A stretch of DNA of 64,000 nucleotides. It comes from Paracoccaceae bacterium. Lineage in GTDB: Bacteria; Pseudomonadota; Alphaproteobacteria; Rhodobacterales; Rhodobacteraceae. Made by a program: the position numbers and the translations under genes. Of this stretch, positions 1 through 64,000 are shown in pieces (the stretch's first letter is position 1; every line of letters starts with the position of its first letter). The notes below the pieces were generated by a model, which saw nothing but the letters and a program-made list of their open reading frames with translations, did not search any database and was not told the origin of the DNA. The DNA lies in the NCBI GenBank assembly GCA_016744015.1, contig JADGFD010000007.1, positions 62,001 to 126,000 on the forward strand. The letters run 5' to 3'.

Positions 1-204
1 CAACACACGCTTAAGCGCGCCCGGATCCATCACCATATGCCAGCGCACCATGGCGGTTTTGCCGCTGACCATCGGCTGCTTGGTGCAAATATCGGGGATA
101 ATCTCCAGCACATTGCGCCGCGCGGTCCGCAGGGTTTGCAACACACTAAACGGTTCTTTTACGAGCGGCACTTTTACCGGCTCGCGGGCTTTGGATTCAG
201 GCAT
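1..204 (-). CDS. Cytochrome P450, N-terminal fragment (runs off the window)
   Basis: Reading leftward from an ATG at 204 there is an uninterrupted frame of 68 codons that leaves the window at base 1. It begins MPESKAREPVKVPLVKEP and contains SGKTAMRWHMVMDPGALKRVL-like text, which resembles the first strand and helix of alphaproteobacterial cytochrome P450s just before the conserved region on pyramidal substrate access. A GGAGG-like site (complement of gcctcctga, just upstream) supports this start. Neither the heme-binding Cys loop nor the I-helix is in the window, so the family call rests only on the N-terminus. The gene is transcribed away from the quinone oxidoreductase, which ends 54 bases downstream of its start region on the same strand. 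Confidence 0.5.
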   Translation of the reverse strand, partial: MPESKAREPVKVPLVKEPFSVLQTLRTARRNVLEIIPDICTKQPMVSGKTAMVRWHMVMDPGALKRVL

Positions 205-258
205 TTTGGCCTCCTGAGAGAGCGACCATTATGATATATGCCTTAAGACGCGCCTTGG

Positions 259-1236
259 CTACAAGGTCAGCACTATTTTGCCGATATGGCCGCTGCTTTC
301 AATGCGCGCATGTGCCCTGAAAGCATCTTCCAGCGGGAAGGTTTGGTCCATCACGGGGGCAATGCGGCCTGAGTCCAGATGAGGCCAAACGTTCTCGCGC
401 AGGGCTTCGGCAATCGCCGCTTTGGCTTGGTCTGACTGCGGGCGCAGGGTGGCACCGGTGACTTCAAGCCGTTTCATCATGATTTGGGCAAAATTCAGCT
501 CGGCTTTGGGGCCGCCAAGAAAGGCGATCATCACTAAACGACCCTCTAGCGCGAGGGCACGGATATTGCGCGGGATGTAGCTGCCGCCGACCATGTCGAG
601 GATCAGGTCCACGCCTGTGCCGCCCGTCAGGCGCTTGATCTCTTCGCCGTAATCCTGAGTTTTGTAATTGATCGCGGCTTCGGCCCCTAGCTTCTTACAC
701 AGCGCGCATTTTTCGTCGCTACCCGCCGTGGTAAACACCCGCGCACCATAGAGCTTGGCGAGTTGAATGGCGGTTGTGCCAATGCCGGAGCTACCGCCAT
801 GCACCAGAAATGTCTCTCCCGCCTGCAACCGGCCGCGCATGAAAACCGTGCTCCATACCGTGAAATAAGTTTCACACAGGGCGGCGGCTTCAACCATGCT
901 GAGGCCCTTGGGAATGCGCAAGGCGTGGTCTTGATGGGTGGTCACATATTCGGCATAGCCGCCACCGGGGAGCAGGGCGCAGACCTTGTCACCCGCTTTC
1001 CAGCGAGTCACGCCCGCGCCAATCGCCACCACCTCGCCTGCAGCCTCTAGGCCGGGCAAATCAGACGCCCCTTTGGGCGGGGCATAAGCCCCCGCACGCT
1101 GTAGCGCATCGGGGCGGTTAACCCCTGCGGCCTCGACCTTGATCAGGATTTCCTCATGCATTGGCTGCGGCATGGGGCGCTCGCACAGGGCCAGCACTTC
1201 GGGGCCGCCAGCTTTGGTGATCTCGATCGCGCGCAT
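259..1236 (-). CDS. NAD(P)H:quinone oxidoreductase, MDR superfamily (PIG3/QOR type)
   Basis: A 325-residue zinc-independent medium-chain reductase. Residues 1-120 form the GroES-like substrate domain (AAGVNRPDALQRAG, then GLEAAGEVVAIGAGVTRWKAGDKV). A Rossmann fold follows with the nucleotide-binding run LVHGGSSGIGTTAIQLAK near residues 143-160. The C-terminal segment ends in GHIGKIVLTL, usual for the PIG3/QOR subgroup. The zinc-ligand cysteines of alcohol dehydrogenases are missing, so NADPH-dependent reduction of quinones or enones in the cytoplasm is the likely role. Its start codon shares one base with the stop of the aminotransferase gene upstream (TAATG arrangement), so the two are co-translated or at least co-transcribed. 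True substrate unknown. Confidence 0.85.
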   Translation of the reverse strand: MRAIEITKAGGPEVLALCERPMPQPMHEEILIKVEAAGVNRPDALQRAGAYAPPKGASDLPGLEAAGEVVAIGAGVTRWKAGDKVCALLPGGGYAEYVTTHQDHALRIPKGLSMVEAAALCETYFTVWSTVFMRGRLQAGETFLVHGGSSGIGTTAIQLAKLYGARVFTTAGSDEKCALCKKLGAEAAINYKTQDYGEEIKRLTGGTGVDLILDMVGGSYIPRNIRALALEGRLVMIAFLGGPKAELNFAQIMMKRLEVTGATLRPQSDQAKAAIAEALRENVWPHLDSGRIAPVMDQTFPLEDAFRAHARIESSGHIGKIVLTL

Positions 1237-2102
1237 TAGCGAATCGCCGGTTTGGACTCAGCGTAATCCCAATAAAGCTGGCGCACCATCATCCCTTGTT
1301 CTGTGGGTAGATCGCGCGTTTCAAACCGTGAAACAGGTTGAACTTTATTGGCGTTTCCCGTCGCAAACATTTCGTCTGCATTGGTAAAATCTTCGACCGT
1401 CAGGCTCTTTTCAACCACCTCATGGCCCGCCTCTTGCAGTAACTTAATTACCCGCTGGCGGGTAATGCCATTGAGGAAGGTGCCATTGGGCACGGGCGTA
1501 TAATAGACCCCGTCTTTAACCAAAAACACGTTGGTGGAGGCAGTTTCGGCAACGTGGCCATCAAGATCAAGTGAAAGCGCATTGTTAAAGCCGCGCGCGC
1601 GGGCTTCTCGCACAATCCGGCCATTATTGGGGTAAAGGCAGGCGGCTTTGGCCTCGGTCAGGGCGGTATCTTGATGCGGGCGCTTAAACGGGCTGACAGT
1701 GAGAGAAAACGGACCAGCCTCGCGCATCGGCAGGGCCTCTAGCACAATGGCGATTTCGGTCGAATCCGGGTCCGCATCAATGAAGCTTTCAGAGCCTTCG
1801 GTAGACCACATCATCGGGCGGAGATAGAGATCAACGCCCGGGCGGAACAAGCGCACACCGTTTTGGATAAGCTGGCGGATTTCAGTAGCAGAATAGGGGC
1901 TGGCAAGGCCCATGGCCGCAGCCGAGCGCACAATGCGCTCACAGTGCAGCATAAGATCTGGCGCATATCCGTTCATCAGTCGGGCACCGTCAAACACCAG
2001 GGTGCCTTGCCAAGTGGCGTGGTCTGCCGAGCCTAAAATCGGCAGGTTGGCCTGTGTCCAATCGCCCTTAAACCATGTCCAAACGTCATTTCCGATTGCC
2101 AT
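1236..2102 (-). CDS. ilvE: Branched-chain amino acid aminotransferase (PLP fold type IV)
   Basis: A 288-residue class IV aminotransferase. The PLP-binding lysine is expected at K152 within LTEAKAACLYPNNGRI, and the following block GFNNALSLDLDGHVAETASTN carries the conserved glutamate that contacts the cofactor pyridine nitrogen. This family makes leucine, isoleucine and valine from their 2-oxo acids with glutamate as donor. The length suits the short bacterial BCAT/D-amino-acid aminotransferase group; 4-amino-4-deoxychorismate lyase is a relative, but the SxFKRP and TASTNVF blocks favour BCAT. It lies 9 bases from COQ9 upstream and overlaps the quinone oxidoreductase downstream by one base, forming a three-gene minus-strand run. 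Confidence 0.8.
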   Translation of the reverse strand: MAIGNDVWTWFKGDWTQANLPILGSADHATWQGTLVFDGARLMNGYAPDLMLHCERIVRSAAAMGLASPYSATEIRQLIQNGVRLFRPGVDLYLRPMMWSTEGSESFIDADPDSTEIAIVLEALPMREAGPFSLTVSPFKRPHQDTALTEAKAACLYPNNGRIVREARARGFNNALSLDLDGHVAETASTNVFLVKDGVYYTPVPNGTFLNGITRQRVIKLLQEAGHEVVEKSLTVEDFTNADEMFATGNANKVQPVSRFETRDLPTEQGMMVRQLYWDYAESKPAIR

Positions 2103-2111
2103 TATGTGCTC

Positions 2112-2801
2112 CTAATCATTTATTTTTCCCGGAAGGTCATCCGGGGCGTCGGGGGCTTTGATATTCTCGAATATCTTACCGAATGTAGCTGAGAATTGCT
2201 TGCCAAAGGGGCTATTGCGAAATTTGGCTTTGGTCTTTTCAAAGCTCATGACGTTGGCAATGCGGCGGGCTATAAAGGCCTCGGTCTCACCGGCTTCATC
2301 ACCAAGCCAAAACAGCACACAAGCGGAATAAACCGCGCTCAGCGTCATGCGCTTGGTATACCAGTTATAATCGCGCGAGGTGTCACCAAGGCTTTCCCAG
2401 ATCGCATCAGCGGTATGCCAAAGCGCGCGGGTACCATCGCCCGCGTTTTGCGGCAGCGCAAAAAACGCCATGCCACGGCGGACGGCTTCTTTATCAGCCA
2501 GTTCTAAACGCATCGATATAGCTTTGGCAACACGGTCCGAATAACGCATTTCGGAAAGGTCGAGCGCGGCCATGGCTTTGCGCATGTCGGCGTCCCCTTG
2601 GTAATGATACCCCAGCGCCAAATCGAGCGGGCCACGGGGGAAGGCGAGCTTGGCGAGGTCAGCCTTTACACTCGATTCGGCAATGGCTGCCTCAAGAGTG
2701 GCATCAGACCAGCCGTCAAACATGACATGCGGCAGCGCGGCGTCAATGATGGCGCGTTTTGTATCAGCCAAGTGATCCTGCTCTGATTTGCGTTTGGCCA
2801 T
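2112..2801 (-). CDS. coq9: COQ9 family protein (ubiquinone biosynthesis accessory factor)
   Basis: A 229-residue alpha-helical protein. The N-terminal third looks like a TetR-type helix-turn-helix fold (AIIDAALPHVMFDGWSDATL) that in COQ9 has become a lipid-binding protein. The C-terminal core contains DAIWESLGDTSRDYNWYTKR, the conserved COQ9 block that holds the lipid pocket and the COQ7-interaction surface. The family is often annotated as RpsU-divergently transcribed protein, and here too the neighbour across the promoter is rpsU. Expected role is presenting the quinone intermediate to the COQ7 hydroxylase at the membrane. Start is the ATG at 2801, immediately after a run of GGGGCC that is a weak ribosome site. 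Confidence 0.88.
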   Translation of the reverse strand: MAKRKSEQDHLADTKRAIIDAALPHVMFDGWSDATLEAAIAESSVKADLAKLAFPRGPLDLALGYHYQGDADMRKAMAALDLSEMRYSDRVAKAISMRLELADKEAVRRGMAFFALPQNAGDGTRALWHTADAIWESLGDTSRDYNWYTKRMTLSAVYSACVLFWLGDEAGETEAFIARRIANVMSFEKTKAKFRNSPFGKQFSATFGKIFENIKAPDAPDDLPGKIND

Positions 2802-2890
2802 TGCGGCCCCCTAGACAATTTCCTGCTCTCTTGGTATAGAGCGGCTTCCTGCAATTATGCAACACTGATTAGAAAGGTGGTGACTACACC

Positions 2891-3097
2891 ATGCAGGTAA
2901 TGGTTCGAGACAACAATGTCGATCAGGCGCTTCGTGCCCTGAAAAAAAAGCTCCAACGTGAAGGCGTTTTTCGTGAAATGAAGCTTAAGCAACATTTCGA
3001 GAAGCCTTCGATCCGCAAAGCCCGTGAAAAGGCCGAAGCTGTTCGGCGCGCCCGTAAACTCGCACGCAAGAAATTGCAGCGTGAAGGGATGCTCTAG
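2891..3097 (+). CDS. rpsU: 30S ribosomal protein S21
   Basis: A 68-residue, strongly basic protein that matches alphaproteobacterial S21 along its whole length: [20 protein letters not shown] at the start, [13 protein letters not shown] in the middle and a Lys/Arg-rich helix [15 protein letters not shown] at the end. S21 sits on the 30S platform near the anti-Shine-Dalgarno sequence and helps translation initiation. The start at 2891 is preceded by AAAGGTGG. The gene is a single transcription unit: it is divergent from coq9 across 89 bases and is closed by the strong hairpin at 3126-3160. Confidence 0.97.
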
Positions 3098-3125
3098 GTT
3101 AGAGTTGAACTGTTAAGTAGTTATT

Positions 3126-3160
3126 AGCCCCTGCCGGAAACGGCGGGGGCTATTCTTTTT
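3126..3160 (+). terminator. Rho-independent terminator of rpsU
   Basis: An 11-bp stem (3126-3136 with 3141-3151, one G-U pair) closes a GAAA tetraloop and is followed by TATTCTTTTT. This is a strong intrinsic terminator for rpsU. It lies between convergent genes, but the T-run is on the plus side only. Confidence 0.93.
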
Positions 3161-3165
3161 GGGGC

Positions 3166-4482
3166 CTAGCCGCCCGCCGCCGTTCGCATATTGTCGGGCA
3201 AATAGGTGGCCAAGGCCGGGAACCAGATCAGCACAAACACCATCACCACCATAATGGCAAAAAGCGGCAACGCGGTTTTGGCGATATAGCCCATTTCGTG
3301 CTTGGTAATGCCTTGCATCACAAACAGGTTAAAGCCAATCGGCGGGGTAATTTGCGCCATTTCAACCACCACCACAATAAAGATACCAAACCAGATCAGG
3401 TCAATCTGCGCATCCATCACCATAGGCTGCACGATAGCCATAGTGAGCACCACGCTGGAAATGCCATCCAAGAACATGCCCAGCACGATATAAAATAGCA
3501 TCAGCGCCATCAGGAGCGAGAACTTTGAAAGCCCAAGCGCCCCGATATATTCGGCCAAGGCGCGTGGCAAGCCGGTAAAGCCCATCGCCAATGTGAGCGC
3601 GGTGGCCCCCATCAAAATAAGCGCAATCATGGCCGAAGTGCGCGTGGCCCCAAGCAGGCTTTGGGTAAAGGCCTCCCAGCTCAGCGAGCCTTGCACGGCG
3701 GCAAGGATCAGCGAACCGATCACACCAATCGCGGCGGCCTCGGTCGCCGTGGCCCAGCCGGCATACATAGAGCCGATCACGGCCAGAATGAGCAAAACAA
3801 TCGGAATGAGAAAGCGGCTTTCGGCCAGCTTTTCCTTCAGGGTCGTGCGCTCAGCAATCACCGGCACTTCGGATGGGCGCAGCCATGACCAACCCGCAAC
3901 ATAAAGCATAAACATGCCCGCCAGCACCATGCCGGGCAGAATACCCGCCATAAACAGCTTGGAAATGCTTTCCTCCACCGACACGCCATACACTATAAGC
4001 GTGAGCGAGGGCGGGATCATCAGGCCAAGGGTGGCAGCGCCCGCCAAAGTGCCGACGATCATATATTCTGGATAGCCGCGTTTTCGCAGCTCGGGGATGG
4101 ACATTTTGCCAACAGTGGTAAGCGTAGCGGCCGAGGAGCCGGACACAGCGGCAAAAATGGTGCAGCCCACGATATTGGTGTGCACCAAGCCGCCCGGCAG
4201 TCTGGCCATCCACGGGGCCAAGCCGCGAAACATATCTTGCGATAATCGACTTCGAAATAGTATTTCACCCATCCAGATAAACATCGGCAATGCGGTCAGC
4301 GTCCAGCTTGAGGAACCAGTCCAGATGCGGGTGAGCATGGCCTCGCCAGCGGGGCGGGTGGTAAACATCTCTAGGCCCAGGTAAGCCACGCCAAACAGCG
4401 CAAGGCCCACCCAAACACCGGTGCCAAGCAACAGAAAAAGGACAAAGAGGAATATTCCGATCAGCGCAAATTCGTCCATCAT
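3166..4482 (-). CDS. dctM: TRAP transporter large permease subunit (DctM family)
   Basis: A 438-residue, very hydrophobic protein with about 12 membrane segments. Family blocks visible include MFIWMGEILFRSRLSQDMF after the first helices, SGSSAATLTTVGKMSIPELRKRGY, LGLMIPPSLTLIVYGV and, late, VVEMAQITPPIGFNLFVMQ. It is the Na+-coupled channel half of a tripartite periplasmic carboxylate transporter. Its start (4482) abuts the stop of the small subunit (4483), so M follows Q directly. Substrate is set by the binding protein two genes upstream and by the enzymes of the operon (D-amino-acid dehydrogenase, TPP lyase), suggesting an amino or 2-oxo/hydroxy acid; this is inference. Confidence 0.93.
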   Translation of the reverse strand: MMDEFALIGIFLFVLFLLLGTGVWVGLALFGVAYLGLEMFTTRPAGEAMLTRIWTGSSSWTLTALPMFIWMGEILFRSRLSQDMFRGLAPWMARLPGGLVHTNIVGCTIFAAVSGSSAATLTTVGKMSIPELRKRGYPEYMIVGTLAGAATLGLMIPPSLTLIVYGVSVEESISKLFMAGILPGMVLAGMFMLYVAGWSWLRPSEVPVIAERTTLKEKLAESRFLIPIVLLILAVIGSMYAGWATATEAAAIGVIGSLILAAVQGSLSWEAFTQSLLGATRTSAMIALILMGATALTLAMGFTGLPRALAEYIGALGLSKFSLLMALMLFYIVLGMFLDGISSVVLTMAIVQPMVMDAQIDLIWFGIFIVVVVEMAQITPPIGFNLFVMQGITKHEMGYIAKTALPLFAIMVVMVFVLIWFPALATYLPDNMRTAAGG

Positions 4483-5004
4483 CTACTCCGTATGCGCGTC
4501 AAGCGCTTCTTCTTGAATATTGTGAGAGCCAATGAATATGAGCCGCACCAGATGGTCAGCAAAGGCAATGGCGAGAATCACAATACCAAGGCTCATGAAT
4601 ATTTGCGGAATCCACATCGGCGTGGCGTCTTGCCCTTGAGAAATATCGTTCCAGCGCCATGATCCATGGGTCATTTTTAGGGCGTGATAGGCGAAAAACC
4701 AGCTCAGGAATGTGCCAACACCAAAGCACCAAATTTCGCCCAAGCGGCGATAGCGGCCAAGAGCTGTGAGCAAGAGCGAAACCCGGATATGCGCACCTGC
4801 ATTCAGCGCATAGGCCAGCGCAAGAAAGGAGGAAGCCGCCATCGCATAGCCCGCATAATCTGGCGCACCGCGAAAGGTTTCACCCGTCCAGCGGGCCACC
4901 ATTTGCACCACGATCAGGCCCAGAATGGCGATCAAAAACAGTGAGGCCAAAATGCCAGATGCCAGATAGAGCTTATCTAGCGCTTTTCGTAGAAACCTGC
5001 CCAT
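4483..5004 (-). CDS. dctQ: TRAP transporter small permease subunit (DctQ family)
   Basis: A 173-residue membrane protein with four predicted helices: residues about 15-37, 50-70 (YAGYAMAASSFLALAYALNAG), 90-112 and 133-155. The block GAHIRVSLLL after helix two is a DctQ hallmark. It packs against DctM to form the membrane complex. It follows dctP after a 53-base gap that contains an attenuator-like hairpin, and directly abuts dctM. Confidence 0.9.
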   Translation of the reverse strand: MGRFLRKALDKLYLASGILASLFLIAILGLIVVQMVARWTGETFRGAPDYAGYAMAASSFLALAYALNAGAHIRVSLLLTALGRYRRLGEIWCFGVGTFLSWFFAYHALKMTHGSWRWNDISQGQDATPMWIPQIFMSLGIVILAIAFADHLVRLIFIGSHNIQEEALDAHTE

Positions 5005-5019
5005 AATCCCCCCTAAAAC

Positions 5020-5049
5020 AAAAACCGCCCCCGCAAGCTGCGGAGGCGG
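5020..5049 (-). terminator. Attenuator-type hairpin between dctP and dctQ
   Basis: On the minus strand the sequence just after the dctP stop forms an 11-bp GC-rich stem with one mismatch (5049-5039 with 5035-5025), a 3-base loop, and then TTTTTGTTTT. It has the form of an intrinsic terminator. Placed between the binding-protein gene and the permease genes it should lower permease expression relative to the periplasmic protein, a common arrangement. Confidence 0.75.
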
Positions 5050-5057
5050 AAAAGTGC

Positions 5058-6032
5058 TTAGTTGCCAGCGTTAAACGCGTCGATAATCGCTTGGCCTTCA
5101 GCGCCCGCTTTTTCCAGCCATTCGGCTGTCATCGTTGCGCCAATTTCGCGCAGCTCGGCAGCCAGTTGCTCACCGGCAGGGGCCACAACCATGCCGTTTT
5201 CCGAAAGCTTGTTCAGGGTAAAGCCGCTATACTCAATCGAGCGCCAGTCACCGGCATATTCTGCCATGCTCGCGCAGCCTGTCATCACGTTTTGCGTGCT
5301 CGCATCAAGGCCGTTCCACGCCTCAAGGTTTACCAGCATATAGTTGCGCGGCAGCCATGCCTGCACATCATAGAAGTGGGTCAGGCTTTCCCAAACCTTA
5401 CGATCATAGCCCGTAGAGCCAGAGCTGATCATCGATTCAGCAACACCCGTGGCAAAGGCTTGGCTAATTTCAGCCGCCTCGATAGATACCGGCAGCATGC
5501 CCGTTAGCTCAGCCAAACGCGCGGTTGCGGCGTTATAGGAGCGGAACTTGATGCCCGCCATTTCGGACGTGGATTCAATAGCGCGGTTAAAATACAGCCC
5601 CTGCGAAGGCCATGGCACCGAATAAAGCATGTGCAGGTTTTGCGCTTCAAGTGCCGCATTTAGCGGGCCTTTGGCCGCTTCAAACAGGCGCTCGCTATCT
5701 TCAAACGACGTGGCAAGGAACGGAATGGAATCAAAACCGAACAGCACGTTTTCGTTCTGGTGGCCTGAAAGCAAACGCTCGCCAATATTCACTTGGCCGG
5801 TCTGCACCGCGCGCTTAATTTCACCGCCAGCGAATAGTGAGCCGCCAGGGTGCGTAACCAGCGTAAGCGCGCCGCCAGTGCCAGCCGTTACGCATTGGGC
5901 AAATTCAGCGCCTACGGCTGAGTGAAAGTTGGTGGCCGAATAGGCCATTGGCAGGTCCCATTGCTCGGCATAAGCAGCGGTGCTTAGGGCAAGGCCTGTG
6001 GCGATTGTCGCCAGTGTGGCTAGTTTTTTCAT
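5058..6032 (-). CDS. dctP: TRAP transporter substrate-binding protein (DctP family)
   Basis: A 324-residue periplasmic protein. The signal peptide MKKLATLATIATGLALSTAAYA should be cut after AYA (residue 22). Mature blocks typical of DctP follow: HPGGSLFAGGEIKRAVQTGQV, FDSIPFLATSFEDSERLF, MAGIKFRSYNAATARLAELTG (with the Arg that binds the substrate carboxylate) and SGSTGYDRKVWE. It captures a carboxylate and hands it to DctQM. It lies 11 bases after the D-amino-acid dehydrogenase gene, so the operon order is TPP lyase, dehydrogenase, P, Q, M. Confidence 0.93.
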   Translation of the reverse strand: MKKLATLATIATGLALSTAAYAEQWDLPMAYSATNFHSAVGAEFAQCVTAGTGGALTLVTHPGGSLFAGGEIKRAVQTGQVNIGERLLSGHQNENVLFGFDSIPFLATSFEDSERLFEAAKGPLNAALEAQNLHMLYSVPWPSQGLYFNRAIESTSEMAGIKFRSYNAATARLAELTGMLPVSIEAAEISQAFATGVAESMISSGSTGYDRKVWESLTHFYDVQAWLPRNYMLVNLEAWNGLDASTQNVMTGCASMAEYAGDWRSIEYSGFTLNKLSENGMVVAPAGEQLAAELREIGATMTAEWLEKAGAEGQAIIDAFNAGN

Positions 6033-6043
6033 GTTAATCCTCC

Positions 6044-7294
6044 CTAGGATTTTGGTTTAGTAAAACGCATCGGATCAAACGCCGTGAAGTCTCTGTTGCT
6101 TCGTTTGTTGGCGATGATATCTGCAAGCATTCGGCCCGTTTTCGGGCCGCCTGTCAAGCCAATATGGTGGTGGCCAAAGCCCGTATAAATACCGGTGCGG
6201 CCGATCTGCCCGATCAGGGGCAAGCTGTCCGCAGGGGCCGGGCGGTGGCCCAGCCATTCCTCGGTGCTCTCATATTTAAGCGCGGGGAAAGTCTCTTTTA
6301 CTTTGCGATAAAGAAATTCGAGCGGGGCTTTAGATGGGCCAGCCTTTAGCCCGCCAAATTCAACAATGCCCGCGCAGCGCAGGCCGCCCACCATGGGCGT
6401 GGCCACAAATTTTCCGGCTGCAATCATAAACGGGTTGCGCAAGGTTTGACTGGGGTTTTTAAACACCACATGATAACCGCGCTCGGTTTCCAGCGGGATA
6501 TTCAGCCCCAGCTTTTTCATCAGCGGCTTGGACCAGACGCCCGTTGTCAGCACAACCGTTTCACACTCCATCCGGCCTTGGTTTGTTATCACGGCCTTCA
6601 CGCGCCCCTCAACCAGCTCAAAATCCTTCACCTCGGCTTGGCGCACCTCGCCGCCTTCGGCCTTTAGCACTTCAGCCAAAGCCTGCACATAGCCGGCAGG
6701 GTCTTTAATATGCCCGTGGTTTTTCATCACGGCCAGCAGCGTGGCGCCCTTGCCCAGCGCAGGCTCATACTCCTGCACCGCAGCGCCCTCAATGATCTCC
6801 GGCGTGAAGCCCGCCTCGGCCCGCAAGCCAAAAGTATACGCGTCTGCCTCAAACGCCGCGCGGTCTTTATAGGCAAAGGTATAGTCGCTATGGGTTAGCC
6901 ATTTTTCAGCCGTCGTGCCACTAAGCAGCGCCGCATGCTGCTCAATGGTATCACTCGTAATCTCCGTTAGCCCTTTGGCAATGCGGCGGGTGTCGGCATC
7001 ATTGGCATGGCTCAGGTATTTGCGCAGCCACGGGTAAAGGCGCGGCAGGTAAGGCCAGCGCAGATAAAGCGGGAAGTTTTTATCCAGCAGCAGCTTTGGC
7101 CCTTTGGCGGCTAAACCGGGCGAGGTAACAGGCACCATGCCGCTCGCTGCCAGCACGCCGCCATTGCCATAGGATGTGCCCATGCCCACCTCGGCCCTGT
7201 CCAAAACCAACACCTCTTTGCCCACGCGCCGCAGCCATATGGCCGTGGAAATGCCCACAATCCCGGCACCGATTACAATGATTGGCTGGCTCAT
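6044..7294 (-). CDS. FAD-dependent D-amino-acid dehydrogenase (DadA family)
   Basis: A 416-residue DAO-fold flavoenzyme. The N-terminus has the dinucleotide motif IIVIGAGIVGISTAIWLRR and the acidic end of strand two in EVLVLDRAEVGMGTSYGNGG, the latter being a DadA signature. The C-terminus has LPLIGQIGRTGIYTGFGHHHIGLT for closing the FAD site. Such enzymes oxidise D-amino acids to 2-oxo acids, passing electrons to the respiratory quinone pool at the inner membrane. The ATG at 7294 overlaps the preceding stop as ATGA, so this start is preferred over one three codons earlier. Between a TPP lyase and a TRAP transporter, it probably acts on the imported substrate. The exact amino acid is not known. 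Confidence 0.85.
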   Translation of the reverse strand: MSQPIIVIGAGIVGISTAIWLRRVGKEVLVLDRAEVGMGTSYGNGGVLAASGMVPVTSPGLAAKGPKLLLDKNFPLYLRWPYLPRLYPWLRKYLSHANDADTRRIAKGLTEITSDTIEQHAALLSGTTAEKWLTHSDYTFAYKDRAAFEADAYTFGLRAEAGFTPEIIEGAAVQEYEPALGKGATLLAVMKNHGHIKDPAGYVQALAEVLKAEGGEVRQAEVKDFELVEGRVKAVITNQGRMECETVVLTTGVWSKPLMKKLGLNIPLETERGYHVVFKNPSQTLRNPFMIAAGKFVATPMVGGLRCAGIVEFGGLKAGPSKAPLEFLYRKVKETFPALKYESTEEWLGHRPAPADSLPLIGQIGRTGIYTGFGHHHIGLTGGPKTGRMLADIIANKRSNRDFTAFDPMRFTKPKS

Positions 7295-8976
7295 CCCATC
7301 CACCGGCGCACAGGCGCTTTGGCTTCTTCCAAGGGCTGGGTTATAATATCTATCAGGGTGGGGCCGTCATGCTTGAGGGCTAGTTTCATGATGCTTTCCA
7401 GCTCTTCTGGGTTTTCCACCCGCCATGATTTTACGCCATAAGCGGCGGCCACGGCGGCTTGGTCCACGCGGTTAAAATCCACGTTATAATAGCGCGAATC
7501 CTTGTCTGCCATTTGGCTGGCTTTGATCCAGCCGTATGCCGCGTTTGAAAACACGATATACGTAATCGGGGCCTTATAGCGCGTTATGGTCTCCAACTCA
7601 CCCACCGTAAAGCCAAAAGAGCCGTCCCCCATCATGGCCACAATCTTGCTCTCAGGCCGCCCAAACCACGCGCCCAGCGCGGCAGACATCGCATAGCCAA
7701 GCGCGCCGTGTGCGCGGTTGGTAATAAATTGCCGCCCCGCTTTGGGCAGCTCGTAATAGGCCGAGAAATAGGGGCAGCTTGTGCCGGGGTCACTGAGGAT
7801 AGTAGCGTCTTCCGGCAGCAGCTTTTGTAGGGTGGCAATCACGCGCTCGGGGCGAATGGGGTGCTCGGCGCTGCTGGCGAGCAGGTTAAAACGGGCAAAT
7901 TTTCGGGCCTTGATATCAGCAATAACCGCCGCCCCACCAAAGGATTTGGCCGCGCGCTTATCCAGCGCAGCGTTTACCGCCTCAAGGCTGAGCCGCAAAT
8001 CACCCACCACGCCCACTTCCGTACGGTAATTCGCGCCGATCACCATCGGGTCACTATCAAAATGGACAACACGCGTGGTAGGCCCCGGAGCCTCCCAGCG
8101 GGACGTGGTGGTAGAGCCAGCTCGCACGCCCATAAACACCACCAAATCAGCTGCTTGCATCATCTCCCATGTTTCGTCCGTGCCCCCGTTAGAGCCAACC
8201 ACCCCAAGGCATTGCGGGCTGGTTTCTGCGAGCGAGCCTTGGCCGGAAATCGAGGTGGCGACGGGGATATCCAGACGGGTCGAAAGCTGGTTGAGCGTCT
8301 CCATGGCACCCGCAATCACAACACCCCCACCGCAAACAATCAGCGGGTTTGTGGCAGAAAGTATCGCCTCAATCGCAGCCTCAACCGCGCCCATTTCAGG
8401 GCCAACGCGGTAGGCTGGGTAGGTTTGCAAGGCCTCGTCAGCCCATATATCAGCCGCCTCCACCGCGTCATACTGAATATCATATGGCAGGCCCAGATGC
8501 GCCGCGCCAGGGCGGCCCGTGGTCATGGCGCGGAAGGCTTTTCGCACCATACGCGGAATATGCGCGGCCTGTTTTATAACGGTGTTGAACTTGGTGAGCG
8601 GGCGCATCAGGGCCTCTTGGTCCACCTCGGTAAGCGGATATTTCCCGTAGCTACCCACCGAAATATCAGTGGTAATGCCCAGCACCGCATAGCTGCTCTC
8701 ATTGGCCTCAATCAGCCCCGGCAAAATATAGGTTGCGCCGCCACCCGATGGCCCTTCACACACACCCACGCGCCCCGTTACCCGCGAATATCCATCGGCC
8801 ATATAGCCCGCCGAGCGCTCGTCCCTCGTGAGCACATGGGTGATATTATGCGGCAGCTCGCGCATGGCATCATAAAACGGCAGGGTGGTATCACCGCAAA
8901 GTCCAAAAATATGGCGCACCCCGTGGGCCTCAAGCATTTTGACCATCGCTCCCGCGCCGTTAAGCTGATTATCCAT
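7291..8976 (-). CDS. Thiamine-diphosphate-dependent lyase/decarboxylase, acetolactate-synthase-like
   Basis: A 561-residue TPP enzyme with three domains. The PYR domain holds the catalytic glutamate E53 in LTRDERSAGYMADGYSR. The central domain contains PLIVCGGGVVIAGA. The PP domain has the Mg-TPP motif GDGSFGFTVGELETI ending in FSN. The start is taken at the ATG at 8976, six bases after AAGGAAGG; an ATG two codons upstream overlaps that ribosome site. It is not a biosynthetic acetolactate synthase by context (no small subunit). Next to a D-amino-acid dehydrogenase it could decarboxylate or ligate the resulting 2-oxo acid, but the reaction is inferred. First gene of a five-gene operon divergent from a GntR regulator. 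Confidence 0.8.
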   Translation of the reverse strand: MDNQLNGAGAMVKMLEAHGVRHIFGLCGDTTLPFYDAMRELPHNITHVLTRDERSAGYMADGYSRVTGRVGVCEGPSGGGATYILPGLIEANESSYAVLGITTDISVGSYGKYPLTEVDQEALMRPLTKFNTVIKQAAHIPRMVRKAFRAMTTGRPGAAHLGLPYDIQYDAVEAADIWADEALQTYPAYRVGPEMGAVEAAIEAILSATNPLIVCGGGVVIAGAMETLNQLSTRLDIPVATSISGQGSLAETSPQCLGVVGSNGGTDETWEMMQAADLVVFMGVRAGSTTTSRWEAPGPTTRVVHFDSDPMVIGANYRTEVGVVGDLRLSLEAVNAALDKRAAKSFGGAAVIADIKARKFARFNLLASSAEHPIRPERVIATLQKLLPEDATILSDPGTSCPYFSAYYELPKAGRQFITNRAHGALGYAMSAALGAWFGRPESKIVAMMGDGSFGFTVGELETITRYKAPITYIVFSNAAYGWIKASQMADKDSRYYNVDFNRVDQAAVAAAYGVKSWRVENPEELESIMKLALKHDGPTLIDIITQPLEEAKAPVRRWMG

Positions 8977-8997
8977 GAACATCCTTCCTTTACAAAT

Positions 8998-9005
8998 TGT
9001 ATACA
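8998..9005. promoter_or_regulatory. Likely GntR/FadR-type operator
   Basis: TTGTATACAG at 8997-9006 contains the perfect 8-bp palindrome TGTATACA. This is the usual operator core for FCD-type GntR regulators (T-G-T-N-N-A-C-A). It lies in the 68-base gap between the TPP-lyase operon and the divergent GntR gene, so the regulator probably controls both directions. Confidence 0.65.
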
Positions 9006-9044
9006 GCAAAGTATTTACTTGTGAAGACATTTTATGAGAGCGCC

Positions 9045-9734
9045 ATGAGCAAGCACCTTAGCAGCGTTGATAAAGCCTATGCCCGCTTGCGTGAAATGGC
9101 GGTGGCGTTTGAGTTTAAACCCGAAGAGCGCCTAAACGAAAGTGTGCTTTCGGTGCAACTCGGGGCCAGCCGCACGCCTTTGCGTGAGGCGCTAAACCGG
9201 CTGGTGGCCGAAGGGTTTTTGACCTTCAAAACCGGCCGTGGTTTTTTTTGCCGCGCCCTTAGCCCCACGCGCATTAGCGAGCTTTATGAAGCCCGCCAAG
9301 CGATTGAAACAGAAGCCGTGCGCCGCGCAGTGGCGCGGGCGGAAGACGCCGAGATAGCAGCACTCGGGGCCTATCTCGACAAGATCGAGCCAGATTACGA
9401 GCGTTGCGACGACCTTTCTAAGCTATTGAAAATGGACGAAGAATTTCACCACAGGCTGGCCAAACTTGCGGGCAATGCCGAGCTGATAAGCATGCTTGAT
9501 AATATCACTGGCCGCATTCGATACGTGCGCCTGATTAACCTCGAAATTTTGCGTAGCGCCCCCAAAAGCAAAGCAGGGCAACTGAGCGCGCATCGCCGGA
9601 TTATTGAGGCCGTGGCTTCGCGGGATGAGGGTGCCGCTATCAAGGCGATCCGAAGCCATATCGAGCGGCGACGCGAGGAAACCGCCGAAGCCGTGCGGAT
9701 CGCATTTTCAAAACTATACGTGCCGGAGAGCTAA
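9045..9734 (+). CDS. GntR family transcriptional regulator, FCD subfamily
   Basis: A 229-residue regulator. Winged helix at residues 10-75 with SVLSVQLGASRTPLREALNRLVAEGFL, the GntR recognition helix signature. The C-terminal all-helical FCD effector domain has the metal-binding layout: D near MDEEFHHRLAKLAGN (D..H), then SAHRRIIEAVASRD and IRSHIERRREE with the other histidines. FCD regulators usually bind a metal-chelated carboxylate made in the pathway they control. The start at 9045 is preceded by GAGAG; an upstream in-frame ATG at 8997 would overlap the operator and is disfavoured. The racemase gene follows one base after its stop, so the two are an operon. Confidence 0.9.
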   Translation: MSKHLSSVDKAYARLREMAVAFEFKPEERLNESVLSVQLGASRTPLREALNRLVAEGFLTFKTGRGFFCRALSPTRISELYEARQAIETEAVRRAVARAEDAEIAALGAYLDKIEPDYERCDDLSKLLKMDEEFHHRLAKLAGNAELISMLDNITGRIRYVRLINLEILRSAPKSKAGQLSAHRRIIEAVASRDEGAAIKAIRSHIERRREETAEAVRIAFSKLYVPES

Positions 9735-9735
9735 G

Positions 9736-10491
9736 ATGAGCGTAGAATATGGCGGGAAAACCGTTTTTGGGGCTAACATAGGCATTATGATGCTGGAAAC
9801 CCAGTTTCCGCGTATTTACGGCGATATTGCCAATGCCAATACCTGGGGCTTTCCGGTGCAATACCGGATCGTGCGCGGGGCCACGCCTGATAAGGTCGTG
9901 CGTGGCAACCCGCTGGAATTGGTCGATGGTTTTATTGCCGCCGCGCAAGACCTCGTGGCGCATGGCTGCGACGGGCTAACCACAAATTGTGGGTTTCTAG
10001 CGCTCATTCAGGACAAAATTTCGGAGGCCGTACCAGTCCCCGTCGCCACCTCCAGCCTTATGCAAATTCCGATGGTGCAAGCCATGCTGCCGCCGGGAAA
10101 ACGCGTGGGCGTTATCACCATCTCCTTCGCCAGCCTGACAGAGGCTCACCTGAAAGCCGCGGGCGCGCCGCTGGATACCCCCATCGTTGGCACCGACCAA
10201 GGCCGCGCCTTTACCCATGGCATTTTAGATGACCAGCCCAGCATGGATTTTGCCGATTGCCGGCTGGACCTGCTCGACGCCGCGCGCAACCTGCTTGAGT
10301 CCCATGATGATATCGGCGCGATTGTGCTTGAATGCACAAATATGACGCCTTACGCCGCCGATATCCGCAAGCTCACCGGCCTGCCGGTCTATTCAATATT
10401 CACGCTTGTAAACTGGTTCCATGCGGGGCTTATTCCGCAGCGCTTCCCGCTTGAGCTGAATGACCCGAAAGGCATGCCATCACGCCCGTGA
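9736..10491 (+). CDS. Aspartate/glutamate/hydantoin racemase family protein
   Basis: A 251-residue cofactor-independent racemase or isomerase. It has the two catalytic cysteines of this superfamily, C85 in DGLTTNCGFLAL and C200 in AIVLECTNMTPYA, which abstract and return the alpha proton from opposite faces. The family includes aspartate, glutamate and hydantoin racemases and maleate isomerase. The start at 9736 follows the GntR stop by one base. Together with the divergent D-amino-acid dehydrogenase it suggests a route in which an L-substrate is racemised, then the D-form is oxidised. The gene's 3' end overlaps the convergent glycosyltransferase by 12 bases. Confidence 0.82.
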   Translation: MSVEYGGKTVFGANIGIMMLETQFPRIYGDIANANTWGFPVQYRIVRGATPDKVVRGNPLELVDGFIAAAQDLVAHGCDGLTTNCGFLALIQDKISEAVPVPVATSSLMQIPMVQAMLPPGKRVGVITISFASLTEAHLKAAGAPLDTPIVGTDQGRAFTHGILDDQPSMDFADCRLDLLDAARNLLESHDDIGAIVLECTNMTPYAADIRKLTGLPVYSIFTLVNWFHAGLIPQRFPLELNDPKGMPSRP

Positions 10492-12714
10492 AAACAAGAT
10501 AAATCGCTCGATCTCCAGCACGCTATCAGCACTTGACGAGGCCACGAGCACGCGTTTTCCGCCCCCCCAGTTGGTGCCCCAGCGCGCGATATACCCCTGC
10601 TTGCCAGCAAATTTCCGCTGCTGCTTGCCGTTTTCATGTGCGGTGATCGCAGCCGTAGCACTGCCGCGATGCAACGAAACATTTACCGGGGTATCTGTGG
10701 AATTTACAATTTTCATCCCGATAATCTCGCCGTAAAAATGCCGCTCAAAATCCAGTTCAATCACCGTTGGCGCATCCGCAGAAATACGCAGGGAAGAAAC
10801 CTCGCCCCCCGTAGCCACATTAACAATTTCTTCACGCAACAGCGGCGTGTGCCGCGCTGATTTCACATCTACCGCTATTTTGCGAATGCCGTTCAACCAG
10901 CGCCCTACCCGCTCATAACCCAGCAACCTGCGGTCCGGCTTCTCTGCGGCCAAGGGTGCTGGCTCGACCACCAAAGGCAAGGGCGAAAATACTAGCTCAA
11001 CGGAGGAATCTGCCAAGCGTGCCAGCAATCGCAGGCCAATATCTTGGTCGTCAGTCGGAGCGATCAAGCTCAAATCATCTGGGTGTAGCATGATACATGG
11101 TGGACAAGGGCGATGATCTGATGCCAGCAGGCTCCGCATTTTGCCGCTATAAATATTAAGCTGAGATGGTGTTTTTGAGTTGGCCGAAAAGGCCCGCCCC
11201 GGGCGGGTGCAGCTTGCCCCCATCGCGATAAATCCGGCTGTGGGCAGCGCCATGGGGCTGGCGATCACTACTAGCTTATGGGGTTTTGCCATGGCCCGCA
11301 GTTGTGCGCCTTGGTAATCCCCTTCAGAAAACCACGTCACACCATCCACGCCATCGCGCCGATACTGCGCCGCTGCAAAACCAAGTGCTACAACGCCGGT
11401 TTGCGCGGCAAAGGCTTTGAATGCTTCAAAGTCGTCATCTGTGCGAAGGGGGCCAATCAAAACGGTGGCGTCTGTGCGACTTTTCTGTGCCGAAGCCGCG
11501 CGGGGCGGTTTGGCAAAATAGGCAGGGTCGGGTCTAGTGTTAACCCGCTGGCTAGGCCGCCAACCTATGGCTCTACGCATGGTTTGAGCGAGCGCCGCAG
11601 GGGTGGGCGCAAACATCAGGCAGTTTTTCTGGTCCTCCCAGCGATCAAACCCGCCAAAGGCCGCACAGTCTATGGCCAAAAGAATGGGGTTTTGGTTGGC
11701 AGAAACCTCATAAGCCAGCGCGCAAAGGCTTTCAAAATTTGAGGGCTGCACAATAATTGCGCCAGCCATGACCGCCGCGCGATCTTCACTCGGGATATTC
11801 ACCTCAATTGTGATTTTTTCGAGAAATCGTTCGGGCACCATAAGCCGCAAACCATCAATATATTCAGCATTATAGCCATAAGAGACCAGCCGAAATCGGC
11901 CGCCATAGTCGGGGGTGTGGTCCAGAAAAACACAGGCCGCTTTGATAAAAAGATCAGGGCGTTTAAAGGGTTGAAAGCGTGAGGTAAACACAAAATCAGG
12001 CGCTTCGGGCAAAGGGTTTGGCGCCTCCGTTTTTTCGGGCCAGATAGCTGGCGGAAAGGCCGTTTCCACCTTATCGAGCCACGCCGGCGCAAAGCCAAAA
12101 TGCGCTTGGGTAAACGTGCCAATCGCAGGGATGTGGGCCACCACCCTATCGGCATGCTGCAAGCTATAGCGCTCAAATTCAATCCGCGGGGTTATCCAGT
12201 CATTCCGCGCGTGGTAAAACGGCTCAAACGCAATTATAGCGGAAAGGCTGGAGTGCAGACGGCAAGTGATTTCGGCGCTTTGAAAAGCTATCCCCGCCTC
12301 CCGCGCCATCAGCAGCACAGCCCCAATGCCCATATGATCCGGAATCTCGATATGATCAAACCTGCCAACATCCGCCTGCACCTTCAGGGCGCTGCTCAGC
12401 ACCCGCAGTCCGTTTTGAAACGGCTGGTTCAGGCTTGGGTTTGTGGCAATAGAGCTGGTAATATCGTCAACGCCGAGCCACTTGGAGCTGCTGGCGGGGG
12501 GTTCCAGATAATGCACCTGCGCGGCACCTTTCAGGGCGTTTACAAGCTCCGCATCGTCCGCGGTTTTTTCGCGGCCCAGCAAAATGTGCAAATCAAGCGC
12601 GGGGTTTTCCTGCTTGGCGTGCTGCACGATGTTAAACATCAGCCGGCCAATGCCACCACGATCAACGGGGTAAAGCTCATCTAGGATAAAAAGAGTGCGG
12701 GTCACGGGGGCCAC
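10480..12714 (-). CDS. Large GT-B glycosyltransferase (GT4-like) with C-terminal extension
   Basis: A 744-residue protein. The N-terminal half is a GT-B glycosyltransferase: ILDELYPVDRGGIGRLMFNI at residues 10-29 is the glycine-rich acceptor loop, VFTSRFQPFKRPDLFIKAA at 242-260 is the donor-domain strand of the GT4 clan, and E328-x7-E336 in NFESLCALAYE is the EX7E motif that binds the sugar nucleotide. Residues from about 400 to 744 are an extension that I do not recognise; its last 120 residues look beta-rich. No polysaccharide or capsule genes lie nearby and it is a single-gene unit between the racemase and thiQ. Sugar and acceptor are unknown; cytoplasmic or membrane-peripheral. Confidence 0.8.
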   Translation of the reverse strand: MAPVTRTLFILDELYPVDRGGIGRLMFNIVQHAKQENPALDLHILLGREKTADDAELVNALKGAAQVHYLEPPASSSKWLGVDDITSSIATNPSLNQPFQNGLRVLSSALKVQADVGRFDHIEIPDHMGIGAVLLMAREAGIAFQSAEITCRLHSSLSAIIAFEPFYHARNDWITPRIEFERYSLQHADRVVAHIPAIGTFTQAHFGFAPAWLDKVETAFPPAIWPEKTEAPNPLPEAPDFVFTSRFQPFKRPDLFIKAACVFLDHTPDYGGRFRLVSYGYNAEYIDGLRLMVPERFLEKITIEVNIPSEDRAAVMAGAIIVQPSNFESLCALAYEVSANQNPILLAIDCAAFGGFDRWEDQKNCLMFAPTPAALAQTMRRAIGWRPSQRVNTRPDPAYFAKPPRAASAQKSRTDATVLIGPLRTDDDFEAFKAFAAQTGVVALGFAAAQYRRDGVDGVTWFSEGDYQGAQLRAMAKPHKLVVIASPMALPTAGFIAMGASCTRPGRAFSANSKTPSQLNIYSGKMRSLLASDHRPCPPCIMLHPDDLSLIAPTDDQDIGLRLLARLADSSVELVFSPLPLVVEPAPLAAEKPDRRLLGYERVGRWLNGIRKIAVDVKSARHTPLLREEIVNVATGGEVSSLRISADAPTVIELDFERHFYGEIIGMKIVNSTDTPVNVSLHRGSATAAITAHENGKQQRKFAGKQGYIARWGTNWGGGKRVLVASSSADSVLEIERFILFSRA

Positions 12715-12766
12715 TTAGTTGTTACGGTTGCAAAAGCTTAGCAGAGCAAAACGGCTTTGTAATGCG

Positions 12767-13459
12767 CTATTTCCCTAAATAGGCGCGCAAAGCTTCGGAC
12801 GGTTGGTCAAAAAATGCAGCTATTTGTTCAGGCGCATGGGCTTGCCCTGCCACCACAAAAACCACCTCAGCCGCTATCTGCTTGGCATCTTCGGGCGCAT
12901 GGGTCACCAGCAAAAGCGTAGCGGCTTGCTCGGCGCGCATGTCCTCCACCAGTTCCAGCATTTCGAGCCGCAGCCCCGGCCCGAGCGCCGCAAAGGGCTC
13001 ATCAAGCAGCCATATCGGCTTTTGCCGCAGTAAAGCCCGCGCCAAAGCCACCCGCTGGCGCTGCCCGCCCGAAAGCGCGCGGGGCATGGCCGCGCCCTTG
13101 CCTGCCAGCCCAACACGGCTGAGTGCGGCTTCAACCTTGGCTTTGTCTGCGGGTGAAAGCTTCAGATCAGCCCGCACCCCTAGGCCAACATTTTGCGAGA
13201 CGCTCAGATGCGGAAACAGGTTATGCTCTTGAAAAAGCATGGAGATCGGCCGTTCCGCCGGCGCGACCCCCTTCAGGCTTTGCCCGTCCCACCGGATATC
13301 ACCGCTATGCTCGACAAACCCCGCCACTGCGGTGAGCAAGGTTGATTTCCCGCCTCCCGAAGGCCCAAGAATGGCGGTGGTTTGGTCGGGTTTGATGTGC
13401 ATATCCGCGGCCAGCCGAAAGCTGCCCTGCACCACTTCTATATTTTCAAACACCAGCAC
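12767..13459 (-). CDS. thiQ: Thiamine ABC transporter, ATP-binding protein
   Basis: A 230-residue ABC ATPase with Walker A AILGPSGGGKSTLL, signature LSGGQRQRVALARALL and Walker B IWLLDEPFAALGPGL. The short length without a C-terminal regulatory domain is typical of ThiQ. The GTG at 13459 is chosen because AAAGGAGG sits five bases upstream; a longer frame exists but starts inside thiP without a ribosome site. It overlaps the end of thiP by 14 bases. With ThiP and ThiB it imports thiamine and its phosphates; the operon is controlled by the TPP riboswitch upstream of thiB. Confidence 0.9.
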   Translation of the reverse strand: MLVFENIEVVQGSFRLAADMHIKPDQTTAILGPSGGGKSTLLTAVAGFVEHSGDIRWDGQSLKGVAPAERPISMLFQEHNLFPHLSVSQNVGLGVRADLKLSPADKAKVEAALSRVGLAGKGAAMPRALSGGQRQRVALARALLRQKPIWLLDEPFAALGPGLRLEMLELVEDMRAEQAATLLLVTHAPEDAKQIAAEVVFVVAGQAHAPEQIAAFFDQPSEALRAYLGK

Positions 13460-14984
13460 CGCGGCCTCCTTTGTCAAACAAATAAAACAGCCCAAAGCTG
13501 CTGGCCACCAGCACCAGCGCCACCCCCGCCGCCGCCTCCATTTGGTAGCTGCCCATCAGGCGATACATTAAAAGTGGCAGGGTTTCTACATCCGGCGGAG
13601 CAAACAGGGTGATGACCCCGAGGTCTCCCATGGAAAGCGCCGCCGCCAGGCCGGTGGCAAAGCCAAGCTCAGGCCGGATTTGCGGGAAGGTCAGCAGCCT
13701 AAAGCGCGCCCAGCCTGAAAGGCCGAGGCCCGCAGCCAGCCGCCCGTAGTCTTGCTGCACACGGCTCAGGGCGGGGCGAAGTATGCGTAGCATTATCGGC
13801 AGGGCAAGGGCGGCGTTAATAAGGGCGGTTATGGGAAGCGCCAATGCAAAGGGGCTGGCGAAAGGGTTGATAATAATGAACAATCCGGTGCCAATTACAA
13901 AGGGCGAGGTCGCCAGCAGCAAAAGCGCAAACAGCTCTATAGCCCCGCCGCGCTTGCTGGTTTCAATAAGCTGCGCCAAGGCCAGCGATAGGCCCAACGC
14001 CAGCAAGGTGGAGGCCATAGCCACCCCAAAGCTCACCACAAACGCGCCCCACAGCCCCGAGGGCAGCGCCGCCAACCCCACCAAGCCTTTGGCTAGAATT
14101 GCCAGCAATGGCAAGGCCACAAAAAGCGCGGCCAATACAAGAACAGCCCCGTCCAGCAGTTTTGGCCCTTTTCGCTTATCCCAGTTTTGAAACGGCGCGC
14201 CCAGCCCGCCGCCAAACTGTGCGGCTTTGCCAAAATGAAAAGCCAATGCTGCCGCCGCAAGGCCAAAAACAAGCTGCACCATCGCCAATTGCGCGGCGCT
14301 CGCGAGATCAAATTCAAAGCGTAGCGCCTGATAAATCGCCAGCTCAATTGTGCTGGCTTTTGGTCCACCACCCAGTGCCAGCACCACCGCAAAGCTCGAC
14401 ATGCACAGCATAAATATCACCAAAAGCGCCGAGGGTGCCGCGCCGCGCAAGACAGGTATATCAAAAAGCGCAAACCTTGCGCGCGGCGCTAGGTCCAGCT
14501 GGGCCGCAAGCCTAAAATGCTCGGAAGGCACCGCCTGCCAGCCCTGCAACAGCATCCGCGTCGCCAGCGGCAGGTTAAAAAACACATGCGCCAGCAACAC
14601 GCCGTTTAGCCCGTAAATATCCAGCGGCCCAAGGCCAACCAGCGCCAATATATCACTAACACCCCCGCTACGCCCCCAAATAGCAAGCAGCCCCAGCACC
14701 GCCACAATGGAGGGCAGCAAAAACGGGGCTCCCAGCAGCGAGATCATCAGCCCGCGCCCAAAAAATGCCCGCCGCGCCAGTGCTTTGGCCAGCGGCACCG
14801 CCAACGCGACGCTGATAAGCGCCGAGAGGCTGGCTTGCAGCAGGGTAAAGCGGATGGCAGGCCACACAGCGGCGCTTACGCCCCCTGCTTCGGCCCGTAA
14901 AAGCAGCGCCCCCACAGGGGCCAGCACCAGCACCGCCACAACAATAAGTGCGGCGATGCCTAAGGGTTTGGTAAGCCTGCTCAC
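13446..14984 (-). CDS. thiP: Thiamine ABC transporter permease
   Basis: A 512-residue membrane protein made of two tandem permease domains, each of about six helices. The EAA-type cytoplasmic loops are around AAQLDLAPRARFALFDIPVL in the first half and AAGLGLSGWARFRLLTFPQI in the second. ThiP is a fused dimer of this kind. The GTG at 14984 overlaps the thiB stop as GTGA and is preferred over an upstream in-frame codon inside thiB. It forms the thiamine channel with ThiQ. Confidence 0.9.
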   Translation of the reverse strand: MSRLTKPLGIAALIVVAVLVLAPVGALLLRAEAGGVSAAVWPAIRFTLLQASLSALISVALAVPLAKALARRAFFGRGLMISLLGAPFLLPSIVAVLGLLAIWGRSGGVSDILALVGLGPLDIYGLNGVLLAHVFFNLPLATRMLLQGWQAVPSEHFRLAAQLDLAPRARFALFDIPVLRGAAPSALLVIFMLCMSSFAVVLALGGGPKASTIELAIYQALRFEFDLASAAQLAMVQLVFGLAAAALAFHFGKAAQFGGGLGAPFQNWDKRKGPKLLDGAVLVLAALFVALPLLAILAKGLVGLAALPSGLWGAFVVSFGVAMASTLLALGLSLALAQLIETSKRGGAIELFALLLLATSPFVIGTGLFIIINPFASPFALALPITALINAALALPIMLRILRPALSRVQQDYGRLAAGLGLSGWARFRLLTFPQIRPELGFATGLAAALSMGDLGVITLFAPPDVETLPLLMYRLMGSYQMEAAAGVALVLVASSFGLFYLFDKGGRGAGV

Positions 14985-15955
14985 TGGCTCAACGCGTGCA
15001 CCCATTCCTCTACAGCTGCTTTGCGGTCAGCATCCGAAATGGTAAGCGCGCCACCCACAGGGGCGGGGGTTATCATACTGCCAAAGCCCTCAGGCACAGC
15101 CGCCCCTGTCGCCGGATACATCCAGTTGGTTTCAGGGATCACGTTCTGGAAAGCATCCGTGGTGATAAATGCCAAAAATCCATCTGCCAGCGCGCCGTGC
15201 TCGCTGCTCACCAGCTTGGCAGCCACTTCCACCTGCAAATAATGCCCCTCGGAAAATTGCACCGCTGATTTGCTGGCGTCGTCCTCGGCAATCAGATGGT
15301 AGGCAGGTGACGTGGTGTAGGATAGCACCATATCAGCCTCTCCCTCCAGAAACATGCCATAAGCCTCTGACCAACCCTTGGTGACGGTGACGACATTATC
15401 AGAAAGCCGCTGCCAAATGCCCGCCGCATCGTCGCCATACGCCGCCTTAACCCAGAGCGCCAAGCCCAGACCGGGGGTAGAGGAGCGCGGGTCTTGAATA
15501 ACAATACTCAGGTCTGAGGCGGCCAGCGCCTCAAAACTATCCGGCACTTCCGTCAGCCTGGTGTTGTCATATACAAAAGCCAAATAGCCCCAGTCATAAG
15601 GCACAAACGTGTCATCTTCCCACGCAACCGGCAAGGCCAGCCCCTCAGGCGTGGCGGCCAGCGGGGCAAAAATGCCAAGGTCGCGCGCTTGTTCCATCAG
15701 CGAATTATCAAGCCCCAGCACTACGTCGGCCTCGGTGCGCTCACCTTCCAGCCGAAGCCGCGCCAGCATGGCAGCGCCATCGCCCGCGCTTACAAATTCC
15801 AGGGTGCAATCACACTCGGCCTCAAAGGCGGTTTTTATCTGTGGGCCGGGGCCCCAGTCAGACACAAAGCTGTCATAGGTATAAACGGTAAGTGTTTCTG
15901 CGGCGACGCTACCAAAAGGTAAGCAAAAGGCCGCAGCGAAAAGGAAGTTTTTCAT
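14981..15955 (-). CDS. thiB: Thiamine-binding periplasmic protein
   Basis: A 324-residue periplasmic protein with signal peptide MKNFLFAAAFCLPFGSVAAE, then TLTVYTYDSFVSDWGPGPQI, which is the classic opening of mature ThiB/TbpA. Later blocks GYLAFVYDNTRL and SSTPGLGLALWVKAAYG also fit. It binds thiamine and its phosphate esters for ThiPQ. It is the first gene of thiBPQ; about 44 bases of leader separate it from the TPP riboswitch. Confidence 0.93.
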   Translation of the reverse strand: MKNFLFAAAFCLPFGSVAAETLTVYTYDSFVSDWGPGPQIKTAFEAECDCTLEFVSAGDGAAMLARLRLEGERTEADVVLGLDNSLMEQARDLGIFAPLAATPEGLALPVAWEDDTFVPYDWGYLAFVYDNTRLTEVPDSFEALAASDLSIVIQDPRSSTPGLGLALWVKAAYGDDAAGIWQRLSDNVVTVTKGWSEAYGMFLEGEADMVLSYTTSPAYHLIAEDDASKSAVQFSEGHYLQVEVAAKLVSSEHGALADGFLAFITTDAFQNVIPETNWMYPATGAAVPEGFGSMITPAPVGGALTISDADRKAAVEEWVHALSQ

Positions 15956-15998
15956 GGTTCTCTCCTAAGCTACGACGCAAGCAAAGTGTGGGAGATCC

Positions 15999-16082
15999 CA
16001 TACCTTCCCTACGCCGGCATGATCCGGTTCAGGTGCAACGGGTCCGCACTATGCGTCTCAGCCCAAAGGCCCCCCGAGGTGG
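15999..16082 (-). promoter_or_regulatory. TPP riboswitch (THI element) of thiBPQ
   Basis: On the minus strand the conserved THI elements occur in order: CTGAGA (complement of 16056-16061), then GGACCCGTTGCACCTGAACC, then GGATCATGCCGGCGTAGGGA, ending in AGGT that can close helix P1 with ACCT near 16080. These are the pyrimidine- and pyrophosphate-sensor loops of the TPP aptamer. It lies in the thiB leader, so thiamine pyrophosphate should switch off thiBPQ. The expression platform, probably occlusion of the thiB ribosome site, was not resolved. Confidence 0.95.
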
Positions 16083-16187
16083 GGCCTTGATAGGCGGGCG
16101 AACATTGAATTGCAATATGGGGATTGCACATTAGCCAACTTGTGCTAGCGTCATCCTTGGCCCCACACTAGTTGAAAGACCCTCAAG

Positions 16188-17126
16188 ATGCGACTCTCCT
16201 CGTCTATGCGCGCCTATGGCTTTTCGCTGCTCTCCTTCATGTTTTTCTCTAGCCATGATGCTATCATCAAGGCCGTTGGTGCAAATGTCTCGGTATTCCA
16301 GATTATCTTTTTCTCATCCTTGTTTGCGTTTATTCCGCTCACGGTAATGATGATGGCAGATCGGAATCTCGATAATTTTCGCCCGCGCCACCCTTGGCTC
16401 ATCGCCCTACGTTCCCTGTGTTCGCTGGTAGGTATGAGCGGGGCGTTTTATGCTTTTACAGTGCTGCCACTTTCCGAGGTTTATGCGCTTTTGTTTATCA
16501 CACCTCTCTTAATCACCGCATTTTCTGTGCCCCTATTGGGCGAAGCCGTGGGCCTGCAACGCTGGTTAGCGGTTTTGGTTGGCCTGTGTGGTGTGCTGGT
16601 GGTGCTGCGGCCGGGTGTGGAGAGGCTTGAGCTTGGGCATTTTGCGGCGCTGGCCGCCGCGCTCGCCAGCGCTTTGGCCGTAATCATCGTACGGAAAATC
16701 GGCAATGAAGAGCGCAGTGCCGTGCTGATATTGATCCCGATGATTTCCAGCATTTTGGTGATGGCGATGATAATGCCTTCGGTTTATGTGCCACTAGAAT
16801 TGCCCACCCTTGGCGCAATGGCCTTGGTAGGGTTGCTTGCCGTGGCTGCGCAGCTCTGCGTCATCGCCGCTTACCGTGTTGCGCCGTCCGTGGCATTAAT
16901 TGCACCGGTTCAATATACCCAAATCTTGTGGGCCACTTTGTTTGGTGCGTTGTTCTTTAACGAATTCCCCGATATCTGGGTCGGCGCAGGTGCGGCTATT
17001 ATTATTGGCAGTGGGCTATTTGTGGTTTGGCGGGAAAGCCGGCAGAATCTTACTGGGCCCGTGCTGAAAATTACCAATCCAAGAATGGATACCGGACCCT
17101 CACCAAAGCCAAAGGGCGTGAAATAG
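16188..17126 (+). CDS. EamA/DMT family transporter
   Basis: A 312-residue membrane protein with ten predicted helices in two repeats of five, as in drug/metabolite transporters of the EamA type. The first repeat opens with FSLLSFMFFSSHDAIIKAVG and contains FYAFTVLPLSEVYALLFITP, the usual end of helix four. The second contains RVAPSVALIAPVQYTQILWATL. Function is likely export of an amino acid or small metabolite; no substrate can be read. It is transcribed divergently from thiB and 51 bases before aroC, on the same strand. Confidence 0.87.
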   Translation: MRLSSSMRAYGFSLLSFMFFSSHDAIIKAVGANVSVFQIIFFSSLFAFIPLTVMMMADRNLDNFRPRHPWLIALRSLCSLVGMSGAFYAFTVLPLSEVYALLFITPLLITAFSVPLLGEAVGLQRWLAVLVGLCGVLVVLRPGVERLELGHFAALAAALASALAVIIVRKIGNEERSAVLILIPMISSILVMAMIMPSVYVPLELPTLGAMALVGLLAVAAQLCVIAAYRVAPSVALIAPVQYTQILWATLFGALFFNEFPDIWVGAGAAIIIGSGLFVVWRESRQNLTGPVLKITNPRMDTGPSPKPKGVK

Positions 17127-17177
17127 GGGTTTTGCCGCCCGCGGGCTTGCGCTAGAACGGGGCAAAGGGAGATTGCC

Positions 17178-18272
17178 ATGTCAATGAACAGCTTTGGCCA
17201 TTTGTTTCGGGTCACCACATGGGGCGAGAGCCACGGGCCAGCGCTGGGCGCAACCGTGGATGGCTGCCCGCCCAATGTGCCCGTTGATGCGGCCATGCTT
17301 CAGCAGTGGCTCGACAAGCGTAAACCGGGGCAAAACAAATTCACCACTCAACGGCAAGAGCCAGATGCGGTGGAGATTTTGTCAGGCGTGTTTGAGGGCA
17401 AAACCACCGGCACACCCGTGCAGCTGATGATCCGTAACACCGACCAACGCTCAAAAGATTATGGCGAAATTGCCCAAAGCTTTCGGCCCGGCCATGCGGA
17501 CTATACCTATTTTACCAAATACGGAAACCGCGATTACCGCGGCGGTGGTCGCTCTAGCGCGCGCGAAACGGCAGCACGTGTGGCAGCGGGCGGTCTGGCG
17601 CGTGCCGCTCTGGGTGACGGCATTGAGATCAAAGGCTACATGGTGCAAATGGGCGACCGCAAAATCGACCGGAGCCGCTTTGACTGGGGCGAGATTAAAC
17701 GCAACCCGTTTTGGGTGCCGGATGCGAAGGCCGCCGAAGACTGGGCGGGCTATCTGGACGGGTTGCGCAAAGATCACAACTCGGTGGGAGCCGTGATTGA
17801 GGTGGTCGCTTCGGGCGTGCCCGCAGGGCTGGGCGCGCCGGTTTATGCCAAGCTCGACACCGATATTGCCGCTGCGATGATGTCTATCAACGCCGTTAAA
17901 GCCGTGGAAATTGGCGCAGGCATGAGCGCGGCCATGTTAACGGGCGTCGAGAATGCTGACGAAATGCGGATGGGGCCTGACGGCGTGGAATTCAGCTCCA
18001 ACCATGCGGGCGGCATTTTGGGTGGCATTAGCACAGGGCAGGATATTGTCTGCCGTTTTGCGGTGAAGCCGACCAGCTCTATCCTGACACCTCGCAAGAC
18101 CGTTACCAAAGATGGCCGCGAGATAGACCTAATCACCAAGGGTCGCCACGACCCATGTGTGGGCATTCGCGCCGTGCCGGTGGGCGAGGCCATGATGGCC
18201 TGTGTAATACTTGACCACCTGCTGCTGCACCGTGGGCAAATCGGAACCAACCAAGGAAAAATTGATGTTTGA
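17178..18272 (+). CDS. aroC: Chorismate synthase
   Basis: A 364-residue enzyme with all chorismate synthase signatures: [20 protein letters not shown] at the start, [14 protein letters not shown] with [13 protein letters not shown] in the first third, and [19 protein letters not shown] at the end. It converts 5-enolpyruvylshikimate 3-phosphate to chorismate using reduced FMN, the last step of the shikimate pathway, in the cytoplasm. GGGAGATTGCC precedes the ATG. The 3' end overlaps the mscS-like start by 8 bases. Confidence 0.98.
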
Positions 18273-19059
18273 TGATGTGAACTGGTATGTTGAGCTAGGG
18301 CTAAATGTGGTGATTGCGGCGGCGATTTTAGTTGGCGCATTTTGGGTCTCGGGCCTTGCCAAGCGACAAATTAACAAACTCGGCCTAAAATACGAGGAGC
18401 TGGACGACACCCTGTTTTTGTTCCTCGCCAGCCTCGCAAAATACGCGATTTTGGCCATCGCGATTGTGTTTGTGCTGTCTCGCTTTGGCATCCAAACCAC
18501 CTCCCTCGTGGCGCTCTTGGGTGCGGCAGGCCTCGCTATTGGCCTTGCGTTACAGGGCACGCTTTCAAACCTTGCAGCGGGCGTTATGCTGCTGGGCTTT
18601 CGCCCGTTCAAAATCGGGGACTTTGTGGATGTCGGCGGGCATTCCGGCACGGTAAAAGCGATCACGCTGTTTACCACCGAAATCGCGACCTCCGACAATG
18701 TTCAGATCACCATTCCGAATGGTGATATCTGGGCCTCTTCGATCAAAAACTATTCTTTCTATGATCGCCGCCGCTGCGATATTGTGATCGGGGTTTCTTA
18801 TGACACCGACCTGAAAAAAGCCGAGGCGGCGCTGTGTAAGGTAATTGCCGCCGACGACCGCGCCCTGAGTGACCCCACACCTTTTGTAAAAGTCACCAAC
18901 TTGGGTGATAGCTCGGTTGATTTCACCATAAGGGTTTGGGCGATGGCTGATGATTTCTGGAACATGAAATTTGCCATGCTGCAAGAAATCAAGGAAGAGT
19001 TTGACCGGCAAGGGATCGACATCCCTTACCCAACAACTCATGTAATAACCAACAGCTAG
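18265..19059 (+). CDS. mscS: Small-conductance mechanosensitive channel (MscS family)
   Basis: A 264-residue channel. Three helices occupy the first 110 residues; the pore helix is [20 protein letters not shown], with the alanine/glycine packing pattern of MscS TM3. The beta domain follows with [19 protein letters not shown], and the soluble vestibule ends in a short tail. It opens when turgor stretches the inner membrane. The start at 18265 has AAGGAAAAATTG upstream and overlaps aroC. A terminator follows at 19080-19101. Confidence 0.93.
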
Positions 19060-19079
19060 GCGCCCCTCAAGGGGGCGCG

Positions 19080-19101
19080 AGGGGGCGTGTCGCCCCCTTT
19101 T
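19080..19101 (+). terminator. Rho-independent terminator after mscS
   Basis: Two hairpins follow the mscS stop: a GCGCCCC/GGGGCGC stem at 19060-19078 and an 8-bp AGGGGGCG/CGCCCCCT stem at 19080-19098 that runs into TTTT. The second has the form of an intrinsic terminator. It lies 3 bases from the end of the convergent msrB gene, but has no T-run on the minus side. Confidence 0.75.
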
Positions 19102-19103
19102 GC

Positions 19104-19601
19104 TTAGGCCGCCGTAAAGGTTAACGCCAAGCCATTTATGCAATGGCGCTTACCCGTGGGTGCCGGGCCGTCATTAAACACATGCCCAAGGTGGCCTCCA
19201 CAGCGGCGGCAATGTTCCTCAATGCGCGTGCCTAAAAAGAGGGTGCGTTCGCGCCGATTGCCGACATTGCCGTTAATAGCGCGAAAAAAACTGGGCCAGC
19301 CCGTGCCGCTATCAAATTTGGTTGAGGCGCGATAAACGGGCAGATCACAGCCAGCGCAATTGTAGGTGCCATCACGGTGCTCAGCCAAAAGCGGGCTAGA
19401 TTCGCCAAGCAATGAATTGCTAAACGGGCGCTCTGTTTCTTCATTTCGTAAAACGGCAAATTGGGCCGGGGTCAGGCGGGCGCGCCACTCAGCGTCCGTC
19501 AACGTGATCTCGAAAGATTCAGCGGCATTCCCGCGAAAACTAAGGGCAGCCGCGCCCAAGGCGGCGGCAGAGGATACAAGGAAAGTGCGGCGAGAAATCA
19601 T
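19104..19601 (-). CDS. msrB: Peptide-methionine (R)-S-oxide reductase, Tat-exported
   Basis: A 165-residue MsrB. Residues 1-27 are a twin-arginine signal (MISRRTFLVSSAAALGAAAL, cut near GNAA). The zinc site is C82/C85 and C131/C134 (NCAGC, HCRRC), and the catalytic cysteine is C154 in KRHCINGLALTF. It reduces the R form of methionine sulfoxide in proteins, here in the periplasm. The resolving cysteine at the position seen in some MsrB proteins is not obvious. The ATG at 19601 has TTGGAG six bases upstream; a longer frame would need a TTG start. Confidence 0.92.
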   Translation of the reverse strand: MISRRTFLVSSAAALGAAALSFRGNAAESFEITLTDAEWRARLTPAQFAVLRNEETERPFSNSLLGESSPLLAEHRDGTYNCAGCDLPVYRASTKFDSGTGWPSFFRAINGNVGNRRERTLFLGTRIEEHCRRCGGHLGHVFNDGPAPTGKRHCINGLALTFTAA

Positions 19602-19687
19602 AGGGAACTCCAAGTGTGAATCAAGATATCACAGTATATAGGGGTAATTTATGTTTCATGGGGTCACTTTGCCTTGAGGCTTTGTGA

Positions 19688-20701
19688 TCAGGGCTCAATG
19701 ATCACCTTGCCATCGCTCACCTGTGTGGCGGCTGCCAGCTGGCCAACCAGCTCCCCAAGCTTGATGCGTGCGGCTACATCCGTGCGCCAGCGCCCATCGG
19801 CAAAGCGGGCCTGCACCTCGCCCACCACCCGCATCTGGTCCGCAGGCGGGGTGGTGCGCATCCAGTTGGTCAGCCAAAATCCCTCAATTTTCTTACCCAT
19901 AAATATGAGCTGGCCAATTTGCGTGAGCGCGGGCGGGTTGGCGCCAAGGTTGCCGTAAACCACCCAACGCGCGCCATTTGGCATATTGGCAAATACCTGC
20001 TCCGAGGTTTGATCGCCCACCGCATCAAGAAACACGCGCGGCTTGAGAGCCCGGCCGGCTTTGCTGAAATCTGCCGCAAAGCTATCAGAGGTAACGTCCA
20101 GCACCTCAGTCGCCCCCAGCGTTTTCAGTGGCGCAATGGCCTCTGACCGCCGCACCAGCGCTATGGTTTCCAGCCCCAGATCCTGCGCCAGCCCGATCAT
20201 CAGCTTTCCAAGTTGGCTGGCCGCAGCCGAGATCACCAGCGCGGACTTGGCTTGCGCAGCAATATCGACCATCGCCATCGCCGTAAGCGGATTTACGATC
20301 TGCGCCGCGCCGTCATTATCAGAAATATCATCACGTAGCGGAATGCAACTCATGGCCTCGCACAGCACATATTCGGCCCAAGCCCCCGCCGCCATTGCCA
20401 CAAACGCCACGCGCTTACCAGCCAGTCCCTCAGCCCCCGCGCCCACCTCCACCACATCGCCGCAACCTTCAAATCCCGCCGCCGCGCCCTTTACGCGCGG
20501 CTGACCATACTCACCTTTTATAAAGTGCAAATCAGACGGATTAACCGACGCCGCCCGCAGTTTCACCACCACCTGCCCCGCGCCCGCTACGGGCATGGGC
20601 AGCTCTGCCGCTTCCAGCCAGTCCGCTGCATTTTCAATGTGCGGCCCCGTGGCCTGCCCTGAATATCCGTCTTCTTTCAAAACCACAGCAAACATCGGCA
20701 T
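19688..20701 (-). CDS. Zinc-independent MDR alcohol dehydrogenase-like oxidoreductase
   Basis: A 337-residue medium-chain reductase. The GroES-like domain is at residues 1-125 (VVKLRAASVNPSDLHFIKGEYG, GFEGCGDVVEVGAGAEG). The Rossmann domain contains ALVISAAASQLGKLMIGLAQDLG, where the usual glycine-rich loop is altered to SAAASQLG. Cysteine zinc ligands are not in place, so a quinone- or enoyl-reductase-like reaction is likely. It is the last gene of a long minus-strand array starting near 31.9 kb and lies 9 bases after the hydrolase gene. Substrate unknown. Confidence 0.82.
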   Translation of the reverse strand: MPMFAVVLKEDGYSGQATGPHIENAADWLEAAELPMPVAGAGQVVVKLRAASVNPSDLHFIKGEYGQPRVKGAAAGFEGCGDVVEVGAGAEGLAGKRVAFVAMAAGAWAEYVLCEAMSCIPLRDDISDNDGAAQIVNPLTAMAMVDIAAQAKSALVISAAASQLGKLMIGLAQDLGLETIALVRRSEAIAPLKTLGATEVLDVTSDSFAADFSKAGRALKPRVFLDAVGDQTSEQVFANMPNGARWVVYGNLGANPPALTQIGQLIFMGKKIEGFWLTNWMRTTPPADQMRVVGEVQARFADGRWRTDVAARIKLGELVGQLAAATQVSDGKVIIEP

Positions 20702-20710
20702 TCCTTTCGG

Positions 20711-21574
20711 TTATAAAAATTCAAGCAAGGCCGCCAGCGTTTCTTCCGGCGCTTCTTCTGGCAAAAAATGCCCCCCCGGCACCGCCTGCCCGCGCACATC
20801 CTGAGCCACTTCCCGCCAAGTGGCAAGCACATCATAAGCACTGCCAACAAACCCCGCCGCGCCCCAAAGCGCCAAGAGCGGCATGGAAAGCTTTTGGGTG
20901 CTAGCTCGATCATGCTCAAGGTCTATCCCGGCCGAGGCGCGGTAGTCCTCACAGCTGGCATGAATGGTTTCCGGATTGCTAAAGCAGCGCAGATATTCAG
21001 CATGGGCTTCGGGCGTAATGGCATCCCCGGTGCGGCCCCATGCGCCGAGTTTTGTGCGCAGGTAATAGGCTGGGTCTTCGCCGATCAGCTTTTCGGGGAA
21101 TCCTTGTGGCTGAATAAGAAAAAACCAGTGGTAATAGGCCCTTGCAAACCGCATATCGGTGGTTTCATACATATGAAGCGTCGGGGCAATATCCAGCACC
21201 GCCAGCTTTTCAACCCGCGCCGCGTGGTCACGCGCCAGCCGGTGCGCCACCCGTGCCCCGCGATCATGGCCAACCAGTTTAAAGCGCTCAAACCCAAGCG
21301 CCGCCATCACTTCAACCATATCCTGCGCCATTGTGCGCTTTGAATACGGCGTGTGGTTCGCATCACTCTCTGGTTTCCCGCTATCCCCATAGCCACGTAA
21401 ATCCGGCAGGACCACAGTAAAATGCGCGGCCAAAACAGGGGCAATTTTGTGCCAAATCACATGGGTTTGCGGATAGCCATGTAGCAAAAGCAGCGGTGGC
21501 CCCGAACCGCCGACGCGCAAGTTTATCTCAGTGCCGGAGGTTTTAATCCGGTGTTCCTGAAAATTGGCAAACAT
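20711..21574 (-). CDS. Alpha/beta hydrolase, fluoroacetate dehalogenase-like (haloacetate dehalogenase family)
   Basis: A 287-residue alpha/beta hydrolase. The nucleophile elbow VGHDRGAR has Asp (D104), not Ser, which marks dehalogenases and epoxide hydrolases. The residues that define fluoroacetate dehalogenase are all present: R105 and R108 for the substrate carboxylate, H149-W150 (AYYHWFF) and Y211 (CEDYRA) as the halide pocket, and H269 (PGGHFL) as the base. The oxyanion loop is LLHGYPQTHV. The family hydrolyses short 2-haloacids to 2-hydroxyacids, but some members act on other substrates. It overlaps no neighbour; it starts one base after the aminotransferase stop. Confidence 0.85.
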   Translation of the reverse strand: MFANFQEHRIKTSGTEINLRVGGSGPPLLLLHGYPQTHVIWHKIAPVLAAHFTVVLPDLRGYGDSGKPESDANHTPYSKRTMAQDMVEVMAALGFERFKLVGHDRGARVAHRLARDHAARVEKLAVLDIAPTLHMYETTDMRFARAYYHWFFLIQPQGFPEKLIGEDPAYYLRTKLGAWGRTGDAITPEAHAEYLRCFSNPETIHASCEDYRASAGIDLEHDRASTQKLSMPLLALWGAAGFVGSAYDVLATWREVAQDVRGQAVPGGHFLPEEAPEETLAALLEFL

Positions 21575-21575
21575 T

Positions 21576-22907
21576 TTAAGGTGCTCCCTCGGCCAGCACC
21601 TCTAAAATGGACGTTTTCAGCATCTCGACCATTCCGTCTATATCCGCTTCATCCATGATAAACGGCGGCGCGAGCAACACGTGGTCGCCGTATTGCCCGT
21701 CAATCGTCCCCTGCATCGGGTAGCACATCAGGCCGCGCGCAAGGGCCGCTTTCTTGATTTTAGGGGCAATTTTTAGCGCAGGATCAAAGGTGGCCTTACT
21801 TTCCCGATCAGCCACCAGCTCTACCCCCCAGAAAAGCCCGCGCCCGCGGATATCACCCACATTGGGGTGCTGCCCCAATGCCGAAACCAGCGCCTTTTCC
21901 ATATAGACCCCAAGCGAACGAACATTCGCCAGCAACCCGTCATCCACAATCCGCTCCAGCACCGCCAGCCCGCAGGCCGCCGCCACAGGGTGGCCCATAT
22001 AGGTGTGCCCGTGTTGGAAAAACCCGCTGCCCTCGGTGAGGGTTTGGTAAATCTCGCCCGAGCACAGCATCGCCCCAATCGGCTGATACCCGGCCCCAAG
22101 CCCTTTGGCGATGGTCAAAATGTCAGGCCGCACCCCCTCTTGCTCGCAGGCAAAAAGCGTGCCGGTGCGGCCCATGCCACACATGACTTCGTCCAGAATG
22201 AGCACTACGCCGTAGCGGTCACAAATCTCGCGGATGCGGGCAAAATAGCCCTTAGCGGCTGGCACGGCGCCCAAGGTGGCCCCCACCACAGGCTCCGCCA
22301 CAAAGGCCATAACCAGCTCTGGCCCAACCCGCAAAATCTCGGCTTCCAACTCGTCCGCCGCACGCAGGGCATAGGCCTCAGCGCTCTCGGCCTCACCGCG
22401 CAAACGATACTCATAGCAGGGGCTAATATGGGTCATATTCAGCAGCAAAGGTGCAAACTGCCCGCGCCGCCATTCATTGCCGCCCGCGCTCAAAGCGCCC
22501 AATGTGTTGCCATGATAGCTTTGCTTACGGGCAATCACATGGCCACGCTCGGGCTGGCCTTTTTCTACAAAATACTGCCGCGCCAGTTTAATCGCGGCCT
22601 CCACCGCTTCTGACCCGCCCGAAACCAGATAAACCCGCTCTATCCCCTCCGGCGCATGGGCGATCAGCTTATCGGCCAAAGCTTCGGCAGGGGCAGACGT
22701 GAAAAAACCAGAATGGGCAAAGGCGATCGCATCTATCTGAGCTTTAATCGCATCCGCCACATGGGCATCAGAATGCCCAAGGCAGGACACCGCCGCGCCG
22801 CCAGCATCAAAATAGCGCTTTCCGTTGCTATCAACCAAATAGCAGCCATCACCCAAAGCCGCTTCGGGCATGGGGGCAGGGGTGCGGTGGAATATGTGGT
22901 TGGCCAT
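21576..22907 (-). CDS. Class III aminotransferase (omega-amino acid or beta-amino acid aminotransferase type)
   Basis: A 443-residue PLP enzyme of fold type I. The cofactor lysine is K268 in LTIAKGLGAGYQPIGAML, the aspartate pairing with the pyridine nitrogen is in VVLILDEVMCGMGRTG (D239), and VYLVSGGSEAVEAAIKLAR is the phosphate-binding region. The family moves amino groups from omega- or beta-amino acids to pyruvate or 2-oxoglutarate. It is immediately followed (one base gap) by the dehalogenase-like gene and preceded by BKACE, which cleaves beta-keto acids, so a beta-amino acid substrate is a reasonable inference. Cytoplasmic. Confidence 0.9.
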   Translation of the reverse strand: MANHIFHRTPAPMPEAALGDGCYLVDSNGKRYFDAGGAAVSCLGHSDAHVADAIKAQIDAIAFAHSGFFTSAPAEALADKLIAHAPEGIERVYLVSGGSEAVEAAIKLARQYFVEKGQPERGHVIARKQSYHGNTLGALSAGGNEWRRGQFAPLLLNMTHISPCYEYRLRGEAESAEAYALRAADELEAEILRVGPELVMAFVAEPVVGATLGAVPAAKGYFARIREICDRYGVVLILDEVMCGMGRTGTLFACEQEGVRPDILTIAKGLGAGYQPIGAMLCSGEIYQTLTEGSGFFQHGHTYMGHPVAAACGLAVLERIVDDGLLANVRSLGVYMEKALVSALGQHPNVGDIRGRGLFWGVELVADRESKATFDPALKIAPKIKKAALARGLMCYPMQGTIDGQYGDHVLLAPPFIMDEADIDGMVEMLKTSILEVLAEGAP

Positions 22908-23666
22908 CTAAATCCTCCAGAGTGCGCGTGCTTCATCCGCGCTCAAAACATCACTTTCGATCTGCGCTACAAGCTCATGGGTGCCCGCCGCTAGCGTGCC
23001 ATCCCGCCGCCAAAGGTTGTTTTCAAACCCAACGCGCGCATGGCCACCGGCGGCAATTGCCGCACTCACCACCGCGTGCTCAGCCTTGCCAAAAGCACAA
23101 ACGCACCAGTCGTGCACCTCTCCCAGCGCGTTCAGATAGGTTGGTAATTCATCCACCCGCGCCTCCGCGCCCGCATATCTCCCCAACACCAAAAGCACGC
23201 TTTGATTCTTGAGGCCAAATGCCCTGAACCGTGCAATATCTTCGGGCGAATACAGGATATGCTGCACATGGATGCCCTCATCCGCAGCCCAATCATAAAA
23301 CCGCCGCGCCTCGGCGTTTTCTTCAGGCGAAAATTCGCGCCACGCAACACTTACAGCCTTGGGCAGCACCGCCTCAACACAGGCGATTTGCGCGGGCAGT
23401 TCAAAGACCCCCGCCGATTCTGTGGTGATCTGCACCAGCATCCCCGGCGCGGCTTCGTCTATCGCCAATGTTGCCGCGCGATAAAGCCCGGCATCTAGAC
23501 TATGCGCACCGTTGGTATCGCGCACGTGCAGATGCAACACAGCCGCACCTGCATTTTGGCAAAGCGCAGCTTCCGCCGCGATCTCTTCAAGGTTCATCGG
23601 CAGATTGGCATGCTCAGCCTTGCCCCGCCGCGCCCCGTTTGGCGCGGCGATCACCATTGGTTTCAT
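22908..23666 (-). CDS. BKACE family enzyme (beta-keto acid cleavage, DUF849)
   Basis: A 252-residue TIM-barrel protein. It opens with MVIAAPNGARRGKAEHANLP and has the zinc-binding HxH pair H45/H47 in AAVLHLHVRDTNGAHSLD, the central feature of the family. A later conserved block is ARVGFENNLWRRDG. BKACE enzymes condense a beta-keto acid with acetyl-CoA or a CoA donor and split it to acetoacetate and a new acyl-CoA. It is about 20-50 residues shorter than many members. It is sandwiched between UspA and the class III aminotransferase with 1-3 base gaps, so they are co-transcribed. Confidence 0.85.
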   Translation of the reverse strand: MKPMVIAAPNGARRGKAEHANLPMNLEEIAAEAALCQNAGAAVLHLHVRDTNGAHSLDAGLYRAATLAIDEAAPGMLVQITTESAGVFELPAQIACVEAVLPKAVSVAWREFSPEENAEARRFYDWAADEGIHVQHILYSPEDIARFRAFGLKNQSVLLVLGRYAGAEARVDELPTYLNALGEVHDWCVCAFGKAEHAVVSAAIAAGGHARVGFENNLWRRDGTLAAGTHELVAQIESDVLSADEARALWRI

Positions 23667-23669
23667 AGC

Positions 23670-24098
23670 TCACTCGCGAATCACAAATACTGATTGCTTG
23701 GCGTGCCGCACCACCCGCGCTGCGTTTGGCCCCAGCAGGTAATCTTTGGTTTCGGGACGGTGTGAAGATAGCACAATCAGGTCAGCCCCAAGCTCATCAG
23801 CAGATTTGATAATCCGCTTATAGATCGTCCCATGGCGCACATAGCAGGTGCAATCAATGTCGCTTGGCACGTTGTTGCGCGCCACGGCCTTCAGTTCATG
23901 CTCAGCATGTTCCATAGCCTTTTGCGCATAATCTTTCGGAAAGAAAGACCCCACCATCGCCATACCAAAATCTGGCACCACGGCAAAAAGATAGAGCTTG
24001 GCCCCATCTTTTTTGGCAAAATCAATCGCCGTTGGCAGCGCCAATTTCCAAGAGCTTTCCTGATTGATATCAACCGGAACAAAAATTTTCTTATACAT
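23670..24098 (-). CDS. Universal stress protein UspA-type, TRAP-associated
   Basis: A 142-residue Usp with the fold opening MYKKIFVPVDINQESSWKLAL. The ATP loop is in LIVLSSHRPETKDYLLGPNA followed by ARVVRHAKQSVFVIRE. This form, in which a SSHRPE-type loop replaces the classic GxxG, is usual for Usp proteins encoded next to TRAP permeases (TeaD of the ectoine transporter is the known example, regulating uptake). It lies 11 bases downstream of the TAXI permease gene, supporting that role. Confidence 0.9.
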   Translation of the reverse strand: MYKKIFVPVDINQESSWKLALPTAIDFAKKDGAKLYLFAVVPDFGMAMVGSFFPKDYAQKAMEHAEHELKAVARNNVPSDIDCTCYVRHGTIYKRIIKSADELGADLIVLSSHRPETKDYLLGPNAARVVRHAKQSVFVIRE

Positions 24099-24109
24099 GC
24101 TTTGCCCTC

Positions 24110-26728
24110 CTAGGCCATGTTTTCTTCAAGCTTGCGCGCGCGGCCCTTTTGCAAGAACCAGATGAATGCGAGTAGCAATAGCGCCGGAATATAAAAGAGT
24201 TCTTTCCATGGGCGCTCCGCATCCACTTCAACATTTAGCACTTTCCAGTCAAAATCAACCGAGCGTTCCTGTGCATAGCCGCCGAAAACAACATTGTCGA
24301 CAATCCAGCCGCCATCGGATTGGGCAAAGGCAATGCCAGCGTTTTTCTCCAGCCTTGCGGTGCCATCACCATCGGCTTGCGCCCCGAGCGGCAGCTCGAC
24401 CGTTGTTTCCACCATTTTAAAGGTGTTGGGGTTTTCGCCAGACATCCGCACTCTCAGCACGCTGCCATCAGGGGCCTCTGTGGCTAGTCGGGAAATCTCG
24501 CTTGCGGCTGTGTCCACATAGGGCGCTTCATACATGTCCAGCCAAAAACCGGGCCTAAACAGGGTGAAAGCAATCAGCAGAAGGCCAACGCTTTCCCACA
24601 GGCGACTTTTGGTAATAAACCAACTCTGCGTCGCCGCTGCAAATAGCAGCATCGCAATGGTGGCAATGATAAACACAAACACCGCTTTCCCCGGAGTCAC
24701 ATCTATCAGCAACAACTCGGTGTTGAAGATAAACAGGAACGGCAAAATCGCTGTCCGCACATCATAGCTAAAGCCGATGATACCGGTTTTAATAGGGTCG
24801 CCTTTGGAAATAGCCGCCGCGGCAAAAGCCGCAAGGCCTACGGGCGGTGTATCATCCGCCAAAATCCCGAAGTAAAACACAAACATGTGCACCGCGATCA
24901 GCGGCACAATCAGGCCTGACTGCGCGCCAACCTCAATAATCACCGGCGCCATCAGCGAGGTGATCACGATATAGGTGGCCGTGGTTGGCAGGCCCATGCC
25001 CAGCACAAGGCTAAACAGCGCCACAAAGACCAGCATCAACAGCAGGGAGCCGCCGGAGATAACCTCGATCAGCTCACCAATCACTTGGTGTGCACCTGTG
25101 AGCGACACGGTGCCCACAATAATACCCGCGGTGCCGGTGGCAACGGCAATGCCGATCATGTTGCGCGAACCGGCAATCATCCCGTCTAGGAACTCTTTCC
25201 AGCCAGCAGCCCAGTTGTTCAGGCCCTCACCCCGTAGCATAGCCTTAAGCGGATGCTGCGTGAGCATCACAAAGATCATCGCAAAGGTCGCCCAAAAGGC
25301 CGAAAGGCCGGGTGACAAGCGCTCAATCATCAGGTTCCAGATCAGCACCACCACAGGCAAAATGAAATATGCACCGGTTTTGGCAATCGGGCCAGGCATG
25401 GGTAGCTCTACAAAGGGGGCGTTGGGGTCGTCAACCTCAAGGTCCGGATAGTTGGAGGCCCATTTCAGCAAGCCAAGGTAAGCCATAAAGAACAAGGCCA
25501 TCATGCCGACCATCGAGTATTCGCCGAGCAAAGGCTTAATCCAACCAAGGCCATAATAAACCGCAAGGCTAAGCCCGCAGAACACAGCAACGCCCAGCAC
25601 AAGGCCCAGCATACGTTGGGAAACGGTTTTCTTGGCTCCCGGGCGCGGCAGGCCCTCTAGGCCCATTTTGGCCGCTTCAAGGTGCACAATGTAAACCAGA
25701 GCAATGTAAGAAATGATCGCAGGCAAGAAGGCATTTTTCACAACTTCCAAATAGGAAATGCCCACATATTCTACCATCAAAAAGGCCGCAGCCCCCATAA
25801 CGGGTGGCGTTAGCTGGCCATTGGTAGAGGAGGCAACCTCAACCGCACCCGCTTTTTCAGCCGAAAAGCCCACCCGCTTCATCAGCGGAATGGTGAATGT
25901 GCCCGTGGTTACGGTGTTGGCGATGGAAGAGCCTGATATCAGGCCCGTAGCCGCCGAAGCCACAACAGCGGCCTTGGCAGGCCCGCCTTTCATGTGGCCC
26001 ATAAGCGCAAATGCCAGCTTAATAAAATAATTCCCCGCACCGGCTTTTTCCAGCAAAGAGCCAAAGAGCACAAATAGAAACACCATCGAGGCCGAAACAC
26101 CGAGCGCCAAGCCAAACACACCTTCGGTTTGCATCCAGAAGTGCCACATGGCTTTGCCAAAGCTGGCCCCTTTCCATTGCATCGCATCCGGCCAGAATTC
26201 GGCATCACCAAAGAAAACGTAAAGCAGGAAGATCGAAGCCACGATCACCATCGGCAAGCCCAGCGCGCGGAACGTGGCCACCAGCACCATAATAATCCCG
26301 ACAGCAGAGGCGGTTTTGTCAAATACTGTTGGCAGGCCCGCGCGGTCCGCGATGGCATCAGCGTTAAAGATCAGATACATGGTTGCCACAATACCGGCCA
26401 CAATCAGCACCCAATCATACCAAGGGATATAATCTCGGGGTGATCTTTTGAGGAGTGGGAAAGCAACCGTGGCCATCGTGAGGCCAAAGGCGAGGTGGAT
26501 AACCCGCGACACATCAGACGGCACATATAGCGCATTTATGCCTGTGCTCGTGGCCAGTAAGCCCGGCAAGGGAGAGGCGTTATAAACTTGCAAAAAAGCC
26601 CAAATCAGCGCCACCGCTGTAATAAACGTGCCTTGCCAGTTGCTCGGGTTCCGCGCACCGACATCTAGATCGGCGAATGCGCCAAGATCGTCTTGATCCA
26701 CGACCTCGTTTTGTTCGTTCTCGGCCAT
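24110..26728 (-). CDS. TRAP transporter permease, fused 4TM/12TM (TAXI type)
   Basis: An 872-residue membrane protein. Four helices near the start (about residues 20-150) stand for the DctQ part, then about twelve helices form the DctM part, as in TAXI-TRAP fused permeases. Blocks such as GMGLPTTATYIVITSLMAPV and FVFYFGILADDTPPVGLAAF are family signatures. Residues from about 740 to 850 form a soluble loop before a last helix, which is usual in this group. It works with the TAXI binding protein upstream. Substrate is unknown; the operon suggests a small carboxylate or amino acid. Confidence 0.93.
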   Translation of the reverse strand: MAENEQNEVVDQDDLGAFADLDVGARNPSNWQGTFITAVALIWAFLQVYNASPLPGLLATSTGINALYVPSDVSRVIHLAFGLTMATVAFPLLKRSPRDYIPWYDWVLIVAGIVATMYLIFNADAIADRAGLPTVFDKTASAVGIIMVLVATFRALGLPMVIVASIFLLYVFFGDAEFWPDAMQWKGASFGKAMWHFWMQTEGVFGLALGVSASMVFLFVLFGSLLEKAGAGNYFIKLAFALMGHMKGGPAKAAVVASAATGLISGSSIANTVTTGTFTIPLMKRVGFSAEKAGAVEVASSTNGQLTPPVMGAAAFLMVEYVGISYLEVVKNAFLPAIISYIALVYIVHLEAAKMGLEGLPRPGAKKTVSQRMLGLVLGVAVFCGLSLAVYYGLGWIKPLLGEYSMVGMMALFFMAYLGLLKWASNYPDLEVDDPNAPFVELPMPGPIAKTGAYFILPVVVLIWNLMIERLSPGLSAFWATFAMIFVMLTQHPLKAMLRGEGLNNWAAGWKEFLDGMIAGSRNMIGIAVATGTAGIIVGTVSLTGAHQVIGELIEVISGGSLLLMLVFVALFSLVLGMGLPTTATYIVITSLMAPVIIEVGAQSGLIVPLIAVHMFVFYFGILADDTPPVGLAAFAAAAISKGDPIKTGIIGFSYDVRTAILPFLFIFNTELLLIDVTPGKAVFVFIIATIAMLLFAAATQSWFITKSRLWESVGLLLIAFTLFRPGFWLDMYEAPYVDTAASEISRLATEAPDGSVLRVRMSGENPNTFKMVETTVELPLGAQADGDGTARLEKNAGIAFAQSDGGWIVDNVVFGGYAQERSVDFDWKVLNVEVDAERPWKELFYIPALLLLAFIWFLQKGRARKLEENMA

Positions 26729-26786
26729 TATGTCCCTCCCAGGGTCCGGATTTTCCGGTTTTTATTGTTTGGTTTTATACGCCAAA

Positions 26787-26809
26787 GGGCGGAGGCCTAG
26801 CCCCCGCCC
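26787..26809 (-). terminator. Possible attenuator hairpin between TAXI binding protein and permease
   Basis: Just after the binding-protein stop, the minus strand has GGGCGG and CCGCCC arms with a partly paired interior and then TTTGG. The stem is good but the T-run is weak, so this may be an mRNA-stability or attenuator hairpin and not a full terminator. The analogous position in the dctPQM and agl operons of this window also has hairpins. Confidence 0.45.
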
Positions 26810-26828
26810 AATGTCTTTTAAAGCCGGA

Positions 26829-27794
26829 TTACTCCATCAGACCCAGCTCTTGGTAGGCCCGAATAGCGCCCGGATGCAGAGGCGCCGAAAGGCTGTCTGC
26901 GATCATTTCTTCCGCTTTCAGGTTTGCAAAGGCAGGGTGTAGCTTGCGGAAATCATCAAGATTACCCAAAACGGCCATGGCAACGGTGTAAACCGCTTCT
27001 TCAGAAACGCTTGCCGAGGTCACAAAGGTTGCGCCCACACCAAAGGTCTGGATGTCGTCCGGGTTACCCGGATACATGCCGCCCGGAATAGTGGCCATCC
27101 GGTAGTATGGCTTCTCTTCCACAAGCGCTGTGATTTCAGGTGAAACCGCAGGCACGATCATGGCATCACAGGAGGCAACGGTTTCTTGCGTCAAGCCCGA
27201 TGGGTGGCCAACCAGCCAGAAATAACCGTCGATAGAGTTGTCACAGAGTGCGCCAGCCGTCTCCGAAGATTTCATTTGTGCTGCAAGCGCAAGGTCACCA
27301 CGCTCCCAGCCCATGATGCCTTCAATAACTTCCCAAGTGCCCAGCGTGCCGGAGCCCGGGTTGCCCACGTTAAAACGCTTGCCCGGAATGTCAGTGATGT
27401 TGTTGATGCCGCTGTCACGGCGCGCCAGAATGGTCACAGGCTCGGCATGCACCGAAAATACAGCGCGTAGGTCTTCAAACGGGCCAGCTTCTTCGAACTT
27501 GGATGTGCCATTATAGGCGTGATACTGCCAGTCTGACTGGGCCACACCAAATTCCAGCTCGCCTGCGCGAATGGTGTTGATGTTATAAATCGAGCCGCCA
27601 GTGGACTCAACAGAACAGCGAATGCCGTGCTCGGAGCGGTTTTTGTTTACCAAACGGCAGATCGCGCCACCTGTAGGGTAATAAACGCCCGTAACGCCGC
27701 CAGTGCCGATTGAAACGAAGGTTTGCTGAGCCGAGGCTGCACCAGTCAGGGTGCCGGCTACGGTCATCGCAATCGCTAGGGATTTGAAATTCAT
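26829..27794 (-). CDS. TAXI family TRAP transporter substrate-binding protein
   Basis: A 321-residue periplasmic protein with signal peptide MNFKSLAIAMTVAGTLTGAASAQ. The mature part has TFVSIGTGGVTGVYYPTGGAICRLVNK, the TAXI opening, and RFNVGNPGSGTLGTWEVI, the ligand-loop block. The ATG at 27794 has GGAGGATAAC directly upstream; a longer open frame reaches 27986 but has no signal-like start. TAXI proteins bind glutamate, oxoglutarate or related acids; the ligand here is not readable. First gene of the transporter pair, 103 bases downstream of the TPP enzyme gene. Confidence 0.93.
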   Translation of the reverse strand: MNFKSLAIAMTVAGTLTGAASAQQTFVSIGTGGVTGVYYPTGGAICRLVNKNRSEHGIRCSVESTGGSIYNINTIRAGELEFGVAQSDWQYHAYNGTSKFEEAGPFEDLRAVFSVHAEPVTILARRDSGINNITDIPGKRFNVGNPGSGTLGTWEVIEGIMGWERGDLALAAQMKSSETAGALCDNSIDGYFWLVGHPSGLTQETVASCDAMIVPAVSPEITALVEEKPYYRMATIPGGMYPGNPDDIQTFGVGATFVTSASVSEEAVYTVAMAVLGNLDDFRKLHPAFANLKAEEMIADSLSAPLHPGAIRAYQELGLME

Positions 27795-27897
27795 GTTATC
27801 CTCCGGGATAGTTTTCCATGTGCCATCTAATACTGGGCCGGAAGCCCGACATTGGAGCGTATGCGATGGCTTAACACCCACCCCAAAACCTGAGGGC

Positions 27898-29493
27898 CTA
27901 AAACGCGCCCGCATATTCCGATTTGTCAATCCGGCAGGCGAGCACGGTAAACCCTTCGTTATTAAACGCACGATTTGCCGCACCAATCAACTCTTTCTTA
28001 TCATTTACCCACTCGGAATGGCCGCCATAGGCTTTTACAATGTTAACAATGTTACTTCCGCCAAAGTTAACGCCCAATTGTGGCAGGTTTGATCGTGATT
28101 GCTTGAGGTCAATTAAACTTAACGCCTCATCGACCAGCACCACCACGGTCAGGTTAATGCCCATGTCGCGCGCCGTTGCCAGCTCTCCAATGACCATTTC
28201 AAAGCCCGCGTCCCCCACAAAAGCCACCACTTTTGGCCCGTCAGGCCCCGCAGCCTTGGCATAGCCCATGGCCAGCGGCAGCGCGATGCCCATGGTGCAA
28301 AAACAACTCGATTGCAGTAAGGTTTGCGGGGCTTTGCAGCGCCACATCTGGCTCAGCAGTATCCGGTGCGCCCCACTATCGGCCGTAGTAATGCCACCCT
28401 CGGGCAAGGCCGACAGCATGGTATCAAACACCTGATGCGGCCCCCAGTTTACGCGCGGGGCAAACATTTTGGCCAGTTCAGCACGCGGCTCGGGTGCGCC
28501 GCCAAAACGGCGCGCCACAGCAGGCAACAGCGCCTTCACACCCAGCCCAACATCGCCGATAAACCGTACCGTCGCACCGTGCATCCCGTGCTGAATGTCC
28601 GCGTGGAGTATCTCAATCGCATGAGCATCATCCCAAGGCTCACGCCAGCCATTCCGCATTTCAATCGGGTCATAACCTGCCAAAATTATGCAATCAGACT
28701 CGCGCAAAAGCGGCAGCACAATGGTATCGGACATCGGTGAAAGCCCGTGCCCCCCAAGGCATAGCGGGTGGTTTTCATCTATAACCCCTTTGGCTTTATA
28801 GGTGGTCAAAACCGGAATCTCTCCCGCCTCGGCGAGTGACAGAATATCCGCGCCAGCCCCATGATGCACCGCCCCAAGCCCTGCCAGAATCACAGGGTTT
28901 TTAGCGTGGGAAAGCATCTCCCGTGCTGCCTCAAGCGAGGCCCCTTCTGGCCACGCCGCAGGTTCCACCGTCAGCAACGCCCGCGCAATCACCTCCACCT
29001 CGGTGCCCGCAATATCATGCGGCACATCCACATGCACCGGCCCCGGCGGGTCTGCCCGCGCGATCATCAGTGCCTTTTCAATCACCTGTTGGGCCGAGCC
29101 TTTGGCCACCTGTAACTGCGCCTTGGTGATCGGGGCCATCAGGGCGCTCTGGTCAATCACTTGGTGGGTAAAGCTCTCGGCCTCGCCGCGGCCAATGCAG
29201 CCCGAAAGCACAATCAACGGCACCTGCTCTTGATAGGCATTCGCCACCGAATTCAGCCCATTTGCCAAGCCCGGCCCGATGGTCGTCAGCAATATCCCCG
29301 GCGCGCCGGTCGCGTGGTAGCTGCCCTCGGCCAAATAGCCCGCGTTGTTTTCATGCTTACAAAGCGTGAACTCGATGCCCACCTCATCCATCGCCTGCAT
29401 CAGCAGCAAAACCTCACCACCGGGCATGCCAAAGGCGTGTCGGCACCCCGCCTCATGCAGCTTAGTCGCAATTATTTGTGCTGCTGTGGTCAT
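27898..29493 (-). CDS. Thiamine-diphosphate-binding enzyme, acetolactate-synthase-like
   Basis: A 531-residue TPP enzyme. The N-terminal PYR domain has catalytic E48 in LCKHENNAGYLAEGSYHATG. The PP domain motif is GDAGFEMVIGELATARD with VLVDEAL at the end: the second Gly of the GDG motif is Ala and the usual Asn is replaced by Asp, which still can bind the metal. It overlaps the acyl-CoA dehydrogenase stop by 4 bases (ATGA). Reaction unknown; decarboxylation of a 2-oxo acid or cleavage of a CoA-linked product is possible. It differs clearly from the TPP lyase at 7.3-9.0 kb and is likely not its paralogue in the same pathway. Confidence 0.8.
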   Translation of the reverse strand: MTTAAQIIATKLHEAGCRHAFGMPGGEVLLLMQAMDEVGIEFTLCKHENNAGYLAEGSYHATGAPGILLTTIGPGLANGLNSVANAYQEQVPLIVLSGCIGRGEAESFTHQVIDQSALMAPITKAQLQVAKGSAQQVIEKALMIARADPPGPVHVDVPHDIAGTEVEVIARALLTVEPAAWPEGASLEAAREMLSHAKNPVILAGLGAVHHGAGADILSLAEAGEIPVLTTYKAKGVIDENHPLCLGGHGLSPMSDTIVLPLLRESDCIILAGYDPIEMRNGWREPWDDAHAIEILHADIQHGMHGATVRFIGDVGLGVKALLPAVARRFGGAPEPRAELAKMFAPRVNWGPHQVFDTMLSALPEGGITTADSGAHRILLSQMWRCKAPQTLLQSSCFCTMGIALPLAMGYAKAAGPDGPKVVAFVGDAGFEMVIGELATARDMGINLTVVVLVDEALSLIDLKQSRSNLPQLGVNFGGSNIVNIVKAYGGHSEWVNDKKELIGAANRAFNNEGFTVLACRIDKSEYAGAF

Positions 29494-30677
29494 TTCACGT
29501 ATCCGCCGCGCGTTTGTGGTAGCTTCATCTCCAGCACCTTGCCTGCCACGAGGTTTTTGAGCATCTGCGCCGTGCCACCGCCAATGGTAAACATCCGTGC
29601 GTCGCGCACCATCCGCTCCAGCGGCAGGTTACGAGAATACCCCGCCGCGCCATGCATTTGCAGCGCATCATTCGTGACCTTCACGGCGTTTTCCGAGGCA
29701 ATCAGCTTGGCTTGCGCGGCCATCAGCGGATCAGGAAAGCCACTGGCCGTATGCTCGGCACTGTGCGCCGCCCGCCATATCATCGCCCGCGCACTTTCCA
29801 GCGCGACGTTCATATCGGCCAGCATCCATTGCAGTCCTTGAAACTCGGCAATCGGCCGCCCGAATTGCTCACGGGTTTTCACAAAGGACAGCGCCTGCTC
29901 ATAAGCCCCTTGCGCAATCCCCAGCGCCACCGTGCCAGCCCCAACGCGCTGGCCGTTATAAGCGTTCATTAAGCCCGAAAAGCCGCGCTTAATGCCGCCC
30001 GGCGGAATAAGCGCCATGCTGGCATCCACCACAAGATCCTCGAAAACCACCTCGGTTTCGGGAATGCCGCGCAGCCCCATGGCTGGCTCGCGCGCACCAA
30101 TTTTCAGGCCGTCATCCTCACCTCGCACCGCGATAAACCCGCCAACGCCAAGCTGCTCTCCTTTTTCCTCAACCTGCGCAAAAATCAGGTGGGTTTTTGA
30201 AACCCCACCACCTGTGATCCAGTGTTTAACACCGTTAATCACATATTTATCGCCCGCCTTTACGGCGGTCGTCGTCATCGAGGTCGCCGCAGACCCACTC
30301 CCCGGCTCGGTAATACAAATCGCAGGCTTATCCCCCGCCAAAATCAGCGGAGCAACCCTCGCTATTTGCGCCTCTGTGCCATAAGCGCAGATCGCGCCAA
30401 TGGCCCCCATATTGCCCTCAACCACTATGCGCGCGCTCACGCCGCAAACCCGCGCAATGGCCTCCACCACCAAAACCACATCAAAATAGCTCAGCCCCCG
30501 CCCGCCATGGGCCTTCGGGATCGTCATCCCCATGAAGCCGGCTTTGGTCAGCGCCTTTACGTTATCCCACGGATAGGCCTCGGTCCGGTCCACCTCTACC
30601 GCCCGAGGGGATATCACATCTGCGGCGAGCCGCATCGCCGCCGCCTGTATCGCCTTTTGGTCTTCACTCAAAAACAT
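29490..30677 (-). CDS. Acyl-CoA dehydrogenase superfamily protein, resembling 3-sulfinopropionyl-CoA desulfinase
   Basis: A 395-residue flavoprotein of the acyl-CoA dehydrogenase fold (EPGSGSAATSMTTTAVKAGD and KHWITGGGVSKTHLIFAQV in the middle domain). The catalytic glutamate is absent from both known positions: the C-terminal YEGT site reads TIGGGTAQ and the helix-G site reads YNGQRVGAG, with Gln243. Arg83 (GVSARIVVEG) and Gln243 are close to the Arg84 and Gln246 that I recall as key residues of the 3-sulfinopropionyl-CoA desulfinase of Advenella. If the parallel holds, the enzyme releases sulfite from a sulfinyl acyl-CoA and does not dehydrogenate. It lies 3 bases after a class III CoA-transferase, the partner expected for that reaction. 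The alignment is by eye. Confidence 0.75.
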   Translation of the reverse strand: MFLSEDQKAIQAAAMRLAADVISPRAVEVDRTEAYPWDNVKALTKAGFMGMTIPKAHGGRGLSYFDVVLVVEAIARVCGVSARIVVEGNMGAIGAICAYGTEAQIARVAPLILAGDKPAICITEPGSGSAATSMTTTAVKAGDKYVINGVKHWITGGGVSKTHLIFAQVEEKGEQLGVGGFIAVRGEDDGLKIGAREPAMGLRGIPETEVVFEDLVVDASMALIPPGGIKRGFSGLMNAYNGQRVGAGTVALGIAQGAYEQALSFVKTREQFGRPIAEFQGLQWMLADMNVALESARAMIWRAAHSAEHTASGFPDPLMAAQAKLIASENAVKVTNDALQMHGAAGYSRNLPLERMVRDARMFTIGGGTAQMLKNLVAGKVLEMKLPQTRGGYVK

Positions 30678-30680
30678 CCA

Positions 30681-31865
30681 TTAGCCTTTCCCGAGCCAAT
30701 CTTTCATCACGTCTTCTGTATCTGCCCCGCACAAAGGCGGCGCGTTTCGATAGGTTACCGGCGTTTTTGAAAACTTAACCGGATTGGCAATCAGCTTTAC
30801 GGGGCTGTGTGGGTGGTCCATCTCCACCACCATCTCCCGCGCCGCCACTTGCGGGCTGGCAAACACCTCGGCAAGGTTATTCACCTCACCGCAAGGCACA
30901 TTATTTGCTTTCATGGCGGTGAGCATTTCATCTTTGCTCCGCTCCGCAAACAACGCCTCTAGCTTAGGCAACAGCACATCACGATTTGTAATCCGGTTGA
31001 TATTGGTGGCAAAGGCCTCATCCTCGGCCATTTCTGGCGCGCCCAAAATCTCGCAAAATCGGCCAAACTGGCTGTCATTACCCACCGCCACAATCACATG
31101 GCCATCTTTGGCTTCAAACACTTGATAGGGCACAATATTGGGGTGGCCGTTGCCCCTTCGCTTGGGCAACTCGCCCGACTGCAAATAATTCGTGCCTTCA
31201 TTGATCAGCCACGCAATCTGGCTATCCACCAGGGCCACATCAATCTGCTGGCCCTCGCCGGTTTGGTCGCGGTGCCGCAAAGCCGCCATCACCGCGCTAG
31301 CTGCATACATGCCGCACATCACGTCAGCAATGCCCACACCCACTTTCATTGGCGCGCCATCAGGCTCGCCCGTCAGGCTCATAATGCCACCATAGCCCTG
31401 CGCCATCAGGTCATACCCAGGTAGGGCCGCATTTGGGCCCGTTTGGCCAAAGCCGGTAATAGAGCAATAGATAATGCTGGGGTTGATTTTGCGAATCTCG
31501 TCATAATCCAGCCCGTACTTCTTCAGCCCGCCGAGCTTATAATTCTCCACCAACACATCCGCCTTGGCGGCCAGATCCTTAATCAGCGCCACGCCCTCTG
31601 GGGTGGTTAAATCCACCGCCACCGAGCGCTTATTGCGGTTCGCCGCCAAATAATACGCGCTCTCGCTGGTTTCATTACCTTCAGCATCCTTCACATAAGG
31701 AGGCCCCCATTTGCGGGTATCATCCCCCGCGCCGGGCCGCTCGATTTTTACCACATCGGCACCATAATCACCCAGCAATTGCGTGCTGCTTGGCCCCGCC
31801 AATATGCGTGACATATCCAGCACTCTTACGCCGGTCAGCGGCCCTTGTTTTGTGGTGTTTTGCAT
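30681..31865 (-). CDS. CaiB/BaiF family class III CoA-transferase
   Basis: A 394-residue class III CoA-transferase. It opens LTGVRVLDMSRILAGPSSTQLLGDYGADV, the family signature, and has the catalytic aspartate in the block LPGYDLMAQGYGGIMSLTGEP (D of GYDLMAQ). It transfers CoA from a donor such as succinyl-CoA to a carboxylate. The ATG at 31865 is preferred; a longer frame to 31907 runs into the divergent promoter. It is the first gene of the minus-strand catabolic array and directly precedes the desulfinase-like protein. Donor and acceptor cannot be read from sequence. Confidence 0.92.
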   Translation of the reverse strand: MQNTTKQGPLTGVRVLDMSRILAGPSSTQLLGDYGADVVKIERPGAGDDTRKWGPPYVKDAEGNETSESAYYLAANRNKRSVAVDLTTPEGVALIKDLAAKADVLVENYKLGGLKKYGLDYDEIRKINPSIIYCSITGFGQTGPNAALPGYDLMAQGYGGIMSLTGEPDGAPMKVGVGIADVMCGMYAASAVMAALRHRDQTGEGQQIDVALVDSQIAWLINEGTNYLQSGELPKRRGNGHPNIVPYQVFEAKDGHVIVAVGNDSQFGRFCEILGAPEMAEDEAFATNINRITNRDVLLPKLEALFAERSKDEMLTAMKANNVPCGEVNNLAEVFASPQVAAREMVVEMDHPHSPVKLIANPVKFSKTPVTYRNAPPLCGADTEDVMKDWLGKG

Positions 31866-31965
31866 CTTAATTCCGTCCTCTCCCCCAGCATAGCGCCAGT
31901 ATTTCATATTAAAAGTGACTTATTTTGCCATTAGTGTTAGCTATTCTTACAAAGAAAGGCCCCCT

Positions 31966-32841
31966 ATGAACCTACAGCAGCTCAAATCCCTCGTTGCGAT
32001 TTACGAGAACAATAGCTTTTCCGCCGCCGCCGACAAGGTCTCGCTGAGCCATTCCGCCATTTCATTGCAAATTCGCACGCTGGAAGAGGAATTTGGCCAG
32101 ACCCTATTTGACCGCTCCACCCGCCCCGCCACGCTTACACCTACTGGAAAGGCAACCGCCCTAGCAGCGCAAAAGGCGCTCAAAATGGTCAACACAGTTA
32201 AGCTGATCGGTGCGGGCCAGCAACACAGGGATCAAATCTCCTTTGGTATTGTTCCCACCGAAGCTCAGCATTTGCTGCCCGTGGTTCTACGAGAGCTGCA
32301 ACAGCGCCAGCCCGGCATTCGCATCAAGGTGAAATCGGAACTATCCGGCACCCTTGCCCTACAAGTCCTTAACCTTGATCTAGATTTCGCCATCCTCACA
32401 GCCCCGATTTCGGCCTTGCCAGAATTGCAAGTGCAGGAGCTTGTGATCGAGCCACTTTATGTAATCGCACCCAAACACCTGAAAGCGGAGTCCGACAAAG
32501 CCCTGCTCAGCACCCAACCCTTCATCGCCTTTGAAGCGATGACATGGATGGGTCATCAAGTGTCTGCCCGCCTACAATCCCGTGGAATTCGGGTGAATGA
32601 AATTATGGAGGTGGATAGCCTTGACGCCATTGAGAAAATGGTGCGTGAGGGGTTTGGCGTCTCCATTGTTCCCCAGCGTTTCCTTGCGCCACCTTTGGCG
32701 CGCCACCTCAACGTGGTGCCATTTTGCAGCCCCCAAGAAACTCGCCGCCTGGTGCTGGTTCATCGCGCCGGTGAGGAAGCCGACCTCCCCATCACCAATA
32801 TTCGCCGGATTATCGAGACCCAAGCTGCCACTTCCCCTTGA
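31966..32841 (+). CDS. LysR-type transcriptional regulator
   Basis: A 291-residue LysR regulator. The helix-turn-helix is at residues 1-60 (MNLQQLKSLVAIYENNSFSA, then AADKVSLSHSAISLQIRTLE). The effector domain follows with IVPTEAQHLLPVVLRELQQRQPG, and the late block GFGVSIVPQRFL. It is transcribed divergently from the CoA-transferase across about 100 bases, the usual arrangement for control of the neighbouring operon in response to a pathway intermediate. Start at 31966 gives the standard LysR N-terminus; the frame reaches back to 31915 without a likely start. Confidence 0.93.
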   Translation: MNLQQLKSLVAIYENNSFSAAADKVSLSHSAISLQIRTLEEEFGQTLFDRSTRPATLTPTGKATALAAQKALKMVNTVKLIGAGQQHRDQISFGIVPTEAQHLLPVVLRELQQRQPGIRIKVKSELSGTLALQVLNLDLDFAILTAPISALPELQVQELVIEPLYVIAPKHLKAESDKALLSTQPFIAFEAMTWMGHQVSARLQSRGIRVNEIMEVDSLDAIEKMVREGFGVSIVPQRFLAPPLARHLNVVPFCSPQETRRLVLVHRAGEEADLPITNIRRIIETQAATSP

Positions 32842-32897
32842 AATTTGGCCGTCCGGCTCAATATATGCAGTAACCCGAATACTTCTGGAGTCTTGCC

Positions 32898-33329
32898 ATG
32901 TCTGCCAAAAACCTAACCTGCCTTAGCTGTAGCACCGTAAATCGCGTGCCCCAAGAGCGCCTGTCCGCCAAGCCCAAATGTGGCACCTGCGGCCAAGCCC
33001 TCAACGTGCCCAAAGTCACCGAAATTGACGCCACAACATTGGCCAAAGCCAGCAAGCGCGACCAACTCCCGCTAGTGGTTGATTTTTGGGCCCCATGGTG
33101 CGGCCCCTGCCGGATGATGGCACCGGAATTCTCAAAAGCCGCCACCCAGATCGGCACCTCGGCCCGCTTTGCCAAAATCAACACTGAAGAATTTCCCGCC
33201 GCCTCCCAGCGCCACAATATCCGTGGCATCCCCACCATGGCCCTGTTTAAAAACGGAAAAGAAATTGCCCGCCAATCGGGGGCTTTAAGGGCTGACCAGA
33301 TTAAGGCGTGGGTGCAAAGCCATATGTAA
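32898..33329 (+). CDS. trxC: Thioredoxin 2 (zinc-binding)
   Basis: A 143-residue thioredoxin with an N-terminal zinc finger: C8-x2-C11 and C28-x2-C31 (LTCLSC, PKCGTC). The thioredoxin domain has the active site WAPWCGPC (C68, C71) and the cis-proline in IPTMALFKNG. This two-part form is TrxC, a cytoplasmic disulfide reductase active in oxidative stress. It stands alone between the LysR gene and a convergent TPR gene, which begins 5 bases after its stop. Confidence 0.96.
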   Translation: MSAKNLTCLSCSTVNRVPQERLSAKPKCGTCGQALNVPKVTEIDATTLAKASKRDQLPLVVDFWAPWCGPCRMMAPEFSKAATQIGTSARFAKINTEEFPAASQRHNIRGIPTMALFKNGKEIARQSGALRADQIKAWVQSHM

Positions 33330-33334
33330 CGCGC

Positions 33335-34447
33335 TCAGTGCTGATTGAGTGACATCGTTTTGCCGGTGGCCATAATATAGCGGGTGAGGGCGGCCTCGTA
33401 TTCCTCATCCCCCGGCCCTCCACAATCTGGGCGCGTACACTCAAAATGCCCGGCCAAAAGGCCCCGCATTATGCGCACCGCATTGCGGCCGCCACTCTCC
33501 AAGTAGCGATGGAAGGCCGTGCGTGAAAGCTCTGGCTGGTCAATCATCGCATAGCTGACACCCCGAAAAAAGAACTCAGGATTACCAGCAAGCTCTGTCA
33601 AACTTGCACTTATAATTAAGGCTCGCCTAAAGAGGCTTCCCTCAGTTTCCATACTCTGCACAAGCTGCGCGGCTTGCTGCTCGACATACGTTTTTCCAAT
33701 CTCCAAATGCCCCAACTTCAAATGGCTTGCGCCAAGCATGAGGCGATTGGCAATATAGTCAGGGTCTATCCTTTCCACCGCTTCAAAATCAGCGAGAGCC
33801 GCTAGGTAATCTTTGGAAATAAAATAGTGAATCGCCCCGAGCCCCGTAGGAAATCTTGCGTCATCCGGCCACTGCTCTGCGCCCTTAGTAAGCCAGCCCA
33901 AGGCGTTGTCATACTGCTCCAAGCTCTCATAAGACCGGATAATACCGTTCATAGCCCGCTTGCTATTCGGGTCAATCTCCAAAGCCCGCTCAAAGCCACG
34001 CAACGCACCAGTGTAGTCGCCCCGCCTTGTTAGAATTCCAGCGCGGTCCATAATGGTAAAAAGGTTCTCGGGCGCCAAGGCCAGCGCCCGCTCAAAATCC
34101 TCATCTGCCGCTGCCCAGTCGCCGTGGGCATTATGGATAAAGGCGCGATCAACCCAGAACAATCGTTTTTCGGGTTGCAATTCCAATGCGCGATTGATGT
34201 CGCTCAACGCCATTTCAAAATCCCTCAACTTGCGGGCGGCCCTCGCGCGCTTCACCAGAAACATGGGTAAGTCATTGGTGTTGGTATCGGGGTTTTCAAT
34301 CAAACGTGTGCAGGCTAACAGGATTTTATTTACATCCCCCCTGTGCATACAGGTTGAGACCGTAAGGTCAGGTCTGCTTAAAAAAGCATAGGTGGCCAGC
34401 GCAATCGCAACGGTAGAAAGAAGAATATTTAGGCGCCGGAGCTTCAT
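33335..34447 (-). CDS. TPR repeat protein, membrane-anchored
   Basis: A 370-residue protein. One N-terminal helix (LNILLSTVAIALATYAFLS, residues 6-24) should anchor it in the inner membrane with the rest in the periplasm. Tetratricopeptide repeats follow from about residue 65: pairs such as ALSDINRALELQPEKRLFWV, ADEDFERALALAPENLFTIM and ALRGFERALEIDPNSKRAM. TPRs are protein-interaction scaffolds; no partner can be named. Start at 34447 gives a clean membrane segment; a longer frame would need TTG. It follows smc by 66 bases on the same strand. Confidence 0.8.
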   Translation of the reverse strand: MKLRRLNILLSTVAIALATYAFLSRPDLTVSTCMHRGDVNKILLACTRLIENPDTNTNDLPMFLVKRARAARKLRDFEMALSDINRALELQPEKRLFWVDRAFIHNAHGDWAAADEDFERALALAPENLFTIMDRAGILTRRGDYTGALRGFERALEIDPNSKRAMNGIIRSYESLEQYDNALGWLTKGAEQWPDDARFPTGLGAIHYFISKDYLAALADFEAVERIDPDYIANRLMLGASHLKLGHLEIGKTYVEQQAAQLVQSMETEGSLFRRALIISASLTELAGNPEFFFRGVSYAMIDQPELSRTAFHRYLESGGRNAVRIMRGLLAGHFECTRPDCGGPGDEEYEAALTRYIMATGKTMSLNQH

Positions 34448-34513
34448 CGAGCGCGGGTGTTTGTTAGCATACAATCTAGATAGGTATTTTATGTGTAAAA
34501 ACAAGGCCCCTGC

Positions 34514-37500
34514 CTAGCCCTCGATAATTTCTTCCGCCTGCCGCAAGTCCACCGATACCAGTTGCGAAACACCCTTTTCTCCCATCGTCACGCCAAAAAG
34601 ACGCTCCATGCGGCTCATGGTTACGGCGTGGTGGGTGATGATCAAAAACCGCGTTTTGGTCTGCGCCGTCATCTCGTCCAGCAAGCCACAAAAGCGGGTC
34701 ACGTTGGCATCGTCCAGCGGGGCATCCACCTCGTCCAGCACGCAAATCGGGCTGGGATTGGCAAGGAATACCGCGAAAATCAGCGACATCGCCGTGAGGG
34801 TTTGCTCACCACCCGATAGCAGGGAAAGCGTTGAAAGCTTTTTGCCCGGCGGCTGGCACATAATCTCCAAACCCGCCTCAAGCGGGTCATCTGATTCCAC
34901 CAGCACCAGCTCAGCCGCACCGCCACCAAACAAGTGCTTAAACAGCATTTCAAAGTTCTTGTTGACCGTTTCAAAGGCGGCCAGCAGTCGCTCACGCCCT
35001 TCTGAATTAAGGTTGGCAATACCGTGGCGCAGCTTGGCCACAGCGGCTTCAAGGTCAGTTTTCTCGCCTCTCAGCGCCTCCAATTCGTCGCGCACGTCTT
35101 TGGCGTCTTCCTCTGCCCGCAGGTTCACCGCGCCCAAAGCATCGCGCTGCCGCTTTAGCCGCGTAACATCAGCTTCAATCACCTCCGCGTCCGGCATCTG
35201 ATCAGGGTCCGCCTCCAGTGTTTCCAGCAGCACCTGAGGGGCCACGCCTGTTTCCTCCTCCACCCGCGCCGCGGCAATCTCAACCCGCTCCAACGCAGCC
35301 TCGCTCAGCGCATCCGCCCGCGCCCGTGCTTCCCGCGCCTCAGAGGCATCTCGCTCCGCCTGCCGTTCGCCAGCCTCGGAGTCCCGAAGTGCCGCCTCCC
35401 CCACAGCGAGTAGATCCGCCGCCGTTCTGCGGCGCGCCTCAGCTTTATTGAGTGCCTCTGCCATCTCCTCACGGCGGATCACAATCTCTTCTGGGGCGGC
35501 TTTGGCCTGCTTTAAGTCATGTTGGCTCGTGTCAATCCGATCCGCCAGTTCCCCAAGTTGCCGTTCGGCATTTTCTAGCCGCCGCGCCCAGTTGCCTTTT
35601 TCTTTCTCAATCTCCCGCAGCCGCCGCACCCGTGCTTCGCCCTCGCGGCGCAAATCATCCGCGATTGAGCGCTTGGTCATCATCGTAAGCCGCGCCGCTT
35701 CGACGCTGAGCTTGTGGCGCTCCAAAGCTTCCCGTGCAGCCTCAAGGTCTCCCAACTCAGCCACACCCGTTTCGGCTTCCCTCAAGCTCAGCCCCGCCGC
35801 CGCTGCATCTTCTTCGCGCCGCTTCACTGCCAGCACCAAGCTCTCCACGCGCGCTCCCAACGACTCCGCCTCGGCCTGCGCTTTAGACACCCGCCGCACC
35901 GCGCTTGTAGCTTCTTCATCTGCCCGCCGCCGCGCCGCTCGCGCGGCTTGGTCCTCGGCCTGCGCCGCCTCTAGCAGCGCCTTGGCAGAGGCGTGCGACG
36001 CCCGCGCCTTGTTTGCATGCTCTTGCGCCACTTTCGCCGCTTCTTCCAGATCAGCCAGCCGGTTTTGCCGCTGCAACCGTAGCGCCGCCTCCGAGGGCGC
36101 GTCCTCCGCACCAGCTCTAAACCCGTCCCAGCGCCACAAATCCCCTTCGACCGAAACAAGCCGCTGCCCCGGTAATAGCTGCCCTTGCAGCTTCGCGCCC
36201 TCAGAGCGGGCGACAACCCCCACCATTTGCAGCCGCCGCGCGAGCGCTTTGGGTGCAACCACATGCAGCGCTAGACGCGCGGCTCCGGCGGGCAAGGCTG
36301 CCACATCCGCCAAGGCCTCATATGCCACCCAGCCTGAAGCTGCCTCAGCACTCACTTCTGGCGCCTTCAAATCATCCGCCAAGGCCGCGCCCAGCGCCGC
36401 CTCATAGCCCTTTTCCGCCCGCACATTATCCAAAATTTGCGCACCATCGTTTTGATCACGTAAGATCAGCCGTTGCAAGGCAGCCAATTCGCCCTCATGC
36501 GCTTTCGCCTCGCCATCAGCTTCGCTCAAGGCCACTCGCATATCGCCCTCAGCACGTTGTGCCACCGCGCGGCGCTCTTCCGCTGCCAATAGCTGAGCTT
36601 CAGCAGCCTCAGCCTCCGCCATACTCGCAATCTGCAATGCCTCCGATTCGGCCACCTTCGCCTTGGCTGCGCCATAAGCTTCAACTACATCCACCTGCGC
36701 ATCCCGCGCCGTTTCAATCTCACCAGCCAGCTTGGACAGCAGCCCTTTGGCATCTTCCAGCCGCCGCGTGGCCGATTGATGCCGTGCCGCCAGCCGCGCC
36801 GCATCCTCTGAAAGCTGGTCCGCCTCGGCTTCTACATTTTGCAGGCTTTGCGCCGCCGCGCTGGCCTCGTCTTTTGCTTCTGAGAGCTTGTCCTCCTGGC
36901 CTGCTCCCGCCTTTGCCAACGCCTCGGCTTCCCAGTCCAGCCGCTCCACAGTTTCGCCGGCATCTTTGTTCAGGCCCGCTTCACGCTCGGCATCTTTTTC
37001 CAGCTGTGCAATGCGCGCTTCCAGTTCCGAGATCGCCTGCCGCGCCCGCTCTTCCTGCTCGGCCAGCGCCGCCTGCTCCACTTGAAGCCGCTGCAAAATG
37101 GCCCCGGCAATCGCTTCTTCCTCACGCAGCGGCGGCACTTTATCCTCTGCCATTTCCCGCGCCTTCACGGCTGCTAAAGCCTTGCCCTGCGCCCCTGCGG
37201 CGGCCTTTCCAGCCTCATTCAAAGCGCCCTCAGCCGCCAGCCGCTCCACATCCGCCTCGCGCCAGCGGCGATAAAGCAATAGCCCTTCCGAGCGCCGCAA
37301 TTCATCGGCGATTTGCCGATAGCGCGCCGCTTGCTTGGCTTGGCGGTCCAGCGTACGGAGCTGGCTTTCCAGCTGCTCCAACACATCCTCAACCCGCACA
37401 AGGTTGCCCTCGGTACCGTTCAGCTTCAGCTCTGCCTCATGGCGGCGCTTATAAAGCCCGGAAATCCCAGCCGCCTCCTCTAACACGCGCCGCCGCGCCT

Positions 37501-37972
37501 TGGGCTTGGCATTTATTAGCTCAGAAATTTGCCCCTGCCGCACCAATGCTGGCGAGTGCGCCCCCGTGGAGGCATCAGCAAACAACATCTGCACATCCCG
37601 CGCGCGGCAATCCTTGCCATTCACCTTATAGGCCGAGCCCGCATCCCGCGTAATCCGCCGCACAATCTCCAAGCTGTCTTCGGTGTTAAACACCGCAGGC
37701 GCCAAGCGCTCGCGGTTATCCAGCGTTAGCGTTACCTCTGCATAATTGCGGGCGGGTCGTGAATCCGCCCCTGCAAAAATCACATCATCCATGCCACCGC
37801 CGCGCATGGCGCTAGCGCGGTTTTCCCCCATCACCCAGCGGAGCGCTTCCAGCAGGTTGGATTTCCCACAGCCATTTGGCCCCACGACTCCCGTCAGCCC
37901 CGGCCTGATCACCAGTTCTGTCGGGTCTACAAAGCTCTTAAACCCGAGTAATCTTAGCTTACTAAATTGCAC
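34514..37972 (-). CDS. smc: Chromosome segregation protein SMC
   Basis: A 1152-residue SMC with N-terminal ATPase half (RLLGFKSFVDPTELVIRPGL, Walker A VGPNGCGKSNLLEAL), long coiled coils rich in Ala/Glu from about residue 170 to 500 and 660 to 1000, a hinge between them (around GYEAALGAALADDLKAPEVS), and the C-terminal ATPase half with signature LSLLSGGEQTLTAMSLIFAV and Walker B PICVLDEVDAPLDD. It forms the condensin that organises and segregates the chromosome with ScpA and ScpB, which are not in this window. GTG at 37972 gives the common N-terminus VQFSKLRLLGF, but a GGAG lies 12 bases away, so a start slightly upstream cannot be ruled out. Confidence 0.96.
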   Translation of the reverse strand: MQFSKLRLLGFKSFVDPTELVIRPGLTGVVGPNGCGKSNLLEALRWVMGENRASAMRGGGMDDVIFAGADSRPARNYAEVTLTLDNRERLAPAVFNTEDSLEIVRRITRDAGSAYKVNGKDCRARDVQMLFADASTGAHSPALVRQGQISELINAKPKARRRVLEEAAGISGLYKRRHEAELKLNGTEGNLVRVEDVLEQLESQLRTLDRQAKQAARYRQIADELRRSEGLLLYRRWREADVERLAAEGALNEAGKAAAGAQGKALAAVKAREMAEDKVPPLREEEAIAGAILQRLQVEQAALAEQEERARQAISELEARIAQLEKDAEREAGLNKDAGETVERLDWEAEALAKAGAGQEDKLSEAKDEASAAAQSLQNVEAEADQLSEDAARLAARHQSATRRLEDAKGLLSKLAGEIETARDAQVDVVEAYGAAKAKVAESEALQIASMAEAEAAEAQLLAAEERRAVAQRAEGDMRVALSEADGEAKAHEGELAALQRLILRDQNDGAQILDNVRAEKGYEAALGAALADDLKAPEVSAEAASGWVAYEALADVAALPAGAARLALHVVAPKALARRLQMVGVVARSEGAKLQGQLLPGQRLVSVEGDLWRWDGFRAGAEDAPSEAALRLQRQNRLADLEEAAKVAQEHANKARASHASAKALLEAAQAEDQAARAARRRADEEATSAVRRVSKAQAEAESLGARVESLVLAVKRREEDAAAAGLSLREAETGVAELGDLEAAREALERHKLSVEAARLTMMTKRSIADDLRREGEARVRRLREIEKEKGNWARRLENAERQLGELADRIDTSQHDLKQAKAAPEEIVIRREEMAEALNKAEARRRTAADLLAVGEAALRDSEAGERQAERDASEAREARARADALSEAALERVEIAAARVEEETGVAPQVLLETLEADPDQMPDAEVIEADVTRLKRQRDALGAVNLRAEEDAKDVRDELEALRGEKTDLEAAVAKLRHGIANLNSEGRERLLAAFETVNKNFEMLFKHLFGGGAAELVLVESDDPLEAGLEIMCQPPGKKLSTLSLLSGGEQTLTAMSLIFAVFLANPSPICVLDEVDAPLDDANVTRFCGLLDEMTAQTKTRFLIITHHAVTMSRMERLFGVTMGEKGVSQLVSVDLRQAEEIIEG

Positions 37973-38125
37973 GGTAATGCGATTCTCCAAAAGTGGCCCA
38001 AGATTCCGCGCGGGGCTCTCAGAGTCAAGCCATTCTACTTAATATTGCGGCATTCAGCCGCCTATCCACAAGATATCGTTGCACTCAAGCAATATTCGGC
38101 TCATCATCCCCAAAAGGGGAACATC

Positions 38126-38665
38126 ATGAAACTACTTGGCATATCCGGCTCACTGCGCGCCCAATCTTATAACACCATGCTACTGGCAGAAGCCGCACGG
38201 GTTTTTGCACCCGAAAGCTATGCCTTGGCAAATATCAACCTACCGCTTTTTAGTGAGGACATTGCCGAAAAGCCCGAATCAGTGCTCAAACTGCATGCCG
38301 ACATCGTGGCCGCTGATGCGGTGATCATCGCCACACCGGAATACAACAAAAACCTCTCGGGTGTGCTGAAAAACGCGCTGGACTGGGTCAGCATGGTGCG
38401 CCCTGCGGCTTGGGAGGGCAAACCCGTGGCTATTATGTCAGCCTCAAGCGGTGTTACCGGCGGCGTGCGGGCGCAGTATTCTTTGCGCCATTGTATGACC
38501 ACCTTTAACCCCCGTATTTTGCAGGCCCCCGAGGTCATGATCGGCAACGCCGCTGAGGCGTTTGACAGCATGGGCCAGCTTGAAAACGCGCGCAGCGTTA
38601 AGCTGCTGACCAAGCAAATGGAGGCCCTTAAGGCCGAAGCTGGTAACCATATGTCGCCTGAATGA
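38126..38665 (+). CDS. NADPH-dependent FMN reductase (flavodoxin-like)
   Basis: A 179-residue flavodoxin-fold protein. The phosphate-binding loop is KLLGISGSLRAQSYNTML at residues 2-19, and the conserved block VIIATPEYNKNLSGVLKNALDWV is typical for NADPH-dependent FMN reductases (ArsH/ChrR/SsuE group). It reduces FMN or quinones in the cytoplasm. The start at 38126 is preceded by AAAAGGGGAACATC. It is transcribed divergently from smc and 59 bases before a small lipoprotein. Confidence 0.88.
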   Translation: MKLLGISGSLRAQSYNTMLLAEAARVFAPESYALANINLPLFSEDIAEKPESVLKLHADIVAADAVIIATPEYNKNLSGVLKNALDWVSMVRPAAWEGKPVAIMSASSGVTGGVRAQYSLRHCMTTFNPRILQAPEVMIGNAAEAFDSMGQLENARSVKLLTKQMEALKAEAGNHMSPE

Positions 38666-38724
38666 CTTGATAATTGGTAAATAAAACGTAAACTTTATTC
38701 TTTATCAGTATCAGGAGACGCCAA

Positions 38725-39039
38725 ATGCGTATCGTTTTATCTATCGGAGCCGCCCTGTTTGTGACGGCTTGCGCCACAAGTTCAACCCCTGTTGGTGGCA
38801 CATGCGAAACTCGTGCCAACGCTGAATTAACAGCGCTGAAAGCGGCCATCCAGACCTCCGAACAAAATATCGCGCGGGGCTTTGCGATGGTGCGGCAGCT
38901 TGACCCTGCAACCGGGCAGGTCACGGAAGTGCAAGCGCCAATAAATGCTGCCAAAGAGCGCCAGAATCTGGCCAATTTACAGGGGCGACTTGGCCCTTTG
39001 CAGGCAGAGACCAGCGCCGCTGTGGCAGCCTGCGGCTAA
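38725..39039 (+). CDS. Small lipoprotein of unknown function
   Basis: A 104-residue protein with lipobox: MRIVLSIGAALFVTACATSS, with C17 as the lipidated cysteine after VTA. The mature part has a probable alpha-helical stretch (ELTALKAAIQTSEQNIARGF) and ends at VAACG. It should be anchored in the outer or inner membrane from the periplasmic side. A GGAG lies before the ATG. I do not recognise the family. It is followed at 10 bases by the convergent helicase gene. Confidence 0.7.
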   Translation: MRIVLSIGAALFVTACATSSTPVGGTCETRANAELTALKAAIQTSEQNIARGFAMVRQLDPATGQVTEVQAPINAAKERQNLANLQGRLGPLQAETSAAVAACG

Positions 39040-39049
39040 CCAAACCGGC

Positions 39050-40567
39050 TTAGGCCTCGGGATCTTCGGCGGTAAGTTCAAGCTTGGCCGGTGTCATATC
39101 GAGGTCACTCACTCCCAGCGGTTCTTTGGGGCGCGCTAGTGCATAGCGCGTGACCCAATAAAGCCGCTCTTCGGCGCGAGTAATGGCCACATAGGCCAGC
39201 CGCTTCCACAGTGGAATGCCCGCTTCAACGCGGCCCATTTTGGCCGCGATCTGAAGATCAGGCCCAAAGACCTGCACCGAGGGCCATTGCGAGCCCTGCG
39301 CTTTATGCGTGGTCACCGCCGCCCCATGCAAAAAGGCCGCGCCCATTTTGGCGGCGCTCACTATCATCGGCTCCTCAGCGTCCGGTAGCTCAATCTGGAT
39401 AATCGAAGCCGCGTTCACCAAGGGGTCGGCCGCGCCACTAACAAAAAGGCGGCTAAAGCCGGGCTTTTTTCCTGGTCCAAGATAAATGCACTGCGCGCCT
39501 TTAATCAGCCCGCGCGCCTCAAGATCTATCCGTTTTTTACGGTGCTTTACTGGCAACTCAATGCCGTCACAAATCAGCGGCTCACCTGTAAGCAACGCGG
39601 TTTCGGGCGCATCATGCGCGCCCCTGAAAGCCGCGATTAACCGAATGCGGGTGGCGTTGCGCCATACCAGAACTGGCGAGCGCGCCATCAGGTCGGCATC
39701 TACGCGCGGAGCCATGACCACCCGGTCATCTTTGGCGGCGATTTCAGCCAGTTTGCGCTCAAAATCATAAAAGCTCAGTGCGGGGTCACTGAGTGCATGA
39801 GCCAGATCAAGGATAGGGTTATCAGCAGCCTGTCGATGCACACGGTGCAGCGTAAGCTTGCGCTTTTCAGGCAGTTTATCAAATGACATCGCGCCGGATT
39901 GCCCAACGGGGGCCAGCTGCGCAGGGTCACCAAATAGGACTAGCGTGGGGAAAAGCTCCTTGAGGTCTTCCAGCTGCTTGTCATCCAGCATCGAGCTTTC
40001 ATCCACAAAGCCGATGTCCAGCGGGTCCGCTCGCCGCTTCCAGCCGGTAATAAAATCAGACCCCCGCAATCCTGCTGTCGCCAGCGCGCCCGGTATAGAT
40101 TTATGGATTTTAAAAAACGCCTCGGCGCGGTCTAATGCCGCCTCTGTCAGCCCTTCAATCTCGGGCTTGCTGGCGCGGCCCTCCAGCCATTCCGCGATCT
40201 GCTCATATTCCGGATCATAAACCGGCGTATAAATAATACGGTGAATCGTGGTGGCTGGCACCCCGTGCCGCCGCAACACGCTTGCCGCTTTGTTCGTCGG
40301 GGCCAGAACGGCCAGTGTCCGCTTGTCAGGCCGCGGTTTGCCCTCGTAATCGCCGGAAACAATGTCAATCCCGAGATCACAAACCGCGTCCACAAGCTTG
40401 GCCAAGAGCATGGTTTTGCCCGAGCCAGCCTTACCCAAAACCGCCAACACAGAATCGCTCCGACTCGTGGACGGCGTCAGCTGCTCCCGCTCAAGGTCGA
40501 CCCCCGCCTTTTTCAGCTCACCGGCAATGGTGTCATAGGCTTCGGCCTGATCGTCAGACAATATCAT
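39050..40567 (-). CDS. RecD-like SF1 DNA helicase / ATPase
   Basis: A 505-residue superfamily 1 helicase. Motif I is VLGKAGSGKTMLLAKLV (about residue 40), motif II FVDESSMLDD, motif III LFGDPAQLAPVGQSG, and the C-terminal UvrD-type motifs are TTHKAQGSQWPSVQVF and YVAITRAEERLYWVT. This order matches RecD/PIF1-type helicases with a UvrD_C_2 domain, but it lacks the long N-terminal domain of RecD2. It probably unwinds DNA with 5'-3' polarity in repair or conjugation-like processing. It lies on the minus strand, downstream of luxI by 61 bases. Confidence 0.88.
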   Translation of the reverse strand: MILSDDQAEAYDTIAGELKKAGVDLEREQLTPSTSRSDSVLAVLGKAGSGKTMLLAKLVDAVCDLGIDIVSGDYEGKPRPDKRTLAVLAPTNKAASVLRRHGVPATTIHRIIYTPVYDPEYEQIAEWLEGRASKPEIEGLTEAALDRAEAFFKIHKSIPGALATAGLRGSDFITGWKRRADPLDIGFVDESSMLDDKQLEDLKELFPTLVLFGDPAQLAPVGQSGAMSFDKLPEKRKLTLHRVHRQAADNPILDLAHALSDPALSFYDFERKLAEIAAKDDRVVMAPRVDADLMARSPVLVWRNATRIRLIAAFRGAHDAPETALLTGEPLICDGIELPVKHRKKRIDLEARGLIKGAQCIYLGPGKKPGFSRLFVSGAADPLVNAASIIQIELPDAEEPMIVSAAKMGAAFLHGAAVTTHKAQGSQWPSVQVFGPDLQIAAKMGRVEAGIPLWKRLAYVAITRAEERLYWVTRYALARPKEPLGVSDLDMTPAKLELTAEDPEA

Positions 40568-40628
40568 AGCGGCTCCGTAACGCGTGTTACGGAATCATAG
40601 CGCCATCAATTGCCCTGCACCAGCGCCT

Positions 40629-41273
40629 TTACGCCACCATGGCATCAAAGCTGTCATCAACCGGGAAGGAGGCGTCAAACCACGCTTCGGCTTCTTCCGG
40701 CGCAATACCTGATTTGGCGCAAATTTGTAGCTTTGAGGCCTCGTTGATCTCCCAAAGCCCCACGCTTACCGCGTCTTTGCCTTCGCCGGATGTGCCCAGA
40801 ATTTCAGGCGCCCAGCCAATGCGGCGGTAAATATGCACCATGCGGGCGTCAAACACCCCAACCGAGCTATCAAGCCCAAAGCGGACGCCCAGCTCACATC
40901 CCGCCAGCATCAACGCCGAAGCCGCTCTGCCCGCCAGCTTACCTGCATTGGGCGACAAGCAAAAACGGGTGCATTCCCAGATCAGCGGGCTGGAAATCTC
41001 CACACCGTCGGTGAGACCCAGAAAGTGGTCATTCACCATCGTTTGGCCCGTGGTCGGCAAAATGCGCATAGAGCCGCCATGGCTGCCGTCGGGCAGCTCA
41101 AAGATAACATAAAGCGGATTGATTTCGTCATACTCATCCGACTCAAAGCCTGTTTCGTCAACGTTAACGTCCCAGCCCAGGCGCTCTTTAAACTGCCACG
41201 CGCGGTCTTTGAACATGGTTTTTTTGAGTTTCGGGAAGGCCTCCAAAGCGTCTGCGTAGATATATTTAATCAT
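40629..41273 (-). CDS. luxI: Acyl-homoserine-lactone synthase (LuxI family)
   Basis: A 214-residue LuxI protein. The invariant residues of the family are all seen: R24, F28 and W34 in KDRAWQFKERLGWDV, D46 and D49, R70 in GGSMRILPTT, F84, E100 and R103 in IWECTRFCLSP. It joins S-adenosylmethionine with an acyl chain (from acyl-ACP or acyl-CoA) to give an N-acyl-homoserine lactone signal. Acyl chain length cannot be read here. Its promoter region contains inverted repeats at 41296-41336, and luxR lies upstream on the same strand. Confidence 0.95.
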   Translation of the reverse strand: MIKYIYADALEAFPKLKKTMFKDRAWQFKERLGWDVNVDETGFESDEYDEINPLYVIFELPDGSHGGSMRILPTTGQTMVNDHFLGLTDGVEISSPLIWECTRFCLSPNAGKLAGRAASALMLAGCELGVRFGLDSSVGVFDARMVHIYRRIGWAPEILGTSGEGKDAVSVGLWEINEASKLQICAKSGIAPEEAEAWFDASFPVDDSFDAMVA

Positions 41274-41295
41274 TAGTTGTCTCCGTGAAAAATAG

Positions 41296-41310
41296 GCATC
41301 AACGTGATGC
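41296..41310. promoter_or_regulatory. Palindrome in the luxI upstream region
   Basis: GCATCAACGTGATGC is a perfect 6-bp inverted repeat with a 3-base centre, starting 23 bases upstream of the luxI start. It may be part of a regulator site or the promoter. It differs from the canonical 20-bp lux box, so its role is uncertain. Confidence 0.35.
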
Positions 41311-41319
41311 GTTCAACTC

Positions 41320-41336
41320 GTTAACAAGTGCTTAAC
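41320..41336. promoter_or_regulatory. Inverted repeat upstream of luxI (lux-box candidate)
   Basis: GTTAACAAGTGCTTAAC has GTTAA and TTAAC arms separated by 7 bases, 47-63 bases upstream of luxI, a position at which LuxR proteins activate. It is shorter than typical lux boxes, so this is a candidate only. Confidence 0.35.
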
Positions 41337-41377
41337 AAAAATACTGGTAATGGGCCGGGAAGCGTATTAATTGAAAA

Positions 41378-42088
41378 TTAATATGCGATGAGCCCCCGGC
41401 TAAAGGCCGTTGCCACCGCATGGATGGTGTTGAGCGCGCCAAGTTTATGCCGCGCCGAATCGATATAGACCCGCAGCGTATGCTCCGAGATTTTCAGTTT
41501 CTCAGAAATCTGGCCACGGCTTAGGCCCAAGGACAAGTATTTAAGCGTGTCAATTTCGCGAGGAGAAAGATTGGGCAAATCACGCTCGCCCTCAGGGCAA
41601 ACGACGCTCACCACCTGCTTGTGGATAAAATGGGATATCAGCATCATATCCTTCTGGAATTCTTTGATAAAGCCGTTCCACTCGTCGTCTTTTGCATCAT
41701 CATTAACGGTGAAAAGCGCGAATTGCCCGTTTGGCCCGCGAATGGGGATTGAAAGGCCCTGATTGCCAATCCCTGCCCCGATGGCCTCGCCCAGAAAATC
41801 ACGGCTGCCTCGGTTTGACCAATCAAGCCGCTTCCAATCCTGTGGATGAAAATGCTGGAATGCGCCACGCACCACCGGGTCCACGCGCACGTATTTTTGC
41901 TCTTGATAATGGTCGAGCCAATCTTGAGAGTAGGTAAGGGCTGCATAGGGTGCACCGTCTAGGTTAACCGCATGATAAACCGCGTTTGAGATGCCGTAAG
42001 AGTCACGAAGAGCCTCTACCGACAACTGTATGTCACCGGGAGTTTGGCTTCTTTCCAGAGTGTCCAGAAACGTCTCCAATTTCGTCAC
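41378..42088 (-). CDS. luxR: LuxR family autoinducer-binding transcriptional regulator
   Basis: A 236-residue LuxR. The N-terminal 170 residues form the autoinducer-binding domain (ALTYSQDWLDHYQEQKYVRVDPVV contains the conserved W, Y and D around the lactone pocket). The C-terminal helix-turn-helix is LSPREIDTLKYLSLGLSRGQ then ISEKLKISEHTLRVYIDSAR. It should bind the LuxI product and regulate luxI and other genes. GTG at 42088 follows AGGTGAT; an earlier GTG three codons away overlaps this site. The 5' end overlaps an 83-codon gene by 56 bases. Confidence 0.94.
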   Translation of the reverse strand: MTKLETFLDTLERSQTPGDIQLSVEALRDSYGISNAVYHAVNLDGAPYAALTYSQDWLDHYQEQKYVRVDPVVRGAFQHFHPQDWKRLDWSNRGSRDFLGEAIGAGIGNQGLSIPIRGPNGQFALFTVNDDAKDDEWNGFIKEFQKDMMLISHFIHKQVVSVVCPEGERDLPNLSPREIDTLKYLSLGLSRGQISEKLKISEHTLRVYIDSARHKLGALNTIHAVATAFSRGLIAY

Positions 42089-42284
42089 GGCAATCACCTA
42101 AGCCAGCTTCTTTACTGGATGCGCGCGAAATTTCAGAAGCTGCCACTAGGATTGCATCATCCAGATGCTCAGCCAGCCCCATCATTTTGTTGTTCAAGGC
42201 ACAGGCCCGAAGGTCTGCAAGAACATCGATCATCCAGTCTTTTTTCACTGTATCACTCGCTAAGGTTTTTTCAAGGTCCGCCAT
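42033..42284 (-). CDS. Small protein encoded upstream of and overlapping luxR
   Basis: An 83-residue, mostly acidic and helical protein (MADLEKTLASDTVKKDWMID, then VLADLRACALNNKMMGLAEH). It starts with ATG at 42284 and ends inside luxR, overlapping it by 56 bases in another frame. Its codon usage follows neighbouring genes. I recall small proteins of this kind beside luxR in other roseobacters, but no function is known to me. It could tune LuxR by translational coupling or by direct binding; neither is shown by the sequence. Confidence 0.7.
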   Translation of the reverse strand: MADLEKTLASDTVKKDWMIDVLADLRACALNNKMMGLAEHLDDAILVAASEISRASSKEAGLGDCRDEIGDVSGHSGKKPNSR

Positions 42285-42454
42285 TTAGTTAGTGTGAGTA
42301 TTGCCGCCGTGTTTCCGTTAATATGTCATAAATATATAGGGCTGGGTATTCCCCATAAATAGCGAGGGCAGGGGCATAAACCCTTTGAATTGATTGAATT
42401 TCGTGAAATCCGACGTGAAAAATCTCGCTGGACTCCCCGAATTATTAACCGATT

Positions 42455-43708
42455 TTAACCCTCTTTCGAATCATATACATCCTCAAGGGTCCGTAAGCCT
42501 GTGGTTGGCGCATTTACCAATACAGCCATATTGCCGGGCTTATGCTCGTTCTTCAGCATTTTGGTATGGGCGTCCGGCACTTCGGCCCAAGGGAACACTT
42601 CAGACATACAAGGGTCCAGCCGCCGCTCCAGCATGAGCTGGTTGGCTGAAGAGGCTTGCTTGAGATTTGCAAAATGGCTGCCCTGCACGCGTTTTTGGTG
42701 CATCCAGACATAGCGGGCATCCATGGTTAGGTTATAGCCGGTGGTGCCGGCGCAAATCACAATCATCCCGCCGCGCTTGGCCACAAAAGTAGAGACGGGG
42801 AAGGTTGCTTGCCCCGGATGCTCAAACACGATGTCTACATTGTTACCCTTGCCGGTGATATCCCAAATCGCCTTGCCGAATTTGCGCACTTCACCAAACC
42901 AAGCCTTATATTCATCGGTGTTCACCTCAGGCAGCACGCCCCAGCAATCAAAATCTTTGCGGTTAATCACACCCTTGGCCCCAAGCCCCAGCACAAAATC
43001 GCGCTTGCTTTCATCGGAAATCACGCCAATTGCATTGGCACCTGCGGTATTAATAAGCTGAATGGCATAGCTGCCCAGCCCGCCAGACGCCCCCCAAACC
43101 AGCACGTTTTGCCCCGGCTTCAGAGTGTGGGGCCGGTGGCCAAACAGCATCCGGTAGGCCGTGGCCAGCGTCAGCGTATAGCAGGCACTCTCTTCCCAAG
43201 TCAGGTGCTTTGGCCGCTTCATAACCTGCTGCGCCTGCACGCGGGTAAATTGGCCAAAGGCGCCGTCTGGGGTTTCATAGCCCCAAATCCGCTGGGATTC
43301 CGAAAACAGCGGATCGCCACCATTGCACTCCTCGTCGTCGCCATCATCTTGGTTGCAATGCACCACCACTTCGTCGCCCACTTTCCAGCGCTTCACGCGG
43401 TCCCCCACTGCCCAAACAATGCCCGAGGCATCAGAACCGGCAATGTGGTAGGGTTGCTTGTGGATATCAAACGGCGAAACCGGCGTGCCAAGCCCCGCCC
43501 ACACGCCGTTATAATTCACCCCGGCGGCCATCACCAATATCAGCACTTCATGGCTATCCAGTTTGGGTGTATTCACCACTTCCAGCTGGAAGCTTTTGTC
43601 TGGGGTGCCGTGGCGCTCCCGCCTAATCGCCCAAGCATGCATTTGCTTTGGCACATGGCCAAGGGGTGGAATTTCTCCGATGTTATAGAGGTCTTTTAGG
43701 TCTGTCAT
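42455..43708 (-). CDS. ccr: Crotonyl-CoA carboxylase/reductase
   Basis: A 417-residue MDR enzyme. It has the CCR start LYNIGEIPPLGHVPKQMHAW, the insertion with HCNQDDGDDEECNGGDPLFS, nucleotide loop NVLVWGASGGLGSYAIQLI, and catalytic surroundings VFEHPGQATFPVSTFVAKRG. It reduces crotonyl-CoA with NADPH while fixing CO2 to give ethylmalonyl-CoA, the committed step of the ethylmalonyl-CoA pathway for acetate assimilation. ATG at 43708 is preceded by AAGGACAGACCC. A CGCAACA-type palindrome lies at 43734-43748 in its promoter. The mutase of the same pathway (ecm) is at 45.3 kb. Confidence 0.97.
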   Translation of the reverse strand: MTDLKDLYNIGEIPPLGHVPKQMHAWAIRRERHGTPDKSFQLEVVNTPKLDSHEVLILVMAAGVNYNGVWAGLGTPVSPFDIHKQPYHIAGSDASGIVWAVGDRVKRWKVGDEVVVHCNQDDGDDEECNGGDPLFSESQRIWGYETPDGAFGQFTRVQAQQVMKRPKHLTWEESACYTLTLATAYRMLFGHRPHTLKPGQNVLVWGASGGLGSYAIQLINTAGANAIGVISDESKRDFVLGLGAKGVINRKDFDCWGVLPEVNTDEYKAWFGEVRKFGKAIWDITGKGNNVDIVFEHPGQATFPVSTFVAKRGGMIVICAGTTGYNLTMDARYVWMHQKRVQGSHFANLKQASSANQLMLERRLDPCMSEVFPWAEVPDAHTKMLKNEHKPGNMAVLVNAPTTGLRTLEDVYDSKEG

Positions 43709-43733
43709 GGGTCTGTCCTTCACAAAATCTTCG

Positions 43734-43748
43734 CGCAACAATGTTGCG
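43734..43748. promoter_or_regulatory. Palindrome in ccr promoter
   Basis: CGCAACAATGTTGCG is a perfect 7-bp inverted repeat with a one-base centre, 26-40 bases upstream of the ccr start. The half-site TGTTGCG recurs in the ecm promoter (45292-45298). It is a candidate operator for a regulator of the ethylmalonyl-CoA pathway. Confidence 0.5.
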
Positions 43749-43816
43749 TGGTTGCGTATGATTTTGTAATGACATTATAACGCCGCGCGCGCAAGTCTTT
43801 TTGTGCGTCGCACCAT

Positions 43817-45193
43817 TTACCCCAAATGCGCAATCGCATTGGCATAGTATTCCAGCACTGCACGATTTTCTTCATTCACAGTATAGGCATCGTCTGCTTC
43901 GGTGAGAATATGCCGCATTTCCAGCATCCTTATGCCCACATCCACGGCATAATCCTCGTCTTCGCGCGGAATATGGCTATAAACGCCGCGCGCGGCATAA
44001 TCTTGCAACCGATCATGAGCCGCGCCTTTTACGCCTATTTTGCTCAGGCTCCCCGCCTCCAGCATGATCGAGGATATCAGCGAAACCGGCAGCACCGGCA
44101 CCACTCTTCCGATATCCGCCATCAGGCTATCCCCCAGCGAAGCAATCTGCTCTTCCAGTGCGCCACTATGGGTGGCCAGAAAGCCCTTCAAGGAAACGGG
44201 AGTACCAAAGCTCACGCAGGCATAGCCAAAGCGGTGGTATTTTCCGGTGATCCGCAGCCAGATTTGATGCCGGATAAAGCGCAGCATGGCCATCGGGCCG
44301 CTATCAAACTTCGGCTTGCCCTTGGTCTCGCGCACGGCCAGCAGCACGCGGTCTTCCAGCACGCGATCATAGTTCAGCCCGACCGGCACAAACACCACAT
44401 CGCGCGCACCCTCGGGGTTAAACCCCTTTACGATATAGCTCAGCAGCCCCAGCTTGGCCTCGCCCAAATGGCCATTGCGGGAAAGGCCGCCTTCAGGGAA
44501 AATAGCCTGCGCCACCCCGCCCTCGGTGGCCATTTGCACATAACGCGCCAGCACACAGCGATAGAGCTGGTTGCGCGATTTGCGGCGGATAAAATACGCC
44601 CCCATCGAGCGAATAAACCCTTGAAGAGGCCACACCCGCGCCCATTCCCCCACTGCATAAGACAGCGCCGAGCGCTCGGAGGCCAGATAGGTTACCAGCA
44701 CGTAATCCATGTTAGAGCGATGGTTCATCACAAACACAACGGTGGAATCCGGGCCAACCTTGGCCATGCCTTCTTCGTCCAGCATACCAACCCGCACGCG
44801 GTAAAGTGATTGCGAAAGCCAGCGCGCCGCCCTTGCTGCAAAACCGAAATAGGCAAAAGCCGAGAAATGCGGCACGATCTCGCGGGCATATTTTTCAGCC
44901 TTTTCGGCCAGCACTTCGGCGGGCGTGCCGCTCTCGGCGGATTCCGCAGCGATGGCCTCCATGATCGCCGGATCATGCGAAAGGCGGTCAATCAGCACCT
45001 TGCGGCGGGTCAGCTTAAAGGGCTGTATTTTGAGCTGAAGCTTGGTGTTTAGCCGCTCTACCGCACGGTTAAACCGCTTGCGGAAATACCAGCGCACCGA
45101 GGGCAGCAAGAGCTTGTCGAGCAACGCCACTAGCGCAAAAAGCCCTGCCAACACCGCCAGCCAAATAGGAATTTCAATCGTTGCACCCATCAT
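43817..45193 (-). CDS. Glycerolphosphate acyltransferase family protein (PlsB/PlsC type)
   Basis: A 458-residue acyltransferase. One N-terminal membrane helix (IPIWLAVLAGLFALVALLDKL) is followed by a helical domain and the catalytic acyltransferase domain with the HX4D motif in FVMNHRSNMDYVL and the acceptor motif FPEGGLSRNG. The layout resembles short PlsB-like enzymes that acylate glycerol 3-phosphate at the inner membrane, but the exact acceptor is not shown. It lies between ccr and ecm, upstream of ccr on the same strand with a 108-base gap. Confidence 0.85.
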   Translation of the reverse strand: MMGATIEIPIWLAVLAGLFALVALLDKLLLPSVRWYFRKRFNRAVERLNTKLQLKIQPFKLTRRKVLIDRLSHDPAIMEAIAAESAESGTPAEVLAEKAEKYAREIVPHFSAFAYFGFAARAARWLSQSLYRVRVGMLDEEGMAKVGPDSTVVFVMNHRSNMDYVLVTYLASERSALSYAVGEWARVWPLQGFIRSMGAYFIRRKSRNQLYRCVLARYVQMATEGGVAQAIFPEGGLSRNGHLGEAKLGLLSYIVKGFNPEGARDVVFVPVGLNYDRVLEDRVLLAVRETKGKPKFDSGPMAMLRFIRHQIWLRITGKYHRFGYACVSFGTPVSLKGFLATHSGALEEQIASLGDSLMADIGRVVPVLPVSLISSIMLEAGSLSKIGVKGAAHDRLQDYAARGVYSHIPREDEDYAVDVGIRMLEMRHILTEADDAYTVNEENRAVLEYYANAIAHLG

Positions 45194-45279
45194 GGCAGCT
45201 TACAGCCCCCGTCGCCCATAGCTAGCGCTAACCGTGATATTTAATTACAAAATCACAGCTTGCCTCGACACAATATTGC

Positions 45280-45304
45280 TTGCACAAGAATTGTTGCGGT
45301 GCAA
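45280..45304. promoter_or_regulatory. Inverted repeat in ecm upstream region
   Basis: TTGCAC and GTGCAA arms enclose 13 bases that contain TGTTGCG (45292-45298), the same heptamer as in the ccr promoter palindrome. It lies 25-49 bases before the ecm start. A shared regulator is possible. Confidence 0.4.
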
Positions 45305-45328
45305 TAAGGCAGTAAACTGGAGATAGAC

Positions 45329-47263
45329 ATGCCACAAAAAGACCGCCCTTGGCTTTTCCGCACCTATGCGGGCCACTCGACCGCCAGCGCCTCCAATACG
45401 CTTTATCGTGAGAACCTCGCGAAAGGACAAACAGGCCTTTCGGTGGCTTTTGATCTGCCTACGCAAACGGGATATGATAGTGACCATATTTTGGCACGTG
45501 GCGAAGTGGGCAAGGTTGGCGTGCCGATCAGCCACCTCGGCGACATGCGGCGACTATTTCAGAATATCCCGCTGGACCAGATGAACACCTCGATGACGAT
45601 TAATGCCACGGCGGCGTGGCAACTAGCGCTTTATATCGCGGTGGCCGAGGAGCAAGGGGCCGATATTTCGGCACTTAAAGGCACTGTGCAAAACGATATT
45701 ATCAAGGAATACCTGAGCCGTGGCACCTATATTTTCCCGCCCGCGCCCAGCCTCAAGCTGATCGGCGATATCGCGGAGTATTGCTACGGCCAGCTGCCGA
45801 AATGGAACCCGATGAACGTGTGTTCATACCACCTGCAAGAGGCTGGCGCGACTCCAGAGCAAGAGCTAGCCTTTGCCCTAACCACCGCCATTGCCGTGCT
45901 TGACCAAGTGCGCGGACAGGTGCCAGAGGAGGACTTCCCCGCTGTGGTCGCCCGCATTTCGTTTTTCGTAAATGCCGGTATTCGGTTTGTAACCGAAATG
46001 TGCAAAATGCGGGCCTTTGTGGACCTATGGGACGAGATTTGCCGTGAACGCTACGGCGTGGAAGACCCCAAGCAACGGCGCTTTCGCTATGGGGTGCAGG
46101 TGAACTCGCTGGGGCTGACAGAGCAGCAACCAGAGAATAACGTTTACCGGATTTTGATCGAAATGCTCGCCGTAACCCTTTCCAAAAAGGCCCGCGCCCG
46201 TGCAGTGCAGCTGCCCGCATGGAACGAGGCCCTCGGCCTGCCCCGCCCGTGGGACCAGCAATGGTCGCTCCGGATGCAGCAAATCATGGCCTATGAAACC
46301 GACTTGTTAGAATTCGATGACCTGTTTGACGGCAACCCCGCAGTGGACCGCAAGGTGGAGGCGCTGAAGGCTGAGGCGCGCGAAGAGATTGCGCAAATCG
46401 ATAAAATGGGCGGGGCCGTGGCCGCGATTGAATACATGAAAACCAGCCTTGTGCAGGCCAATGCCGCACGGCTGGGGCGGATAGAAACCGGTGACACCAT
46501 GGTTGTGGGCGTAAACCGCTTTGAAACCGGAGAGCCAAGCCCCCTGACGGGGGGGGACGACGAGATCATGGTGGTGGACCCGAAGGTTGAGCAAGAGCAA
46601 ATAGACACGCTGAACGCATGGCGGGAGGCCCGTGATGAAGCCGCGGTAGCATCCAGCCTCACGGCCCTTCGCCAAGCCGCTAAAAGCGGCAGTAACATCA
46701 TGCCGCCCTCAATCGCTTGCGCCAAGGCGGGGGTCACAACGGGTGAGTGGGGCGCAGCCATGCGCGGTGAATTTGGTGAGTACCGCGCGCCGACAGGCGT
46801 AAGCATGGCCATGGCAAATGACACCGCTGGCCTAGAGGATATGCAGGCGCTGGTCCGTACCGCCTCGGCCCGCCTCAAAGAGCCGCTGCGCTTTTTGGTT
46901 GGCAAACCCGGGCTTGACGGCCACTCCAACGGCGCCGAGCAAATCGCCGTGCGAGCGCGGGATTGCGGCATGAAGGTGTTTTATGAGGGCATTCGGATGA
47001 CCCCTGAAGCGCTGGTGGAAACTGCGCGAGAACAGCGAGTGCATATCATGGGCCTGTCGATATTGAGCGGCTCCCATGTGCCACTGGTGGAAGACACCAT
47101 GGCGCGAATGAAAGCCGAGGGGCTGGATATTCCGGTAATCGTTGGTGGAATTATCCCTGATGAGGACGCCAAAACCCTGCGCGCGCTTGGGATTGCCCGC
47201 GTTTACACGCCCAAAGATTTTGACCTGAACCAAATCATGCGCGATGTCATCTCGTTAACATAA
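45329..47263 (+). CDS. ecm: Ethylmalonyl-CoA mutase (B12-dependent)
   Basis: A 644-residue single-chain mutase of the methylmalonyl-CoA mutase family. The N-terminal TIM barrel includes [16 protein letters not shown] and [17 protein letters not shown] for CoA-substrate binding. The C-terminal B12 domain has the base-off motif D530-x-H532-x-x-G535 in [14 protein letters not shown] and the later LSGSHVPLV and [12 protein letters not shown]. It converts (2R)-ethylmalonyl-CoA to methylsuccinyl-CoA. The assignment to ethylmalonyl and not methylmalonyl mutase rests on length (single chain) and linkage to ccr, which are the known pattern. Start at 45329 is preceded by TGGAG. Confidence 0.92.
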
Positions 47264-47330
47264 AGCTCTAATTAGTGCTGGAATCTCCCTCTTGCTTGCG
47301 TCAGAATGTCGCAAATCGAAAGGGAAGATT

Positions 47331-48035
47331 ATGACTGTTCATATTGGGGCCAAACCGGGCGAAATTGCTGAAACCGTATTGCTGCCGGGAGACCCTTACC
47401 GCGCCCGCTGGGTGGCCGAAAACTTCCTTGAAAACGCGGTGCTCGTAAATGAAGTGCGCGGCATGCTGGGCTTTACCGGCAGCTATAAAGGCAACCGCGT
47501 TACCGTGCATGGCACCGGTATGGGCATGCCTTCGCTTTCGATTTATGTTAACGAGCTTATCCGCGATTTTGGTGCCAAAACCCTGATTCGCATCGGCTCG
47601 GCAGGGGCAATGCAAAAGGCCATAAACGTGCGTGATGTGGTGCTGGCCATGAGCGCCACCACGCTTTCGACACCCTCTGAGGGCATGTTTAAAGAGCTGA
47701 ATTTTGCGCCCACCGCTGATTTTGGCTTGCTGGCAGCCGCGCATAAGGCTGCGCAAGGTAAAAGCATCCCCACCCATGTCGGCAGCATTTACTCAAGCAA
47801 TACCTTCTACGACGAACGCCCGGACCTAAACGAGCAAATGACCCGCCACGGCATCATGGCGGTGGAAATGGAAGCCGCCGAGCTTTATATACTGGCAGCC
47901 CGCTACGGCTGCCGCGCGCTCGGGGTTATGACGATCTCTGACCACTTGGTCACGGGCGAGGCCCTGCCCTCGGAGCAACGCGAGAAAAGCTTTGGTGATA
48001 TGGTTGAGATTGCCTTGGAAGCCGCCTTTTGCTGA
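47331..48035 (+). CDS. deoD: Purine-nucleoside phosphorylase, DeoD type
   Basis: A 234-residue nucleoside phosphorylase with the PNP family opening [20 protein letters not shown], the phosphate and ribose-binding blocks [20 protein letters not shown] and [20 protein letters not shown], and [16 protein letters not shown] containing the catalytic Asp that protonates the purine. It splits purine (deoxy)nucleosides to base and (deoxy)ribose 1-phosphate. ATG at 47331 is preceded by AAAGGGAAGATT; a longer frame from 47292 is disfavoured. Single gene, convergent with the kinase-like gene. Confidence 0.95.
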
Positions 48036-48149
48036 GGTGGCTTTCAGCATTCGTATTGGCAAAACCGTAGCTAAGCACCATAAAAAATGGCTATCGCCTC
48101 GATACATGCTGCAGTGTTTCGACATAACTTAGAAGCGCATTGAAATGCT

Positions 48150-49028
48150 TCAGTTTTGCCGGTAATCATCAATTGCCCGTGCAAACCGCCCGAGGTTTTC
48201 CGCGGTATAGCCTGCGTAATCCACATCCAAATCGGATAGCTCTTCCGAAACCATGCTCCACATCACCTCCCGCAACAGCGAGGCGCATTTCATGGCGTGG
48301 TAGCGGTGCAGCAAGGCGGCGTCGGGCGGGGTGCCGTAGTAAAGCGCCAGCATTTCCTGCTCCTGCGCCGCGCTTAGCCCATTGTTGCTAGCCAGCCCGC
48401 CAAGGTCAAACAGCGGGGAGTTAAACCCCGCGTAATCCCAGTCAATCAGCCAGAGGCGCTGGCCGTCATCCAGAATATTGGCCGCCATCAGGTCATTATG
48501 GCCAAATACCAGCTCGATGGGGCCGATATCAGCCTCTAGCCCCTTGGCAATTTCGAGATAAGTGCCAACTTTAGCCAAGTATCGGCTATTATGCGTTTTA
48601 AGCGTAGTTGCATAATCCCGGATCACATGAAAAACCCAAAACACTAGTGCCGGGCCGTGCAAATGCTGTGGCACCTCAGCATGGCATTGCTTCATCAGCG
48701 CTACAATCCGGCTTAGGTATTCGGGTTTTCCTACATCCGTCTCTTCCAGCGTTTTGCACTCGATATGCCGGATCACCGTGATCCCCTCATCGGCGAACAC
48801 CACCTCGGGAGAAAGCCCCGCCGCATGGGCCGCACGGCTGGCGGCCAGCTCGTTAAACCGCATCACATGATGCGCCGGAATATCCTCGCCCAGCCGCACC
48901 ACATATTTTCCTGTTGCATCCTCAACCGTGAAATTCAGGTTGGTGCGCCCGCCCCCTAACGGCGTGGCCAAAATCTCGCCTTGCCAGATGGGCAAGGCTG
49001 CTATGCGGTTTAATTCGGGGTTCATCAT
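48150..49028 (-). CDS. Choline kinase / aminoglycoside phosphotransferase family protein
   Basis: A 292-residue small-molecule kinase. The N-lobe has TPLGGGRTNLNFTVEDATG and the lysine-type motif KYVVRLGEDIP. The catalytic loop is LVFGHNDLMAANIL (Brenner motif HxDxxxxN), and the metal-binding motif is LWLIDWDYAGFNSPLFDL. The family acts on choline, ethanolamine, thiamine or sugars. A kinase of choline or a related alcohol is the best guess. It is divergent from the DeoR regulator with 165 bases between. Confidence 0.85.
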   Translation of the reverse strand: MMNPELNRIAALPIWQGEILATPLGGGRTNLNFTVEDATGKYVVRLGEDIPAHHVMRFNELAASRAAHAAGLSPEVVFADEGITVIRHIECKTLEETDVGKPEYLSRIVALMKQCHAEVPQHLHGPALVFWVFHVIRDYATTLKTHNSRYLAKVGTYLEIAKGLEADIGPIELVFGHNDLMAANILDDGQRLWLIDWDYAGFNSPLFDLGGLASNNGLSAAQEQEMLALYYGTPPDAALLHRYHAMKCASLLREVMWSMVSEELSDLDVDYAGYTAENLGRFARAIDDYRQN

Positions 49029-49193
49029 CGTGTCCTCGCTTTTAGGATACGATGCCCCAACGCGCTGAGCAATTCAACAAAAAGCCCCAAAGGGCTGCCT
49101 CAGGTGCAATTGACTTTACGTATAATCAGGCGTAGGTTGTATGAATGATTGGTTAATATGGAGTTTTGTGGGTTTCAGTATTGGGGGCGCGGC

Positions 49194-49979
49194 ATGCCTA
49201 AACATGATGCAATCACCAACCAGCGTGAACAAGAGATTTTGCGCGAGGTTCAGCGCGCGGGCGGCTCCTGCCGGATCGGCTATCTTGCGCGCAAGTTGAA
49301 CGTTTCAGATGAAACGATTCGCCGCAATATAAAGTCATTGGAAGCCAGCGGCCTGGTTAAAAAGGTGCATGGCGGGGTGTCTCTGGCGGGGTTAGTCTCG
49401 GTGGTTGAGCCGCCATTGCAGCGGCGCATGGACCGCAATACCGACGCAAAAAAAGCTCTGGCCTCAGCAGTAGCGGACATTATCAAAAACGGCGAATCGC
49501 TATTTTTAGATGTGGGTTCAACCACGGCCTTTATTGCGCAAGCGCTGCAAAACCACCAAGATCTTTACATTGTGACCAATTCAACCACGGTTGCGCAAAT
49601 GCTGACGGGCCGCAATAACAACCGCGTTTTTTTAGCGGGGGGAGAGCTGCGCGCCCTTGATGGCGCCGCTTTCGGGCAAGATGCGCTTGGCTTTATCAAC
49701 AAATTTAACGTCAAATATGCTGTCATGTCTGTTGCGGCCATAAATGCCCGTTCAGGCTTTATGCTTTATGATATCGAGGAGGTCGATGTCTCACTTGCCG
49801 CCATTAAACATGCACAAATCGGCATCGTGGTCGCTGATAGTTCCAAATACGGCCGCAGCGCGCCCATCACCATGCCTTCCCCTCAGGACATCAAGCTTTT
49901 GGTCACAGATACCCAGCCCGACGAGGGCATTTCTGCAATGCTGGCGCAGTTTGAAATCTCGGTTAATGTGGTCCCTTAA
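49194..49979 (+). CDS. DeoR/GlpR family transcriptional regulator
   Basis: A 261-residue DeoR-type repressor. The winged helix is at residues 5-60 (REQEILREVQRAGGSCRIGY, then LARKLNVSDETIRRNIKSLE), and the effector domain has GESLFLDVGSTTAFIAQAL and IVTNSTTVAQML, the sugar-phosphate binding motifs of the DeoR C-terminal fold. Ligand is probably a phosphorylated sugar or similar; the regulated target may be the divergent kinase. Start at 49194 gives the standard N-terminus; earlier in-frame starts at 49149 and 49158 cannot be excluded. Confidence 0.9.
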   Translation: MPKHDAITNQREQEILREVQRAGGSCRIGYLARKLNVSDETIRRNIKSLEASGLVKKVHGGVSLAGLVSVVEPPLQRRMDRNTDAKKALASAVADIIKNGESLFLDVGSTTAFIAQALQNHQDLYIVTNSTTVAQMLTGRNNNRVFLAGGELRALDGAAFGQDALGFINKFNVKYAVMSVAAINARSGFMLYDIEEVDVSLAAIKHAQIGIVVADSSKYGRSAPITMPSPQDIKLLVTDTQPDEGISAMLAQFEISVNVVP

Positions 49980-51799
49980 GCCCCGATAAAGCCTCCGGAT
50001 TGCCGCGCCCAGAAGTCCGCATAAAGGCCCTTTAGGGCCAGCAGCTCCTCATGTGTGCCTTGTTCGGCAATGCCGCCCTCATCCAGCACCACAATCCGGT
50101 CCATCCGTGCTATTGTGCTCAGCCGATGCGCGATGGCGATCACGGTTTTCCCCTGCATGAGCGTATCAAGCGTGCCTTGAATGGCCGCTTCCACCTCGCT
50201 ATCCAGCGCCGATGTGGCCTCATCCAACACCAGAATCGGCGCGTTTTTCAGGATGACCCGTGCAATCGCAATGCGCTGCCGCTGCCCGCCTGAAAGCTTA
50301 ACGCCCCGCTCCCCGAGCCGCGCGTCAAAGCCAAAGCGGCCCTTGTTATCTTCCAGATCAGAAATAAATTCAAGCGCTTGCGCCTGTTCGCAGGCCGCTG
50401 CCAGCTCCGCCTCTGTCGCTTCAGGCTTGCCATAAAGAATATTATCGCGGGCCGAGCGGTTAAACATCTGGGTGTCTTGTGTAACCATACCGATTTGTTG
50501 GCGCAGGCTGTCTTGCGTGAGGTCCCGAATATCGGTGCCATCCAGCAATATCCCGCCGCCCTCGACATCCCGCATGCGCAGCAGCAGCGAAACCACGGTT
50601 GATTTCCCCGCCCCCGAGCGGCCAATCAGCGCCAACTTTTCGCCGGGTTTCACCACAAGATCAAAGCCATTTAACCCGCCGCCGCCCTCACGGCCATAAT
50701 GGAAATCCACCTGCTGAAAGTTGATCTCTCCCGTTACGTTTTTAGGGGGCGTGGCATTTGGTCGATCTTGCAAGGTATAATCCTTTGCCAAGGTTGCAAT
50801 GCCATCCTCCGCGGTGCCAATATCGGCGAACAGGCCCATGAGCATAAACGAAAACCACCCCGTCATCGCCCCGAGGCGCGAGGCCAGAATCCCAGCCGTC
50901 ACAATCGCCCCCGTTTCGGAGGCACCGCTATACCAAAGCGCCACGGCTGAGCCGACCAGTGCCACCGGCAGCAGCCCCGCCAGTAAAGCAATCACGATAC
51001 GAAATTTAAATACTTGCCGGCCAAAATTGAGCGCCGCCTGCCGAAAGTTCTTAAGGGTTTTTCGCGCCTCAGTTTCCTCTCGGTCGGTATGGACAAACAG
51101 CTTAACGGTTTGGATATTCGCAATGCTATCGACAAAATTCCCCGAAATCGCCGAGCGGGTTTCGGCGCGGGCTTTGCCCAGCTTGCGAATTTTGGGTAGG
51201 CCCCAGCGCAGGGCGAAAATGTAAAGCACCAGCCACACAAACATCACCAAAGAGAGCCGCCAGTCAGAGGCAAACAGCACCGCCGCGCCACCCAGCACCA
51301 TGGCCCCCGCAAAGGCCACGGCGTTTAGCAGCTCCATCAGCAGCTCGCCCAACGCCGCCGTGGTTTGCATTTGCTTCTGGTTTATCCGCCCCGCAAAATC
51401 ATCCTCAAAAAAGCTAAGACTTTGCCCAAGCGTGTATTTATGCACCCGAAACAGCCCCAGCACCGAAAGCCCCGGCCCAAAAGAAAGCGAATTCAGCCCC
51501 GCTTGAAACAAGATAAGCGCGGGCCGTAGCAGCAGCATAAATGCCACCATCCCGATCAGCGGCAAGGTGTAGCCATCCAGAAAAGTCGCGCGGCCAAGGG
51601 AAGATATACGCTCGATAATCATGCCTACAAGCCACGCAGCCAGCACTTCAGTCACGCCAATCAGCACCGACACCAAACCCATCATAGCCACGGCCTTGCC
51701 AGCCCCAGAAAACAGCCATTTACCAAAGGCGATCAGGGTTTTGGGAGGCGGGCCGCTGGCGGCCGCAAACGGGTCAAACAGGTTCTCGAAAAATTTCAT
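49976..51799 (-). CDS. ABC transporter, fused permease/ATP-binding (exporter type)
   Basis: A 607-residue half-transporter. Residues about 40-330 are a six-helix membrane domain (FGKWLFSGAGKAVAMMGLVS begins it) and residues 365-600 the nucleotide-binding domain with Walker A LIGRSGAGKSTVVSLLL, signature LSGGQRQRIAIARVIL and Walker B ILVLDEATSALDSE. Such proteins dimerise and export lipids, peptides or drugs. Its end overlaps the convergent DeoR stop by 4 bases. The frame can extend to 51919, but that part looks like a leftover of another gene (see pseudogene), so MKFFENLFDP at 51799 is taken as start. Confidence 0.9.
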   Translation of the reverse strand: MKFFENLFDPFAAASGPPPKTLIAFGKWLFSGAGKAVAMMGLVSVLIGVTEVLAAWLVGMIIERISSLGRATFLDGYTLPLIGMVAFMLLLRPALILFQAGLNSLSFGPGLSVLGLFRVHKYTLGQSLSFFEDDFAGRINQKQMQTTAALGELLMELLNAVAFAGAMVLGGAAVLFASDWRLSLVMFVWLVLYIFALRWGLPKIRKLGKARAETRSAISGNFVDSIANIQTVKLFVHTDREETEARKTLKNFRQAALNFGRQVFKFRIVIALLAGLLPVALVGSAVALWYSGASETGAIVTAGILASRLGAMTGWFSFMLMGLFADIGTAEDGIATLAKDYTLQDRPNATPPKNVTGEINFQQVDFHYGREGGGGLNGFDLVVKPGEKLALIGRSGAGKSTVVSLLLRMRDVEGGGILLDGTDIRDLTQDSLRQQIGMVTQDTQMFNRSARDNILYGKPEATEAELAAACEQAQALEFISDLEDNKGRFGFDARLGERGVKLSGGQRQRIAIARVILKNAPILVLDEATSALDSEVEAAIQGTLDTLMQGKTVIAIAHRLSTIARMDRIVVLDEGGIAEQGTHEELLALKGLYADFWARQSGGFIGA

Positions 51800-52072
51800 A
51801 TGTGGTAAGTCTTCCCTGCCTAGCGCGGCAGCATCTGCCGTGCGACCAAACCTTACCAGTATCTCGGCCTTCCCGTCTACCAGCACCACATCTTTTAGGC
51901 CGGTTTTTACAGGGTTCACAGGGCTATGCGGCCCACCATCTTGCGCCCCTTAGTCCATCACCTCAGAATGGGCAAGCGCATCACCTTCAGCCACCCGTGC
52001 CCTCCCTGTGATCGCCGGCAGGAATACGCCTGCGCCAGTTGCCTTAATAAAACTTCTTCTGGTAAACTACAT
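51800..52072 (-). pseudogene. Decayed multicopper oxidase: Tat signal and C-terminal fragment only
   Basis: On the minus strand, one frame read from ATG at 52072 has an amber codon second, then FTRRSFIKATGAGVFLPAIT, a textbook twin-arginine signal (S/T-R-R-x-F-I-K), and continues to a TAA at 51950-51952. After that, in the same frame, comes VKTGLKDVVLVDGKAEILVR plus FGRTADAA, which resembles the C-terminal beta strand of multicopper oxidases before the HCHxxxH copper ligands. The ligands and the whole central region are absent. I infer an oxidase gene that lost about 400 codons and has two stops. The fragment runs directly into the ABC transporter start. Confidence 0.45.
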
Positions 52073-52165
52073 GGATTACACCTCGGCTCTTTGGGAACAG
52101 TTTTTAACGTCTGACCATACTCACCATATTTTACCAACAATTACCTGACAGGGATCGTACCACCA

Positions 52166-53347
52166 ATGTCACTTCGCATTCTTCTTTCCTTTATACTCGT
52201 GCTCTCCCTCAACCTCCCAGCAACTGCCCAAAGTGCATTTGATTCTTGGCGGCAGGGCTTTCGCGCGACCGCTCTGGCGCAGGGCATTACACCGCAACAG
52301 TTTGACACAGCCTTTGCGGGCGTAACCCCCAATGAGGCCGTCATCGGTTTTGACCGTTTCCAGCCGGAATTCAGCAAGCCCATTTGGGACTATCTGGATA
52401 CCGCTGTCTCCCAAAGCCGCATTCGCGAAGGTCGACAAAACCACCGCCGCCTCCGCCGCCTGCTGCGCCGGATTGAAAGCCGCTACAAAGTGGATACCGA
52501 GATCGTTACCGCGATTTGGGGCTTGGAGAGCAATTATGGCCAGAACCGCGGTGATATTTACACCATCGAGGCCCTCGCCACGCTGGCATATGACGGCCGC
52601 CGCGCCCGCTATGGCACCCGCCAGCTCATCGCCGCGCTCAAAATCCTGCAAGCCGGCCATGTGGAGCAGGCCAATATGCTTGGCTCTTGGGCCGGAGCCA
52701 TGGGCCACACCCAATTTATCCCCACCAGCTTTCTGGCGCTGGCGGTTGACTATGACGGCGACGGCAAGCGCAATATCTGGGCCGAAGATCCTGCCGACGC
52801 CCTCGCCTCCACCGCCAATTACCTGCGCGAAAACGGCTGGGTGCAAGGCCAGCCTTGGGGCGTGGAAGTGCTGCTACCGCAAGGGTTTGACTATTCAAAA
52901 GCCGATATCAATAACCGCCAAACCGCGCGCTACTGGCGCTCGCTCGGGGTTACCCGCGCCGATGGCGACGCCCTGCCGAATTATTCAGAAGCGTCCCTGC
53001 TGCTGCCCGCAGGTGCCGGTAACCCCGTGTTTGCGGTCTACAAAAACTTCCGCGTCATACAGCGCTATAATAATTCGGTGAGCTATGCCATGTCGGTCGG
53101 CAATTTGGCAGATCGCATAGCGGGCGGCGGCGATTTCATCACCCCGTGGGCCCGCAATGCAGCTGAGCTTACCCGCGAAGAAATTGTAGAACTGCAAACC
53201 CTGCTCACCACCCGTGGCTTTTCCACTGGTGGCACCGATGGCGTGGCAGGCGCCAAAACCCGCACCGCCATCATAGCCTTCCAGCGCAGCCTTGGCATAG
53301 AAGCTGACGGCTTCCCCTCTGCCGCCCTGCTAACCCGCCTCAGATAG
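52166..53347 (+). CDS. mltB: Membrane-bound lytic murein transglycosylase, MltB type with peptidoglycan-binding domain
   Basis: A 393-residue secreted protein. Signal peptide MSLRILLSFILVLSLNLPATAQ. The catalytic domain carries the glutamate E121 in ATAIWGLESNYGQNRGDIYT and GSWAGAMGHTQFIPTSFL, both typical of MltB. The C-terminal 60 residues form a peptidoglycan-binding domain (LQTLLTTRGFSTGGTDGVAG, then AFQRSLGIEADG). It cleaves glycan strands to make 1,6-anhydromuramic ends. No lipobox is seen, so it is probably soluble or weakly attached in the periplasm. Single gene. Confidence 0.93.
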   Translation: MSLRILLSFILVLSLNLPATAQSAFDSWRQGFRATALAQGITPQQFDTAFAGVTPNEAVIGFDRFQPEFSKPIWDYLDTAVSQSRIREGRQNHRRLRRLLRRIESRYKVDTEIVTAIWGLESNYGQNRGDIYTIEALATLAYDGRRARYGTRQLIAALKILQAGHVEQANMLGSWAGAMGHTQFIPTSFLALAVDYDGDGKRNIWAEDPADALASTANYLRENGWVQGQPWGVEVLLPQGFDYSKADINNRQTARYWRSLGVTRADGDALPNYSEASLLLPAGAGNPVFAVYKNFRVIQRYNNSVSYAMSVGNLADRIAGGGDFITPWARNAAELTREEIVELQTLLTTRGFSTGGTDGVAGAKTRTAIIAFQRSLGIEADGFPSAALLTRLR

Positions 53348-53797
53348 GCCCTGCGCTCCGACAAGCATACCTATCCAATGAGCCTTTTTGCATGGATCAG
53401 TCGTGGCATGTTAGCCATGGTTTTTTCTACGGCTACGGCTATGCCTGATGCCGCATAAATTCAATGCCGGCCGTCAGCACAGGTTTGCAAAGAAGCGATA
53501 ACTGAAAGCGCGTATCTTTGAAAATCAGAAAACTGAAGCCAAAGCTGGCGGCCGGGTTCTCCACCGCATGACCAAACGTTGTCACCCGTGTTGCGAACGC
53601 ACCGCCTGAATTCCGTCTCGAGTAGAGCCCGCTCCAAACTCAAACCGATCCGTGCAAAAATGCTATCTTGATGCAAGTTTTCTATTTGCAGCGCTGAATA
53701 CTGATCTGCGATAATGCTCACTGGCACCCAGGTCGATATGGAGGGAGGCGATTGTAAAAGCCAGAAGGCATAATCGCATGCTTTTAAAGAAAGAAAA
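53348..53797. other. Gene-poor stretch between mltB and tRNA-Met
   Basis: No gene can be supported in these 450 bases. An open minus-strand frame at 53461-53727 (88 codons, GTG start, no ribosome site) and a 66-codon minus frame from 53639 to a TAG at 53439-53441 overlap in different phases. Read as one protein with a frameshift near 53607 they give FARIGLSLERALLETEF followed by GGAFATRVTTFGHAVENPAA, which is protein-like. This may be a decayed gene of unknown family. An 18-codon plus frame begins at 53392. Confidence 0.35.
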
Positions 53798-53874
53798 TGG
53801 TAGCGGGAGAGGGACTTGAACCCCCGACACCAGGATTATGATTCCCGTGCTCTAACCAACTGAGCTACCCCGCC
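53798..53874 (-). tRNA. tRNA-Met (anticodon CAT), elongator type
   Basis: A 77-base gene on the minus strand that starts GGCGGGGTAGCTCAG and ends CTCCCGCTACCA with CCA encoded. The acceptor stem is GGCGGGG with CTCCCGC-like partner (allowing a wobble), the D arm is GCTCAGTTGGTTAGAGC, the anticodon loop ATCATAA gives CAT, and the T arm is GTCGGGGGTTCAAGTCCC. The base pairing at the acceptor end and the GGTTAGAGC D loop favour the elongator over the initiator. A T-rich tail follows on the minus strand. Confidence 0.95.
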
Positions 53875-54011
53875 AGACCGAGGCTTTATTTAGGGCAGGT
53901 TTAGCGGGGCGTCAAGCGCATTTAAGCGATTTATACTGGAATTTTGGCACGGGTAACGCCTTCCTTTTCCGAGATGGATAAATTTCCGCTGCAATAACAA
54001 CACCGGCACCA

Positions 54012-55319
54012 TCATTGGCCCGAGAGCCAGCTTTTGAATGCATAATAACTGTTTTTTGGCACTCTCTCGAGAGTCTCAAAATCTACATGAATCATACCAA
54101 AACGCTTTTCATAGCCAAAAGCCCATTCATAATTATCCAGCAATGACCAATAGAAATAGCCCTGAATATTGGCCCCATCAGCCTGCGCTGCACTCACTTG
54201 GGCCAGATGACCAAACAAATAGTTGCTGCGGGCGGGGTCATCAACAGTGCCGTTGTGCACCGTGTCATCCCAAGCCATGCCGTTTTCGGTAATGTAGATC
54301 GGGAGGTCTTCGACATAGTCGGTCTTGAGCATTTGCAAAGTTTCAGCAAGGCCCTCGGGGTAAATATCCCAGCCCATCTGGGTTTTTGGGGCATTGGTTT
54401 GGGCCATGGTGTAATTGGGCCAGGGCCCTTCTGCCTCGGAAATGGTTTGACGGGTATAATAATTTACCCCCAGCCAATCCAGAGGGGCAGAAATGCGCGA
54501 CATGTCATCCTGCCAGTTTTCGGGCAAGTGCGGGGTAAGGCCCTCTAGCACAGGCTTGGGGTAGCGGCCTTTTTTAAGCGGCTCGATGAACATGCGGTTC
54601 ACTATGGCGTCAAACCGCGCGGCGGCGGGCTGGTCTTGCGGTGTGGCGGGCTGGAAGGCCTCGAAATTGAGCACAATACCGAGGTTTTGCTGGCCACGGT
54701 CGCGCAGGCGCTCCATCGCCTCGGCGTGGGCAAGTAGCACGTGGTGCACGGCGCGGGCAGCCGCGCTGATATCCTGCTTTCCGGGGGCGTGGTGACCCAG
54801 AAAATGCGAAAGCCAGCTCACGCACCATGGCTCGTTAATGGTGGCGGTCGAGCCAACGCGATCACCGATGCGGTCGATCACAATTTCGCTAAAATCGCCA
54901 AACCAACTGGCGACATCGCGATTTTCCCACCCCCCGCGCGTGCCAAGCTCAGCGGGCATATCCCAATGATAAAGCGTAAGAAAGGGCTGCAAGCCCCGCG
55001 CCAAAATGGCGTCTACGAGGCGGTCATAAAAATCTAGACCTGCTTGGTTAACCGCGCGGCCATCGGGCATGACCCGCGCCCAACTGGTGGAAAAACGGTA
55101 GGCGTCCAAGCCTTTGAGCAGGTCTAGATCAGCCTCGTAACGGTGGTAATGATCACAGGCTAGCCCGCCGGTTTCGCCATTAGCTACCTTGCCGGGCTGT
55201 GCGGCGAAACTATCCCAAATTGTGGGGCCGGCCCCGCCAAAACAGTGGCCCTCAATCTGATAGGCCGAAGTCGCGGCCCCAAAAAGGAACCTTTCTGGGA
55301 AATCTTTTCGGGTTATCAT
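54012..55319 (-). CDS. bglA: Beta-glucosidase, glycoside hydrolase family 1
   Basis: A 435-residue GH1 enzyme. The acid/base is E163 in ATINEPWCVSWL and the nucleophile E345 in IYITENGMAWDD; the start FLFGAATSAYQIEG and LTLYHWDMPAEL are also GH1 marks. It hydrolyses beta-glucosides in the cytoplasm (no signal peptide). It follows the LacI regulator with a 4-base overlap (ATGA) and is divergent from aglEFGAK, so it likely extends the alpha-glucoside system to beta-linked sugars. The CCA-side tRNA lies 138 bases downstream. Confidence 0.95.
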   Translation of the reverse strand: MITRKDFPERFLFGAATSAYQIEGHCFGGAGPTIWDSFAAQPGKVANGETGGLACDHYHRYEADLDLLKGLDAYRFSTSWARVMPDGRAVNQAGLDFYDRLVDAILARGLQPFLTLYHWDMPAELGTRGGWENRDVASWFGDFSEIVIDRIGDRVGSTATINEPWCVSWLSHFLGHHAPGKQDISAAARAVHHVLLAHAEAMERLRDRGQQNLGIVLNFEAFQPATPQDQPAAARFDAIVNRMFIEPLKKGRYPKPVLEGLTPHLPENWQDDMSRISAPLDWLGVNYYTRQTISEAEGPWPNYTMAQTNAPKTQMGWDIYPEGLAETLQMLKTDYVEDLPIYITENGMAWDDTVHNGTVDDPARSNYLFGHLAQVSAAQADGANIQGYFYWSLLDNYEWAFGYEKRFGMIHVDFETLERVPKNSYYAFKSWLSGQ

Positions 55320-56347
55320 TTTGGCGCTGGCCCCGTGCTTTCCCCCAGCGTAAGGTCGGTTTCCAGCAGGGTGTGGCGCGGGGTTTTGTCTCCGGCATCT
55401 ATGATATCAAGCAACATTTGCGCACACAGTTTACCCGCCTCATGCACTGATGATTTTGTCGCGGTAAAAATCGGAATTTCGGCCCCGTTGGGCAGGTATG
55501 AAAGCGCATCATCATGGATGATTATTGAAATATCGCGGCCAATTTTGAGTCGGGCATCACTGATGGCGCGACGGACGCCGATGGCCATAATCATTGAGGA
55601 TACGATAAAAGCTGTGGGGGGGGTGGGCTCTGCTAGCATCGCCTGCGTCGCTGTAAAGCCAAAATGCTCTGTCATCTCATCCGAGGCCATAAGGGCTGGA
55701 TCCGGCGCAACCCCGCGTGCAACATGGGCCGCCAAAAAACCTTCCTTCCGGCGACGGGCAAAATCCATAAACTCAAGCCCGTTTATGAGCGCTAACCGCG
55801 TATGCCCAAGATCAAACAAAAAGTTGGCGGCGCGCTCAAATGAGCGGCGGTTATTAACGTCCACCCACGAATAATCCGTGTCCTCATCGCTGGCGCGGCC
55901 ATGCACAACAAAGGGGATGTTCAGGCTTTGCAATAGCGGGATGCGAGGGTCATTCGGGCGCGGGCCATGCACGATAACTCCATCAACCGAGGCCTTGGCG
56001 GCCAGCTCCCGATAGATGCGCTCCTCGTCTATATCGGGCACAACGGAAAGCAGCATATCGTGGTTGTTTCGCGAATATATCTCACCGGCACCCGCGATAA
56101 AATCAGCAAAAATCGGGTTTACGATTTCATGGCGGGTTGAAATGGGGATGACATGACCAATAGCCATAGAGCGCCCCGTAGCGAGGCTTTTGGCACGGGT
56201 ATTGGCCCGATAATTATGCGTGATAGCGGCGGCTTTCACCCGCTCGCGGGTGGCCTCATTGACCTCAGGGTAATCATTAAGCGCACGGCTAACCGTGGTT
56301 TGGGATAAGCCCAAAATTTTTGAGAGTTTTTTAAGGTTCATATTCAA
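55316..56347 (-). CDS. aglR: LacI family regulator of the alpha-glucoside operon
   Basis: A 343-residue LacI-type repressor. Helix-turn-helix is at residues 1-50 (MNMNLKKLSKILGLSQTTVS, then RALNDYPEVNEATRERVKAA), and the periplasmic-binding-like effector domain has VDGVIVHGPRPNDPRIPLL and the sugar contacts further on. It should repress agl and bgl genes until an alpha-glucoside or a derivative binds. Three palindromes of AAAGCGCTTT type lie between it and aglE. AglR of Sinorhizobium is the named homologue; the name here follows context. Confidence 0.9.
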   Translation of the reverse strand: MNMNLKKLSKILGLSQTTVSRALNDYPEVNEATRERVKAAAITHNYRANTRAKSLATGRSMAIGHVIPISTRHEIVNPIFADFIAGAGEIYSRNNHDMLLSVVPDIDEERIYRELAAKASVDGVIVHGPRPNDPRIPLLQSLNIPFVVHGRASDEDTDYSWVDVNNRRSFERAANFLFDLGHTRLALINGLEFMDFARRRKEGFLAAHVARGVAPDPALMASDEMTEHFGFTATQAMLAEPTPPTAFIVSSMIMAIGVRRAISDARLKIGRDISIIIHDDALSYLPNGAEIPIFTATKSSVHEAGKLCAQMLLDIIDAGDKTPRHTLLETDLTLGESTGPAPK

Positions 56348-56355
56348 AGCGCTTT
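56346..56355. promoter_or_regulatory. LacI-type operator next to aglR
   Basis: AAAGCGCTTT is a perfect palindrome directly upstream of the aglR start. It repeats at 56469 and, with one end changed, at 56491. The shape suits a LacI-family repressor, here presumably AglR, acting also on its own gene. Confidence 0.7.
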
Positions 56356-56468
56356 CAATTTAGCGGAGAGTATACCTAGGCCTCCAGAAAACGTCAAAGA
56401 AGTTTTTTGGCTTTAATCAAAGCTAACAGTTGACAGGGCATAGTAAATATTCGAGTTTGAAGTTATTC

Positions 56469-56478
56469 AAAGCGCTTT
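56469..56478. promoter_or_regulatory. LacI-type operator upstream of aglE
   Basis: A second perfect AAAGCGCTTT palindrome, 70 bases before the aglE start. Two operators of identical sequence on each side of the divergent promoter would allow DNA looping by a tetrameric repressor. Confidence 0.7.
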
Positions 56479-56490
56479 GGAATTGATTCC

Positions 56491-56500
56491 TAGCGCTTTC
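56491..56500. promoter_or_regulatory. Imperfect third operator before aglE
   Basis: TAGCGCTTTC matches the operator except for its left end (TAGCGCTTT versus AAAGCGCTTT), 13 bases from the second copy. It may be a weaker site that overlaps the aglE promoter. Confidence 0.5.
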
Positions 56501-56547
56501 AAAAAGAATTAAAACTGTGCGCAGCTGCGCTCACTGAGGAGGAAACT

Positions 56548-57816
56548 ATGAAACATCTTTTATTAGCTGGGGCGGCGGCAATGGCGCTCACTGCCAGCTT
56601 GGCCCAAGCCGAGCAAGTTACGGTATTTGGCCCATGGCTTGGCCCTGACCAGGAAAATGTGGAAACCGTGCTCGCCGCCTTTGCCGCAGCCTCTGGCCAC
56701 GATGTGCGCTATGTTGGCTCAGATAGCTTCGAGCAGCAAATTTTGGTTGACGCCGAAGCGGGCTCCGCCGCCAATGTATCCGCATTCCCGCAGCCCGGTT
56801 TGGCTGCCGATATGGCCTCGCGCGGGTTCCTTACGCCTTTGGCCGATGGCACCGCAGACTGGGTGCGCGAAAACTACGCCGCAGGCCAAAGCTGGGTAGA
56901 TTTGGGCACATATGCAGGCGCTGACGGGGCCGATAGCCTTTATGGCCTGTTTTTCAAGGTCGACCTGAAATCGCTCGTTTGGTACTCACCAGAAAACTTC
57001 GAGGATGCAGGCTATGACATCCCCGAAAGTATGGAAGAGCTAATCGCGCTCAGCGACCAGATTGTAGCAGACGGCGGCACCCCTTGGTGCATCGGGCTCG
57101 GCTCAGGCGGTGCTACTGGCTGGCCAGCAACTGACTGGGTTGAAGATCTGCTGCTCCGCACGCAAACTCCTGATATTTATGACGGCTGGGTGAGCAACGA
57201 AATTCCGTTTAACGACCCGCGCATTGTGGCAGCGATTGACGAATTCGGCATATTTGCGGGCAATGATGACTATGTTGCCGGTGGTGCCGGCGCCGTAGCC
57301 TCAACCGACTTCCGCGACAGCCCCAAAGGCCTGTTTAGCTCGCCACCGCAGTGCTACTTGCATCGCCAAGCCAGTTTCATTCCAGCCTTCTTCCCTGAGG
57401 GCACATCCGTGGGCGAAGACGCTGACTTCTTCTACTTCCCTGCATACGCAGGCAAGGATCTCGGCAAGCCTGTGCTGGGCGCGGGCACCGTTTGGGCCAT
57501 CACCAATGATAGCCCCGCCGCGCATGAGCTCATCGCGTTTCTCGAAACCCCTGAGGCCAACGAAATCTGGATGGCGCTGGGTGGCTTCTTGACTCCCCAT
57601 AAAAGCGTAGATGCCTCGGTATTTGGTGATCCGACTTTGGCCAAGATGAACGAAATCTTGCTGAACGCCACCACCTTCCGGTTTGACGGCTCAGACCTGA
57701 TGCCCGGCGGCATTGGCGCAGGCGCTTTCTGGACAGGCATGGTTGATTATGCCGGTGGAGAATCGGCACAGAATGTAGCCGATGCCATTCAGGGCGCGTG
57801 GGACGCGCTGAAGTAA
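56548..57816 (+). CDS. aglE: Alpha-glucoside ABC transporter, substrate-binding protein
   Basis: A 422-residue periplasmic protein with signal peptide MKHLLLAGAAAMALTASLAQA. It is of the cluster-D extracellular solute-binding type (TVFGPWLGPDQENVETVLAA, later KSLVWYSPENFEDAGYDIPE). In Sinorhizobium AglE binds alpha-glucosides such as trehalose, maltose and sucrose. GGAGG lies before the start. It is the first gene of aglEFGAK, with the LacI operators upstream and an attenuator hairpin downstream. Confidence 0.93.
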   Translation: MKHLLLAGAAAMALTASLAQAEQVTVFGPWLGPDQENVETVLAAFAAASGHDVRYVGSDSFEQQILVDAEAGSAANVSAFPQPGLAADMASRGFLTPLADGTADWVRENYAAGQSWVDLGTYAGADGADSLYGLFFKVDLKSLVWYSPENFEDAGYDIPESMEELIALSDQIVADGGTPWCIGLGSGGATGWPATDWVEDLLLRTQTPDIYDGWVSNEIPFNDPRIVAAIDEFGIFAGNDDYVAGGAGAVASTDFRDSPKGLFSSPPQCYLHRQASFIPAFFPEGTSVGEDADFFYFPAYAGKDLGKPVLGAGTVWAITNDSPAAHELIAFLETPEANEIWMALGGFLTPHKSVDASVFGDPTLAKMNEILLNATTFRFDGSDLMPGGIGAGAFWTGMVDYAGGESAQNVADAIQGAWDALK

Positions 57817-57825
57817 AAAACATGT

Positions 57826-57853
57826 TGGCCCGGCACCCCGCCGGGCCACTTTT
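57826..57853 (+). terminator. Attenuator hairpin between aglE and aglF
   Basis: A 9-bp TGGCCCGGC/GCCGGGCCA stem with a 5-base loop (57826-57848) is followed by CTTTTT. It looks like a partial terminator that keeps the level of permease mRNA below that of the binding protein. It ends 13 bases before the aglF start. Confidence 0.75.
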
Positions 57854-57866
57854 TGGGAGGGTTAAC

Positions 57867-58886
57867 ATGCATCCGGCACTACAAGGCATCATCACGATTT
57901 TGGTCGGCGTTGGCGGCTGTATCGGGTATTTTTACCTCTCCAACCAATTTATAGACAAGGTTCTATTCCCCGCACGCGGAAAAAACGCGGGCCGGAATAT
58001 TAACCGCGCCAACATCGTACGCCCTTGGCTGTTTTTACTCCCCGCAATCTTGGCGCTTGGGGTCTATCTGGCCTATCCGGTTTTTGAGACCTTGCGGCTA
58101 TCCCTGACCGAGCGCAGCACATTACCCGACGGCAGCACGGGCTATGTGTGGGCCGGGGCCGATAATTATCGCCAAATGCTCAATGAGCCAAAGTTCTGGG
58201 AAGCGCTGAAAAATAATGCCTTGTGGCTGGCTGTCGTGCCCGCTCTTGCCACCGGATTTGGCCTGTTAGCCGCACAGCTCACCGACCGACTAAAGTGGGG
58301 TAACATCGCAAAATCCCTTATTTTTATGCCGATGGCTATTTCCTTTGTCGGTGCCGCCGTCATTTTCAAGCTGGTTTATGATATGCGACCGATCGAGCAG
58401 GAGCAGATCGGCGTTCTCAACGCGCTTTACCTGAATTTTGGCGGCGAGGCCCCGATTGCGTGGCTTACTGTGCCGTTTTGGAACAGCTTCTTCCTAATGG
58501 CGGTGCTGGTCTGGATCCAAACCGGCTTTGCCATGGTTATCCTGTCAGCCGCGCTGCGCGGCATTCCAGAAGAGACCATAGAGGCCGCCATTGTAGATGG
58601 TGCCAACCCATTCCAAGTGTTTTTCAAGATCAAGGTGCCGCAAATCAAGAGCACCATCATGGTGGTCTGGACCACTATCACCATCGTGGTGCTCAAGGTT
58701 TTTGACATCGTATTTGCCATGACAAACGGCCAGTGGGAAACGCAGGTTTTGGCGAATTACATGTATGACAAGCTGTTTAGGTCAAACGATTGGGGCGTTG
58801 GCTCGGCTAGTGCCATGGTCATTATGCTGCTGGTCACACCAATTCTGGTGTGGAACGTGCGCAATGCACGAAATGAAATGAAATAG
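57867..58886 (+). CDS. aglF: Alpha-glucoside ABC transporter permease
   Basis: A 339-residue permease of the MalF type with eight predicted helices. The EAA loop is ALRGIPEETIEAAIVDGANP followed by FQVFFKIKVPQI. N-terminal cytoplasmic and first-helix region MHPALQGIITILVGVGGCIG. Start at 57867 follows GGGAGG; an upstream frame would begin inside the hairpin. It is part of the inner-membrane channel with AglG and AglK. Confidence 0.92.
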   Translation: MHPALQGIITILVGVGGCIGYFYLSNQFIDKVLFPARGKNAGRNINRANIVRPWLFLLPAILALGVYLAYPVFETLRLSLTERSTLPDGSTGYVWAGADNYRQMLNEPKFWEALKNNALWLAVVPALATGFGLLAAQLTDRLKWGNIAKSLIFMPMAISFVGAAVIFKLVYDMRPIEQEQIGVLNALYLNFGGEAPIAWLTVPFWNSFFLMAVLVWIQTGFAMVILSAALRGIPEETIEAAIVDGANPFQVFFKIKVPQIKSTIMVVWTTITIVVLKVFDIVFAMTNGQWETQVLANYMYDKLFRSNDWGVGSASAMVIMLLVTPILVWNVRNARNEMK

Positions 58887-58895
58887 GAGGCAAAA

Positions 58896-60041
58896 ATGCA
58901 TATTGCAGGGCAAAAATCTAGCCTCTCATGGGCGGTGCATATTTCGGTGCTGGCGCTGGTGGCGCTATGGCTGTTTCCCACGGTTGGCTTGCTGGTTTCA
59001 TCATTTCGCACGTCTGACCAAATTGCCACCAGCGGTTGGTGGAAGGCAATGTTTCCCTCCCAGCAAAACCTGACCTTGCGCTCTGACGCGCCGGAGCTTC
59101 AGGTGCAAGAAGGCGATGTTTTTGTAATTGAGGGCATGCTTTTTGCCGAGGGCAAAAATGCTGAAATCTCGGTCTGGGGCGTGTCTTCCCGCGCGATAGA
59201 CAGCTTTGTGGCTGGTGATTCCGCACCCTTGAAAAAGGGCGGAACGGTGACGGTGCAGGCCAATGGCCAATACCGCATGGAGAACACCGAGCCGTTTTCT
59301 GGCACCCGCGGCACGCGGATTTTCGTAACGGCCACCACGCCGCCCGAATTTACGCTGCGAAATTACCAAAACGTGCTGTTTGACCCCGAAAATGCCGAGG
59401 GCATGGCCAAGGCCTTTATCAACACACTAACGGTTACGATTCCGGCCACCATCATTCCGATTGTGATCGCCGCCTTTGCTGCCTATGCGCTGGCATGGAT
59501 GGAGTTTCCGGGCCGCGCGCTGTTGATCGCGGTCATCGTTGGCCTGCTGGTGGTGCCATTACAACTGGCATTGATCCCGCTTTTAAAGCTGCATAACGAA
59601 GTGGGCATCGGCAAAGGCTACCTTGGCGCGTGGCTGGCCCATACGGGGTTTGGCCTACCGCTCGCCATTTACCTTTTGCGCAATTATATGGTGGGCCTGC
59701 CGCGGGATATCATCGAAAATGCGCGGGTAGACGGCGCTACCGAATTCCAGATTTTCATAAAAATCATCCTGCCGCTCAGCTTTCCCGCGCTGGCCTCCTT
59801 CGCCATTTTCCAGTTCCTCTGGACATGGAACGACCTCCTCGTCGCGCTGGTATTCCTGATAGACAGCACAGGTGACACCACCGTCATGACCAAGCAAATT
59901 GTGGAGCTCCTCGGCACGCGCGGCGGCAACTGGGAAATCCTCGCCACCTCGGCTTTTGTTTCAATCGCCGTGCCTTTAATGGTGTTCTTCGCCATGCAAA
60001 AATACCTCGTGCGCGGCTTGCTGGCCGGGTCCGTTAAATAA
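58896..60041 (+). CDS. aglG: Alpha-glucoside ABC transporter permease
   Basis: A 381-residue permease of the MalG type. After the first helix (HISVLALVALWLFPTVGLLV) a large periplasmic loop of about 130 residues is inserted, as known for AglG. The EAA loop is YMVGLPRDIIENARVDGATE followed by FQIFIKIILPLSFPALASF. AGGAGG lies 8 bases before the ATG. Its TAA and the following ATG share one base (TAATGG). Confidence 0.92.
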   Translation: MHIAGQKSSLSWAVHISVLALVALWLFPTVGLLVSSFRTSDQIATSGWWKAMFPSQQNLTLRSDAPELQVQEGDVFVIEGMLFAEGKNAEISVWGVSSRAIDSFVAGDSAPLKKGGTVTVQANGQYRMENTEPFSGTRGTRIFVTATTPPEFTLRNYQNVLFDPENAEGMAKAFINTLTVTIPATIIPIVIAAFAAYALAWMEFPGRALLIAVIVGLLVVPLQLALIPLLKLHNEVGIGKGYLGAWLAHTGFGLPLAIYLLRNYMVGLPRDIIENARVDGATEFQIFIKIILPLSFPALASFAIFQFLWTWNDLLVALVFLIDSTGDTTVMTKQIVELLGTRGGNWEILATSAFVSIAVPLMVFFAMQKYLVRGLLAGSVK

Positions 60042-61696
60042 TGGAAAACAATATGAATACAGCCCAAGCCCTCGCCCCTCAAACCGCCGATGACTGGTGG
60101 CGCGGTGCGGTGATTTACCAAATTTACCCCCGCAGCTTTCAAGATAGCACCGGCAACGGCATTGGAGATTTGCGCGGCATCGTGCAGCACCTGCCCTATA
60201 TCGCCAAGCTCGGCGTAGACGCCATTTGGATCTCGCCGTTTTTCACCTCGCCGATGGCTGATTTTGGCTATGATGTGTCTGACTTTCGCGATGTAGACCC
60301 GGTTTTTGGCACGCTGGCTGATTTTGACGCGGTGGTGGAAACTGCGCATGGGCTGGGCTTGAAGGTGATGATTGATCTGGTGTTCAGCCACACCTCCAGC
60401 CAGCACCCGTGGTTTAAGGAAAGCAGAAAATCCGCGCCCAATGAGCACTCTGACTACTACGTCTGGGCCGATGCCAAGCCCGACGGCTCCCCGCCCAATA
60501 ACTGGCTTTCCATCTTTGGCGGCTCGGCATGGCACTGGGAAGCGCGGCGCTGCCAGTATTACTTGCACAATTTCCTGATTTCCCAGCCGGACCTGAATTT
60601 TCATAATCCGGTAGTGCAGGACGAGCTTTTAGACATTGCCAAATTCTGGCTGGATCGCGGCGTAAACGGCTTCCGCCTCGACACTATCAATTTTTACTTC
60701 GCCGACCAAGCCCTGCGCGACAACCCCGCCCTGCCGGAAGATCAGCGCAATGATCTGACTGCGCCAGCCGTGAACCCCTACAACCACCAAGAGCATCTAT
60801 ACGATAAAAACCGCCCCGAAACGCTGGGTTTTTTGCGCCGCCTCCGCAGCCTAATGGACGGTTATAACGCTGCCGCCGTGGGCGAAGTGGGTGACAGCCA
60901 GCGTGGACTTGAAATCCTCGGCGAGTATACCGCGGGCGATGACCTTATGCAGATGTGCTATGCCTTTGAGCTGCTCGCCAGCCACCGCCCCGAGGCCGCA
61001 GACATTGCCGAGGTTTTCGCCAAAGTTGAGCGCGTAGCCGCAGATGGCTGGGCCTGTTGGGCGTTTTCCAACCACGATGTGCAGCGCCACAAAACCCGCT
61101 GGGGCCTGAATGAGGCCGCCGACCGCTGCTATGCCACCCTTTTGATGTGCCTGCGCGGCTCAGCCTGCATTTTTCAGGGTGAGGAGCTGGGGCTTAGCGA
61201 GGCCGAGGTGCCATTTGAGGCCCTGCAAGACCCTTACGGCATAGAATTTTGGCCAGAATTCAAGGGCCGCGATGGCTGTCGCACCCCAATGGTGTGGGAG
61301 TCAAGCAACCAGAATGGCGGCTTTTCCAGCAATGCCAAAACATGGCTGCCCGTGCCGCCCGAGCACCTCAGCCACGCCGCGGCAACGGCGGAATCCGACC
61401 TTGGCTCGCTCTTGCACCACTACCGCCGCGCCATTGCTTTTAGGCAGGCCAACGTGGCCCTGCGCGAAGGTGATATGGATAACATGCGCGCCAAAGATGG
61501 CACCATCCAGTTCACCCGCAGCGCTGGCGGCACCACGCTGTTTTGCGCCTTTAATCTTGGCGGCACCTCCCGCCAAGCCGAGCTGCCTACGGGCCAGTGG
61601 CAGCCAATCGGGCGGGAGCTTGGCAGTGCCGAGCCCTCGCCCGACGGCCGCTTAACCTTAGAGCCTTGGCAAATATGCCTCGCCCGAAAAACATAG
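60041..61696 (+). CDS. aglA: Alpha-glucosidase, glycoside hydrolase family 13
   Basis: A 551-residue GH13 enzyme. Conserved regions: DVSDFRDVDPVFGTLADF, IDLVFSHTSSQHPWF (region I), GFRLDTINFY with nucleophile D214, VGEVGD with acid E282 and FSNHDVQRHKTRW with D346. The C-terminal beta domain ends in EPWQICLARK. It hydrolyses imported alpha-glucosides to glucose in the cytoplasm. The start ATG at 60041 overlaps the aglG stop; the ATG at 60053 is another option. Confidence 0.95.
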   Translation: MENNMNTAQALAPQTADDWWRGAVIYQIYPRSFQDSTGNGIGDLRGIVQHLPYIAKLGVDAIWISPFFTSPMADFGYDVSDFRDVDPVFGTLADFDAVVETAHGLGLKVMIDLVFSHTSSQHPWFKESRKSAPNEHSDYYVWADAKPDGSPPNNWLSIFGGSAWHWEARRCQYYLHNFLISQPDLNFHNPVVQDELLDIAKFWLDRGVNGFRLDTINFYFADQALRDNPALPEDQRNDLTAPAVNPYNHQEHLYDKNRPETLGFLRRLRSLMDGYNAAAVGEVGDSQRGLEILGEYTAGDDLMQMCYAFELLASHRPEAADIAEVFAKVERVAADGWACWAFSNHDVQRHKTRWGLNEAADRCYATLLMCLRGSACIFQGEELGLSEAEVPFEALQDPYGIEFWPEFKGRDGCRTPMVWESSNQNGGFSSNAKTWLPVPPEHLSHAAATAESDLGSLLHHYRRAIAFRQANVALREGDMDNMRAKDGTIQFTRSAGGTTLFCAFNLGGTSRQAELPTGQWQPIGRELGSAEPSPDGRLTLEPWQICLARKT

Positions 61697-61705
61697 GAGC
61701 ACAAT

Positions 61706-62788
61706 ATGGCTGATCTAAAAATGACAGGTATTGCCAAATCTTACGGCGATGTGAACGTGCTGAAAGACATTAACCTCGACATAAAAACCGGCGAGCTCAT
61801 CGTTTTTGTCGGCCCCTCGGGCTGTGGGAAATCAACGCTATTGCGTATGGTGGCTGGGCTAGAAAGTATAACCGGCGGCGAGCTGAAAATTGACAGCACG
61901 GTCGTAAATGACATCCCCCCTGCCGAGCGCGGCATTGCCATGGTTTTCCAGTCTTACGCGCTTTATCCGCATATGACCGTGCGGGATAATATGTCTTTTG
62001 CCCTGAAACTGGCAAAGAAAAGTAAGGAAGAAATTGATGCTTCGGTTTCAAAAGCTGCGAAAATTTTGCAGCTTGAGGACTATTTGGACCGCCTACCAAA
62101 GGCGCTCTCCGGCGGGCAGCGCCAGCGGGTCGCCATTGGCCGCTCGATTGTGCGCGACCCCAAGGTTTACCTTTTCGATGAGCCGCTTTCAAACCTCGAT
62201 GCCGCCTTGCGCGTGGCGACCCGCATAGAGATTGCCCAGCTTAAGGAAAGCATGCCCGAAAGCACGATGATTTATGTGACCCATGACCAAGTGGAAGCGA
62301 TGACGCTGGCCACCCGCATTGTGGTGCTGGCCAATAAAGGCATTGCCCAAGTGGGCACCCCGTTAGACCTTTACGAGCGCCCCGAAAACGAGTTTGTAGC
62401 GCGCTTCATCGGCTCTCCGGCGATGAACCTTTGGCCAGGAAAAGTGGTGGCTACGGGCGCACAAACAAAAGTGCAGCTAGCCGATGGCTGCGAAGCCATT
62501 TCCGATGTGCCAACCACCGAGGCCGATATGGGACTAAAGGTAAACGTAGGCGTGCGCCCCGAAGATTTGCGCGCCACCGAAGCTACGCCGGCCTACACGG
62601 GCAAGGTTGATTTTACTGAGCTGCTTGGTGAAGTGACCCAGATTTATTTTGATGCCCCTGCAGGCGAGCACATCATCGCTAAATTGCCGGGCATTGTGCA
62701 TGGGCTGCGCGGCAAAACCATCCGCCTCACGGCTGCGGCTGATAAGGTTCACCTGTTTGCCGACGGTCGCTCGCTGCTTTACCGCTAA
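61706..62788 (+). CDS. aglK: Sugar ABC transporter ATP-binding protein (AglK/MsmX-type)
   Basis: A 360-residue ATPase. Walker A is FVGPSGCGKSTLLRM (residues 35-47), signature LSGGQ at 134-138, Walker B LFDEP at 156-160, and the D-loop SNLDAALRV. The C-terminal regulatory domain (about 235-360) is of the MalK/UgpC type. It energises AglF/AglG. GGAG lies before the ATG. The 3' end overlaps the convergent chimeric NagA-like frame by 62 bases. Confidence 0.95.
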   Translation: MADLKMTGIAKSYGDVNVLKDINLDIKTGELIVFVGPSGCGKSTLLRMVAGLESITGGELKIDSTVVNDIPPAERGIAMVFQSYALYPHMTVRDNMSFALKLAKKSKEEIDASVSKAAKILQLEDYLDRLPKALSGGQRQRVAIGRSIVRDPKVYLFDEPLSNLDAALRVATRIEIAQLKESMPESTMIYVTHDQVEAMTLATRIVVLANKGIAQVGTPLDLYERPENEFVARFIGSPAMNLWPGKVVATGAQTKVQLADGCEAISDVPTTEADMGLKVNVGVRPEDLRATEATPAYTGKVDFTELLGEVTQIYFDAPAGEHIIAKLPGIVHGLRGKTIRLTAAADKVHLFADGRSLLYR

Positions 62789-64000
62789 GCCCCAGCGCGG
62801 AAATTTCACTGGTATCGCTCATCATAATCAGGTCCGAAACTTCGGCCCCGATAAGCCTGCCAATTTGCTCCTCAAGCCCCATCAGCTTTGCCGGATTGCA
62901 GGTGGCCATCCGCAAAGCGTCTTCCTGCGAGATCCCAACAGTTTGCATCATGGCAATGCCTTCTGGAATGGTCACATGTGCACCCGTGAGCAAGCCTTGG
63001 GGGTTAATGATTTTACCATCTTTCAGGTGCACCATTTCACCATAAAGCGAAAATTCATCCGGCCCGCCAACGGTTGGCATAGCATCTGTGATCAGGATCA
63101 TATGGTCCGGCAGCGGCCGTGCGCGGTAGGCCAGCGCCAGCATGGCGGGGTCCACATGCAACCCATCGGCGATGATCGAGCAATAGGCGTGGCTGTTAAT
63201 CGCCACGCCAACAACGCCGGGCGCACGGTTTTCCATTTGCGACATCGCATTGAAAAGATGGGTGAAAAGCGTGGCACCCTCGGCAAAAAGCGCACAGGCT
63301 TCGGCCGCGCTGGCAGTGGTATGCCCGAGCGAGACTGTCACCCCCGGCGCCACAATTTCGGCCACCTGCCCCTGTGTTACCGCCTCAGGCGCAAGGGTAA
63401 GCAGCACCGGAATGTGCCGCACGCGCAGCCGCTGAAGCTGCGCCATTGTGCGGGAGGCTGGCAACAGGCGCGCTATTACCTCAGGGAAGCGCGGGATATC
63501 TGGCGCAGGGCTGGCGCACGCCTCATCCAGCGCATAAAGCGCTTGGCGATAGGCGTGGGTCAACGCAAGGCCTACTTTATGAATAGAGAAACCCATTTCC
63601 GCAAGCGCAAGGTAGGCGCTCGGATGTCGACAATCAGTTGAGTGGGCTTCAAAACACAGGCCTTCGTAAGGGGCGAGCATTGCGCGCAGGGCGGCATTTT
63701 CGCCTTTGTGAAAATGGTGCACTTCGGTTGACGTAAACTCCACGCCGGACTGCACCACCTCAGTGCCGACCATGTAGGAAAGCTTGGTAGGATCAGGGGT
63801 TGTCTGCTCGCAAATCGCAGCCAGTTGGGCAGCGCGCGCTACTGGCGGAGCGTCATCCAGTTGCGCGGGCTCGCTTTGGCAGCCCTCCGAGCAATCCAGA
63901 TGGATTTTGGTGAAACCCGCAAGCACATAGTCCGCCACCAGCGTTTCGGCTTTGGCCATGGCCTCTGCCGCTGGCGCCGCGCGCCAAACCTGCGGGCCTA
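62727..64000 (-). CDS. Chimeric frame: KbaZ/GatZ-like segment fused to C-terminal half of NagA (5' end outside window)
   Basis: An open frame of at least 424 codons entering from base 64000 and ending in aglK's 3' end. Numbered from the ATG at 63959, residues 1-145 match a tagatose-1,6-bisphosphate aldolase non-catalytic subunit (MAKAETLVADYVLAGFTKIH, GLCFEAHSTDC, LTHAYRQALYALDEA), with an apparent in-frame loss of about 45 residues after YMVGTEV. Residues 180-385 match the C-terminal part of N-acetylglucosamine-6-phosphate deacetylase: SLGHTTASAAE, THLFNAMSQMENRAPGVVG, ADGLHVDPAML, LITDAMPTVGG with the catalytic Asp. The NagA N-terminal metal site is missing. Family matches are by eye; a working enzyme seems unlikely, though the frame is intact. 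Confidence 0.6.
   Translation of the reverse strand, partial: GPQVWRAAPAAEAMAKAETLVADYVLAGFTKIHLDCSEGCQSEPAQLDDAPPVARAAQLAAICEQTTPDPTKLSYMVGTEVVQSGVEFTSTEVHHFHKGENAALRAMLAPYEGLCFEAHSTDCRHPSAYLALAEMGFSIHKVGLALTHAYRQALYALDEACASPAPDIPRFPEVIARLLPASRTMAQLQRLRVRHIPVLLTLAPEAVTQGQVAEIVAPGVTVSLGHTTASAAEACALFAEGATLFTHLFNAMSQMENRAPGVVGVAINSHAYCSIIADGLHVDPAMLALAYRARPLPDHMILITDAMPTVGGPDEFSLYGEMVHLKDGKIINPQGLLTGAHVTIPEGIAMMQTVGISQEDALRMATCNPAKLMGLEEQIGRLIGAEVSDLIMMSDTSEISALGLSGKAASDRRQTGEPYQPQP

Follow-up and report, generated by a model that had tools for sequence, protein, structure and literature searches.

Fluoroacetate dehalogenases (FAcD) carry two arginines that clamp the carboxylate of the substrate. 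In RPA1163 of Rhodopseudomonas palustris (3r3u and many further PDB entries), these are presumably Arg111 and Arg114, while His280 is named in PDB entry titles. The passage on this enzyme in PMC5000767 names Asp110, His155, Trp156 and Tyr219. Other members with solved structures are Alr0039 of Nostoc sp. PCC 7120 (3qyj), DAR3835 of Dechloromonas aromatica (8sdc, 8sdd) and FAc-DEX FA1 of Burkholderia (1y37, 3b12). For the Nostoc enzyme, also called NOS0089, the primary source cited in the review PMC11022551 is Khusnutdinova et al. 2023. In a review table (PMC11022551), the substrates of this enzyme (3qyj, Alr0039, NOS0089) include fluoroacetate, difluoroacetate and two others, and both it and DAR3835 are listed as assayed defluorinases. 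According to a passage in PMC12350541, two assayed defluorinases also act on alpha-chloro acids, while the brominated substrate tested there was not attacked, so the natural substrate of the enzyme described below need not be fluorinated. Where PMC11812338 describes the cluster of Caballeronia S22, FAcD is placed next to FlK, an aconitate methyltransferase and CrcB.

The window analysed here, a stretch of 64,000 nucleotides, contains a minus-strand ORF (20711..21574; ATG start, 287 aa) whose product is best described as a putative fluoroacetate/haloacid dehalogenase, as judged from residues, PDB sequence matches and a structural model of this alpha/beta hydrolase. We consider it highly probable that the gene encodes a hydrolytic alpha-haloacid dehalogenase of the FAcD family that is accessory in its genus, occupies several loci there, and in this case lies near the end of what is probably an organosulfur (sulfinate) operon. 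Pfam assigns the protein to general alpha/beta hydrolase families alone, and no NCBIfam model scored above its own cut-off for it; the matches that inform the assignment are to solved structures. The best PDB sequence match is 3qyj, over the full length (5.5e-124), followed by 9c9f, 8sdc, 4nvr, the RPA1163 entries and FA1. The original prediction was that D104, R105, R108, H149, W150, Y211 and H269 reproduce the FAcD active site, and all seven are found at these positions. D128, which that prediction left unnamed, completes the Asp-His-Asp triad of fluoroacetate dehalogenases (D104, H269, D128), next to the two-arginine clamp beside the nucleophile (R105, R108) and, as residues present, the His-Trp-Tyr halide pocket (H149, W150, Y211). 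All eight positions are identical to 3qyj and 8sdc in residue-by-residue alignments, an agreement far beyond chance given a full-length match of this significance. The roles of these residues are assigned by homology and are to be read as putative. D104 aligns with D107 of DAR3835, which the title of entry 8sdd describes as trapped as a glycolyl ester, and H269 aligns with H274, the residue mutated in that entry according to the same title.

An AlphaFold2 model (34 sequences, single chain; mean pLDDT 96.4) predicts the FAcD fold, including the cap domain, over the whole chain. Its superposition on 3qyj gave 0.7 Å over 287 residues (Z 50.1, 65% identity), a whole-chain value that bears indirectly on the displaced halide pocket by which the original prediction was to be refuted. 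Alr0039/NOS0089 resembles the window's dehalogenase end to end and in all eight residues, but differs in host and gene neighbourhood, and NOS0089 has been assayed whereas the present enzyme is known from its sequence and model. DAR3835 (51-52% identity, 0.8-1.1 Å; 0.8 Å for 8sdc) also has the eight residues in 8sdc, although about half of its sequence is different. Modelling against RPA1163 had been proposed as a check, and the model superposes on these entries over its full length at about 1.0 Å (whole chain; Z 45.7-47.4, 50-51% identity), residues 1-287 lying on 7-298, so that RPA1163 differs by five more residues over the aligned chain. FA1 likewise superposes over the full length (1.0-1.2 Å, 45-46% identity; Z 45.5 for 1y37) but is more distant in sequence. 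A Salmonella 'putative acyltransferase' (4nvr; 52% identity, 0.8 Å) has W where the dehalogenase has H149. With an assayed defluorinase as closest solved relative, and with fold and pocket residues in agreement, the claim that this hydrolase is of the FAcD type is borne out.

The chemistry and substrates of the enzyme we infer from these relatives. D104 would attack a short 2-haloacid at its alpha-carbon while R105 and R108 hold the acid, and the halide would depart into the pocket formed by H149, W150 and Y211. Such an acid would be fluoroacetate, chloroacetate or possibly 2-halopropionate. H269 and D128 would then activate water, leading to release of the hydroxyacid (glycolate or lactate). 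A glycolate oxidase-like pair is present on the same contig, its best GlcD match scoring 458 bits, below the cut-off of 568.

Relatives at 54-74% identity are spread over many phyla among the 80 named loci that we compared (the best 80 of 567 confirmed). The full eight-residue set is found at 76 of these 80 loci and W at position 149 in the other four; as one of the fetch patterns contained D104, R105 and R108, this comparison tests mainly the other residues. In a search of 101 genomes, 36 had a match to the dehalogenase, and the full set occurs in 25 of 29 loci from this search (28 span at least 277 residues; L009 is partial). The four that differ have P149 (L025), E128 (L027 and L030) or Y149, F150 and F211 (L029). 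Relatives with W instead of H149, namely 4nvr and the four named loci, represent a close sister group of the same fold, so the pocket is not invariant among relatives this similar in sequence. Trp-for-pocket-His relatives like the Salmonella protein were noted at L137:10001-10861, L124, L126 and L128. Within the genus, the six other copies scanned, one of them partial, retain all eight residues. By these counts the eight-residue set is the norm of a family in which it is sometimes broken nearby, and its retention in the window's dehalogenase is partly telling. Phage records contained no match to the dehalogenase, and 328 plasmid records had one, all below 60% identity. Across the 15 pairs of six same-genus copies, dN/dS was 0.08-0.17 throughout, values that are approximate and reliable only in direction because dS exceeds 1 in 12 of the pairs. 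The gene is under purifying selection and its function has been kept.

The dehalogenase belongs to a tight minus-strand run of genes (19688-31907) behind a divergent LysR-type regulator (31915..32841, plus strand; profile matches). The run begins with a class III CoA-transferase (30681..31907; profile matches), followed by a 3-sulfinopropanoyl-CoA desulfinase-type protein of acyl-CoA dehydrogenase fold (29490..30677) and an acetolactate-synthase-like thiamine-diphosphate enzyme (27898..29493) that falls below all curated cut-offs shown. Next are a TAXI-type TRAP solute-binding protein (26829..27986; TIGR02122 on residues 67-382), a fused TRAP transporter permease (24110..26728; TIGR02123 above cut-off) and a universal stress protein-like ORF of 142 aa (23670..24098), whose counterpart in the same-genus genome G007 matches UspF/UspG models below cut-off. 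A member of the beta-keto acid cleavage enzyme family (BKACE; 22908..23666; PDB relative 2y7d) and a class III aminotransferase (21576..22907; NF005685 above cut-off) complete the upstream side, the latter ending 1 bp from the dehalogenase, and 9 bp downstream lies an MDR-superfamily reductase (19688..20701; Pfam ADH_N/ADH_zinc_N). The TAXI ORF as listed, with a TTG start, shares 89 bp with the gene of the thiamine enzyme; its true start is probably downstream, since the TIGR02122 match begins at residue 67.

The desulfinase-type protein scores 640.5 against the curated cut-off of 600 (NF042439), and its closest PDB relative is 5af7. Its R83 aligns with R84 of 5af7, the position at which the Advenella enzyme has an arginine that we take to be catalytic. 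In the account given in PMC6370202, a CoA-transferase and a desulfinase of Variovorax turn 3-sulfinopropionate into propionyl-CoA and sulfite. Together, the score, the structural relative, the arginine position and this precedent indicate that the array is most likely a pathway for an organosulfur (sulfinate) acid. A literature search on desulfinases combined with TRAP transporters and sulfinate found no paper. We also considered the MDR protein as a 2-haloacrylate reductase, for which the PDB reference 1wly ranks only 35th (5.8e-9, versus 9.4e-89 for the best match, 3pi7). A haloacrylate route joining this reductase with the dehalogenase was dropped, as its nearest relatives are 3pi7 and mitochondrial enoyl reductases.

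The placement of the dehalogenase was compared across 13 genomes of the genus, including the window's own (G000). G003 is 100% complete, and G006, G008, G009 and G010 are 73-81% complete, which makes absences in these four soft. The dehalogenase and the desulfinase-type protein each occur in 7 of the 13, and in G000 and G007 the dehalogenase lies behind the array aminotransferase. G003 has the whole array in the same place and with the same neighbours, the reductase following directly on the aminotransferase with no trace of the dehalogenase between them. The array is likewise present in G004 and G012, and no dehalogenase was found behind its aminotransferase; G012 carries the gene on a different contig. 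Of the five operon copies with a readable aminotransferase end, two carry it. Elsewhere (G006, G011 and G012) an acetate-CoA ligase and ATPases of liv-type ABC transporters directly precede the gene, the G006 ligase scoring 1003.6 against a TIGR02188 cut-off of 725; G002 and G005 have the ligase locus and no dehalogenase there. The order acetate-CoA ligase, then dehalogenase is seen at L035:654-4488, L037:6011-9845 and L036:5786-8686. The contig of G008 starts near the upstream half of the dehalogenase, with fab genes following. G010 has the gene at yet another locus, with an upstream neighbour that, from a motif in its first residues only, we take to be a mannose-1-phosphate guanylyltransferase.

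The same MDR reductase adjoins the dehalogenase in five of the seven genomes that have it (G000, G006, G007, G010 and G011, not G012 or G008). As a general partner of the family it was rejected: among the best 80 of 567 loci, a close MDR gene stands beside the dehalogenase only in L065, apparently the G010 contig (identical in length and in its protein match), and the other MDR matches there are weak and at least 2.3 kb away. A tree with 15 rows groups the seven copies of the genus (support 90/96, one fork inside poorly split) and also pairs the two operon copies (92/90). The tree and placements fit one gene of the genus that has changed places, gain and loss not being separable from them, and the dehalogenase seems to have joined the sulfur-compound operon only in some relatives. 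The original prediction had read the TAXI-transporter array as a hint that a 2-haloacid or related small acid is used. This does not hold, as the signature enzyme of the operon is of the desulfinase type and the gene is missing behind the aminotransferase in three genomes (G003, G004 and G012), once at the same chromosomal position. With the dehalogenase at other loci elsewhere, nothing about its substrate can be read from the transporter, and contexts that vary this much within one genus indicate no single physiological substrate.

These comparisons bear on several other accounts of the gene. It could be a working step of the operon, in which a short acid, halogenated or sulfinated, enters through TAXI and is dehalogenated and desulfinated in one pathway. 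The shared strand, the gaps of 1 and 9 bp and the like arrangement in G007 are consistent with this, as are the TAXI/TRAP genes beside a relative in L101 (one of the best 80 of 567 loci), although these are divergent. However, the intact operon of G003, the operons of G004 and G012 (the latter with its copy behind the acetyl-CoA synthetase on another contig) and the count of two in five make a dedicated step decidedly improbable. The L101 genes (L101:2436-6709, uncultured Chloroflexus) comprise TAXI and TRAP permease genes transcribed divergently from the dehalogenase relative. An account we regard as possible, if somewhat unlikely, is that the enzyme guards acetate assimilation by hydrolysing haloacetates before acetyl-CoA synthetase can convert them to toxic haloacetyl-CoA; that it lies in the sulfinate operon would then be incidental. 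The gene's position directly behind the acetate-CoA ligase in G006, G011 and G012 points this way, as does the presence in the window's genome of a protein related to HAD type II haloacid dehalogenases. Against it, about 28 kb separate the synthetase from the dehalogenase in that genome, no dehalogenase adjoins the synthetase there, and the synthetase loci of G002 and G005 have none either.

More broadly, the gene may be a movable guard or scavenger that enters different carboxylic-acid operons (those with acetyl-CoA synthetase in three relatives, the sulfinopropionate-type CoA pathway here) and destroys halogenated look-alikes of the operon substrates, mostly with an MDR reductase as partner; we think this quite unlikely. 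Finally, the scaffold could serve another reaction, for instance one in which a non-halogenated small acid ester or epoxide is hydrolysed, given the breadth of the family in taxonomy and context (best 80 of 567 loci) and related PDB entries that depositors named acyltransferase or epoxide hydrolase. This is very improbable, since no pocket residue is missing (H149 included) and an assayed defluorinase shares 65% identity; moreover, some of the 'epoxide hydrolase' entries were solved with MFA bound. Haloacid hydrolysis by an accessory FAcD-family enzyme is the reading we prefer.

The locus also differs from a cluster dedicated to fluoroacetate. As far as PMC11812338 describes it, Caballeronia S22 has fluoroacetate-resistance genes adjoining FAcD, but the window's dehalogenase lacks these neighbours: CrcB, a fluoroacetyl-CoA thioesterase and an aconitate methyltransferase were absent among the genes scanned around it. 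FlK had no match in the window's own genome, and a dedicated utilisation cluster was rejected because no resistance genes are adjacent and CrcB is on another contig. CrcB occurs in each of the 13 genomes of the genus, whether or not the dehalogenase is there, and its presence therefore says nothing on the latter. Near the dehalogenase it had no match at 1e-5 in the 80 loci (best 80 of 567), a weak negative as only 41 of them span at least 15 kb. Fluoride riboswitch matches below the gathering score were obtained in 2 of the 13 genus genomes, and none in the other 11. Relatives of HAD type II haloacid dehalogenases are encoded in 10 of the 13 (the G011 protein scores 192.9 against a cut-off of 125.4); the one in the window's genome lies behind fabA-fabB-fabI (L178; G000:C5:72837-73514).

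In summary, the enzyme assignment of the original prediction stands, and its inference from the neighbouring TAXI transporter does not. The locus is a clear case of a misleading gene neighbourhood, in which conservation of the neighbouring transporter does not extend to the enzyme. The dehalogenase is an ordinary member of an already characterised enzyme family, with a placement history of interest, if a modest one. With it, an uncultured alphaproteobacterial lineage joins those that have a defluorinase-type enzyme close to NOS0089, for which a review reports attack on difluoroacetate (PMC11022551).
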